NCBI GenBank assembly: GCA_949296305.1
Contig: CASFOT010000022.1
Coordinates: 1-39,765 of the forward strand
Source of the DNA: an uncultured Erysipelotrichaceae bacterium
GTDB lineage: Bacteria > Bacillota_I > Bacilli_A > Erysipelotrichales > Erysipelotrichaceae
DNA: 39,765 nucleotides
Direction of reading: 5' to 3'
Below, piece after piece: positions 1 to 39,765 of this stretch (its first letter is position 1; each line of letters starts with the position of its first letter). A program made the position numbers and the translations under genes. The notes beneath the pieces are model-generated. The model saw only the letters and a list, made by a program, of their open reading frames with translations, did not search any database and was not told the DNA's origin.

Positions 1-396
1 AAACAGATCGTAAAAAATTGCCAAGTACTGGCAGATACATTAAAAAAACATGGCTATCGTATCGTGAGCGGCGGCAGTGACAACCATTTGCTGTTGGTCG
101 ATGTGAAAGCAAGCATCGGCATGAGCGGAAAGAAAGCCGAAGCATTATTAGATGAAGCAGGTATTACTTGCAATAAAAATACGATTCCATTTGATCAGGA
201 AAAACCATTTGTAACGAGCGGGATCCGTTTGGGCAGTGCAGCGATGACAAGCCGCGGGTTCAAAGAAAAAGAATTTGAACAAGTTGGAGAGTGGATCGTT
301 CGTGCATTGCAGATGGAATCGGGCAGTGATGAGATCAAAGCGCTTCGTGAAGAAGTACTCGCATTGACATCACAATTCCCGATCCGACATGAGTAA
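1..396 (+). CDS. glyA: Serine hydroxymethyltransferase, C-terminal part
   Basis: The frame is open from base 1 to the TAA at 394-396, so only the last 131 residues of a roughly 410-residue enzyme are present. The enzyme converts serine and tetrahydrofolate to glycine and methylene-tetrahydrofolate in the cytoplasm, with PLP. The visible part is the C-terminal small domain: the SGGSDNHLLLVD stretch, then NTIPFDQEKPFVTSG, then IRLGSAAMTSRGFKE, which contains the conserved Arg that contacts the substrate carboxylate in this family. rlmH follows after 3 nt, so the two are probably cotranscribed. Confidence 0.95.
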   Translation, partial: KQIVKNCQVLADTLKKHGYRIVSGGSDNHLLLVDVKASIGMSGKKAEALLDEAGITCNKNTIPFDQEKPFVTSGIRLGSAAMTSRGFKEKEFEQVGEWIVRALQMESGSDEIKALREEVLALTSQFPIRHE

Positions 397-399
397 GCC

Positions 400-876
400 A
401 TGATCAAAATATTGGCTGTCGGGAAGATCAAAGAAAAAGCGATGCTCGCTTTGATCGACGAGTATCGCAAACGTTTATCTCCCTTTACGAAAGTAGAGAT
501 CGCAGAAGTAAATGATGAGCATGCTCCGCAAACGAATAGTGATGCAGAAAACGAACAGGTCAAAGAAAAAGAAGGCAGACGCTTATTGGCGCAGATCAAA
601 GAAAATGACTTTGTGATCTTATTGGACCTGTGGGGGAAGATGTTTGACAGCGAGGGATTTGCCAAAAAGATCGATCAGTTACAGACACAAGGAAACAGTA
701 CGCTTGTTTTTGTGATTGCCGGCTCTTTAGGCCCTAGCAAAGAAGTTGTTGATCGAAGCAACCTGCGATGGAAACTCAGCGATCTCACATTTACCCATCA
801 GATGACCAGGGTATTGGTCTTGGAACAAATCTATCGGGCATATATGATCAATAATCATCGTCCCTATCATAAATAA
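400..876 (+). CDS. rlmH: 23S rRNA (pseudouridine1915-N3)-methyltransferase RlmH
   Basis: A 158-residue protein, the usual RlmH length (about 155-159). It is a SPOUT methyltransferase that methylates pseudouridine 1915 in helix 69 of 23S rRNA using S-adenosylmethionine, acting on assembled 70S ribosomes. The knot signatures are present: FVIAGSLGPS (SAM-binding loop) near residues 105-114 and the C-terminal LSDLTFTHQMTRVLVLEQIY followed by RAYMINNHRPYHK. The ATG lies 3 nt after glyA; an intrinsic terminator follows immediately. Confidence 0.96.
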   Translation: MIKILAVGKIKEKAMLALIDEYRKRLSPFTKVEIAEVNDEHAPQTNSDAENEQVKEKEGRRLLAQIKENDFVILLDLWGKMFDSEGFAKKIDQLQTQGNSTLVFVIAGSLGPSKEVVDRSNLRWKLSDLTFTHQMTRVLVLEQIYRAYMINNHRPYHK

Positions 877-934
877 AAGAGCTGTGACGAAGTGAAGGGT
901 TTAAAAAGCCATCAGACGTTATCGCTCTTTTTTT
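875..934 (+). terminator. Intrinsic terminator after rlmH
   Basis: AAAAGAGC (875-882) pairs with GCTCTTTT (924-931) ahead of a T run. Inside it TGACG (884-888) can pair with CGTTA (917-921, one G-T pair), extending the stem. It starts in the rlmH stop codon and closes the glyA-rlmH unit. Confidence 0.75.
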
Positions 935-943
935 GTAAAATCC

Positions 944-1489
944 TTATCCGATTGCCATTTTCATTAGCAAATCATCATATTCTTTTTCAGTGACGTACTC
1001 ATTTTTTTTAATAATAATAGATATTCCTTTGCAAATATCTGATTTTAGTTTTAAAACAATGGTATCATCATTGTACATGAAACTTTTACACCATGAAATT
1101 TTTCTCGATAATATGCGCTTTCCGATTTTTACAGTTCCTTTTTTCAGATCAATGTCAAACTTATAATATGGGTAGGATGCACACATTTTGTTATAAATTA
1201 AGTGTACAATTAGAAGAATGATCGAAAAGAATAGGAGACATGCTAAATAAATAAACAATATAGTAACTCGTAGTTCTTGCGCTGACATGAAAAGTCTATA
1301 ATCATCATACATCTCTCTTGACAAATGAGAGATTAAAGAATCATCAAAAATACATGAAAATATAATTATCGTCCAAAAAATGAATGCAGCAATATTAAAA
1401 ATTCCTAAATATTTAATATTACTTCTTTTCAATGATTCTTTAATGATTGGTTTGTTTGCTTCTTTTGGAGCAGTTATTTGATAAATCAT
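944..1489 (-). CDS. YcxB-like two-helix membrane protein, function unknown
   Basis: A 181-residue protein with two hydrophobic helices (roughly residues 27-47 and 75-98) and a soluble C-terminal domain. The domain pattern, a KISWCKSFMYNDDTIVLKLKS strand region followed by ISIIIKKNEYVTEKEYDDLL, resembles the YcxB-like domain of Firmicutes, which has no established function. I chose the second ATG (1489): GAGGAG directly abuts the first ATG, leaving no spacer, but sits 9 nt from the second. The gene is visibly more AT-rich than its neighbours, which could mean relaxed selection or recent acquisition. It lies downstream of the GNAT gene on the same strand. Confidence 0.6.
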   Translation of the reverse strand: MIYQITAPKEANKPIIKESLKRSNIKYLGIFNIAAFIFWTIIIFSCIFDDSLISHLSREMYDDYRLFMSAQELRVTILFIYLACLLFFSIILLIVHLIYNKMCASYPYYKFDIDLKKGTVKIGKRILSRKISWCKSFMYNDDTIVLKLKSDICKGISIIIKKNEYVTEKEYDDLLMKMAIG

Positions 1490-1585
1490 ATGTGTCATCT
1501 CCTCATAGCATTTACTTAAACATTATCATCTTTTATTGTGGATATTGCCATTGAATTTTCTGATTCGTTTAAAGATGCTTTTTCA

Positions 1586-2086
1586 TCATAAGATCCGTTG
1601 AGCTAAGATGACAGAATGTTGTGTATTGCTCGTAGTTTCCTTGATTGGCATAAATTGATTTTTCAGCCAAAAGTGTTCGGCTTGGGGATTTCCCTTGACC
1701 CAGGCTAATTGAATGCGCTGGTATCCTTCTTTGGTTAAATGATCAACGAGGTCTTGAATGATCTGAGAAGCGATCCCTTTGTTCTGCATATCCGTCTGTG
1801 TCATGAAAAAACCGATGAAGACACTTGTTTCATCCGGGTATCGGTCGATCAGATCCATTACGGCAATCAGCCGGTCATCTAAAAAGTAGCCGCAATAATA
1901 CTTGTCGTTGTTCGTTTTTCCTTCCGGAAGTGCCTGCATTTCTTCAAGAATTGCTTCTTTTGTGACAAAAGGCGGACAGTAAGTGTAATAGAGCTGATTT
2001 TCTTTGCAAAGCTGGTAAATGATCGTTACGTCATCTTGTGTAAGCAATCGTATATAGTAGGAAGAAGAGAATTTTGTGATATCCAT
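1586..2086 (-). CDS. GNAT-family N-acetyltransferase
   Basis: A 166-residue single-domain GNAT protein, predicted to move an acetyl group from acetyl-CoA to an unknown amine. Visible motifs are the strand/acceptor region GYFLDDRLIAVMDLIDRYPD, motif A (IGFFMTQTDMQNKGIASQII, a variant of Q/RxxGxG/A) and a motif-B region LAWVKGNPQAEHFWLKNQF, typical of RimI-like enzymes. The ATG has GGAGG six nt upstream. The substrate cannot be told from sequence; a detoxifying or small-molecule role is only a guess. Confidence 0.85.
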   Translation of the reverse strand: MDITKFSSSYYIRLLTQDDVTIIYQLCKENQLYYTYCPPFVTKEAILEEMQALPEGKTNNDKYYCGYFLDDRLIAVMDLIDRYPDETSVFIGFFMTQTDMQNKGIASQIIQDLVDHLTKEGYQRIQLAWVKGNPQAEHFWLKNQFMPIKETTSNTQHSVILAQRIL

Positions 2087-2115
2087 GATGAACCTCCAAA
2101 AAGTGATAAATATAT

Positions 2116-2143
2116 TCTATAGAATACCATGGTTTTCATGCAA
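2116..2143 (-). promoter_or_regulatory. Promoter of the GNAT gene
   Basis: On the minus strand TTGCAT (2143-2138), a 16-nt spacer and TATAGA (2121-2116), about 20 nt upstream of the GGAGG of the acetyltransferase gene. Confidence 0.55.
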
Positions 2144-2261
2144 TAGGTAACAAAATCAGATGGTTTAAATATGAAATGGAAATCAGTGATTTTATCAGGT
2201 GTACACTTTGTGAAAAAGTGAGCAGATACGATGGGAAAAGCTTTAATTTGAAAATGTTCAG

Positions 2262-2270
2262 TGCTATAAT
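2262..2270 (+). promoter_or_regulatory. Extended -10 promoter of pgk-tpiA
   Basis: TGCTATAAT is a perfect extended -10. The -35 at the right distance (TTTAAT, 2242-2247) is weak, as expected for an extended -10 promoter. The transcript start would be near 2277, shortly before AAGGAGG at 2288-2294. Confidence 0.7.
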
Positions 2271-2303
2271 ATGTTCAGTCAATAATTAAGGAGGAATTTG
2301 ACA

Positions 2304-3482
2304 ATGGCAAAGAGAACTGTAAAAGACCTTGATGTTGCTGGAAAGAAGGTCATCGTTCGCTGTGACTTCAACGTTCCAAGAAAGGACGGAAAGATTACAA
2401 ACGACAACCGTATCGTTCAGGCGTTACCAACAATTAAATATTTGATCGAAAATAAGGCTAGAATCATCCTGATGTCTCACTTAGGAAAAGTAAAGACAGA
2501 AGAAGATAAAGTTAAAAATGATCTGCGTTGCGTTGCAGAGCGTTTAGCTGAATTGGTAGATACAAAAGTAAGCTTCTGCCCAGTTACTAGAGGAGAAGAA
2601 CTAGAAAAGATGGTTGCTGATCTGAAAGACGGCGAAATCGTATTGATGCAGAACACACGTTATGAAAAAGGTGAAAGCAAGAATGATCCTGAACTGGCAC
2701 AGTATTGGGCAAGCTTAGGTGAAGTATTCGTAGAAGATGCATTTGGTTCTGTTCACCGTGCACATGCTTCTACAGCTGGTATCCCTAGCATTATTAAAGA
2801 AAACGGCTTAGGTTTCTTGGTAGAAAAAGAAGTAACGATGTTAGGAAAAGCCGTGGATACACCAGAGCGTCCTTTTATTGCAATCATTGGTGGTGCAAAA
2901 GTATCTGACAAGATCGCTGTTGTAGATAACCTGTTGAAAAAAGCAGACAAAGTTATCGTTGGCGGCGGTATGGCTTATACTTTCATGGCTGCAAAGGGTA
3001 AAAATGTCGGTAATTCTTTGTTAGAAGAAGATAAGATCGAAATGGCAAAAGAATACATGGAAAAAGCTGGTGACAAACTGGTATTGCCTGTAGATAATGT
3101 CATTGCCGATAAATTTGCTGCTGATGCAAATACACAGGTATGCGAAAAAGACATTCCTGAAGGATGGATGGGTCTGGATATCGGTCCTAAAACAGTTGAA
3201 CTGTTCAAGAAAACATTGGAAGGCGCTAAAACCGTTGTATGGAATGGTCCTATGGGTGTATTCGAAATGGAACCATTTGCTAAAGGTACATTGGCTGTAT
3301 GTACAGCAATTTCTGAATTGCCAGGAGCAACTACAGTTATCGGTGGCGGTGACTCAGCAGCTGCAGCAATCCAGTTAGGATTTAAAGAGAAATTCTCTCA
3401 CATTTCTACTGGCGGCGGTGCTTCTTTGGAATACATGGAAGGTAAAGAGTTGCCAGGTATTGCTGTAATCAGCGATAAATAA
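2304..3482 (+). CDS. pgk: Phosphoglycerate kinase
   Basis: A 392-residue cytoplasmic glycolytic enzyme that transfers phosphate from 1,3-bisphosphoglycerate to ADP. Diagnostic stretches are [12 protein letters not shown] near the N terminus (3-phosphoglycerate binding), [35 protein letters not shown], the hinge region GGAKVSDKI, and the nucleotide loop [11 protein letters not shown] followed by [11 protein letters not shown] and [15 protein letters not shown] six nt upstream is in frame, but the ATG at 2304 is nine nt after AAGGAGG and gives the family's MAKRTV-type start. tpiA follows after 20 nt. Confidence 0.98.
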
Positions 3483-3502
3483 GTCAAAAGGGGAAATAGA
3501 TC

Positions 3503-4249
3503 ATGAGAAAACCAATTATTGTCGGAAACTGGAAAATGAATAAAACGATGAAGGAAACAAAAGAATTCATCGATGCAGTAGACGCTGCAGCAGCGAGTGA
3601 AAATGCTACATTTGGTATTGGAGCTCCATTTACTGCATTGTCTACAGCAGTAGCAGCAGCTAAGAACTTGGTGATTGCTGCTGAAAACTGCCACTTCGAA
3701 GACAGCGGTGCATTTACTGGTGAAGTATCTGTACCAATGCTGCAGGAAGTAGGCGTTACACACTGCATCATCGGTCACTCTGAACGTCGTACGATGTTTG
3801 GTGATACAGATGAAACAGTAAACAAAAAAGCGAAACGTTTGATCGAAGCAGGCATCACACCGATCCTGTGCATCGGTGAAACAGAAGCACAGTATGATGC
3901 TGGTGAATCTGAAAAAGTGATCCGTGATCAGTTGACAGGTTCTTTGGCTGATCTGTGTCCAGAATGTGTTGCCAACATCGTAATTGCTTACGAACCAATC
4001 TGGGCAATCGGTACAGGAAAGAGCGCTTCTGTTGAAATTGCTGAAAACTGCTGCCGTATCGTTCGCGATCAGGTAAAAGTAATGTATGGCGAAGAAGCTG
4101 CTGAAAAAGTGCGTGTTCAGTATGGTGGATCTGTAAAACCAGGAAACATCGTTGAATATATGGCACAGCCAGATATCGATGGTGCATTGATCGGTGGCGC
4201 TAGCTTGAAAGCAGACAGCTTTATCGAAATCGTCGAAAAGACAAAATAA
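3503..4249 (+). CDS. tpiA: Triosephosphate isomerase
   Basis: A 248-residue TIM barrel, the standard bacterial length, interconverting dihydroxyacetone phosphate and glyceraldehyde 3-phosphate. The catalytic residues are all present: Asn9 and Lys11 in GNWKMN, His92 in CIIGHSERR, and Glu164 in IAYEPIWAIGTGK (catalytic base and flexible loop). The phosphate-binding VQYGGSVKPGN and DGALIGGASL are near the C terminus. It is the second gene of the pgk-tpiA operon with its own AAAAGGGG ribosome site, and two hairpins follow. Confidence 0.98.
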   Translation: MRKPIIVGNWKMNKTMKETKEFIDAVDAAAASENATFGIGAPFTALSTAVAAAKNLVIAAENCHFEDSGAFTGEVSVPMLQEVGVTHCIIGHSERRTMFGDTDETVNKKAKRLIEAGITPILCIGETEAQYDAGESEKVIRDQLTGSLADLCPECVANIVIAYEPIWAIGTGKSASVEIAENCCRIVRDQVKVMYGEEAAEKVRVQYGGSVKPGNIVEYMAQPDIDGALIGGASLKADSFIEIVEKTK

Positions 4250-4259
4250 GCAATCTATT

Positions 4260-4286
4260 AAGGGATGGAATGGGCCATCCCTTTTT
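4260..4286 (+). terminator. Intrinsic terminator after tpiA
   Basis: AAGGGATGG (4260-4268) pairs with CCATCCCTT (4275-4283) and runs into a T tract. A compact stem directly after the tpiA stop codon. Confidence 0.85.
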
Positions 4287-4297
4287 AACGAAAGAAG

Positions 4298-4339
4298 ATA
4301 TAAAAAGAATGTACTTTCAGAAGCACATTCTTTTTATAT
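4298..4339. terminator. Bidirectional terminator between tpiA and the PepSY operon
   Basis: A perfect 15-bp inverted repeat (4298-4312 and 4325-4339) with a 12-nt loop and five-base A and T tracts in the arms. It can terminate transcription from either side. For the convergent minus-strand operon it is the only clear terminator. Confidence 0.8.
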
Positions 4340-4358
4340 GCTTTAAGATTCATTGATA

Positions 4359-5126
4359 TCAACCTTGTGTTTCCATGCTCCATTCCAACAATGTGCCAGT
4401 GGCTGCATCAATTTCAAACTCATATTTTGTATGATCATAATAGAGTTCGCCTTCAAACAGATGCATGCCATCATCCCAATCCTCTTCGATATGGATATTT
4501 TCCCGGCTTGCCCCTTTTACTTTTGCTAATACTTTTTGAATAGCTTCTTCCATGCTGATTTCATTACCGGTAGCACTACGATAATCAAATATTTCCATAT
4601 CGACTTCTAAGATCATGCCATTGATCGAAATTTCATATTCATAATAGGTATCGGACGTTTTGAATTCCAATTCATATACGATCGTACCATGATCTTGATC
4701 TTTCTTCTCTTTGGTAAATGTGGCAGCAGATGCATGGATACCGGCATCTTTTAATACGATGGTCTTTGCTTGTTCCAGACTGATTTCACTAGGGCTTTCT
4801 TGTTCGTTTTGATCTGTGGGATCTGTTTCTGAACTGCTGACAGAATCGATGCTTTGATAAGAAGAACGCAGGATCTCGCCGGTTTGTTTTGATAAAATGA
4901 TCTGATAGTTTTTATCCGCTGTTTGGAAGATAATAACATAAGTATCTTCTCCATCTAAGTTTGATGATTCGACTTTCATGGAAACGACGCTTTCCTCTTG
5001 AACATTGACACTGTCAAATGCGAGGGTTTTTGCCTCCTTTTCTGAAATGGCGTTTGCGCCGCAACCACAAAGCAAGCATAAAGATAATAGGAAGGCAGGA
5101 AGCCGTCGTGTTTTTAAGAGATTCAT
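4359..5126 (-). CDS. PepSY-repeat lipoprotein
   Basis: A 255-residue surface lipoprotein: hydrophobic signal peptide with lipobox LCGC (acylated Cys22), then three PepSY-like repeats (about residues 26-90, 113-178 and 187-253). Each runs from an A..A..A helix (ISEKEAKTLAF, ISLEQAKTIVLKDAG, ISMEEAIQKVLA) to a Y.F.I....G.IL strand end. PepSY domains are thought to act as inhibitors or modulators of secreted or membrane proteins. The start overlaps the kinase stop codon by ATGA, so it is coupled to the two-component system and may modulate the kinase sensor domain or be its output; that part is inference. Confidence 0.85.
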   Translation of the reverse strand: MNLLKTRRLPAFLLSLCLLCGCGANAISEKEAKTLAFDSVNVQEESVVSMKVESSNLDGEDTYVIIFQTADKNYQIILSKQTGEILRSSYQSIDSVSSSETDPTDQNEQESPSEISLEQAKTIVLKDAGIHASAATFTKEKKDQDHGTIVYELEFKTSDTYYEYEISINGMILEVDMEIFDYRSATGNEISMEEAIQKVLAKVKGASRENIHIEEDWDDGMHLFEGELYYDHTKYEFEIDAATGTLLEWSMETQG

Positions 5127-6496
5127 AGTTCCTCCTTTATTGTTTTTTGATTCAATGGAAAAGAAAGTGTAAAGATTGTTCCATGACCTAATTGACTTTC
5201 TGCATCAATGGTACCATCATGCGCTTCGACGATCCAACGAACCATTGACAGACCTAATCCGTTACTGTCAAAATGGCTGCGTGATGGATCTGCTTGGAAA
5301 AAACGATTCCATATGAGCGGCAAATGCTTTTGACTGATGCCGATTCCGTCATCTTTGATCTTGATGATCAGCTGTTTGTCTTGATAAACAGAAAACCAGA
5401 TATGACCATCTTCCTTGCCATAGGTGATCGCATTTTGTAGAAGATTGTTCAACATTCGGATCATCAGCATCTGATCGGCATGGATCATACATCCATCTTC
5501 GATCTGTGTCAAAAGCTGGATCCTTGACTCTGCCGCAATTTCAGCATATTCTTCAGCGATGGTCTCGCACAGATCACTGATCGAAAAGGTTTCTTTATTT
5601 AACTGTTCTCTTCCTTGGTCTGCTCGCGATAACTGCAGCAATTGAGCAATCATGGAAGAAAGTGCACGCACGCGTTCTTGCAGACGCTCAATCTGTTCAC
5701 GTGTTTCTACACGAAGATCCTCTTGTGCAAGCAGGGAGTCACATTGCATCATCATGACGCTCAGCGGTGTGCGGAGCTCATGAGATACATCACTGGTAAA
5801 CTGTCGCTCTCGTTGGATCAGTTTTTCGATGCGCTCTAATAGTTCATCAAAAGTTGCTGCTAAGGTATAAATTTCATCTTGTCCTTTTCCTAATTTTACT
5901 CGTTGGCTCAAGTCTTTATCTTTTTGGATCTGTCGTACGGTCTTTGTGATCTGCGTGACCGGTGTCAACGCACGTTTGCTTAACAAATAACCAAAGATCA
6001 TGCTGATCAATATAAAGAGCGGGAACAATATGAGTGCAATTTGCAGGATGAAATGAAGATTTCGTTCGGCATCTGTGATCGAAATGACCCCGCGGATGAT
6101 CAACGGCTGTTCTTCGTCTAATAAATAAGTCATATCTAATACGTAATATGAAAGCGAATCGGTGTCGATACGACGTAATTCATCGATCGAGAAAGATAAA
6201 TCATAAGTGAAATGATAAGGCAGACGGCCATATAACAGTTCACCATTCGTATCATAAATAGAAAGGTAGACGCCATCTTCGATCTGCAAAAGATCCGAAT
6301 CATAGACAAACTGTTCATTCTGTAAACGGATATGATCAAAAGAAGAAGAAACACGTTCCTGTAACAAGTCTTTGGTATCGGTTAAGATCACCTGTGAGCC
6401 AAATGCAAATAAAACGCTGATGACGATCAAAACGAGAAGAGTCATCATACCGGTATATAGAATGGTAAGCCGTGCTTTGATTGATAAGTGTGTCAT
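5123..6496 (-). CDS. Membrane sensor histidine kinase (OmpR-partner type)
   Basis: A 457-residue kinase: TM helix at about 12-36, an extracytoplasmic sensor of about 110 residues, second TM at about 148-172, HAMP linker, HisKA box SHELRTPLSV with phosphoacceptor His239, and a HATPase_c domain with the N box (NLLQNAITYG), DDGIGIS and GLGLSMVRWIVEAHDG. It should phosphorylate the adjacent response regulator. Order is regulator-kinase-lipoprotein, each overlapping the next by ATGA (4 nt), so the three are made together. The signal sensed is not apparent. The architecture resembles CssS/ArlS/BaeS-type kinases, but I do not assign a name. Confidence 0.95.
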   Translation of the reverse strand: MTHLSIKARLTILYTGMMTLLVLIVISVLFAFGSQVILTDTKDLLQERVSSSFDHIRLQNEQFVYDSDLLQIEDGVYLSIYDTNGELLYGRLPYHFTYDLSFSIDELRRIDTDSLSYYVLDMTYLLDEEQPLIIRGVISITDAERNLHFILQIALILFPLFILISMIFGYLLSKRALTPVTQITKTVRQIQKDKDLSQRVKLGKGQDEIYTLAATFDELLERIEKLIQRERQFTSDVSHELRTPLSVMMMQCDSLLAQEDLRVETREQIERLQERVRALSSMIAQLLQLSRADQGREQLNKETFSISDLCETIAEEYAEIAAESRIQLLTQIEDGCMIHADQMLMIRMLNNLLQNAITYGKEDGHIWFSVYQDKQLIIKIKDDGIGISQKHLPLIWNRFFQADPSRSHFDSNGLGLSMVRWIVEAHDGTIDAESQLGHGTIFTLSFPLNQKTIKEEL

Positions 6497-7164
6497 GTGT
6501 TCTCCTTCAGCACATAACCATGTCCGCGAATCGTATGAATCAGCTTTTGATCGAAACCGTCATCAATTTTCTTGCGTAAATGCCGAATGTACACATCGAT
6601 CACATTGGAGGCGCCGGTAAAATCATAATTCCAGACATGCTGCTCTAAGCGCTCTCTTGTTAATACATGGCCTGCATTGCGCATCATATAACATAAGAGC
6701 GTATATTCTTTAGAAGAGAGAGGGATGTCTTTGCCGCCCCGCATGACTTGATGAGTATCCAAAAACACTTGAAGGTCACTGATCCGAAGTATATTTTGTT
6801 TTTGCTGCGGGGTACGAAGCAATACACGCAGACGTGCTAACAGCTCTTCAAAAGCGAATGGCTTGATAAGATAATCATCAGCTCCTGCATCTAATCCTTT
6901 GACACGATCATCGATGCTGTCTTTTGCAGTTAATAATAAAACAGCAATTGGATCATTCGCATCACGCAGCTGTTTTAATACGGTGAGTCCGTCGATCTTT
7001 GGCATCATGATATCTAAGATCAGTACATCATAATCGGCCATGCGCAAATAATCTAACGCTTCTTCGCCATCATAACAAGCGTCTACACTGTAGTGTTCCT
7101 TGATCAAACGTTGTGTAATCAGTTCATTTAATTCTCGTTCATCTTCTGCTATCAAGATACGCAT
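6493..7164 (-). CDS. OmpR/PhoB-family response regulator
   Basis: A 223-residue regulator with a receiver domain (1-120: acidic pair Glu7/Asp8, phosphoacceptor Asp51 in LILDIMMP, conserved LLLTAKD with Lys81, and KPFAFEEL) and a winged-helix DNA-binding domain (about 125-222: LSSKEYTLLCYMMRNAG, then VIDVYIRHLRKKID, then IHTIRGHGYVL). First gene of the kinase-lipoprotein operon, with AAGGGGGG as ribosome site and a clear promoter, so autoregulation is plausible. Confidence 0.95.
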   Translation of the reverse strand: MRILIAEDERELNELITQRLIKEHYSVDACYDGEEALDYLRMADYDVLILDIMMPKIDGLTVLKQLRDANDPIAVLLLTAKDSIDDRVKGLDAGADDYLIKPFAFEELLARLRVLLRTPQQKQNILRISDLQVFLDTHQVMRGGKDIPLSSKEYTLLCYMMRNAGHVLTRERLEQHVWNYDFTGASNVIDVYIRHLRKKIDDGFDQKLIHTIRGHGYVLKENT

Positions 7165-7191
7165 AGGATCCCCCCTTCATCTTATAGTTTT

Positions 7192-7221
7192 ATTATACCG
7201 GAAAAAGCTTTTGGAAACCAA
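7192..7221 (-). promoter_or_regulatory. Promoter of the two-component/PepSY operon
   Basis: On the minus strand TTGGTT (7221-7216), an 18-nt spacer and consensus TATAAT (7197-7192). It is back to back with the promoter of the M50 protease gene, about 30 bp away. Confidence 0.7.
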
Positions 7222-7249
7222 TAGAAGATAAAGCTGTGTACGGTATAGG

Positions 7250-7278
7250 TTGCAAAGTAATACAGTTCTTTCTATAAT
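7250..7278 (+). promoter_or_regulatory. Promoter of the M50 protease gene
   Basis: TTGCAA (7250-7255), a 17-nt spacer and consensus TATAAT (7273-7278), about 30 nt ahead of the AAAGGAGGT ribosome site. Confidence 0.8.
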
Positions 7279-7310
7279 ATGGTTTATATAATCAAAGGAG
7301 GTAAAAGCGG

Positions 7311-7958
7311 ATGAATTTTGATCAATGGATCTATATCGTGCCTGCAATCTTGATCAGTGTCACCCTTCATGAGATGGCACATGGATATGTATCTTATAAA
7401 TTAGGAGATCCTACACCAAAAGAAGACGGGCGTCTTTCTTTAAATCCATTGCGCCATTTGGATCCGTTTGGCACATTAGCTTTATTATTCGTTGGATTTG
7501 GGTGGGCGAAACCGGTCCGTGTGGATGCCAGCTATTACAAGGATCCTAAGACAGGAATCGTTTGGACTGCTTTTGCGGGACCCTTGATCAATTTTGTTTT
7601 GTCTTTTTTGTGTGTTCTTGCAGTCGTAGCTTTGATTCGTTACAGTTATCTGATTCCTGCTAATCAGACAATCACAGAAATTTTTCATTATCTCAGTGAG
7701 CTGTTGAATTATACCGCATTATTATCGTTAGGCCAGGCAATCTTTAACATGATCCCGGTTCCGCCCTTAGATGGATCAAAGATCTTATATGGTTTATTGC
7801 CGGATTCTGTATTTCAATGGTTCATGCGGAATGAACAGTTTCTATCCTTATTTATCTTTTTGCTGTTGTTTTCGAATGTGATCAATGGTCCGTTGTTGAC
7901 GCTTCGCAATTTGATCTTTAATGGCATGGCGGATATTGCTTTCTCCATTTTCTTTTAA
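7311..7958 (+). CDS. Site-2-protease-like M50 zinc metalloprotease
   Basis: A 215-residue polytopic protein of the short YwhC-like S2P group without a PDZ domain. The active-site HEMAHG motif (His20, Glu21, His24) sits in a hydrophobic helix. The third zinc ligand is the Asp of NMIPVPPLDGSKIL, in another helix near residues 145-160. FGWAKPVRVD and TAFAGPLINF are typical of the family. Proteins like this cut membrane-embedded substrates or act as uncharacterised intramembrane proteases; no substrate is suggested by the neighbours. Monocistronic, with its own promoter and a terminator shared with glmS. Confidence 0.92.
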   Translation: MNFDQWIYIVPAILISVTLHEMAHGYVSYKLGDPTPKEDGRLSLNPLRHLDPFGTLALLFVGFGWAKPVRVDASYYKDPKTGIVWTAFAGPLINFVLSFLCVLAVVALIRYSYLIPANQTITEIFHYLSELLNYTALLSLGQAIFNMIPVPPLDGSKILYGLLPDSVFQWFMRNEQFLSLFIFLLLFSNVINGPLLTLRNLIFNGMADIAFSIFF

Positions 7959-7961
7959 AAG

Positions 7962-7995
7962 ATGAAAAAACATCGGGATGCCGATGTTTTTTCAT
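7962..7995. terminator. Bidirectional terminator between the M50 protease gene and glmS
   Basis: A 15-bp perfect stem (7962-7976 and 7981-7995) with a 4-nt loop and six-base A and T tracts, usable by both convergent genes. A second inverted repeat, AATGTCAG (8021-8028) with CTGACATT (8056-8063), lies between it and the glmS stop codon and has no T tract. Confidence 0.85.
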
Positions 7996-8069
7996 TGAAA
8001 GGGTTTCTCTCTATATATTCAATGTCAGCAAAAATGAAAGGAAAATAGGAAGTTTCTGACATTAAATAC

Positions 8070-9884
8070 CTATTCGACTGTTACTGATTTTGCCAGATTC
8101 CGCGGTTTATCGATCTCACATCCACGCAACAATGCCGTTTGATAGGCAATCATTTGTAAAGGCAGTACGGTTAAGATCGTTTGTACCATCCGATCCAGCG
8201 GTGGTGTTGTGATCAAATGATCAAATAGTTCTTTGTGTACATGGAAATCTTGGCGACAGATTAAAATGACCTGTGCACCGCGCGCTTTTACTTCACGAAT
8301 GTTGCTGATGGTCTTATCGAACAAAGCAGCTTCATTGGCAATTGCGATGACGGGCGTTCCTTGCTCGATTAGTGAGATCGTACCGTGTTTTAATTCACCT
8401 GCAGCATAGGCTTCGCTGTGAATATAGGATATTTCTTTTAACTTTAAGGAGCCTTCCATGCATAGCGCATGATCTAGCCCGCGTCCGATAAAAAAGATGT
8501 GTTCATGATCTGCTAATCGATGGGCACTTTCGCTCCAATCATCTTTTTCGAGCATTTCTTCAAGCAAATCAGGCAGCTGATGAAGCTGTGTGATGATCTG
8601 TTCTTTTCTGGTTTTTGTCATATTTCCATGAAGCAGTGCAAATTTTAACGCTAAACAAGAAAGCAAGGCAACTTGTGCTGCATATGCTTTTGTGGTTGCA
8701 ACGGCAATTTCTGCTTTGGCCATCGTATAAGCGACGAAGGCTGCCTCGCGAGCCAGCGAACTGCCGATGACATTGACCACTGCAAGCGTATCAATTTTCT
8801 TTTCCTTGGCAAGTTTCAAAGCTGCCAAAGTGTCAGCGGTCTCCCCGCTTTGTGAAATGAGGATGACCAAGGTACGTTCGTCTAATAATGGGTTGCGGTA
8901 ACGGAATTCACTGGCCACTTCTACTTGAACATGCATCCGTGCTTCTGATTCGATGAGTTCTTTCGCGATCATTCCAGCATAATATGCACTTCCGCAGGCT
9001 ACGATCATGATCTGTTCATAACGAGCATAATCAAATGGCCGTTCAAGGTTGCTGTGAATGCCGTCATGAATAAAGGCATGCAGCGTATCTTTAATTGCTT
9101 GTGGTTCTTCATGGATTTCTTTTAACATAAAATGGGCATAACCGTTTTTTTGTATTGCCTGCACATCCATCGTTGTGGTCTGAAAAGACGGTTCTTTTTC
9201 ATTTCCATGGGCATCATATAAATGGATTGCCGCTTTGTGCAAATGTGCAATTTCGTGTTGCTCAAGAACGACATACTGTTTGGTATAAGGCAGCAGTGCA
9301 GGGATATCGCTGGCAAGGTAAGAAGCGGTGTCGTCTTGTGCAAGAATCAAAGGAGAATCGAAACGCATCGCATAGACATCCTCTGGATATTCGTCAAATA
9401 AGATGGCAAACGCATAAGAACCTTTTAATTGGGTTTGTGCAGCTTGCAAAGCAGCCAGTGGATCTTTCGTTTGCTGATATGCCGCATCAATGCAGGCACA
9501 GGCAACTTCGCTGTCGGTCTGTGTATGAAACTGATATCCTTCTTGCATCAGTTGCAAAGATAATTCATGATAATTTTCGATGATCCCATTGTGTACCAGT
9601 GTAACGCTTCCTTGATGGTGAGGGTGTGCATTGATTTCATTTGGCTCGCCGTGAGTTGCCCAGCGAGTATGCGCGATCCCATTGCTGGCATGCAAATGGT
9701 GTTTGAGTACTTTTTCTTTTAACAATGAAACTTTTCCCTTGCTTTTGATGATATTTAATTGATCGTTATCAAAAACTGCAATTCCGCTTGAGTCATATCC
9801 ACGATATTCTAATGTGGCAAGACCTTGCAGCAAAACATCTACGGCATTCGTTTTAAGAGAACTATAGCCGACAATTCCACACAT
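8070..9884 (-). CDS. glmS: Glutamine-fructose-6-phosphate aminotransferase (isomerizing)
   Basis: A 604-residue enzyme making glucosamine 6-phosphate for peptidoglycan synthesis. N-terminal class-II glutaminase domain (about 1-230) with nucleophile Cys2 in MCGIVGYSS, then TLEYRGYDSSGIA, GIAHTRWATHGEP and HPHHQGSVTLVHNGIIENY. Two SIS sugar-isomerase domains follow (CGSAYYAGM, ISQSGETADTLAAL; FIGRGLDHALCMEGSLKLKE). The C terminus DKPRNLAKSVTVE is the usual ending. An AGGAGG lies ahead of the ATG. The mRNA leader carries a glmS ribozyme, so the product represses its own message. Confidence 0.98.
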   Translation of the reverse strand: MCGIVGYSSLKTNAVDVLLQGLATLEYRGYDSSGIAVFDNDQLNIIKSKGKVSLLKEKVLKHHLHASNGIAHTRWATHGEPNEINAHPHHQGSVTLVHNGIIENYHELSLQLMQEGYQFHTQTDSEVACACIDAAYQQTKDPLAALQAAQTQLKGSYAFAILFDEYPEDVYAMRFDSPLILAQDDTASYLASDIPALLPYTKQYVVLEQHEIAHLHKAAIHLYDAHGNEKEPSFQTTTMDVQAIQKNGYAHFMLKEIHEEPQAIKDTLHAFIHDGIHSNLERPFDYARYEQIMIVACGSAYYAGMIAKELIESEARMHVQVEVASEFRYRNPLLDERTLVILISQSGETADTLAALKLAKEKKIDTLAVVNVIGSSLAREAAFVAYTMAKAEIAVATTKAYAAQVALLSCLALKFALLHGNMTKTRKEQIITQLHQLPDLLEEMLEKDDWSESAHRLADHEHIFFIGRGLDHALCMEGSLKLKEISYIHSEAYAAGELKHGTISLIEQGTPVIAIANEAALFDKTISNIREVKARGAQVILICRQDFHVHKELFDHLITTPPLDRMVQTILTVLPLQMIAYQTALLRGCEIDKPRNLAKSVTVE

Positions 9885-9913
9885 GTTTTATTCCTCCTAT
9901 ATCTGATGATCGA

Positions 9914-9968
9914 AAAAGCCATGATAAAAACAATTGTTTTAAAAACGATTAGATCAATGATGGCTTTT
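9914..9968 (-). other. Terminator-like hairpin between the ribozyme and glmS
   Basis: On the minus strand AAAAGCCAT (9968-9960) can pair with ATGGCTTTT (9922-9914), enclosing an AT-rich loop of about 37 nt and followed by one more T, just upstream of the glmS ribosome site. It resembles a weak terminator or an mRNA-end-protecting hairpin; the long loop makes it uncertain. Confidence 0.3.
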
Positions 9969-10059
9969 ATGTGCAGAATGCATCATAAAAAGAACTGTTT
10001 ACACAGCGTGGGTATTGATTGATGATTATTTTATGATACATAGAAACATGATTAAAATC

Positions 10060-10193
10060 ATGGGTGAGGAACGATGTTTTGTTGCGTGCTTTGCTTTTTG
10101 TCATCCGTTCTTACGATCCACCTCATACCGTGACAGTACCCGCCGAGTCTTTCGATCACTGTCAACCTCGTCAACCCTGTAGGTCCAGGCGCT
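10060..10193 (-). ncRNA. glmS ribozyme (glucosamine-6-phosphate-activated self-cleaving RNA)
   Basis: Reading the minus strand: AGCGCC at the cleavage site (cut expected between A at 10193 and G at 10192), a short CCTG/CAGG stem, the conserved GTTGACGAGG, then TGACAGT pairing with ACTGTCA around ATCGA and CGGCGGGT. This is the order and sequence of the conserved glmS ribozyme core. A peripheral domain follows, ending in CCTCACC near 10062. Glucosamine 6-phosphate acts as the cofactor, and cleavage destabilises the glmS message in Bacillus. About 175 nt separate its 3' end from the glmS start codon. Confidence 0.95.
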
Positions 10194-10199
10194 CATCAT
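10101..10199 (-). other. Short leader ORF across the glmS ribozyme core (32 codons)
   Basis: On the minus strand an ATG-ATG pair (10199-10194) opens a frame of 32 codons that ends at a TGA (10103-10101) and reads through the entire conserved ribozyme core. AGGAGG (10218-10213) lies 13 nt upstream, a long spacing. A GTG (10209-10207) is closer but opens only 12 codons. The second and third codons straddle the self-cleavage site. It may be chance; there is no evidence that the peptide is made. Confidence 0.2.
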
Positions 10200-10404
10200 C
10201 AGCAGTCACTTTCCTCCTTACTAACTGATAACTGTTCTATACTATGTCATAAAACAAAAAGAGATACAAGAAATTTTATATGAAATATAGATGGTTTTTA
10301 TAAAAAAAGATAAAAGTTTTCACACATTTTGAAACAAACTTAAGAAATATTTACAAAAAATGAGAAATTTATGAAAATAATGTTATTTGTTTGTGAGAAA
10401 CGCC

Positions 10405-10433
10405 TTGAATTTAACGTATAAACAATTTATACT
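10405..10433 (+). promoter_or_regulatory. Promoter of the liv operon
   Basis: TTGAAT (10405-10410), a 17-nt spacer and TATACT (10428-10433). The transcript starts near 10440, giving a leader of about 60 nt with a small AT-rich hairpin (ATCTAT/ATAGAT, 10444-10459). The AT-rich DNA from 10221 to 10404 holds no gene; it has a loose CodY-box-like stretch at 10365-10379 (three mismatches). The glmS promoter must also lie at its left edge, but I see no convincing boxes there. Confidence 0.75.
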
Positions 10434-10502
10434 TATATCAACAATCTATTTTTATAGATGGTATAAATAGGAAATGAGTGTTAAGAAAGGGAAGCGATTC
10501 AT

Positions 10503-11681
10503 ATGAAGAAATTTCCAAAATTAGTAGCTGTTGGTGCAATGGCATTGACAGTATTGGCTGGGTGTGGTGAAAGCGGTTCTGGTTCATCCGTTGAGCTCAA
10601 CGATGGAGACACGGTAAAAGTAGGATTGAACTATGAGCTGAGCGGAAACACGGCAACCTATGGTCTAGCAATGGAAAAGGGGAGCCAGCTAGCCATCAAG
10701 CAGTACAACGAAAATGAAAACAGCAAGTATACGATTGAAGTAATCTCTCAGGATTGCAAGAGCGATTCGATGGAAGCAACTTCAATCGCAACAAAATTGA
10801 TGACTGAAGAAGGTGTTGCCTTCCAGATCGGTCCTGCAACTTCAGGCGATTCTCTGCCTACTTATCCAGTTGCATCTGATGCGCAGGTACCAGTAATCAG
10901 CCCGGCTGTTACTCAGATCAACGGTATGATCGATAGTAATACAGGTGAAGCATATCCGTATGCATGGCGTGTCTGCTTTGAAGATCAGACACAGGCAAAT
11001 GCAATGGCTAAATTTGCTTATGATGATTTAGGAAAGAGAAAGGCAGTTATCTATTCAGATAGTGCAAATGATTATGCAAAGGGCTTGGCAGAAAGCTTTA
11101 AAGATTATTTTGTATCATTAGGCGGGGAAATTGTTTCAGAAGAAAACTATGTACAAGGTGATACAGATTTCAATGCAGTACTTTCGAATTTGGCAAATAC
11201 GGATTTCGATGTATTGTATGTGCCAGGTTATTATGGAGAAGTAGGATTGATCGTTAAACAGGCACGTGCTGCTGGATTGGATCAGCCGATCTTAGGCGCG
11301 GATGGTATGGATTCACCTAAATTGGCTGAATTAGCTGGTACAACAGCATTGAATGATGTTTATTTTTCAACAGCATATACAACCGTTAATGCATCTCAGG
11401 AATTGTTAGATTTCATTGAAGCATATAAGGCTGAGTACAATGAAGAACCAGATATGTTCTCCGTATTGGCTTATGATGCAACAAATCTTGCTTTACAGGC
11501 ATTAGAAACAGCTGGAGCAACTGGTGAAAAGCTGAATGAAGCAATCAAAAATATCGAGTTTACTGGACTGACAGGAAGCTTCACATTTGACGAAACACAT
11601 ACACCAATCAAAGATGTTTTAGTCGTTGAACTGGTGGATGGTGTACAGGAAAATACGATCAAAGTAAACCTGGGAGAATAG
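10503..11681 (+). CDS. livJ: Branched-chain amino acid ABC transporter, substrate-binding lipoprotein
   Basis: A 392-residue type-I periplasmic-binding-fold lipoprotein. The signal peptide ends in lipobox LAGC (Cys21), anchoring it to the outer face of the membrane. Family stretches are VKVGLNYELSGNTATYG, the QDCKSDSMEA segment, ATSGDSLPTYPVA, VPVISPAVT, and FDVLYVPGYYGEVGLIVKQARAAG. It delivers Leu/Ile/Val or related amino acids to LivHM; the exact ligand cannot be read from sequence. First gene of a six-gene operon. A terminator-like hairpin behind it would give excess binding protein over the membrane parts. Confidence 0.93.
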   Translation: MKKFPKLVAVGAMALTVLAGCGESGSGSSVELNDGDTVKVGLNYELSGNTATYGLAMEKGSQLAIKQYNENENSKYTIEVISQDCKSDSMEATSIATKLMTEEGVAFQIGPATSGDSLPTYPVASDAQVPVISPAVTQINGMIDSNTGEAYPYAWRVCFEDQTQANAMAKFAYDDLGKRKAVIYSDSANDYAKGLAESFKDYFVSLGGEIVSEENYVQGDTDFNAVLSNLANTDFDVLYVPGYYGEVGLIVKQARAAGLDQPILGADGMDSPKLAELAGTTALNDVYFSTAYTTVNASQELLDFIEAYKAEYNEEPDMFSVLAYDATNLALQALETAGATGEKLNEAIKNIEFTGLTGSFTFDETHTPIKDVLVVELVDGVQENTIKVNLGE

Positions 11682-11700
11682 AATTACGCTAGGAACATGT

Positions 11701-11729
11701 GGAGAAAGAACGTTCTTTCTCCATTTTTT
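11701..11729 (+). terminator. Partial terminator inside the liv operon (livJ-livH)
   Basis: A 22-nt palindrome (11701-11722, GGAGAAAGAA and its complement) followed by ATTTTTT. Because livH follows 30 nt later with no clear new promoter, it probably stops only part of the transcripts, setting binding protein above permease. Confidence 0.7.
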
Positions 11730-11758
11730 GTTGATAAATAAGGAAAGGAGAGAGCATA

Positions 11759-12640
11759 GTGACACAGTTTTTGCAGCAGTTGGTAAATGGATTATCACTA
11801 GGAAGCATCTATGCGTTGATCGCTTTGGGTTATACGATGGTCTATGGCATCATCAAACTGATCAACTTTGCGCATGGGGATATTTATATGCTGGGCGCAT
11901 TTGTCGCTTTCTATGCAACAAGATATTTTCATTTGAATTTCTTTCTTGCACTGATCATCGCCATGTTGTTTTGCGGTGTGCTTGGTGTAGCAATCGAGCG
12001 GATCGCCTATAAACCGCTTCGTCATGCGACCAGGATCACTGCATTGATTACTGCCATGGGTGTAAGTTATATCTTAGAGTATGGAACACAGTTTTTAGCA
12101 GGCAGCGAGGTTAAAACGTTCCCAGAGGGATTGTTAGGAAATATGACGATTACTTTAGGAGGCGTCCGTATCAGTTCTCAACAGATCTTGATCTTTGTAG
12201 TGACGATCATCTTGATGTTAGCTTTAACTTATATCGTGAACAAAACGAAAATGGGAAGAGCGATGCGTGCTGTCAGTGTAGATGAAGATGCTGCTCAGCT
12301 GATGGGGATCAGCGTCGATCGAACCATTTCATTTACATTCTTATTAGGAAGCTTATTAGCGGGCGCTGCCGGTGTATTGGTCGGCGTGTATTATAATTCC
12401 ATCAACCCGTTGATGGGTATGACACCAGGTTTGAAAGCATTCATTGCGGCGGTATTTGGCGGCATTGGTATCATCCCTGGGGCGATGGTCGGCGGTCTGT
12501 CGATCGGTATTGCAGAAACATTTGTCATTGCTTATGGATCTTCTTTATATAAAGATGCCATCGTATATGTGATCTTGATCTTGATCTTGATCATCAAGCC
12601 GGCAGGATTATTTGGCAAGAATGTGAAAGAGAAGGTGTAG
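11759..12640 (+). CDS. livH: Branched-chain amino acid ABC transporter, permease LivH
   Basis: A 293-residue polytopic membrane protein with about eight helices. The opening (FLQQLVNGLSLGSIYALIALGYTMVYGIIKLINFAHGD) is the LivH signature, and the EAA-like loop MGRAMRAVSVDEDAAQLMGIS contacts the ATPases. It starts with GTG at 11759, eight nt after AAAGGAG. livM begins 3 nt after its stop codon. It forms a heterodimeric channel with LivM. Confidence 0.95.
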   Translation: MTQFLQQLVNGLSLGSIYALIALGYTMVYGIIKLINFAHGDIYMLGAFVAFYATRYFHLNFFLALIIAMLFCGVLGVAIERIAYKPLRHATRITALITAMGVSYILEYGTQFLAGSEVKTFPEGLLGNMTITLGGVRISSQQILIFVVTIILMLALTYIVNKTKMGRAMRAVSVDEDAAQLMGISVDRTISFTFLLGSLLAGAAGVLVGVYYNSINPLMGMTPGLKAFIAAVFGGIGIIPGAMVGGLSIGIAETFVIAYGSSLYKDAIVYVILILILIIKPAGLFGKNVKEKV

Positions 12641-12643
12641 AAG

Positions 12644-13606
12644 ATGCTGAAGCGATATTTTTCAAAATTGAACATATGCTGGATCGTCTTTTCAGCAGCA
12701 ATCTTTACGTTGATCTCCCTTTTGATGAGTGTGGGGATCATTGGCAGTTATTATCAGATCACATTATTTAATATTGGAATCAATATTATTTTAGCTGTTT
12801 CATTAAATTTGGTAATCGGCGTATGTGGTCAGTTCTCATTGGGGCATGCCGGTTTTATGTGTATCGGCGCTTATAGTGCCGGTATCATGGTGCGTTCCAT
12901 GGGAAATATGATGGGCTTTACTTTCGGTGTTGCGATCGGTATCGTGATCTCGATCATAGCAGCTTTGATCGTCAGTCTGCCGACATTGCGTCTGCGTGGT
13001 GATTACTTAGCGATCGCAACCTTAGGCTTTGCAGAGATCATTCGTATCATCGTATTGAATATGGATATTACCAATGGTGCTGCTGGATTAGCGGGCATCA
13101 AAAAGCTGACGACGTTCCCATTGCTGTTCATATTGATGGTGATCAGCATTATGATCGTTACAAATTTCGGACGCAGCCGTCAAGGACGTGCCTGCATCAG
13201 CATTCGTGAAGATGAGATAGCTGCTGAAGCGATGGGAATCAACACAACACGTTATAAAACAACTGCATTCGTGATCGGAGCGATCTTGGCAAGCGTTGCG
13301 GGCGCATTATATGCTTGCAACTTCTATGTGATCAAACCAGATCTGTTTACGTTCAATAAATCGATCGATATTTTGGTCATCGTCGTATTTGGCGGTATGG
13401 GATCTATGACTGGCAGCGTGATCGCAGCGATATTCATCGGTGTGCTGAATGTTGCATTGCAAAGCTTATCCAGCCTCCGCATGGTCATCTACGGTGTGAT
13501 CTTGGTAGCAATCATGATCTTCCGTCCACAAGGCTTATTAGGTACAAAGGAATTTACCTTCTCATCGTTGTTGAAGGGCAAAAGAAAGGAGAAGGAAAAG
13601 AAATGA
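12644..13606 (+). CDS. livM: Branched-chain amino acid ABC transporter, permease LivM
   Basis: A 320-residue polytopic permease. It shows the LivM pattern ILAVSLNLVIGVCGQFSLGHAGFM, the LPTLRLRGDYLAIATLGFAEI segment, and the ATPase-contact loop SRQGRACISIREDEIAAEAMGIN. The charged tail KGKRKEKEKK ends in the cytoplasm. Its stop codon overlaps the livG start (ATGA). Confidence 0.95.
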   Translation: MLKRYFSKLNICWIVFSAAIFTLISLLMSVGIIGSYYQITLFNIGINIILAVSLNLVIGVCGQFSLGHAGFMCIGAYSAGIMVRSMGNMMGFTFGVAIGIVISIIAALIVSLPTLRLRGDYLAIATLGFAEIIRIIVLNMDITNGAAGLAGIKKLTTFPLLFILMVISIMIVTNFGRSRQGRACISIREDEIAAEAMGINTTRYKTTAFVIGAILASVAGALYACNFYVIKPDLFTFNKSIDILVIVVFGGMGSMTGSVIAAIFIGVLNVALQSLSSLRMVIYGVILVAIMIFRPQGLLGTKEFTFSSLLKGKRKEKEKK

Positions 13607-14379
13607 CATTGTTAAGTGTAAAGGGACTGACTAAGAATTTCGGTGGTCTTTGCGCCGTTTCCAATGTCAGCATGGAGATCAATGAAGGTGAACTGATCGG
13701 TCTCATCGGACCAAATGGTGCCGGGAAGACGACACTGTTCAATTTATTGACGGGTGTTTATGAACCTAGTGAAGGAACCATTGAGTTAAACATCAACGGG
13801 AAAATGACTTCGATCGGTGGATTGAAGCCATATAAAGTTACGCAGATGGGCTTGGCTCGTACATTTCAGAATATTCGTTTGTTTAAATCGATGACTACGC
13901 TGGATAATGTAAAAGTGGCCATGCATAAAGATATCCATTATGGTTCTTTGTCTGCCATCCTCCGTCTTCCTTCCTATTATAAGGAAGAAAAACGTGTAGA
14001 AGAAGAGGCGCTTCATTTATTGAAAGTAGTAGGTTTATATGAAAAACGGAATGAACGTGCAGATAATCTTCCTTATGGTGAACAGCGCCGCTTAGAGATT
14101 GCCAGAGCCTTGGCCGCAAAACCACGGATCTTGTTCTTAGATGAACCAGCAGCGGGCATGAATCCGCAGGAGACGGCAGATCTGACAAATCTGATCCATC
14201 AGATCAAGAATGATTTCCGTATAACGATTGTTTTGATCGAACATGATATGTCTTTGGTCATGCGGATCTGTGAACGCATTTACGTATTAGATTATGGAAA
14301 ATGTATTGCGAATGGTGTGCCAGAGGAAATCAAGAATAACGAGTTCGTCATCAAGGCGTATCTCGGGGAGGAGATCTAA
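13603..14379 (+). CDS. livG: Branched-chain amino acid ABC transporter, ATPase LivG
   Basis: A 258-residue ABC ATPase: Walker A GPNGAGKTT (about residues 36-44), a Q-loop region GLARTFQNIRLF, signature LPYGEQRRLEIARAL, Walker B ILFLDEPAAGMNP and the switch His in IVLIEHDMS. The C-terminal stretch ending AYLGEEI is typical of LivG, and its LARTFQ motif separates it from LivF. Confidence 0.95.
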   Translation: MTLLSVKGLTKNFGGLCAVSNVSMEINEGELIGLIGPNGAGKTTLFNLLTGVYEPSEGTIELNINGKMTSIGGLKPYKVTQMGLARTFQNIRLFKSMTTLDNVKVAMHKDIHYGSLSAILRLPSYYKEEKRVEEEALHLLKVVGLYEKRNERADNLPYGEQRRLEIARALAAKPRILFLDEPAAGMNPQETADLTNLIHQIKNDFRITIVLIEHDMSLVMRICERIYVLDYGKCIANGVPEEIKNNEFVIKAYLGEEI

Positions 14380-14380
14380 T

Positions 14381-15091
14381 ATGGCGATGTTAGAGATTAA
14401 AGACCTGCATGTTCACTATGGTGTGATCCATGCTTTAAAAGGTGTGGATTTGCAAGTAAATCAAGGCGAGATCGTTGCTTTGATCGGTGCAAATGGTGCC
14501 GGAAAGACCACATTGCTGCACGCAATCAGTTCGATCCTGAAAAAAAGCAAAGGCGAGATCTTATTTGAAGGAAAATCGATCGAAAAAGAAAGCGCAAAAA
14601 ATATCGTTGCAATGGGACTGACACAAGTACCAGAAGGACGTCGCGTGTTTTCTGGTTTGAGCGTATATGAAAACTTGATGATGGGGGCTTTCCTGAGAAA
14701 AGATAAAGACGGGATCAAAGCAGATCTGCAGAATGTTTATGAGCGTTTCCCAATCTTAGAAAAACGCAGTTCTCAGGATGCCAGCACCTTGTCTGGCGGT
14801 GAGCAGCAGATGCTGGCCATGGGACGAGCGCTGATGGCACGGCCAAAGATCTTATTGCTGGATGAACCCAGCATGGGTCTTGCCCCAATCTTGGTAAAAG
14901 AGATCTTCCGCATCATTCAAGAAATCAACAAACAAGGGACGACGATCTTGCTCGTTGAACAAAATGCGCGTATGGCATTGTCGATCTGTGATCGCGCGTA
15001 TGTCATGGAAACAGGAAATATCGTATTAAGCGGAAGCGGTGAAGAATTAGCAAACAGCGAACAAATTCAGAAAGCATATCTGGGAGGATAA
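14381..15091 (+). CDS. livF: Branched-chain amino acid ABC transporter, ATPase LivF
   Basis: A 236-residue ABC ATPase: Walker A GANGAGKTT, the LivF hallmark LTQVPEGRRVFSGLSVYENL, signature LSGGEQQMLAMGRAL, Walker B ILLLDEPSMGLAP and switch LLVEQNAR. An in-frame extension upstream (to 14294) exists, but the ATG at 14381 follows GGGAGGAG at normal spacing, and the longer form would overlap livG by 86 nt. Its stop is 3 nt before the CBS-ACT gene. Confidence 0.95.
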   Translation: MAMLEIKDLHVHYGVIHALKGVDLQVNQGEIVALIGANGAGKTTLLHAISSILKKSKGEILFEGKSIEKESAKNIVAMGLTQVPEGRRVFSGLSVYENLMMGAFLRKDKDGIKADLQNVYERFPILEKRSSQDASTLSGGEQQMLAMGRALMARPKILLLDEPSMGLAPILVKEIFRIIQEINKQGTTILLVEQNARMALSICDRAYVMETGNIVLSGSGEELANSEQIQKAYLGG

Positions 15092-15094
15092 TAC

Positions 15095-15742
15095 ATGTAC
15101 GTTAAGGAAAATATGACAAAAGATCCGGTATGCATCACACCGGAAAGTACGATTACGCAAGTGGTCGATCTGATGAGCGAGAAGGGACTGCACCGTCTGC
15201 CGGTCGTTAACGGGAAACGAATCGTAGGATTGGTTACGGAAGGGGTCATTTCATCCAGCGGTGCCAGCAAGGCGACCAGCTTGAGCATTTATGAACTCAA
15301 TTATCTGTTGTCAAAGACAACGGTGGATACGATCATGATCAAAAATGTCATTACCATCAATGAAAATGCGTTGATGGAGGACGCTGCTATGATGATGCTG
15401 AAAAATGACATTGGCTGTTTGCCAGTCGTAGATGATAATGGGGAGATCAGCGGGATCTTGACACAGAACGACGTCTTCAATGCATTCCTGGAGATCCTTG
15501 GTTATCGCGAAGAAGGCAGCCGTATCACGATCAGTGTAAAAGATGAATTAGGCGCGATCGGAGAGCTTTCCAAAGTGTTTGTCCGTAATGGATGTAATAT
15601 TACCCATATCGGTGTATACAAGAATGAAAACGGATTAGCCGATATCATCTTCCGTATCGATTCATTTGAAACGACGGCGTTGGAAGAAGATCTGACAAAA
15701 AACGGTTATCAAGTAACCAGCGTATTGCATCATAAAAAGTAA
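15095..15742 (+). CDS. CBS-ACT domain protein of the liv operon (AcuB-like)
   Basis: A 215-residue cytoplasmic protein with a CBS pair (about 5-60, MTKDPVCITPESTI; and 75-135, MIKNVITINENALMEDAAMMMLKNDIGCLPVV) and a C-terminal ACT domain (about 140-212, ISVKDELGAIGELSKVFVRNGCNITHIGVY). CBS pairs usually bind adenine nucleotides and ACT domains bind amino acids. Last gene of the liv operon, 3 nt after livF and before a terminator, so it most likely tunes branched-chain amino acid transport or metabolism. The AcuB name comes from similar architecture; acetoin use is not implied. To my knowledge streptococcal liv operons end in a similar gene. Confidence 0.88.
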   Translation: MYVKENMTKDPVCITPESTITQVVDLMSEKGLHRLPVVNGKRIVGLVTEGVISSSGASKATSLSIYELNYLLSKTTVDTIMIKNVITINENALMEDAAMMMLKNDIGCLPVVDDNGEISGILTQNDVFNAFLEILGYREEGSRITISVKDELGAIGELSKVFVRNGCNITHIGVYKNENGLADIIFRIDSFETTALEEDLTKNGYQVTSVLHHKK

Positions 15743-15749
15743 CATGTGT

Positions 15750-15786
15750 AAAGAATCTGTTGATTATTTGTAGACAGATTCTTTTT
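15750..15786 (+). terminator. Terminator of the liv operon
   Basis: AAAGAATCTGT (15750-15760) pairs with ACAGATTCTTT (15774-15784) and continues in a T tract. Confidence 0.85.
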
Positions 15787-15920
15787 GATTCATAAATTAT
15801 GCACAAATGTGTATAAATCGTGAACATTATGTTTAATTTTGTAAATATTTTGTATACATTTCATAAAAAATGAAAATAATTGTGGGATTTTCATGTAAAT
15901 CGTTTGCACGAAATATTGAA

Positions 15921-15956
15921 AATTTTCAAAAAATGGTGTATTCTTTACACTATACT
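15921..15956 (+). promoter_or_regulatory. Promoter region of the opp operon with CodY-box-like stretch
   Basis: A good -10 TATACT (15951-15956) lies 21 nt upstream of the oppB start codon; no convincing -35 stands at the right distance. AATTTTCAAAAAATG (15921-15935) matches the CodY consensus AATTTTCNGAAAATT at all but two positions and covers the place of the missing -35. CodY control of opp is established in other Firmicutes; here it is inference. The surrounding 15787-15977 is AT-rich and gene-free. Confidence 0.45.
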
Positions 15957-15977
15957 AAGAAAAGGAACTGATGATGT

Positions 15978-16895
15978 ATGTTTAAGTATGTGTTAAAACG
16001 TGTATTGATTGGCTTCATCACTCTGTTTGTATTAGGCAGTGCTACTTTCTTTTTGATGAAAGCAGTACCTGGTTCTCCAGTAAGTGGTGAACGTTATCGT
16101 ACAGAAGAAGCACAGCGATTAGCCAGAATCAAATATGGACTGGATGATCCGGTCTTTGACCAGTATACTGCTTATCTAGGAAGATTGGCGCATGGTGATT
16201 TTGGTGAAAGCTATATTAAAGAAGGTGTCTATGTTGACGAAACAATTGCAATGACATTCCCGGTAACCGCACGATTAGGTGGAATCACTTTTCTGTTTGC
16301 GCTGATCGTCGGTATTACATTGGGAACGACCGCAGCACTTTCCAGCAAGAAATGGATAAACAATTTATGTATGTTTGTCGCTACGATCGGTGTCAGCGTA
16401 CCTTCATTTTTGTTAGGTATGTTTTTGATCATCTTGTTTGGTGTTGAATTACGCTTGTTGCCTTTCGTCGGTTTGCGAACGCCAGAGAATTATGTATTGC
16501 CGGTAATCGCATTATCATTATATCCGATCTCCATGATCGCTCGATTAACGAGAAGTTCAATGCTGGAGGTCATGAAGCAAGATTATATTATTTTGGCGCG
16601 TTCAAAAGGTACGCCATATAAAAAGGTTGTAATCAAGCATGCATTGAAGAATGCAATGCTGCCTGTTGTAACTTATGCCGGGCCGGCATTTGCGTTCATG
16701 CTGACTGGTAGTTTTGTTGTTGAAACTTTATTCTCGATTCCAGGAACTGGACGTGAATTTGTTTCAAACATTTCAAACCGCGATTATCAGATGATCATGG
16801 GTCTGACCCTGTTTTTAGGCGCTTTGATCATTACATTTAATATTTTGACGGATATTATTTCAGCAATCGTCGATCCACGCATCAAATTGAAGTAA
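15978..16895 (+). CDS. oppB: Oligopeptide ABC transporter, permease OppB
   Basis: A 305-residue polytopic permease, the usual OppB length. The N-terminal MFKYVLKRVLIGFITLFVLGSATFFLMKAVPGSP region is typical, the extracytoplasmic loop contains RIKYGLDDPVFDQYTAYLGRLAHGDFGESY, and the EAA loop is DYIILARSKGTPYKKVVIKHALKNA, which docks with OppD/OppF. Two out-of-frame ATGs lie just upstream; the in-frame one at 15978 is about 11 nt after AAAGGA. Heads the oppBCDFA operon. Confidence 0.95.
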   Translation: MFKYVLKRVLIGFITLFVLGSATFFLMKAVPGSPVSGERYRTEEAQRLARIKYGLDDPVFDQYTAYLGRLAHGDFGESYIKEGVYVDETIAMTFPVTARLGGITFLFALIVGITLGTTAALSSKKWINNLCMFVATIGVSVPSFLLGMFLIILFGVELRLLPFVGLRTPENYVLPVIALSLYPISMIARLTRSSMLEVMKQDYIILARSKGTPYKKVVIKHALKNAMLPVVTYAGPAFAFMLTGSFVVETLFSIPGTGREFVSNISNRDYQMIMGLTLFLGALIITFNILTDIISAIVDPRIKLK

Positions 16896-16910
16896 GGGAG
16901 GAGAAAGCGT

Positions 16911-17888
16911 ATGTTTAAAAAGAAAAAAACAGAAATCTCAGCAGCTCCCGAAACAACAGTGAGTGCGGAGGCCGTGTTTGAACCAACGCCGGATTTATTC
17001 GTTAAATTAGATGAATCCAGCAAAAACGCAGAGAAAATTGCTTATGAAAGCAAAACGTATTTTAAAGACGCATGGGGTCGTTTTAAGAAAAATAAAATGG
17101 CAATGACTGGTTTAATTTTCTTGATCGTCATGATCCTGATGTGTATTTTTGTTCCGATTTTTTCAAGTTACACATATGATGGACAAGATCTGAGCGCGAT
17201 CAGCCAATCCAGTTCTCTTGCACATCCGATGGGTACAGACTATTTAGGCCGTGATTTGTTGGTACGTGTCATGATGGGTGGACGGATCTCATTGGTCGTA
17301 GGTTTTGCGGCTGCAGCCATTTCAATGTGCTTTGGTGTTACATATGGTGGAATTGCAGGTTATTTTGGCGGAAAGGTCGACATGGTCATGATGCGCATCG
17401 TCGATGCGATGTATTCGATTCCTGATATGCTGTATATCATCTTGATCACTGTTGTATTGCAGCCAAGCATGGGATCGATTTTGCTGGGTATCTGTATTTC
17501 CAGCTGGATGGGCATGGCTCGTCAGGTACGTGCACAGGTCATGACCTTGAAAGAACAAGAATTTTCTTTGGCAGCATTTGTTTTGGGTGCCAGCAAGAAA
17601 CGTATTCTGTTCAAGCATTTGATCATCAACAGCATGGGACCGATCATCGTATCTGTTACATTGCTGGTTCCAAGTGCAATCTTTAATGAGGCATTCCTCG
17701 GTTTCCTTGGTATCGGTGTTCCTGCACCAAATGCTAGCTGGGGAACGTTAGCAAATGATGCAAAACGTTTTATGACAACAGCACCGATGCAGGTTATCTG
17801 GCCGACGCTTGCAATCTGCTTGACTATGTTGGCATTAAACTTTATCGGTGATGGTTTGGGTGACGCCTTAGACCCGAAGAAGAAGTAG
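16911..17888 (+). CDS. oppC: Oligopeptide ABC transporter, permease OppC
   Basis: A 325-residue permease with a cytoplasmic N-terminal extension of about 60 residues (KKKKTEISAAPE and onward) and then the OppC pattern: DAWGRFKKNKMAMTGLIFL, HPMGTDYLGRDLLVRVMMGGRISL, and the ATPase-contact loop QEFSLAAFVLGASKKRILFKHLIIN. The end LGDALDPKKK is standard. Pairs with OppB as the channel. Ribosome site GGGAGG; 15 nt after oppB. Confidence 0.95.
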   Translation: MFKKKKTEISAAPETTVSAEAVFEPTPDLFVKLDESSKNAEKIAYESKTYFKDAWGRFKKNKMAMTGLIFLIVMILMCIFVPIFSSYTYDGQDLSAISQSSSLAHPMGTDYLGRDLLVRVMMGGRISLVVGFAAAAISMCFGVTYGGIAGYFGGKVDMVMMRIVDAMYSIPDMLYIILITVVLQPSMGSILLGICISSWMGMARQVRAQVMTLKEQEFSLAAFVLGASKKRILFKHLIINSMGPIIVSVTLLVPSAIFNEAFLGFLGIGVPAPNASWGTLANDAKRFMTTAPMQVIWPTLAICLTMLALNFIGDGLGDALDPKKK

Positions 17889-17904
17889 GAAGGGGATCGT
17901 TTCA

Positions 17905-18915
17905 ATGGCAATGTTGGATATAAAACACCTGACTACACAGTTTACGACTGATAATGGAGTCGTACGGGCCGTGCGTGATGTCAGCCTGCATGTAGATAAA
18001 GGTGAAGTATTAGGAATCGTTGGTGAATCTGGTTCTGGTAAAAGCCAGACGATGTTCTCAGTTATGGGACTGTTGGCGCAGAACGGTACGATCACGGATG
18101 GTTCGATCACAATTGATGGAGAAGAGATCTCTCCAGCGATTATTAAAGATAAAAAAGAATATGAAGAGAAAATGGATCGTATCCGCGGAAATGATATGGC
18201 CATGATCTTCCAGGATCCGATGACATTCTTAAATCCGGTTCTTCGCATTCAGACACAGCTCATTGAGCCAATCATGAATCATAACCCGGGTATTTCAAAG
18301 AAGGAAGCAATTGACCGCGCGATCGAACTGATGCGGAAAGTAGGTATTCCTTCACCGGAGACACGTATTCGTCAGTATCCATTCCAGTTCTCTGGTGGTA
18401 TGCGTCAGCGTATCATCATTGCGATCGCGTTGGCATGTGATCCTAAGATCATCATCGCCGATGAGCCGACAACTGCATTGGACGTGACGATCCAGGCACA
18501 GGTACTGGAATTGATCAGCAATCTGAAGGATGAGATTGATTCCGGAATCATCATGATCACGCACGATCTAGGTGTCGTTGCAAGTATCTGTGATCGTATC
18601 GCAATCATGTATGGCGGAAAGATCGTAGAAGAAGGAACTACAGATGAGATCTTCTATTCTCCAAAACATCCATATACAAAGGGATTGCTGAGCTGTATCT
18701 CGAACCCAGATGAGGTTGAACGAAAAGAACTACATCCAATTCCTGGTTCACCGCCAGATTTATTGAATATTGAAAATAACTGCCCATTCGCAGATCGTTG
18801 TGAACAGGCAATGAAGGTGTGTAAGATGGCAATGCCTCAGGTAGAGAAGTTTAGTGAAACACATTTCTGTAGCTGCTGGTTAAATCATCCATATGCACAA
18901 GGGAAAGGAGAGTAG
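17905..18915 (+). CDS. oppD: Oligopeptide ABC transporter, ATPase OppD
   Basis: A 336-residue ABC ATPase: Walker A GESGSGKSQT (about 40-49), Q-loop MIFQDPMTFLNPV, signature FSGGMRQRIIIAIAL, Walker B IIADEPTTALDV and switch IMITHDLG. The C-terminal oligopeptide-type extension contains CPFADRCEQAMKVC, a cysteine cluster seen in OppD/DppD proteins and in some shown to bind Fe-S. Confidence 0.95.
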   Translation: MAMLDIKHLTTQFTTDNGVVRAVRDVSLHVDKGEVLGIVGESGSGKSQTMFSVMGLLAQNGTITDGSITIDGEEISPAIIKDKKEYEEKMDRIRGNDMAMIFQDPMTFLNPVLRIQTQLIEPIMNHNPGISKKEAIDRAIELMRKVGIPSPETRIRQYPFQFSGGMRQRIIIAIALACDPKIIIADEPTTALDVTIQAQVLELISNLKDEIDSGIIMITHDLGVVASICDRIAIMYGGKIVEEGTTDEIFYSPKHPYTKGLLSCISNPDEVERKELHPIPGSPPDLLNIENNCPFADRCEQAMKVCKMAMPQVEKFSETHFCSCWLNHPYAQGKGE

Positions 18916-18918
18916 ACC

Positions 18919-19911
18919 ATGAGCGAAGAAAATAAAAAGGAACCCATTCTTCGTGTGGAAGGCCTCAAGGTTCACTTCAATGCCGGTGGTGGATTATTTA
19001 AACCGAAGAAAGCAGTTAAAGCTGTTGATGGCGTCAGCTTTGAAATCTTGGAAGGCGAGACGTTTGGTCTCGTAGGTGAAAGCGGTTGTGGTAAGAGTAC
19101 AACTGGCCGTGCCATCGTAAAAATCTATAATCCGACAGAAGGAAAGATTTATTATAAAGGTAAAGACATCACTTCTATTAAGGGAGATGCTTTAAAAGAA
19201 TTCCGTCGAAATGTCCAGATGATCTTTCAGGATCCATATGCGAGCTTGAATCCGCGTATGACCGTTGGAGAGATCATTCGTGAACCAATGGACATTCATA
19301 ACATTTACAACACAAAAGAAGAACGTGAAAACCGGGTACGTGAATTGTTAGAGATCGTAGGTTTGAAACCGGATCATATCCGCCGTTATCCGCATGAGTT
19401 TTCCGGCGGCCAGCGTCAGCGTATCGGTATTGCCCGTACACTAGCGCTGAATCCAAAATTCATCGTCTGCGATGAGCCGATTTCCGCATTGGATGTGTCC
19501 ATTCAGGCACAGGTCATCAACTTGCTAGAACATATTCAGAAAGAAATGGGAATCGCTTATCTGTTCATTGCGCATGACTTGAGCATGGTCAAACATATTT
19601 CTGACCGAATCGGCGTCATGTACTTAGGTCACTTGGTAGAAGTGGGGGACAGCGATGAAGTATATCATCGTCCGCTTCATCCATATACACAGGCTTTGTT
19701 ATCGGCTGTGCCAATTCCAGATCCGAAAACGGCCCGTGAAAAACAAAGAATCGTGTTGGAGGGAGAATTACCAAGTCCAATCGATCCACCGAGCGGCTGT
19801 GTATTCCGTACACGCTGCCCGAATGCTACAGAAAGATGTGCACAGGCGAAGCCGCCAACAATTCGAGTCGGCGAACGTCTGGTATCATGTTTCATGTATG
19901 ATGAAAACTAG
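18919..19911 (+). CDS. oppF: Oligopeptide ABC transporter, ATPase OppF
   Basis: A 330-residue ABC ATPase: Walker [33 protein letters not shown], signature [15 protein letters not shown], Walker [18 protein letters not shown], switch [13 protein letters not shown], and the C-terminal [14 protein letters not shown] cysteine motif. It starts 3 nt after oppD with AAAGGAG upstream and works as a heterodimer with OppD. Confidence 0.95.
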
Positions 19912-19937
19912 GAGAATCTAGGAAAGGAGAAAAGATT

Positions 19938-21629
19938 ATGAAAAAATTATTAGCTTCCACAGCAGCTCTCGCAATGGTTGCGTCAACTTTAGCTGGTTGT
20001 GGAGGAAGCGGCGACATCACTGCTGAATCTGGTAAAACAAGTTTAGTAGTTGCTGTCGGTGGCGATTTTGCATTGCCAGATCCAGCAATCGTAGATGATT
20101 CAATCACTGCAAACGTATTGGCACAGTGCTATGATGGTCTGTACAAGCTGGACAAAGATGGAAACGTCATTACTAACTTGGCAACTGACCTGCCAACAAT
20201 TAGTGATGATGGATTGACTTATACGATCAAGATCAAAGAGGGGTTAACTTGGAGCGATGGTACACCATTGACTGCAGAAGACTTCGTATGGTCTTGGATG
20301 CGTGCCATGACAACTGAGGGTTATTATACGAACTTCATGTATAACTACATTGAAGGTACAACACATATGGTCCTTAATGAAAAAACTGGTAAAGAAGAAG
20401 AAAGACCATATACAGATATGGCAGATTTGGAAGCAAACATGGGTGTTCGTGCAGTAGATGACACAACGATCGAAATCACATTGAAAATGGCTGCACCTTA
20501 CTTCACATCTATGTTGACTAATACAGTATTCTACCCTGTAAACAAAGCAGAAGTAGGAAACGATGTAAGCAGTTCTGAATGGGCATCTAAAGGTGTCAGC
20601 GAAGACAATCCAATCGTTACAAACGGTGCATTTGAAATCACTGGTGTAAACATCAAAGATGCAATCACTCTGAAGAAGAGCGAAAACTATGCTGATGCAG
20701 AAAATGTAAAACTGGAAACAATGGAATTCAAAGTAATGTCAGACTTGGAAGCACAGACGCAGGCATTCATCTCTGGTGAAGTTGATTTCGCTACAGCAGT
20801 TAACGTTGAACAGGTAAACAAAGACGAACAATTACAAGGCCATGTATATAAAGTAGATCCATTTGTATGTAACTACTATGTATTGGTAAATGCAGGTAAA
20901 GAAAATAATGGTTCTACTGATGGTTTGGCAGCACTGAAAGATCCTGAGATCCGTCAGGCAATCTCTATGGCAATCGGCCGTACAGCTGCTCGTAATGCAT
21001 TTGGTTACGGTGATGACTATTCTTATGATCTGTATGCATTGATCCCTAGCGGTATCCCTGATGCAGAAGGAAATGATTTCTATGAAGCTGGTGGACATCT
21101 GATCGAAGACGATGTAGAAGCTGCAAAAGCAATCATGGAATCTAAAGGATACAATGCAGACAATATGTTGAAGATCGAGTACAAGTACAACAACTTGGCT
21201 ACTCATAAAGCAGTTGCAGAAGCTATGCAGAACTCTTTGAAAGAGATCTATGTTGACTTAGATATCTACGGTTATGAAAAAGAAGCATTCTTCGGTGATC
21301 GTGATGCTGGTAACTTTGAATTGGCACGTCATGCAATGACCGCTGACTACTTAGATCCTATGTGCTATCTGTCCATGTACATGGGTGCATCTACTGCTGG
21401 TAACACAGTTGATGATTCTAAATTTGAAGAAATGATGAATGAAGCTAACTTGTTAAGCGGACAAGAACGTATGGAAAAACTGCATGAAGCAGAAGCATAC
21501 CTTGTTTCTGAAGGCTACATTATCCCTCTGTTTGGATATACGGAGCCATTCCTGAAGGTGAAGAACCTGACAAATATCTCTTCTTCTCCAGAAGGACACT
21601 ATGATCTGACTCACGCTTACTTTGAGTAA
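19938..21629 (+). CDS. oppA: Oligopeptide-binding lipoprotein OppA
   Basis: A 563-residue SBP_bac_5 family lipoprotein: signal peptide with lipobox LAGC (Cys21), the family opening LPDPAIVDDSITANVLAQCYDGLYKLDKDG, the signature YTIKIKEGLTWSDGTPLTAEDFVWSW, and APYFTSMLTNTVFYPV. It captures oligopeptides for OppBCDF. Last of the opp genes; its position after the ATPases is less common than oppA-first. The length is usual for Gram-positive OppA. Confidence 0.95.
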   Translation: MKKLLASTAALAMVASTLAGCGGSGDITAESGKTSLVVAVGGDFALPDPAIVDDSITANVLAQCYDGLYKLDKDGNVITNLATDLPTISDDGLTYTIKIKEGLTWSDGTPLTAEDFVWSWMRAMTTEGYYTNFMYNYIEGTTHMVLNEKTGKEEERPYTDMADLEANMGVRAVDDTTIEITLKMAAPYFTSMLTNTVFYPVNKAEVGNDVSSSEWASKGVSEDNPIVTNGAFEITGVNIKDAITLKKSENYADAENVKLETMEFKVMSDLEAQTQAFISGEVDFATAVNVEQVNKDEQLQGHVYKVDPFVCNYYVLVNAGKENNGSTDGLAALKDPEIRQAISMAIGRTAARNAFGYGDDYSYDLYALIPSGIPDAEGNDFYEAGGHLIEDDVEAAKAIMESKGYNADNMLKIEYKYNNLATHKAVAEAMQNSLKEIYVDLDIYGYEKEAFFGDRDAGNFELARHAMTADYLDPMCYLSMYMGASTAGNTVDDSKFEEMMNEANLLSGQERMEKLHEAEAYLVSEGYIIPLFGYTEPFLKVKNLTNISSSPEGHYDLTHAYFE

Positions 21630-21649
21630 GATAAAGATGTGAAACTCTG

Positions 21650-21711
21650 CGCCTATCGAACTGATAGGCGTATGAAATAAAGCACACAGGAAACTGTGTG
21701 CCTTATTTCAT
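21650..21711 (+). terminator. Double hairpin between oppA and the M24 peptidase gene
   Basis: A first stem CGCCTATC/GATAGGCG (21650-21657, 21663-21670) is followed by an 18-bp hairpin (21672-21711) with a single A-C mismatch and a GAAA tetraloop on GCACACAG/CTGTGTGC. It lacks a long T run (TTATTT only), and the next ribosome site starts 4 nt later. It may be a leaky terminator or an mRNA-stabilising end for the opp message, setting lower expression of the four genes downstream. Confidence 0.6.
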
Positions 21712-21727
21712 ATAAAGGAGGAACGAT

Positions 21728-22954
21728 ATGAAAATTCGAAGTGTAAAAGAACAATATGAGTTAAGAAATCAGTGCTTAAAAGAACGTTTGGAGATGATCT
21801 TGCCAAAAGTGATGATGGAAAGCGAATCAGATCTTTGGATCCATGCTTCAAAGGAATATAATGAAGATCCGACTTTTCGTGCTTTGACACCTGCTCAATA
21901 TCCAACGGCAAGAAGAATAACGATGTTTGCTTTCGTAAAAGATGGTGATGATGTGATTCGATATTCATTAAGCATGCCGGACGAGCATTTAGCTCAATAT
22001 TATACACCGTATTGGCAGTTTGGAAAAGAAACGCAGATGGAAGCATTCAAGCGCTTATTAGAACAATATGATCCTAAAAAAATTGCGATCAACGCCTCTG
22101 CTGATTTTGCATTCGGAGATGGATTGAGCATGGGCATCTACACGACTTGGATGAAAGAACTGGATGAAAAATGGTTAGACCGCATGATCAGTGACGATCT
22201 GCTGGCAATCAAACTAATGGAACTTCGTACACCGACTGAATTGGAATTGATTCCCGAAGTGGTAGAAACTGCTTTTTCTGTCATGAATGCCATGTACACA
22301 TCAGAAGTGGTAAAACCAGATGTAACAACGACACAAGACCTGGAGTTTTTCATGATGCAAAGCGTAAAGGACCTTGGTTTAGAGTACTGGTTTGAACCAA
22401 CGCTGGATCTGCAGCGGGAAGGTGATGACAATCCGCGTATTACGGGCGTGATCCGTCGCGGCGATCTGCTGCATTGTGATTTTGGGATCCGTTACATGAA
22501 TTTATGCACGGATACGCAGCGATTAGCTTATGTAGCCAAGGAAGGAGAAGACTCTGTTCCTGAAGATCTGCTGCATGGAATGAAGGTCAATAACCGTTTC
22601 CAGGATATCGTACGTGCGTGTATGAAGGCAGGAAAAACAGGTAATGAAGTCTTGTTGGAATCACTGGAAAAAGCAAAAGCAGAAGGAATCCAGGCAACGT
22701 TATATTCCCATCCATGCAACATGTATGGTCATGGGCCAGGGCCTACGATCGGTTTATGGAATCAGCAGGCTGCAATACCTGTTAAAGGAGATGTAGAATT
22801 GGATAATGGAACAACCTATGCCTTAGAACTGAATGTTCTTGTTCCATGCAAGACAAAAGATTATTATATTTATACGGAAGAAACTGTTTTATTAGATGAA
22901 AATGGTGTAAAATTCTTGTATAAGGACCGTGATCAGATTACGCTGATCAAATAG
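21728..22954 (+). CDS. M24-family metallopeptidase (Xaa-Pro aminopeptidase-like)
   Basis: A 408-residue protein with a creatinase-like N-terminal domain and a C-terminal pita-bread domain. The five expected metal ligands are present: Asp251 and Asp262 (HCDFGIRYMNLCTD), His335 (YGHGPGP), Glu367 (ALELNV) and Glu384 or Glu385 (YTEETVLL). It should be a cytoplasmic two-metal peptidase acting on N-terminal Xaa-Pro bonds or proline dipeptides. Its place right behind oppA fits digestion of imported peptides. It is divergent from PepP/PepQ, so the exact specificity is open. Confidence 0.85.
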   Translation: MKIRSVKEQYELRNQCLKERLEMILPKVMMESESDLWIHASKEYNEDPTFRALTPAQYPTARRITMFAFVKDGDDVIRYSLSMPDEHLAQYYTPYWQFGKETQMEAFKRLLEQYDPKKIAINASADFAFGDGLSMGIYTTWMKELDEKWLDRMISDDLLAIKLMELRTPTELELIPEVVETAFSVMNAMYTSEVVKPDVTTTQDLEFFMMQSVKDLGLEYWFEPTLDLQREGDDNPRITGVIRRGDLLHCDFGIRYMNLCTDTQRLAYVAKEGEDSVPEDLLHGMKVNNRFQDIVRACMKAGKTGNEVLLESLEKAKAEGIQATLYSHPCNMYGHGPGPTIGLWNQQAAIPVKGDVELDNGTTYALELNVLVPCKTKDYYIYTEETVLLDENGVKFLYKDRDQITLIK

Positions 22955-22966
22955 GGAGGAAACCAC

Positions 22967-23539
22967 ATGAGTAAGGGTACGTTATTAGTGTTAACTGGTG
23001 CCAGCAGCGTTGGAAAAGGCGCAATACGTGATTGTCTGTTGGAGGATGAAAGCTTGCAGCTGTTCTATTCGATTTCCATGACAACACGTCCTAAGAAAGA
23101 GGCAGAAAAAGATGGCATCGATTACTATTTTGTAGACCGTAAAACATTTGCCGACGCGGTGCGTTCTCGTGAGCTGCTCGAATATACGCAATTTGACGGC
23201 TATTACTATGGTACACCGTTGGCTTATATCGATTTTTTGTTGAAGATCGGAAAGAATGTATTACTGGAAGTCGAAGCACAAGGCGTTGGACAGATCAAAC
23301 TTCGTTATCCGGATGCCTTAGCTGTTTTTGTTGTTCCAGAGAGCATGGAAGAATTAGAAAAACAAATTCGTGCTCGCTATAATGATCAAGCTAGTGCTGA
23401 TCTGCGAGTAAATAAAGCCAGCATGGAAATGGAGCTAAGCTCATTGTTCCGTCATCAAGTAAAAAATAATGATGCACAGCAGGCAAAAGAGGAAATTGCC
23501 AAAATGCTAGTTGAACATAAGGCAAATAAAAAAGGGTAA
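22967..23539 (+). CDS. Divergent guanylate-kinase-like protein
   Basis: A 190-residue P-loop protein with guanylate kinase layout: GASSVGKGAI (P-loop, 11-20), SISMTTRPK, DGIDYYFVDRKTF, LLEYTQFDGYYYGTP (GMP-binding Glu and Tyr kept) and VLLEVEAQG. Several conserved positions drift: the PR of TTRxPR is KK, the Asp of the DVQG region is Glu (EAQG), and the lid RGTE is RYND. It may phosphorylate GMP or a related nucleotide, or be a specialised paralogue. It sits in a peptide-use cluster rather than beside rpoZ, coaBC or priA, so I do not call it the housekeeping Gmk. AGGGAGG precedes the ATG. Confidence 0.75.
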   Translation: MSKGTLLVLTGASSVGKGAIRDCLLEDESLQLFYSISMTTRPKKEAEKDGIDYYFVDRKTFADAVRSRELLEYTQFDGYYYGTPLAYIDFLLKIGKNVLLEVEAQGVGQIKLRYPDALAVFVVPESMEELEKQIRARYNDQASADLRVNKASMEMELSSLFRHQVKNNDAQQAKEEIAKMLVEHKANKKG

Positions 23540-23543
23540 TTCC

Positions 23544-24419
23544 TTGCAAAGCGAAAATATCAAAAAGGGAGTCTTCTTTCTGCTGTTGACTTCCTTTCTC
23601 TTTTCCTCACAGCAGGCATTAGGAAAAGTGCTTTACTATTTAAGCAGCTTTGAACGTACGTTTTACTTTTCATTGATTGCTGCATTGATCATGGCAATTC
23701 TTTGTAAAAAGGAGAAGGTACCTCTCATAGGAGCACAACCTAAGTTTTTGTTTTTTCGTTCATTATTTGGCTTTATTTCTACTGTTTTGGTCTTTGCGGC
23801 CGCAACGAATACCTATCCGATTGCGAATTTGTCATTATTGAGTTCTACATCGACAATTTTTGCTTTGCTCGCAGCTGTCATATGGCTGAAAGAACGGATG
23901 AGCAAGGGCCAGGTATTGTCACTATTTATTGCATTTTGCGGAATCGCATTGTTATTAAAACCCACAGGCGGGTTTATGGAAGTAGAATCGTTACTTGCTT
24001 TGGGCGGCGGCTGTTTTGCTGGTCTCGCTTATACCGTTGTTCGGCGGTTAAAAGATGAATCTCCATTTTCGATTACATTCTTTTTTATGGTCTTCAGTGT
24101 GATCGTTTCATTTCCGCTCGCTTTATGGCAAGGGATGCATCCGTTAGGATTGTTTGAAGTGGGAATTTTATTGTTGTTGGGGATCGTAACAGCAGCCGCG
24201 CAGTTTTTCTTGTCTGTAGCGTATCGATATGCACCCTCAACAAAAATTTCAGTCTACTTATATTCCCAGAGCTTGTTCGCATTTATCATTGGCATCTTTG
24301 CATTTCATGAAGTGCCTGACTGGTTATCGATCATGGGCGGCTGTTTGCTGATTCTTGCGGGCGTTTGGAATTTTATCTCTGGAAGAAATATGCAAAGGAG
24401 AGAACAATATGAAATCTAA
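23544..24419 (+). CDS. EamA/DMT-family permease (ten-helix)
   Basis: A 291-residue membrane protein with two EamA repeats of five helices (about 10-140 and 150-285), including FAAATNTYPIANLSLLSSTSTIFALLAAVIWLKERM at the end of repeat 1 and a similar AYRYAPSTKISVYLYSQSLFAFIIGIFAFHE in repeat 2. Drug/metabolite transporters export amino acids or other small metabolites; the substrate is unknown. I place the start at TTG 23544, seven nt after an AAAGGG that lies in the last codons of the upstream gene. An upstream in-frame TTG (23511) has no such site and would overlap by 29 nt. Confidence 0.88.
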   Translation: MQSENIKKGVFFLLLTSFLFSSQQALGKVLYYLSSFERTFYFSLIAALIMAILCKKEKVPLIGAQPKFLFFRSLFGFISTVLVFAAATNTYPIANLSLLSSTSTIFALLAAVIWLKERMSKGQVLSLFIAFCGIALLLKPTGGFMEVESLLALGGGCFAGLAYTVVRRLKDESPFSITFFFMVFSVIVSFPLALWQGMHPLGLFEVGILLLLGIVTAAAQFFLSVAYRYAPSTKISVYLYSQSLFAFIIGIFAFHEVPDWLSIMGGCLLILAGVWNFISGRNMQRREQYEI

Positions 24420-25623
24420 GATGAAAAAAGTTTTTCAACAGTTTGAAGGCGGCTTGTTTTCTAGTGTAGAAAAAGCAGATGTTGGAGATGGTTTTGAAGG
24501 CATGAAAGCAGCGGGTACCGCTATGATGAGCTGGGCCGATCCTTTCCAGCCAGATGACGCTGCACCTGCTCATGTAAAAGAAGCAGCTTTAAAAGCGATG
24601 GCTGGCGCAGATGGCGGTCATTATACTGCACCGACCGGAAATATGCAGTTACGGCGCTGCATTGCTGAGCATTGGAAAAGACGCTATGGCTTGGAACTAG
24701 ATCCATCACGAAATGTGATCATTACACCAGGCAGCGATAGTGCGCTTTATTTTGCCATGCTGCCATTTTTAGAAGAAGGAGATGAGGTTATCGTACCGAC
24801 ACCTTGTTATCCGAATAATTTGCAAAATATCCAAATGGCAAATGCGGTTCCGGTGTTTATGGAATTAGAAGCAGAGAAAGGTTATCAGATCGATGCGGAC
24901 AAATTGGAAAGCCTCATTACGCCAAAAACGAAGATGATCGTATTGACTCATCCAAACAATCCAACGACAACCGTATTTGATCGTACGTCATTAGAAGCCA
25001 TCCGTAAAGCAGTGCTGGCATATGATCTGGTTCTCGTTTGTGATCAAGCATTCGAAGATTTCACATTTGAAAATGAAATGATCGCTCCTGCATCATTAGA
25101 GGGGATGTTTGAACATACGGTAACAGTTTGTTCAGCTTCAAAAGGATTTGGATTGAGCGGTTATCGAGTTGGGTGGATCATTGCTGAAGATCATGTGATG
25201 GATGTTTTGTATGGATGTGCAGTCAGTGTCGTAGGAGCGACCCATACAGCGTCTCAGCATGCGATCATCGCCGCTTTTGAAGACCATTCTTTTATGAAAG
25301 AATATGGGGAAAAGTACGATTTCCGCCGTCATCAAGCAGTAGAGCTATTAGATACTATTCCGGGCGTGCATGTGCAGCTGCCTCAATCGGGTTTCCTTTG
25401 CTGGGTCGATATCCATGAGTTAGGAAGCAGTACTGAGATTTGTGCAAGACTTTTGAAAGAGGCGAATGTTTCTGTGAATGATGGTGTTAATTATGGTCCA
25501 GGTGGCGAGAACGGATTCCGAATCGTTTTAGGAGTTTATAAAGATAATGAAAAGGTTGTAGATGCACTTAAACGGATCCGGAAAGTGTTGGTTCAAATCG
25601 CAAGTGAACAGAATAAGATGTAA
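24409..25623 (+). CDS. Class I/II PLP-dependent aminotransferase
   Basis: A 404-residue fold-type-I aminotransferase. Visible PLP residues are Asn184 (HPNNPTTTV), Asp212 (VCDQAFEDF), the Schiff-base Lys245 (SASKGFGLSGYR) and Arg253, with Tyr72 and GSDSALYF shaping the cofactor site. The start at ATG 24409 follows AAAGGAG and overlaps the permease gene by 11 nt. An earlier in-frame codon would extend 54 nt into that gene. The substrate amino acid is not clear. It may catabolise amino acids released from imported peptides. Confidence 0.92.
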   Translation: MKSKMKKVFQQFEGGLFSSVEKADVGDGFEGMKAAGTAMMSWADPFQPDDAAPAHVKEAALKAMAGADGGHYTAPTGNMQLRRCIAEHWKRRYGLELDPSRNVIITPGSDSALYFAMLPFLEEGDEVIVPTPCYPNNLQNIQMANAVPVFMELEAEKGYQIDADKLESLITPKTKMIVLTHPNNPTTTVFDRTSLEAIRKAVLAYDLVLVCDQAFEDFTFENEMIAPASLEGMFEHTVTVCSASKGFGLSGYRVGWIIAEDHVMDVLYGCAVSVVGATHTASQHAIIAAFEDHSFMKEYGEKYDFRRHQAVELLDTIPGVHVQLPQSGFLCWVDIHELGSSTEICARLLKEANVSVNDGVNYGPGGENGFRIVLGVYKDNEKVVDALKRIRKVLVQIASEQNKM

Positions 25624-25680
25624 AAATCTATAATTACGACATATTTCTAGGCAAGCATACAAAGAAAATATTACATCGAC

Positions 25681-25716
25681 AAACAACCCATGCCAATTTG
25701 GTTTGGGTTGTTTTTT
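25681..25716 (+). terminator. Terminator closing the opp-aminotransferase cluster
   Basis: AAACAACCCA (25681-25690) pairs with TGGGTTGTTT (25704-25713), with extra pairing in the loop, followed by a T run. Confidence 0.88.
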
Positions 25717-25720
25717 ATGG

Positions 25721-25953
25721 TTACTGATCCTCTTTTAGATCTTCTAAGACCACAGGGTATGAATGGCAGTGTTCTGTTTCTGTAGTGTTTGAAATTTCCA
25801 TCTCCATTTGCATTTTCAATATCTTTTCAATCATCCTGTTCATTTTCTCTATGCGTGAGGAAAAATGGATGATTTTTATTCCATATGATCAAGCATCTCT
25901 GCAATCTTATGCAGCTCTTCGCTCTTGGCTAAATAAAATTCCTGAATCATCAT
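25721..25953 (-). pseudogene. Possible decayed small ORF in the 25.6-26.0 kb gap
   Basis: The 407-nt gap between the aminotransferase and the AraC-type regulator has no intact gene. On the minus strand an ATG-ATG at 25953 opens 25 codons (IQEFYLAKSEELHKIAEMLD, helix-like), then stops. The overlapping adjacent frame continues with a charged helix-like stretch (EKMNRMIEKILKMQMEMEI) to a TAA at 25721-25723. Together they read like one short frameshifted helical protein. There is no ribosome site before the ATG, so this may be chance. Confidence 0.2.
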
Positions 25954-26001
25954 ATTCGTATGGTTAAAGCTTTTTTACGGTATGTCCAAGAACATATGAC
26001 A

Positions 26002-26010
26002 TGATACAAT
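26002..26010 (+). promoter_or_regulatory. Extended -10 promoter of the AraC-type regulator gene
   Basis: TGATACAAT (26002-26010) fits an extended -10; no clear -35. The leader would be only about 15 nt, almost entirely the AAAGGAGAAGGAG ribosome site. Confidence 0.5.
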
Positions 26011-26030
26011 GAAACAAAGGAGAAGGAGAC

Positions 26031-27212
26031 ATGAAAAGTTATCAAGACTGGTTTAATGGGGCAGATTATCATCGAGGAAGCGAGCAGAAAGTTGAAATTG
26101 AGTCCATGATGATCACAAAAGAAGGAAAGCTGCAGCAACATGAGCGAGTAGAGATGTATTATGTACAAGAAGGGTCCGGAGAGATCGAAATAAACGGAAA
26201 GACGTATTCATTAAGTCCGGGCAGCTTTCTTTGTTTATATATTCATCATTTTTATCGTTTTAAGAGGATCGAGACACCGTTGCATGTGATTCGCGTTCGT
26301 TTTTATCTTGGCCTGTTTATGTTTATGGGTTTTGAACAGCACAAAGGAGATGAGAATGAACAGCTGGTTTATCATACGCAGCCTGTTCAGACATTAGAAA
26401 AAGAAGAACAGGTTTGGGTAATGCAGTTAATGAATCAATTATTGTGTGAAACAAAAGAACAGCGATTTTGCAGTGAAAACATCATCATCTATCTGACGAT
26501 GCAGCTGCATTCATTATATTGCCGATTTGCTTTTGAACGGCGTCAAATGCAGGAAGATGCATGGGATGTCTGGAAGGTCATCGTTAAGATCTTATTAGAG
26601 ACAGGTGACCGGACAAGCTTGCGGGATTATGCTGCTTTGCTGCAGCTGAATGAACGAACGTTGAATCAACAGATCAAGAAGACCTGTGGCTACACTTTTT
26701 TGCAGCTGCAAACGATCAGCAAGATCTCGACTGCTTGCTCGCTTTTGCATTTCCCAGACCTTAATTTGGGCTACATCAGTGATTATCTTGGTTTTAATAA
26801 TGTACAAGATTTTTATCGCGTATTTCAACGTGTTATGCATCAAACACCAAGGACATTCCAACAGCAGCAGATTTGTGACCAAAAGATACGTTTTGCCAGA
26901 GAAAAGCTGATTGCATGCATGCAGTATTTGTATCTGCATATACAGGAGCCGCTGCAAATCGAAACAGCTGCTTCTGCGTTAGGAATGAAAGCAGCTACAT
27001 TAAAACAGCTGATACAGCAATATTATCATTGTACGTTTCATCAGATGGTAAAGATGTTGAAGATCAAATTAGCCGCAGCATTATTATGTGCAGATTCACG
27101 ATCTGTAACAGAGGTTGCTGCAGCATTAGGGTATGGCTCTCTAGTTACATTTCAACGTCAATTTAAAGAAATCATGGGGCAAACTCCAACAGAATATCGA
27201 TTAGAGAAATGA
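26031..27212 (+). CDS. AraC-family regulator with two tandem DNA-binding modules
   Basis: A 393-residue protein. The N-terminal cupin-like sensor (about 10-100) has MYYVQEGSGEIEINGKTYSLSPGSFLCLY. Two AraC-type HTH modules follow. The first (about 195-280) has LRDYAALLQLNERTLNQQIKKTCG, then YISDYLGFNNVQDFYRVFQRV and QTPRTFQ. The second (about 300-392) has IETAASALGMKAATLKQLIQQYY, then VTEVAAALGYGSLVTFQRQFKEI and QTPTEYR. AraC proteins normally carry one such module at the C terminus. The reductase pair starts 87 nt downstream on the same strand and is its likely target; the effector is unknown. Confidence 0.88.
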   Translation: MKSYQDWFNGADYHRGSEQKVEIESMMITKEGKLQQHERVEMYYVQEGSGEIEINGKTYSLSPGSFLCLYIHHFYRFKRIETPLHVIRVRFYLGLFMFMGFEQHKGDENEQLVYHTQPVQTLEKEEQVWVMQLMNQLLCETKEQRFCSENIIIYLTMQLHSLYCRFAFERRQMQEDAWDVWKVIVKILLETGDRTSLRDYAALLQLNERTLNQQIKKTCGYTFLQLQTISKISTACSLLHFPDLNLGYISDYLGFNNVQDFYRVFQRVMHQTPRTFQQQQICDQKIRFAREKLIACMQYLYLHIQEPLQIETAASALGMKAATLKQLIQQYYHCTFHQMVKMLKIKLAAALLCADSRSVTEVAAALGYGSLVTFQRQFKEIMGQTPTEYRLEK

Positions 27213-27251
27213 AAAATTGATAATAAATATCACAAAAATGAATATGATTGG

Positions 27252-27271
27252 TGTAAGCGTTTTCGTATAAT
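27252..27271 (+). promoter_or_regulatory. cre-like site abutting the -10 box of the reductase operon
   Basis: TGTAAGCGTTTTCG (27252-27265) fits the CcpA cre consensus (TGWAARCGYTWNCW) at all but the last position. It runs directly into TATAAT (27266-27271), so bound CcpA would block RNA polymerase. The -35 region is weak, as for an activator-dependent promoter. The ribosome site GGAGGG follows. That CcpA exists in this genome is assumed. Confidence 0.65.
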
Positions 27272-27299
27272 GAAGATATGAAGAGGAGGGTCTAAGCGT

Positions 27300-29219
27300 A
27301 TGTATGATCATTTATTTACACCTATTCAAATTCGTGATCTAGAGTTAAAAAATCGAATCATTTTACCTGCAATGGGTACACGTATGGCAAACGAAAAAGG
27401 GGAAGTTACGGATCGTTTGATCGCTTATCATGCGGAAAGGGCAAAAGGGGGCTGCGCGTTAAATATCGTGGAAGTAGCAGCTGTCCATCGCCCGAGTTCC
27501 CCTGCACATTTTGTGTGGATCTGTGAAGATTCATTGATCGAAGGACATCGGAAATTGACCGATGCAATCCATGCACAAGGCGGAAAAGCAGGCATCCAGC
27601 TGTGGCAAGGCGGATTAGCTGTTTCGATGGACCCGAAAGCACAGGTATTGCTGCCATCTGATATGAATTTAGGCAAATACACCATACCAGGCATCAATAA
27701 AGAACAGATCAAAGAAGTGATTACTTGTTATGGAGAAGCCGCAAGACGAGCTGTAGAGGCAGGCTATGACTGCATTGAATTCCATCTGGCACACAATTAT
27801 CTGCCACACTCCTTTTTGAGCGGCGGACTGAACCATCGAGATGATGAATATGGCGGAAGCTTTGAAAACCGTTGTCGTTTCCCATTGGCAGTCATCGATG
27901 CCATACGGGCAAATATGCCGGAAACGATGCCGTTGTTCATCCGTATTGATGCTCATGATGATTTCTTGGAAAATGGATTGACGATCGAAGAAGTGATCGC
28001 ATTCTGCAAGATTGCAAAGGAACATGGGGTCGATGTCTTGGATGTATCGCGCGGCAATATCTTGACCGCAGCGACCATTTATGAAGTACCGCCGATCGAT
28101 CTGCCGCATGGGTTCAATATTGAAAATGCAAGCCGCATACGAAAAGAAACGGGCATGCTGACGATTGGCGTCGGACGGATCAATCATGCTGATTTTGCTC
28201 AATCCCTGTTGGCAGAAGATAAAGTGGACATGGTCGTCATGGGACGAGCACAATTAGCCGATCCGCAATTTGTGAATAAGGTAAAAGAAGGACGCATCAA
28301 TGATATCGTTCATTGCGTAGGTTGTAATCAAGGTTGTTATGATGGTTTTACCGATGTGATCAATCGACCGTTCATCACTTGTATGCGGAATCCGCAAATC
28401 GGGCATGAGGCTGAACATCGTTTTGAAAAAGCAAAGGATCCTAAGACCGTGTGGATCGTCGGCGGCGGTGTCGGCGGTATGGAAGCCGCAAAGATATTGA
28501 AGGAAAGAGGACATCATCCAGTCTTATTTGAAGCAAGCGATCATTTAGGCGGACAATTTATCATTGCAGGCCAAGCACCGGGAAAGAAAGAAATGAGCGA
28601 CGCGGCAATAGAGATGGGCGAGCAGACCTTGCGCTGCTGTGAAGTTCACCTGAATACGATGGTTACACCAGAAAAGATCAAAGAAGAAAAACCAGACAAC
28701 GTCTTGATCGCCATTGGTGCAGTACCGATCGATCTTCATTTTGCACACGAAGATCAAAAACATCATGTATTGGCAAATGATGTGTTGATGGGGAAAGAAG
28801 AGCTTCAGGGAAAAGTCGTTGTGATCGGCGGCGGTCTGGTCGGCTTAGAAGCAGCAGATGATCTGGCAAGCAAGGGATGTTCAGTGACCGTGGTGGAAAT
28901 GAAAGATGCGATCGGGGCAGATCTAGGTTCTTTGCGCAAAATTACCGTCATGATGAAGATGAAACAGCTGCAAGTAGAATTAAAGAGCGAATGCAAAGTC
29001 AGTGATCTCAATGAAGAGGGAATCGTTTTGGAAAGCGGAGAAATCATTCCTTGCGATCATGTCGTTTATGCGGTAGGTTCCCGATCATTGGACAGCACAT
29101 CACTTGTGGAAGCATGCAAAAGCTGCAACATTCCATATCAGATCATCGGTGATGCAAAGGCTGCCCGCCGGGCATTGAATGCAATCGAAGAAGGATATTA
29201 TGCAGCAATGGAGGTGTGA
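27300..29219 (+). CDS. Old Yellow Enzyme-type FMN/4Fe-4S/FAD oxidoreductase 1 (FadH/BaiCD-like)
   Basis: A 639-residue flavoenzyme of the 2,4-dienoyl-CoA reductase/enoate reductase type. TIM barrel (about 1-330) with FMN-site [10 protein letters not shown] and active-site [14 protein letters not shown], then [14 protein letters not shown]; Fe-S cluster cysteines 339, 342, 346 and 361; FAD and NAD(P) Rossmann folds with [12 protein letters not shown] (about 387) and [13 protein letters not shown]. The last cluster spacing is 14 residues against 11 in FadH. It should pass electrons from NAD(P)H to an activated C=C bond. Bile-acid enzymes BaiCD/BaiH share this layout, but so do many others, so the substrate is open. 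Confidence 0.9.
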
Positions 29220-29221
29220 GC

Positions 29222-31141
29222 ATGGCAAAGCTGTTTGAACCTTGGCAGATCAAAAGCATGCACTTAAAGAATCGGACCTTTATGGCACCGATGTCTTTAG
29301 GGTATGAAAGCCAAGACGGCTGTGTGAATGAGAAAATGATGGCATTTTGGCTAGAAAGAGCCAAACATGGTGTCGGCTGCATCATCATGGATGCAACCAG
29401 TGTAGATCCAAATGTTCCATACTTAGGCAATACGCTTTGTTTCAGAGATGAACAAAGCATAGAACGTTATCGTGCCTTTACCGATCAGGTCCATGCATAT
29501 GGATGCTGTATCATTCCGCAGATCACCCATCCAGGACCGGAAAGCATCAGTTCATTCTTCGGTGTTCCACCTATGGCACCAAGTGTTTACTTAAACTCCA
29601 TGGCCCAAAAGACCAGAGAACTGAAGATAGAAGAGCTGCCAGGAATCGTAGCCCAATATGCAAAAGCAGCAAAGCAGGCACAAGATGCTGGTTTTGATGG
29701 CATTGAGCTGCATTGTGCGCATGCTTATATGCTGTTAGGTTCTTTCTTGTCTCCGCTGCGCAATAAACGAATGGATGATTATGGCGGATCGTTGATGAAC
29801 CGTTCACGCTTATTATTTGAAGTGATCGATGCCATTAAAGATCTTTGTGGCCAAGATTTTCCGATCATCTTGCGTATGTCAGGCAGTGAACGAGATCCGC
29901 AAGGAAACACGATCGAAGATATGAAATGTCTGATTCCGCATCTGGAAGCACATGGCATTGATTGTTTTGAGATCAGCGGCGGTACGCAATATGAGCGATG
30001 CAACAAGATCATTCCTTGTCATGGCGAAGGGATGTTTACAAACTTAGAAGAAGCCCGCGAGATCAAAAAAGTTGCTGCGAAACCAGTTATAACCGTTGGT
30101 AAGATCTTGGATGCACAAATGATGAATGATGTCGTCGAACGAGGCGAGGTGGACGGCGTTGTGATCGGACGCGCATTATTGGCAGATGAGCAATTTGTCA
30201 GCAAAGCAGAAAAGCAGTTATATGAAGATATCGCGCCTTGTGCAGGCTGCGGAATCGGCTGTATCGGCGAACAGACCAAACGTCATCCTGCTTCTTGTGT
30301 GATCAATCCGCGGGCAGGAAGAGAAAATGAACTTGTCTGGACAAAAGCAAGCAACGTTAAACGAGTGCTTGTGGTAGGCGGTGGTATTGGCGGATTGAGT
30401 GCAGCCTATGTTTTAGCAAAGCGCGGCCACCAAGTGACCTTAGTTGAAAAAGAAGACCAGCTGGGTGGACAGATGCGTTTGGCATGCCGTGCACCGCATA
30501 AACAGGAATTATCAAAATGGATGGTCTATCTGCAGCATGAATGCAAGAAATATCCGATCGACTTGCGGTTGAACTGTGAAGCGGATCCTTCATTGATCGA
30601 AACATTAAAACCGGATGCAGTGATCTTATCAACAGGAGCTTCTCCGCAGTTTCCACCATTTGCTGCAGAAGACAGTATAAGTGCACATGATGTTTTGATG
30701 GAACGTGTATCGATTCCTGGCGGCCATGTAGCAATCATCGGCGGCGGTATGGTAGGAATCGAAACTGCAGAATATCTGATGGCGAATGCACGCGGACCTA
30801 TGCAGGTAACGATCTTGGAGATGAGTGCTCAAGCAGGAACAGGAATGGTTCCAAACAACCTTTTACCGACCATGCAGCGTCTTCATAAGGAAGGTGTCCG
30901 CATCTATACGAATACTAAAGTTTTGAGCGCAGATCCTTCCGGCGTGAAGGTTGAAATCGCTGGTGTTGAACAGATATTGACCGGATTTACGCAGATTGTC
31001 TACGCAACTGGTGTCCAATCACGGTCTGCACTGGCAAAGTCATTATCTCATGATCACGTTTATGTGATCGGGGATGCTCATTCCCCTGCACAAGCGTTGG
31101 AAGCAGTTCGTGATGCATTTGAGATCGGCATGAAATTATAA
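29222..31141 (+). CDS. Old Yellow Enzyme-type FMN/4Fe-4S/FAD oxidoreductase 2
   Basis: A 639-residue paralogue of the preceding enzyme. TIM barrel with MAPMSLGY and [16 protein letters not shown], then [14 protein letters not shown]; Fe-S cysteines 340, 343, 347 and 359 with the standard x2-x3-x11 spacing; FAD/NAD folds [21 protein letters not shown] and [16 protein letters not shown] start it at ATG 29222, seven nt after GGAGG, rather than the in-frame GTG six nt upstream. It begins 2 nt after its neighbour's stop. The two differ clearly around the active site (HNYLPH against HAYMLL), so they probably act on different substrates or positions. Confidence 0.9.
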
Positions 31142-31151
31142 GACTGTTATT

Positions 31152-31190
31152 ACCCTCCTTGCTGTTTTGCAGAAAGGAGGGTTCTTTTTT
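31152..31190 (+). terminator. Terminator of the reductase operon
   Basis: ACCCTCCTT (31152-31160) pairs with AAGGAGGGT (31174-31182), followed by TCTTTTTT. Confidence 0.88.
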
Positions 31191-31220
31191 ATGATGCGAT
31201 GAGACGTTAAATGGAAGCGT

Positions 31221-31252
31221 AAAAAAATGGATGTCTTCTGTGAAACATCCAT
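31221..31252 (-). terminator. Terminator of the transporter-Tgt gene
   Basis: On the minus strand ATGGATGT (31252-31245) pairs with ACATCCAT (31234-31227), followed by a T run (31227-31221). It lies just past the stop codon of the fusion gene. Confidence 0.85.
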
Positions 31253-31262
31253 TGATTTATAC

Positions 31263-33098
31263 TTATTTCTGATAATAATCTTTTAAGAAGTTCTCTTTAT
31301 ATTGTTCAAATGTGCCATCAAGGATCGCTGCACGTGCTTCTTCGGTCAATCGGATGATAAAACGAAGATTGTGCATGGATGCGAGATTGAAATATTTTTC
31401 GTGATCTTTTGGATCACTTGATTTTAACAGGGCTCTAAGCTGTCCTCTGGTCCATCCGGCTTGACAGGTCGGACAATCGCAGCCTTCTTCGATGAGCTCA
31501 TTGCTGTCGGTAAATTTTTTGATGGCGATGTTGCCATGCCGCGTATAGATCCGGCCGTGTCTTGCTTCTCTGGTCGGGGCAACACAGTCAAAGGTATCCG
31601 CACCCATTTCGGTACCGATCAAGATATCATCTGGATGAGATAAGCCTAATAAATGCCGTGGTTTTCCTTCTGGAAGTTCTTCACAGCACCAACGCAGGAT
31701 CTCTCCTAAGCTTTCTTTCAAGAAAGCGCCGCCTAGCCCATATCCATCAAAATCCATCTTTGCAAGCTTCTTGGCAGTCGATCGACGAAGATCTTCCCAT
31801 CGTCCCCCTTGCAGGACTCCATAGAGCGATTGATGATAGCCCAGATCATCACAATGTTTTTTATGATACTTCAAACTTCGCTTTGCCCAACGCTCGGTAC
31901 GTGCTAAAGCCTCTTTATTATATTCATAGGTATCTGCTAATGATGTCAGTTCATCATAAGCCATGTGGATGTCTGCACCGATGCGGCATTGAATTTCCAT
32001 CGATTCTTTTGGACCGATGAAATCATCCTGATCAGTAAATGGATCATGGAACTGCACGCCGTCTTCACATACATGCGCCAAACGTTCTTCTTTTTCTGCA
32101 TTGACGATATTCCGTTCTTTTTCCATGCTGACAACCTTTCCGCATCCCGATCCTAAAGACATGACCTGAAAGCCGCCGGAATCGGTCAATGTCGGACCGT
32201 TCCAGCCAGACCATTTAGCTAAACCGCCTTGCTTTGCAATTTCTGGCGAAATATTACGCAGATGATAACCGTTGCTGAGCATAGCCTGCGCTTGGATCGA
32301 TTTCAGATCGTTCATCGATAGGTAACGCACTTCCCCATGTGTGCCAACGGTCATGAATGCAGGTGTTTTGATATCGCCATGCGGGGTATGGATGATTCCG
32401 GCACGTCCTAGCTTGCCTGGAATCTTCTTTGTGATCTCAAAGCTGAACTGATTGTTGTTCTGATATTCTGTTAAATATGGGTGCAGTTTCTTTGCTATCA
32501 AAGCTTCTATCGGCGATAAGATGATTTCAAAGCTAATGCCCAATAGATAAGCAAAGACTGCCTGTATTAAAAATGCCTGCAATGGAAGCACGCCTAAGAA
32601 AGCAATCGTTTCGAAGATGGCTGAATCGATGATATGTGCAAAAACAGAAGAACCAAGCGCACGAGCAATAAAGCTCTTGCGGAAACAGTTTCGGCCATTG
32701 CGCATACGTATAAAAAGATAGTTATTCATGAAATTGGAGCATACATAAGCAGCAAGCGAGGCAAAGATGATGCGCGGTGTAAAGCCGACCACGTTTGTAA
32801 AAGCTTCTTGCAATTGCCAGTCTGGATACTGCGGCAAAGCGATGACGATATAAAATACCGCAATTGCCAGCAAGTTGACCAAAAAACTGGCCCAGATGAC
32901 ATTTTTGGCAATTCGCTTTCCATAAAATTCTATAATTAGATCCCCAATAATATAAGTAAGCGGAAAGACCACGACACCCCCATCTACAGCGATGCCAAAA
33001 AAATCCCATAACTTGATAGCAGCTATGTTTGATATGAGTAGCGTTCCTGCAGAGATTGCTGCAAAATAAATCAGTGTTCGTTGTTTTAAATTTGACAT
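31263..33098 (-). CDS. tgt: Fusion of VUT/YhhQ queuosine-precursor transporter and tRNA-guanine transglycosylase
   Basis: One 611-residue frame with two complete domains. Residues 1 to about 212 are a VUT-family (YhhQ/COG1738) permease with about six helices (VVVFPLTYIIGDLIIEFYGK; ALGSSVFAHIIDSAIFETIAF). From about 216 it is bacterial Tgt: FMTVGTHGEVRYL, LTDSGGFQVMSL, nucleophile Asp504 in ADTFDCVAPTR, zinc ligands Cys540, Cys542, Cys545 and His576. Tgt exchanges the wobble guanine in GUN-anticodon tRNAs for a 7-deazaguanine. The base-recognition loop reads GLGGAFLKESLGE, unlike the canonical GGLAVGE, and Cys545-His576 is longer than usual. The start is ATG 33098: a stop lies five codons upstream and no other Met occurs before 124. 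It has no ribosome site. Confidence 0.93.
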   Translation of the reverse strand: MSNLKQRTLIYFAAISAGTLLISNIAAIKLWDFFGIAVDGGVVVFPLTYIIGDLIIEFYGKRIAKNVIWASFLVNLLAIAVFYIVIALPQYPDWQLQEAFTNVVGFTPRIIFASLAAYVCSNFMNNYLFIRMRNGRNCFRKSFIARALGSSVFAHIIDSAIFETIAFLGVLPLQAFLIQAVFAYLLGISFEIILSPIEALIAKKLHPYLTEYQNNNQFSFEITKKIPGKLGRAGIIHTPHGDIKTPAFMTVGTHGEVRYLSMNDLKSIQAQAMLSNGYHLRNISPEIAKQGGLAKWSGWNGPTLTDSGGFQVMSLGSGCGKVVSMEKERNIVNAEKEERLAHVCEDGVQFHDPFTDQDDFIGPKESMEIQCRIGADIHMAYDELTSLADTYEYNKEALARTERWAKRSLKYHKKHCDDLGYHQSLYGVLQGGRWEDLRRSTAKKLAKMDFDGYGLGGAFLKESLGEILRWCCEELPEGKPRHLLGLSHPDDILIGTEMGADTFDCVAPTREARHGRIYTRHGNIAIKKFTDSNELIEEGCDCPTCQAGWTRGQLRALLKSSDPKDHEKYFNLASMHNLRFIIRLTEEARAAILDGTFEQYKENFLKDYYQK

Positions 33099-33104
33099 GA
33101 ACGC

Positions 33105-33113
33105 ATTATATCA
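33105..33113 (-). promoter_or_regulatory. Extended -10 promoter giving a leaderless transporter-Tgt mRNA
   Basis: On the minus strand TGATATAAT (33113-33105) is a perfect extended -10. Only six nt separate it from the ATG at 33098, so the transcript would begin at or within a base or two of the start codon. No Shine-Dalgarno sequence lies upstream. A second -10-like TATAAT sits about 14 nt further up and would give a leader of some 14 nt, also without a ribosome site. Confidence 0.6.
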
Positions 33114-33153
33114 TAAATTATAAGAAAAGCGCAGGATTATTTTTTTATGTATG

Positions 33154-33162
33154 TGGTACAAT
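33154..33162 (+). promoter_or_regulatory. Extended -10 promoter of the 33.2 kb membrane-protein gene
   Basis: TGGTACAAT (33154-33162), divergent from the transporter-Tgt promoter 40 bp away, about 12 nt before the AAGAAAGGA ribosome site. Confidence 0.55.
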
Positions 33163-33192
33163 GAACACTAAACAAGAAAGGAATGCTCATAT

Positions 33193-34002
33193 ATGAAAAA
33201 AATGATCGTAGTCCTATGTTTTTTTCTCTTTCTATGCAGTTCGATCCTTTTTTCAGCATCGATCTGTGCAAGAAATGTTGTAAATGATACTTTCGGAATG
33301 ATATTGATACAAGAATTAAATCTGAAAGAAAAGATTCACCGCTCGATCGAGGATCGTTTTCCGCAAAATGGTTTCTTAGGCAATATCGCTGCAACTGTTT
33401 TTTCATCGATCATTGAAAGTGAAGAAACTTCTCGTGTACTCAATCAATATTTGGAAGAGTTCATAGAAGACGTTGTTCAAGAAGAAGCAGATGGAGAAGC
33501 GTTTGTGCAAATGTTGAGAGATCTGTTGCAAAAAGGGATTGAGGATCCATCCGTTTCTGTTGATGAGCAGGCAGCGAGTCAGCTGGAAGCAATCTTAGAT
33601 CAAATCGATCTCTCTTCTGCATATGAACAGGTACTCGGGGAAGTGCATGCTCAAATGAGCACTCAACAGCTGCAGCTGCTGCGTCAATACCTGTTTATCC
33701 GCAGTGATACTGCCTACTATGGCAGTTTATGTATCATCGTGCTCAGTGCAGTGCTTTTCTTCATACAAGGCATACGTAAAGGTCTGCGAAACTTGGCGCT
33801 TAGTTCGTTTTTGGTATCTTTTATGATTGGTACGCTTTGGGCATTAGCCTCCTTTGTGGCAAGCCAATTCGAAGCCGATCTATTTGGATCATTGATCCAA
33901 ACGAGCATTCAGCCTATGATGAATGTCTGTTGTACTTTCTTTATGATCGCTGTGATTTCGTTTGCTGTGCGGCTGATTGATCAGAAGATCGCCGTTCGTT
34001 GA
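33193..34002 (+). CDS. Membrane protein of unknown function
   Basis: A 269-residue protein I do not recognise. A hydrophobic N-terminal segment (about 4-24, possible signal anchor), an acidic, helical, probably extracytoplasmic region (about 27-172, rich in Glu/Gln), then three hydrophobic segments (about 175-193, 201-222 and 240-260) with positive charge between the first two (IRKGLRN). The plan is like that of small Firmicute membrane proteins with an external helical domain. Its own promoter and ribosome site support it as a real gene. Neighbours give no functional hint. Confidence 0.75.
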   Translation: MKKMIVVLCFFLFLCSSILFSASICARNVVNDTFGMILIQELNLKEKIHRSIEDRFPQNGFLGNIAATVFSSIIESEETSRVLNQYLEEFIEDVVQEEADGEAFVQMLRDLLQKGIEDPSVSVDEQAASQLEAILDQIDLSSAYEQVLGEVHAQMSTQQLQLLRQYLFIRSDTAYYGSLCIIVLSAVLFFIQGIRKGLRNLALSSFLVSFMIGTLWALASFVASQFEADLFGSLIQTSIQPMMNVCCTFFMIAVISFAVRLIDQKIAVR

Positions 34003-34125
34003 CGGAAACGCGCATTTATGGTACATTTACAGCTATACAAGCGCTTCTTCTGCGAAACAGATTATGCTGATCGAGGCAGATCAGCGCCTGTAGATGAGTT
34101 CAACAATAAAGAGGAGTGATGCATA

Positions 34126-35484
34126 GTGGACTCGATTCCCCGACAGCTTTTGCTGCAGGTGGTGCTGATTTTGGTCAATGCCTTTTTTGCAGCAACTGAG
34201 ATTGCGGTAATTTCTTTAAATAGTACAAAACTGGAAAAACAAATTGAAGAGGGAGATCGAACAGCAAAAAAACTGTTAAAGTTAGTAGAGGAACCTTCAG
34301 GTTTCTTGTCGACCATTCAAATTGGTATTACATTAGCAGGGTTTTTAGGCAGTGCTTTTGCTGCAGAGAGCTTTTCTGATTTATTATCAAACTGGATCTG
34401 GAGTGATTTGCATTTTACAGCAATACCTCTGTATGTCTTAGATACTTTATCCGTCATTGTGATCACCATTATCCTTTCTTATTTCACTTTAGTATTTGGT
34501 GAATTGGTGCCAAAACGGATTGCCATGCAGAAACCTTATGAAATTGCGGAACTATCTTGTGGTGTCGTACGCGGTGTTGCTTTTGTCATGCGTCCGGTCA
34601 TTGCATTGCTTTCATTATCAACCAATGGGATCTTACGCCTGCTACATTTAAAAACAGAAGCACAGGAAGACAGTGTCAGCGAAGAAGAAATTCGCATGAT
34701 GGTAGATTTGGGAGAGAAACGTGGCGTATTGGATGAAGAAGAAAAGGAATGGATCACCAACGTTTTCGAATTTGATGATACGCCGGTAAAAGATATCATG
34801 GTTCGTGCCAACGAAGTGGTGGCAGTTTCTGTGGATGCAACAAAAGAAGAAATCTTGCAGCTGATCAGTGAAAAAGGATTTTCTCGTATTCCAGTCTTCG
34901 GCAAAGATCTTGATGACATCTTAGGTGTCTTATATGCGAAAGATTTTTTGATCGAAACGCAGAAAGACCGGCCTTTTGATGTGAGAAATATTTTACGAGA
35001 TCCTTATTTTATTCCAGAACAGGTTACTGCGGATGTACTTTTTAAAGACATGCAGAGCCGCAAGATCCGCTTTGCCATTGTTTTGAATGAATTTGGTGAA
35101 GTGAGCGGAATCATTACGATGGAAGATCTTTTGGAAGAAATCGTAGGTAATATCTATGACGAATACGATCAACAAGAGCTTCCTGAGATTATGCGTGTTG
35201 GAACACATAAATGGAAAGTCAGCGGAAATATCGATATGGAAGATCTCCTGGAAGAAATTCCTTTACCCGTAGAATTAGATGATTCATACGATACATTAGG
35301 CGGACTTGTTCTTTCGCTGTTAGGCAGCATCCCAAAAGATGGCGCACGTTTTCGATTGGAATGCGGACAATATGTACTGGATGTCGTTAATGTGGAAAAT
35401 CACCGCATATTAGAAGTCATCATCGAAGATACTGCTCCACAGTCAAAAGATGAACAGAAGGAAGAGGCAAAAGAAGCCGATTGA
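34126..35484 (+). CDS. CNNM/CorC-family protein with CBS pair (HlyC/TlyC-like)
   Basis: A 452-residue protein: DUF21/CNNM membrane domain (about 1-190: NAFFAATEIAVISLNSTKLEKQIEEGD, GFLGSAFAAESFSDLL, LVFGELVPKRIAMQKPY), CBS pair (about 215-335: MVRANEVVAVSVDATKEEIL, GFSRIPVFGKDLDDILGVLYAKDF, AIVLNEFGEVSGIITMEDLLEEIVG) and a C-terminal CorC_HlyC domain (about 350-435). The family includes Mg2+/Co2+ efflux or regulatory proteins; calling it a haemolysin would be misleading. The start is GTG at 34126, nine nt after AGAGGAG. The 123 nt upstream hold a GCTGATC/GATCAGC hairpin (34066-34085) without T run. Confidence 0.92.
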   Translation: MDSIPRQLLLQVVLILVNAFFAATEIAVISLNSTKLEKQIEEGDRTAKKLLKLVEEPSGFLSTIQIGITLAGFLGSAFAAESFSDLLSNWIWSDLHFTAIPLYVLDTLSVIVITIILSYFTLVFGELVPKRIAMQKPYEIAELSCGVVRGVAFVMRPVIALLSLSTNGILRLLHLKTEAQEDSVSEEEIRMMVDLGEKRGVLDEEEKEWITNVFEFDDTPVKDIMVRANEVVAVSVDATKEEILQLISEKGFSRIPVFGKDLDDILGVLYAKDFLIETQKDRPFDVRNILRDPYFIPEQVTADVLFKDMQSRKIRFAIVLNEFGEVSGIITMEDLLEEIVGNIYDEYDQQELPEIMRVGTHKWKVSGNIDMEDLLEEIPLPVELDDSYDTLGGLVLSLLGSIPKDGARFRLECGQYVLDVVNVENHRILEVIIEDTAPQSKDEQKEEAKEAD

Positions 35485-35521
35485 TCATAAAAACATCATC
35501 GGGCAGACTTGCCTCTTTTTT
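35462..35521 (+). terminator. Terminator after the CNNM/CBS gene, overlapping its 3' end
   Basis: AAGAGGCAA (35462-35470), inside the last codons, pairs with TTGCCTCTT (35509-35517) followed by a T run. A smaller GGGCA/TGCCT stem (35501-35514) could form instead. Confidence 0.65.
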
Positions 35522-35572
35522 ATCAATGTGAAATATTGTCTGATGAAGAAAGATGGGAATGATCGTATTTCA

Positions 35573-35581
35573 TGATATAAT
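35573..35581 (+). promoter_or_regulatory. Extended -10 promoter of the HAD phosphatase gene
   Basis: TGATATAAT (35573-35581), with no clear -35 and a leader of about 58 nt ending in GAAGGAAAGAAGG. Confidence 0.55.
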
Positions 35582-35646
35582 AAATATGAAAAAATAGATC
35601 ATAACTATATGAATTTTTATCGACAGAAGGAAAGAAGGAAAACAAA

Positions 35647-36489
35647 ATGATACGTTTATTTGCAAGTGATTTGGACGGAACGCTTTTAAACGAAAAACAT
35701 GAATCAGATGATGTTATTGAAAGTTGCTTACAAAAGGTCGTCATGAATGGAGGTGTATTTACGGTTGCGACCGGGCGTAGCATAGAAATGATTCATCTAG
35801 GGAAAGCCGATGACCAAATTTACGTCATCTGTATGAATGGAGCAGTCATCTTTGATCCAAACAGACAGATCATTCTGCAAGAAGAGATTGATAAGGAATC
35901 ATTAGGAAATTTGTTAAAACAGTTTCCTGACTTTTATCTTGAATGTATTTCTCCACAAAAAACATTTTTGCGTCAAGATAAAGAGAGTTATATGAAAACG
36001 TTGCTAGATCCAGAGACAGTAAGTAACCGGCCCAAAAACTGGGCAAAGCGTTTCCGGGATAGAGCGGAGCACCATATTTCTTTTTCGTGTACAGATGAAG
36101 AGATCCTATCTTATCCGATATGCAAAGTAAATTGTATGATTCGTAATCCGGAAGTGACCAAAGCCGTAAATGAATACTTAGATGCCTATCGTTCAAAATT
36201 AGTTAACGCACCAAGCTTTCCAGGGGGAATCGAGATCACAAAAGCAGGTGTTAATAAAGGAAGCGGTATTTTATGGCTGGCGGACAAACTCGGTATTCAG
36301 AAAGATGAAGTTGCCGTATATGGGGATGGCGGAAATGATTTAGAAATGTTAAAGATGTTTACCCATTCTTATGCACCGAATACAGCTAGTGAAGCGGCTA
36401 TAAAAAATGCTTCGCATGTGATTGGCCCTTATCAGGAATACAGTGTGGTCAAGCATATTGAACACACGATAGATACAGAAAGAAGCTGA
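35647..36489 (+). CDS. Cof-type HAD-superfamily phosphatase
   Basis: A 280-residue HAD hydrolase with a large C2B cap: motif I FASDLDGTLLNE (nucleophile Asp8, Asp10), motif II VATGRS, the ITKAGVNKGSGILWLADKLGI segment carrying the motif III Lys, and motif IV YGDGGNDLEML. Cof-type proteins dephosphorylate sugar phosphates, FMN, PLP or similar small molecules, usually with broad specificity, so no substrate is assigned. The lipoprotein gene follows after 49 nt and may be cotranscribed. Confidence 0.93.
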   Translation: MIRLFASDLDGTLLNEKHESDDVIESCLQKVVMNGGVFTVATGRSIEMIHLGKADDQIYVICMNGAVIFDPNRQIILQEEIDKESLGNLLKQFPDFYLECISPQKTFLRQDKESYMKTLLDPETVSNRPKNWAKRFRDRAEHHISFSCTDEEILSYPICKVNCMIRNPEVTKAVNEYLDAYRSKLVNAPSFPGGIEITKAGVNKGSGILWLADKLGIQKDEVAVYGDGGNDLEMLKMFTHSYAPNTASEAAIKNASHVIGPYQEYSVVKHIEHTIDTERS

Positions 36490-36538
36490 CATAGATTTAA
36501 AAGGCTCACTTAAAATAAAAGGGAAAGGACAAAAAAGA

Positions 36539-37879
36539 ATGAAAACAAAAAAAGGATTAAAGAGGTGGTTGATCTTTGCGTTATGTTTGTCGCTTATGCC
36601 GATCGGCGGTTGTTCACAAACACCTGATGCATTGACATTGTTAGAGGCATCAAGCAAAGAGATGGAAAAGTTGAATTCCTATGAGGTAAATCTGACTTTA
36701 GGATTGAATATGGGATTTGGAGACGGAAAAAGTGAGATCAATATTGGGATGAATGGGGAAGGTTTTTTACAAATGATTAACGATCCATATGCATCTTATG
36801 GAGAAGTTACTGTGACCGTTGACTCCTTCGGACAAGAAGATACGGTCGTTTCAAAATCATACCAATATGAAAAAGATGGAAAAATACTGCAATATGTTGA
36901 TGATGGCAGCGGTTGGAGCACACAATCCAGTGAAGGATTAACGGCAGATACTGCACAAAGCACGATGAGCTTGTTTGACTACAGCTTTGCAGAAAAATGT
37001 GAGCCAAAAGTGGTGGGATCCGAAACGATTGATGGCAAAGATACATGGAAAGTGGAATTTACGGCATCATTTGAAGACCTGATGGAATTATCAGAAGAAG
37101 AAGTTGATGAATCTGCACAAGTTTTTCTTTCTTCATTTGGTAAAAATCTTCAGCTAACTTGTACTATCTATATTGATAAAGAAACAAAACGTTATGCAAA
37201 AACAGTTTTGACATTGACGGGGTTGGAAGAACTGATGAATCTGATCTCAAAATTTAGTGAAGATGTTCCAGAAGGTATGGAAATTTCGATGGATGATGTT
37301 GCAATCGAATTTACTTATGGCCGTTTCGATGAAGTTGATCAAATCGACATTCCTAAAGAAGTTGAAGACCTTTCAGTTGACAATGCTGCCAATAATGCAT
37401 GGGGAACGATGAAAGTGTCTGTAGGTTCTTCAAATTTGGTCATTGGGGAAAGCTCTTTACAGCAATTGATTGATGCAGGTTTTGTTTTGGATGATACACA
37501 AGCAATGGATAAGACCATGGAATCCGGCGATGTACAGTATTGTGTCTTGACCAGAAAAGGGAATGAATTTTATGTAGGTATTGAAAATACGACATCAGAT
37601 ACGATCGATACCAAAGAAGCAACGATCTATTCTTTTTATGGATACTATTTACAAGATGACATTGTATTGGAAGGTGGGATCCATGCAGGATCTACTGCTT
37701 CAGAAGTCAAGAAAGCATATGGAGAACCATTGACTGTAACGGACGAGGATTATTATGATTTATGGTACTATGAAATCAATGATTCGTTCTCTTCCAAGTA
37801 TCTGGAATTAGGATTGGAAGACGGCGTCGTGACAGATATTGATTTATCCGTTTACTATTTCGGCAGTTTTTTTGCGTGA
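36539..37879 (+). CDS. Lipoprotein with LolA/LppX-like N-terminal domain, function unknown
   Basis: A 446-residue lipoprotein: basic N terminus, hydrophobic core and lipobox IGGC (Cys25). Residues about 30-270 resemble LppX/LolA-like beta-rich proteins of Firmicutes: LLEASSKEMEKLNSYEVNLTL opening, GSETIDGKDTWKVEF, and an IYIDKETKRYAKTVLTLTG strand pair. A second domain (about 285-446) has YSFYGYYLQDDIVLEGGIHAGSTASEVKKAYGEP, a SmpA/BamE-like or DUF-type motif in which a G..G.t..eV...yG.P turn is typical. It probably sits outside the cell and binds a hydrophobic or cell-wall ligand; that is inference. GGGAAAGGA precedes the ATG. Confidence 0.8.
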   Translation: MKTKKGLKRWLIFALCLSLMPIGGCSQTPDALTLLEASSKEMEKLNSYEVNLTLGLNMGFGDGKSEINIGMNGEGFLQMINDPYASYGEVTVTVDSFGQEDTVVSKSYQYEKDGKILQYVDDGSGWSTQSSEGLTADTAQSTMSLFDYSFAEKCEPKVVGSETIDGKDTWKVEFTASFEDLMELSEEEVDESAQVFLSSFGKNLQLTCTIYIDKETKRYAKTVLTLTGLEELMNLISKFSEDVPEGMEISMDDVAIEFTYGRFDEVDQIDIPKEVEDLSVDNAANNAWGTMKVSVGSSNLVIGESSLQQLIDAGFVLDDTQAMDKTMESGDVQYCVLTRKGNEFYVGIENTTSDTIDTKEATIYSFYGYYLQDDIVLEGGIHAGSTASEVKKAYGEPLTVTDEDYYDLWYYEINDSFSSKYLELGLEDGVVTDIDLSVYYFGSFFA

Positions 37880-37890
37880 TGATAAAGAGG

Positions 37891-37977
37891 AAAGAAGAGG
37901 AACTTGAATGCATGGAAGCTCCATTGTTTGGCAATCCAAACTTTGGGGTCTGCTTCAGAAAGGTTCCTCTTCTTTTT
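37891..37977 (+). terminator. Long-loop terminator after the lipoprotein gene
   Basis: A 13-bp perfect stem (37891-37903 and 37963-37975) with a loop of about 59 nt, ending in a T run. The length of the loop is unusual; it also separates this gene from the convergent CarD-like gene. Confidence 0.65.
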
Positions 37978-38008
37978 ACAAGATCATGCCAATCGCACAA
38001 ACCATTAT

Positions 38009-38494
38009 TTATCTAATGGATCGTTCTAATGATGTCAATAATTGCTGTTCAACGATCGATCGTTCTCCATGCATGGCAACAGACAATATGATGCTCATTC
38101 GAGCGAAGATGATCCGATAGTAACGTTTTTCACTTTCTGCAAATTTTTTCCTAGCTGTCTCTGCATGGGTCTTATCGATAAATAAAGTTTTTAATAATGA
38201 TAGCCATGGTTTGATGTCGTATTGGTCCAAGATATTCTTGCAGCTGCGATCAACTGCATTTCGCGTGATCGAGACAGTTGGCAGTGAAGGTAACAGGTCT
38301 AACAGTGCCAAAGCTTCTTCTTTGGACGGCAGTGTACGCAGGTGCTGAAGACGATTTTGAACAGGCACATCATAACAGCAGTTTTCTGATTCCAATGAAG
38401 CCAGATGATAATATTTAATGCCATTTCTTTCTTCAATATGCTCGATCTGAGCTAATAATAAGCGATATAAAACAATGTCACCGATCTGAAACAT
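38009..38494 (-). CDS. CarD-like RNA-polymerase-binding protein
   Basis: A 161-residue protein. The N-terminal part MFQIGDIVLYRLLLAQIEHIEERNGIKYYHLASLE, then CCYDVPVQN, follows the CarD/TRCF RNA-polymerase-interaction fold (FxIGDxVxYxxxG...I......YY.L......VPV.N), though the usual Gly after the first strand is missing. The helical tail (KPWLSLLKTLFIDKTHAETARKKFAESEKRYYRIIFARMSIILSVAM) matches the CarD C-terminal domain (L...K......L...E...L..A...L..E). CarD proteins stabilise open promoter complexes. The frame extends upstream, but ATG 38494 follows AAAGGAG and gives the family start. Divergent, so its regulatory role is provisional. Confidence 0.75.
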   Translation of the reverse strand: MFQIGDIVLYRLLLAQIEHIEERNGIKYYHLASLESENCCYDVPVQNRLQHLRTLPSKEEALALLDLLPSLPTVSITRNAVDRSCKNILDQYDIKPWLSLLKTLFIDKTHAETARKKFAESEKRYYRIIFARMSIILSVAMHGERSIVEQQLLTSLERSIR

Positions 38495-38512
38495 GATGAT
38501 CTCTCCTTTGCT

Positions 38513-38556
38513 AAAAAAACAGTGCAGAACAACTGGACTTACGTTCTTCTGCACTG
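38513..38556 (-). terminator. Intrinsic terminator or attenuator in the CarD-like gene leader
   Basis: On the minus strand CAGTGCAGA (38556-38548) pairs with TCTGCACTG (38528-38520), loop about 19 nt, followed by seven T (38519-38513). It lies between a plausible promoter (38571-38579) and the gene's ribosome site, so it would stop transcripts early unless overridden. It also ends transcription coming from the DUF3793 gene. Confidence 0.75.
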
Positions 38557-38570
38557 CTCGTTGCATATTT

Positions 38571-38579
38571 ATTTTACCA
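38571..38579 (-). promoter_or_regulatory. Promoter of the CarD-like gene
   Basis: On the minus strand TGGTAAAAT (38579-38571) is an extended -10, with CTTACA at 18-nt spacing as a possible -35. The start would be near 38564, only some 8 nt before the terminator hairpin. Confidence 0.45.
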
Positions 38580-38655
38580 ATTTTTTGAAATTCATGTAAG
38601 CAAAAAAAGGAACGAAAATGAATCAACAGAGAGTGTAAAACAATGGAGCACAGGG

Positions 38656-39210
38656 CTATATGAGCTGTTCGATCGAATATCCATGACATAGACCGCTCAG
38701 CAATTCATGAGTGCAATCATCATAAAGCTGAAATAATCGCTTGGCAGCCTGCGGGTATTGGTATACATTCCAATAGCCTCGAAACAAACAAGGCTTTCGC
38801 TGGCAAAAACTACGCACATCAGATAATGGATATCCTAAAAAAATACCGATCTCATGCGGATAAACTGGACAATGATGCAAACGATCATCTAAATGAGCGA
38901 ACAGTTTGGAAAGCGGTTCTTTCGGATAATGGAAGTCCGCTAAGAACTGCTGGATCTCTTTTTTCTTTAACCATAGGGAGAGTCGGTTCTTTTGATAGAC
39001 AAAGATCGTCATGCGATGCAGATCCGATTGAAGCAATTTGATCGAGATTCCTTTGTCATTCAGCTTTTGTTGGTACAGCCGGGTCAGATGCTGTATATCT
39101 GTAAAAGCATCATGATCCAGATGAAACATATTTGCGACCTTATATTTCTTTAATACCGGAGCGCAGTAAATGGCTAACATTTGTTCAAAGCGGGCTTCTT
39201 CCTGGATCAT
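38656..39210 (-). CDS. DUF3793-family protein
   Basis: A 184-residue protein of the DUF3793 family, function unknown. Family stretches are FEQMLAIYCAPVLKKYKVANMFHL at the N terminus, the PHEIGIFLGYPLSDVRSFCQRK motif, and FRGYWNVYQYPQAAKRLFQLYDDCT near the end. It lies 3 nt after the flavodoxin-like gene and has only a weak ribosome site, so its translation is probably coupled. In other Firmicutes I recall the same pairing with a flavodoxin, sometimes near iron-uptake genes, which suggests a role in redox or iron metabolism. Confidence 0.85.
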   Translation of the reverse strand: MIQEEARFEQMLAIYCAPVLKKYKVANMFHLDHDAFTDIQHLTRLYQQKLNDKGISIKLLQSDLHRMTIFVYQKNRLSLWLKKKEIQQFLADFHYPKEPLSKLFAHLDDRLHHCPVYPHEIGIFLGYPLSDVRSFCQRKPCLFRGYWNVYQYPQAAKRLFQLYDDCTHELLSGLCHGYSIEQLI

Positions 39211-39213
39211 CTT

Positions 39214-39567
39214 TCAAAACTTTGCCAAAATTTCCCGGATCTTTTCAAGATCGTCATCCGTTCCGGCATTTTCTACTTTATATAAACAATCAACATCATA
39301 TTGCTCAGCAATCTTGTCACCAGCCATACAGTAGGCTTCGCCATAACTGGTATCGCCAGAGACGATGACACCTTTGAGAAAAGCCGCATTTGCTGATAAA
39401 AAGCTTTCTGCTTCTAAAGGTACATCACCAAAACCATCGGTGTAAGTAAATAAGATATAATCTTCCGCAATCGTTTCATTTCCATTTTGAATGCAAAGAG
39501 CATCATATAGTAATTGTGACACGATCGATTCGACATTGCCTGTCCTGGATGCATAAACAATTTTCAT
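39214..39567 (-). CDS. NrdI-like flavodoxin
   Basis: A 117-residue flavodoxin-fold protein. The phosphate loop is SRTGNVES (7-14), followed by FTYTDGFGDVPLEAESFLSANA and the NrdI-like stretch KGVIVSGDTSYGEAYCMAGDKIAEQYDV, then LYKVENAGTDDDLEKIREIL. NrdI supplies reduced oxidant to the manganese form of class Ib ribonucleotide reductase. No nrdE or nrdF is nearby, so it could be that NrdI or a short flavodoxin used as electron carrier when iron is scarce. ATG preceded by AAAGGAGG. Confidence 0.85.
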   Translation of the reverse strand: MKIVYASRTGNVESIVSQLLYDALCIQNGNETIAEDYILFTYTDGFGDVPLEAESFLSANAAFLKGVIVSGDTSYGEAYCMAGDKIAEQYDVDCLYKVENAGTDDDLEKIREILAKF

Positions 39568-39581
39568 TAAATCTCCTCCTT

Positions 39582-39601
39582 TAGTTAGCTATAGCTAACT
39601 A
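39582..39601. promoter_or_regulatory. 20-bp palindromic operator of the flavodoxin-DUF3793 operon
   Basis: TAGTTAGCTATAGCTAACTA is a perfect palindrome. It begins about at the expected transcript start and ends next to the ribosome site, where a bound repressor would block initiation. The TTAG-rich half-sites resemble metal-dependent DtxR-type boxes (TTAGGTTAG..), and also MarR-type operators; the regulator is not in the window. Confidence 0.75.
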
Positions 39602-39608
39602 TATAGAT

Positions 39609-39637
39609 ACCTTATCATCATTGTGCGGGCCTGTCAA
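39609..39637 (-). promoter_or_regulatory. Promoter of the flavodoxin-DUF3793 operon
   Basis: On the minus strand consensus TTGACA (39637-39632), a 17-nt spacer and TAAGGT (39614-39609). The start falls near 39602, at the edge of the palindromic operator. Confidence 0.7.
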
Positions 39638-39730
39638 TAAAAGGGCCCAGAAAGCTTGTTGTATGCGGCTAACATGTTGCCTTCGTTCTTAGTGATTTTG
39701 ATCATGTTCATATGGTTTTCGGTTAAATCA

Positions 39731-39765
39731 TGTTATAATGACTAATCGTTAAGAGGAGGAATAGA
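39731..39765 (+). promoter_or_regulatory. Promoter and ribosome site of a gene beyond the window
   Basis: Extended -10 TGTTATAAT (39731-39739) and GAGGAGG (39753-39759) with 6 nt left before the window ends, so a plus-strand gene should start within a few bases after 39765. It is divergent from the flavodoxin operon. Confidence 0.65.

Follow-up and report, generated by a model that had tools for sequence, protein, structure and literature searches.

Does a single protein of an uncultured, Merdibacter-like Erysipelotrichaceae bacterium both import a queuosine precursor and insert it into tRNA, which base would it use, and would import and insertion need to be coupled? These questions are raised by a 39,765-nt stretch of DNA (the window), in which an earlier reading made from the letters alone (the sequence-only reading) had claimed one uninterrupted frame at 31263-33098, of unstated strand, encoding a complete YhhQ permease followed by a complete tRNA-guanine transglycosylase (Tgt) with its nucleophile Asp and zinc ligands. 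We put the probability at roughly three in four that this frame encodes a salvage module on one chain, of the same kind as QPTR-Tgt fusions already known. In the mechanism that we propose, an N-terminal six-helix transporter would import a 7-deazaguanine base, a cytosolic Tgt domain would swap this base for guanine 34 of GUN-anticodon tRNAs, and the inserted base would be the end product. Fusion would guarantee co-production and the membrane location of Tgt, and direct hand-over of the base would be possible but not needed. We infer the activity, substrate, and topology of the fusion from the comparisons below.

Frame, domains, and predicted expression signals of the fusion

The claimed frame was borne out: it lies on the minus strand, begins with an ATG at 33098, ends with a stop codon at 31263-31265, and has no internal stops (Table 1). 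Pfam matched Vut_1 (PF02592) to residues 39-199 (2.6e-38; 132.2 bits against a cut-off of 27.2) and TGT to residues 231-609 (4.2e-104), both domains being complete in one open frame as in a QPTR-bTGT fusion, and the NCBIfam models TIGR00697 (queuosine precursor transporter; 107.8 bits) and TIGR00430 (Q_tRNA_tgt; 336.7 bits) exceeded their curated cut-offs of 50.95 and 306.75. With six transmembrane segments, the PF02592 and TIGR00697 matches place the first half among QPTR/COG1738 transporters; TIGR00430, the nucleophile Asp, and the zinc site place the second among bacterial Tgt (Q34) enzymes. Alignment to Zymomonas Tgt matched the DSGGFQ motif, the second Asp (DELT), the nucleophile (FDCV), and the zinc ligands (CDCPTC...HN). 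An AlphaFold2 model from 53 aligned rows had a mean pLDDT of 90.3 with both domains complete, and the best Foldseek matches were Zymomonas Tgt structures (TM-score 0.93 over the target). The permease and Tgt are thus as complete as had been claimed. In the model, the TM6 helix ends at residue 209 and the first Tgt strand begins at 219, so the linker comprises only ~9 residues. Hydropathy and the positive-inside rule, a simple hydropathy/charge approach rather than a dedicated predictor, gave six hydrophobic segments with an N-in/C-in arrangement; as the transporter C-terminus is predicted to be cytosolic, Tgt is predicted to lie on the cytosolic side. A sequencing or assembly error hiding a stop was ruled out by full-length orthologous fusions in seven other family genomes, which are 74-88% identical and keep the domain order and linker, and the fusion is therefore neither chance nor a sequencing error.

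Table 1. Features of the fusion gene and its flanks, in window coordinates.
Feature	Residues	Coordinates	Strand	Basis
QPTR (YhhQ)-Tgt fusion, single ORF, 611 aa		31266..33098	minus	Domain matches and orthologues
Transporter half	~1-209	32472..33098	minus	Vut_1 match, hydropathy, AlphaFold2 model
Linker (TEYQNNNQF)	~210-218	32445..32471	minus	Alignment of relatives and AlphaFold2
Tgt half	215-611	31266..32456	minus	Pfam, NCBIfam, structure comparison
Inserted region (SGCGKVVSMEKERNIVNAEKEERLAHV), ~22-24 aa longer than canonical Tgt	~317-343	32070..32150	minus	
Base-pocket motif GGAFLKES (canonical GGLAVGE / GGTSVGE)	457-464	31707..31730	minus	
Extended -10 TATGATATAAT, whose 3' end lies 6 nt upstream of the ATG; transcription predicted to start at the ATG		33099..33115	minus	
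Terminator-like hairpin and T run directly after the stop codon		31226..31253	minus	

The fusion mRNA is predicted to be leaderless, and the terminator-like hairpin just past the stop codon suggests a single-gene transcript. An extended -10 element, TGNTATAAT, ends 6-8 nt, and mostly 6, upstream of the ATG in most Erysipelotrichaceae yhhQ or yhhQ-tgt genes; it was seen upstream of yhhQ in the window and in L004-L010, L012-L025, and L058, and two Saccharibacteria have the same layout. These starts have no Shine-Dalgarno sequence and thus form a conserved leaderless start; within the window, the fusion gene is the only ORF of at least 180 aa arranged in this way. Two relatives (L027 and L030) have no yhhQ beside tgt; a TATAAT box immediately precedes the tgt start, an arrangement in which the former yhhQ promoter might now drive a leaderless tgt. 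At Rfam thresholds, no preQ1 riboswitch was found upstream of the fusion in the window, and the only Rfam element to pass was a glmS ribozyme at 10060-10204 (minus strand; 49 bits, above the gathering threshold). Nearby, at 27300-31141 on the plus strand, two large ORFs of 639 and 641 aa are adjacent and overlap; on inspection of their sequences, both resemble NADH:flavin oxidoreductases and would belong to one family, that of the Old Yellow Enzyme/2,4-dienoyl-CoA reductase type.

A divergent Tgt subtype and its probable substrate

Judged by its motifs, the Tgt half is not of the canonical bacterial type, a point missed by the sequence-only reading. First, ~35 residues separate DSGGFQ from the following G[VI]xF, compared with 13-15 in canonical Bacillota enzymes; residues 318-328, within this insertion, form the sole low-confidence stretch of the AlphaFold2 model. 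Second, the pocket contains DEL where canonical enzymes have DEC, with Leu replacing Cys. Insertion-type Tgts combine a long stretch (~35-48 aa) from DSGGFQ to G[VI]xF with a GGA[FLI][LE]K motif, and the window Tgt has both. The two features occurred together in all 95 non-redundant rows of the insertion type and never in the 19 canonical rows, all of which had other, mostly GGTSVGE-like, pocket motifs. Besides Erysipelotrichaceae, insertion-type Tgts were found in three groups, with identities to the window Tgt of 62-76% for most Saccharibacteria, 44-51% for Actinomycetota, and 54-55% for two archaea of the Methanobacteriaceae. The canonical Zymomonas mobilis and E. coli Tgts share the fold, nucleophile Asp, and zinc ligands with the window enzyme (~34% identity) but lack the insertion, have a GGLAVGE and DEC pocket, and are free soluble enzymes in organisms with the full Q pathway.

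The known pocket signatures do not assign the window Tgt a base. Queuine-using bTGTs have a GG[LS][AS]G pocket and preQ1-using bTGTs a GGLAVG pocket (PMC11570991), and GGAFLK fits neither. The enzyme thus differs from the queuine-specific Chlamydia type by its pocket, and from the preQ1-specific canonical type both by its pocket and by the missing QueA, QueH, and QueG. Chlamydia trachomatis and Bartonella henselae, which salvage with tgt only, likewise combine Tgt and QPTR without QueA/G/H, but as separate proteins with GG[LS][AS]G or GGLAVG pockets (PMC11570991). Given this divergent insertion/GGAFLK subtype, preQ1 handling cannot be assumed.

The window assembly (1.9 Mb, 156 contigs, 85.8% complete) has exactly one Tgt locus and one Vut_1 locus, and QueA, QueH, QueG, and a true QueC were not found in it. 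Across the assembly, the absence of these four supports the salvage suggested earlier from the immediate gene neighborhood, no second tgt was present, and the sequence evidence supports a bifunctional import and insertion protein in a salvage-only organism. The nearest named relative, Candidatus Merdibacter merdigallinarum (L056), has a Tgt that is 93% identical and also fused. We profiled QueA, QueH, QueT, QueG, and QueC in 40 family genomes, a set picked to span canonical-Tgt and Tgt-less members as well as fused and unfused ones. QueA was present in 0/27 insertion-type and 10/10 canonical-Tgt genomes, and both QueH and QueT in 0/27 and 9/10; QueG was found in none of the 40. Weak QueC matches (at most 33 bits) in 36 of the 40 genomes, in frames of mostly ~400 or 517 aa, were assigned to other PP-loop enzymes. 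Among 35 further named genomes with insertion-type Tgt, QueA was found once, in a Saccharibacteria MAG, where it lies on a contig of 4.7 kb. Canonical-Tgt family members therefore seem to salvage preQ1 and complete Q on their own, whereas insertion-type members would insert a base not further processed by known enzymes and probably final.

This base is probably queuine, in which case Q would be made in one step. We favor queuine over preQ1, by inference from the absence of maturation genes and from the prediction of queuine salvage for most Actinomycetota, made because they lack QueA and QueG/H (PMC11130926). A less likely though still serious possibility is that preQ1 is imported, inserted, and left unprocessed, as proposed for B. 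henselae, whose tRNA holds preQ1 even though its genome has only tgt and QPTR (PMC11570991). The missing QueA, QueH, and QueG would fit this alternative, as would the reported transport of preQ1 by a Bifidobacterium breve transporter clustered with tgt (PMC11130926) and the insertion-subtype Tgt (GGAIEK) of another member of the Bifidobacteriaceae, Alloscardovia (L130). The window pocket, however, lacks the preQ1-type GGLAVG and has Leu for the canonical Cys, and the Actinomycetota predicted to salvage queuine share its Tgt subtype.

Probable repeated fusion and the question of hand-over

Among 146 family genomes surveyed, full-length fusions were found in three of genus g1 (G000, G040, G082), four of g50 (G050, G087, G111, G132), and one of g30 (G075); many others have an unfused Tgt that is 71-83% identical. 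Mapping the fused label onto the Tgt tree takes three changes, a number that starred branches force, and a single clade of fused proteins was rejected (AU p 0.028); fusion therefore probably arose two or three times independently, and a single origin is disfavored, one gain followed by later splits being a less likely alternative. In 392 sampled Bacillota genomes, Vut_1 matches over the cut-off in frames of at least 600 aa occurred only with insertion-type Tgt, all others being in frames of at most 339 aa. A 607-aa canonical-Tgt frame (G069) proved on inspection not to be a transporter fusion.

The Erysipelotrichaceae Tgts form one clade (100/98) that is nested inside the Saccharibacteria rows (98/95, 99/92). 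This nesting suggests that tgt was transferred from one group to the other, in either direction; because a Saccharibacteria clade was not rejected by the AU test (p 0.234), we do not assert which. Five Saccharibacteria (L077, L079, L080, L089, L097) have an insertion-type tgt without adjacent yhhQ in similar surroundings, so that the gene looks resident there: judged from the ORF sequences, a TrpS-like gene lies upstream in four of the five, and genes for an AI-2E-family-like permease and a CysS-like protein lie downstream. In Holdemanella biformis (L020/L088), the gene for an MFS-like permease, possibly a replacement transporter, ends just upstream of tgt, at the position of yhhQ in relatives. 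Archaea are known for archaeosine, not queuosine. Overlapping yhhQ-tgt pairs encoding the bacterial-type, insertion-type Tgts noted above nevertheless occur in Methanobrevibacter filiformis (L094:1843-3733) and a Methanobacteriaceae MAG (L092:1792-3733), both without QueA. Quite tentatively, a mobile one-step module for queuine use, comprising QPTR and insertion-type Tgt and often leaderless in Erysipelotrichaceae, may have spread among Saccharibacteria, gut Erysipelotrichaceae, and Methanobrevibacter, replaced a QueT-Tgt-QueA-QueH preQ1 route, and given rise, through several fusions, to an enzyme in the membrane that inserts the base into tRNA right where it enters the cell.

At the level of sequence, the two domains, their one frame, the absence of those pathway genes that were searched for, and the history of their junction are evident. 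Most relatives with the unfused 71-83% identical Tgt have yhhQ directly upstream, and in most such pairs the stop codon of yhhQ overlaps the tgt start (e.g., ATGA) or directly adjoins it, with the Shine-Dalgarno sequence inside the end of yhhQ. The EYQNNN of the fused linker corresponds to the free-Tgt N-terminus M-T-E-Y-K-N-N-N of relatives, and the former start Met is Leu (TTA, ~residue 209) in the window gene. Shine-Dalgarno-like matches of 5 nt or more were present at the old start in 16 of 18 free tgt genes, the other two being L027 and L030, and a convincing one was present in none of the eight fusions. We propose that overlapping or abutting genes fused by loss of the Tgt start region and a change of frame.

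Does fusion then serve to pass the base directly to Tgt at the membrane, as the sequence-only reading had suggested? Our comparisons do not support this. A congener of the window organism (L010:1492-3288, in G040:C5; genome 99% complete) has the same fusion with an intact Tgt half that is 91% identical to that of the window and a heavily diverged transporter half that is 41% identical and ~14 residues shorter. This half keeps 21 of 48 conserved positions, compared with 45-48 in every other aligned sequence, yet has no stop or frameshift. These features fit a transporter domain whose transport function has become unnecessary, in a frame held open for access to Tgt: if Tgt can be reached only through the upstream frame, this frame must stay open despite decay, which supports full-length translation. 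Between the window gene and that of L004, dN was low in both halves, 0.15 for the transporter and 0.04 for Tgt, at saturated or near-saturated dS, the saturation that makes dN/dS not computable for most pairs. Several relatives have an insertion-type Tgt and no Vut_1 gene at all, and on this evidence some lineages can do without transport through the fused domain. Substrate channelling, in which the fused transporter would deliver the base straight into the Tgt pocket and fusion would be functionally essential, is therefore improbable in our estimate. The short linker, the predicted cytosolic placement of Tgt, and repeated fusion in the family are in keeping with channelling; the combination of a decayed transporter with an intact Tgt, however, argues that hand-over is not essential, the two proteins are separate or the transporter missing in most relatives, and repeated fusion needs no channelling because coupled overlapping or abutting genes readily fuse by one small indel. 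Fusion may simply fix co-production.

Still less credible is translation of free Tgt from an internal start as the main product, with the upstream frame incidental: an ATG persists at the old Tgt start in three of the four g50 fusions and in the g30 fusion, but in all three g1 fusions, those of the window and of its two congeners, this position is Leu, the eight codons preceding the Tgt domain contain no ATG, and a Shine-Dalgarno sequence is missing, so that the separate start raised as a concern in the sequence-only reading is rejected for the window lineage, and the frame left open across the decaying transporter half is as expected if Tgt is reachable only by read-through.

Relation to known fusions and meaning for the family

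The suspicion that such fusions were already in the literature was correct: section 2.2 and Table S1 of PMC11130926 report QPTR-bTGT fusion proteins in which a PF02592 transporter and a bacterial Tgt, the two families seen here, share one polypeptide chain. They appear there only within a transporter search, and that paper is not known to describe the Tgt subtype, repeated origin, or loss of the internal start. The architecture is thus not new, and the insertion-type Tgt, repeated fusion, and decaying transporter are added detail. The yhhQ/QPTR and tgt genes of Actinomycetota and Saccharibacteria encode the same Tgt subtype, without QueA bar the one exception above, but are unfused in the loci examined. 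On this aspect of Q salvage, our literature search found no paper that covers Erysipelotrichaceae, Saccharibacteria, or Methanobrevibacter.

One gut family thus appears to have two ways of living on the queuosine of other organisms: a preQ1 route using QueT, canonical Tgt, QueA, and QueH, and an end-use route using QPTR and a divergent Tgt without maturation enzymes. With a single gene, the fusion offers a test object for telling queuine from preQ1 as the substrate of a Tgt subtype that also occurs in actinobacteria, CPR bacteria, and a few archaea, and this substrate bears on competition for queuine between the host and its gut microbes.
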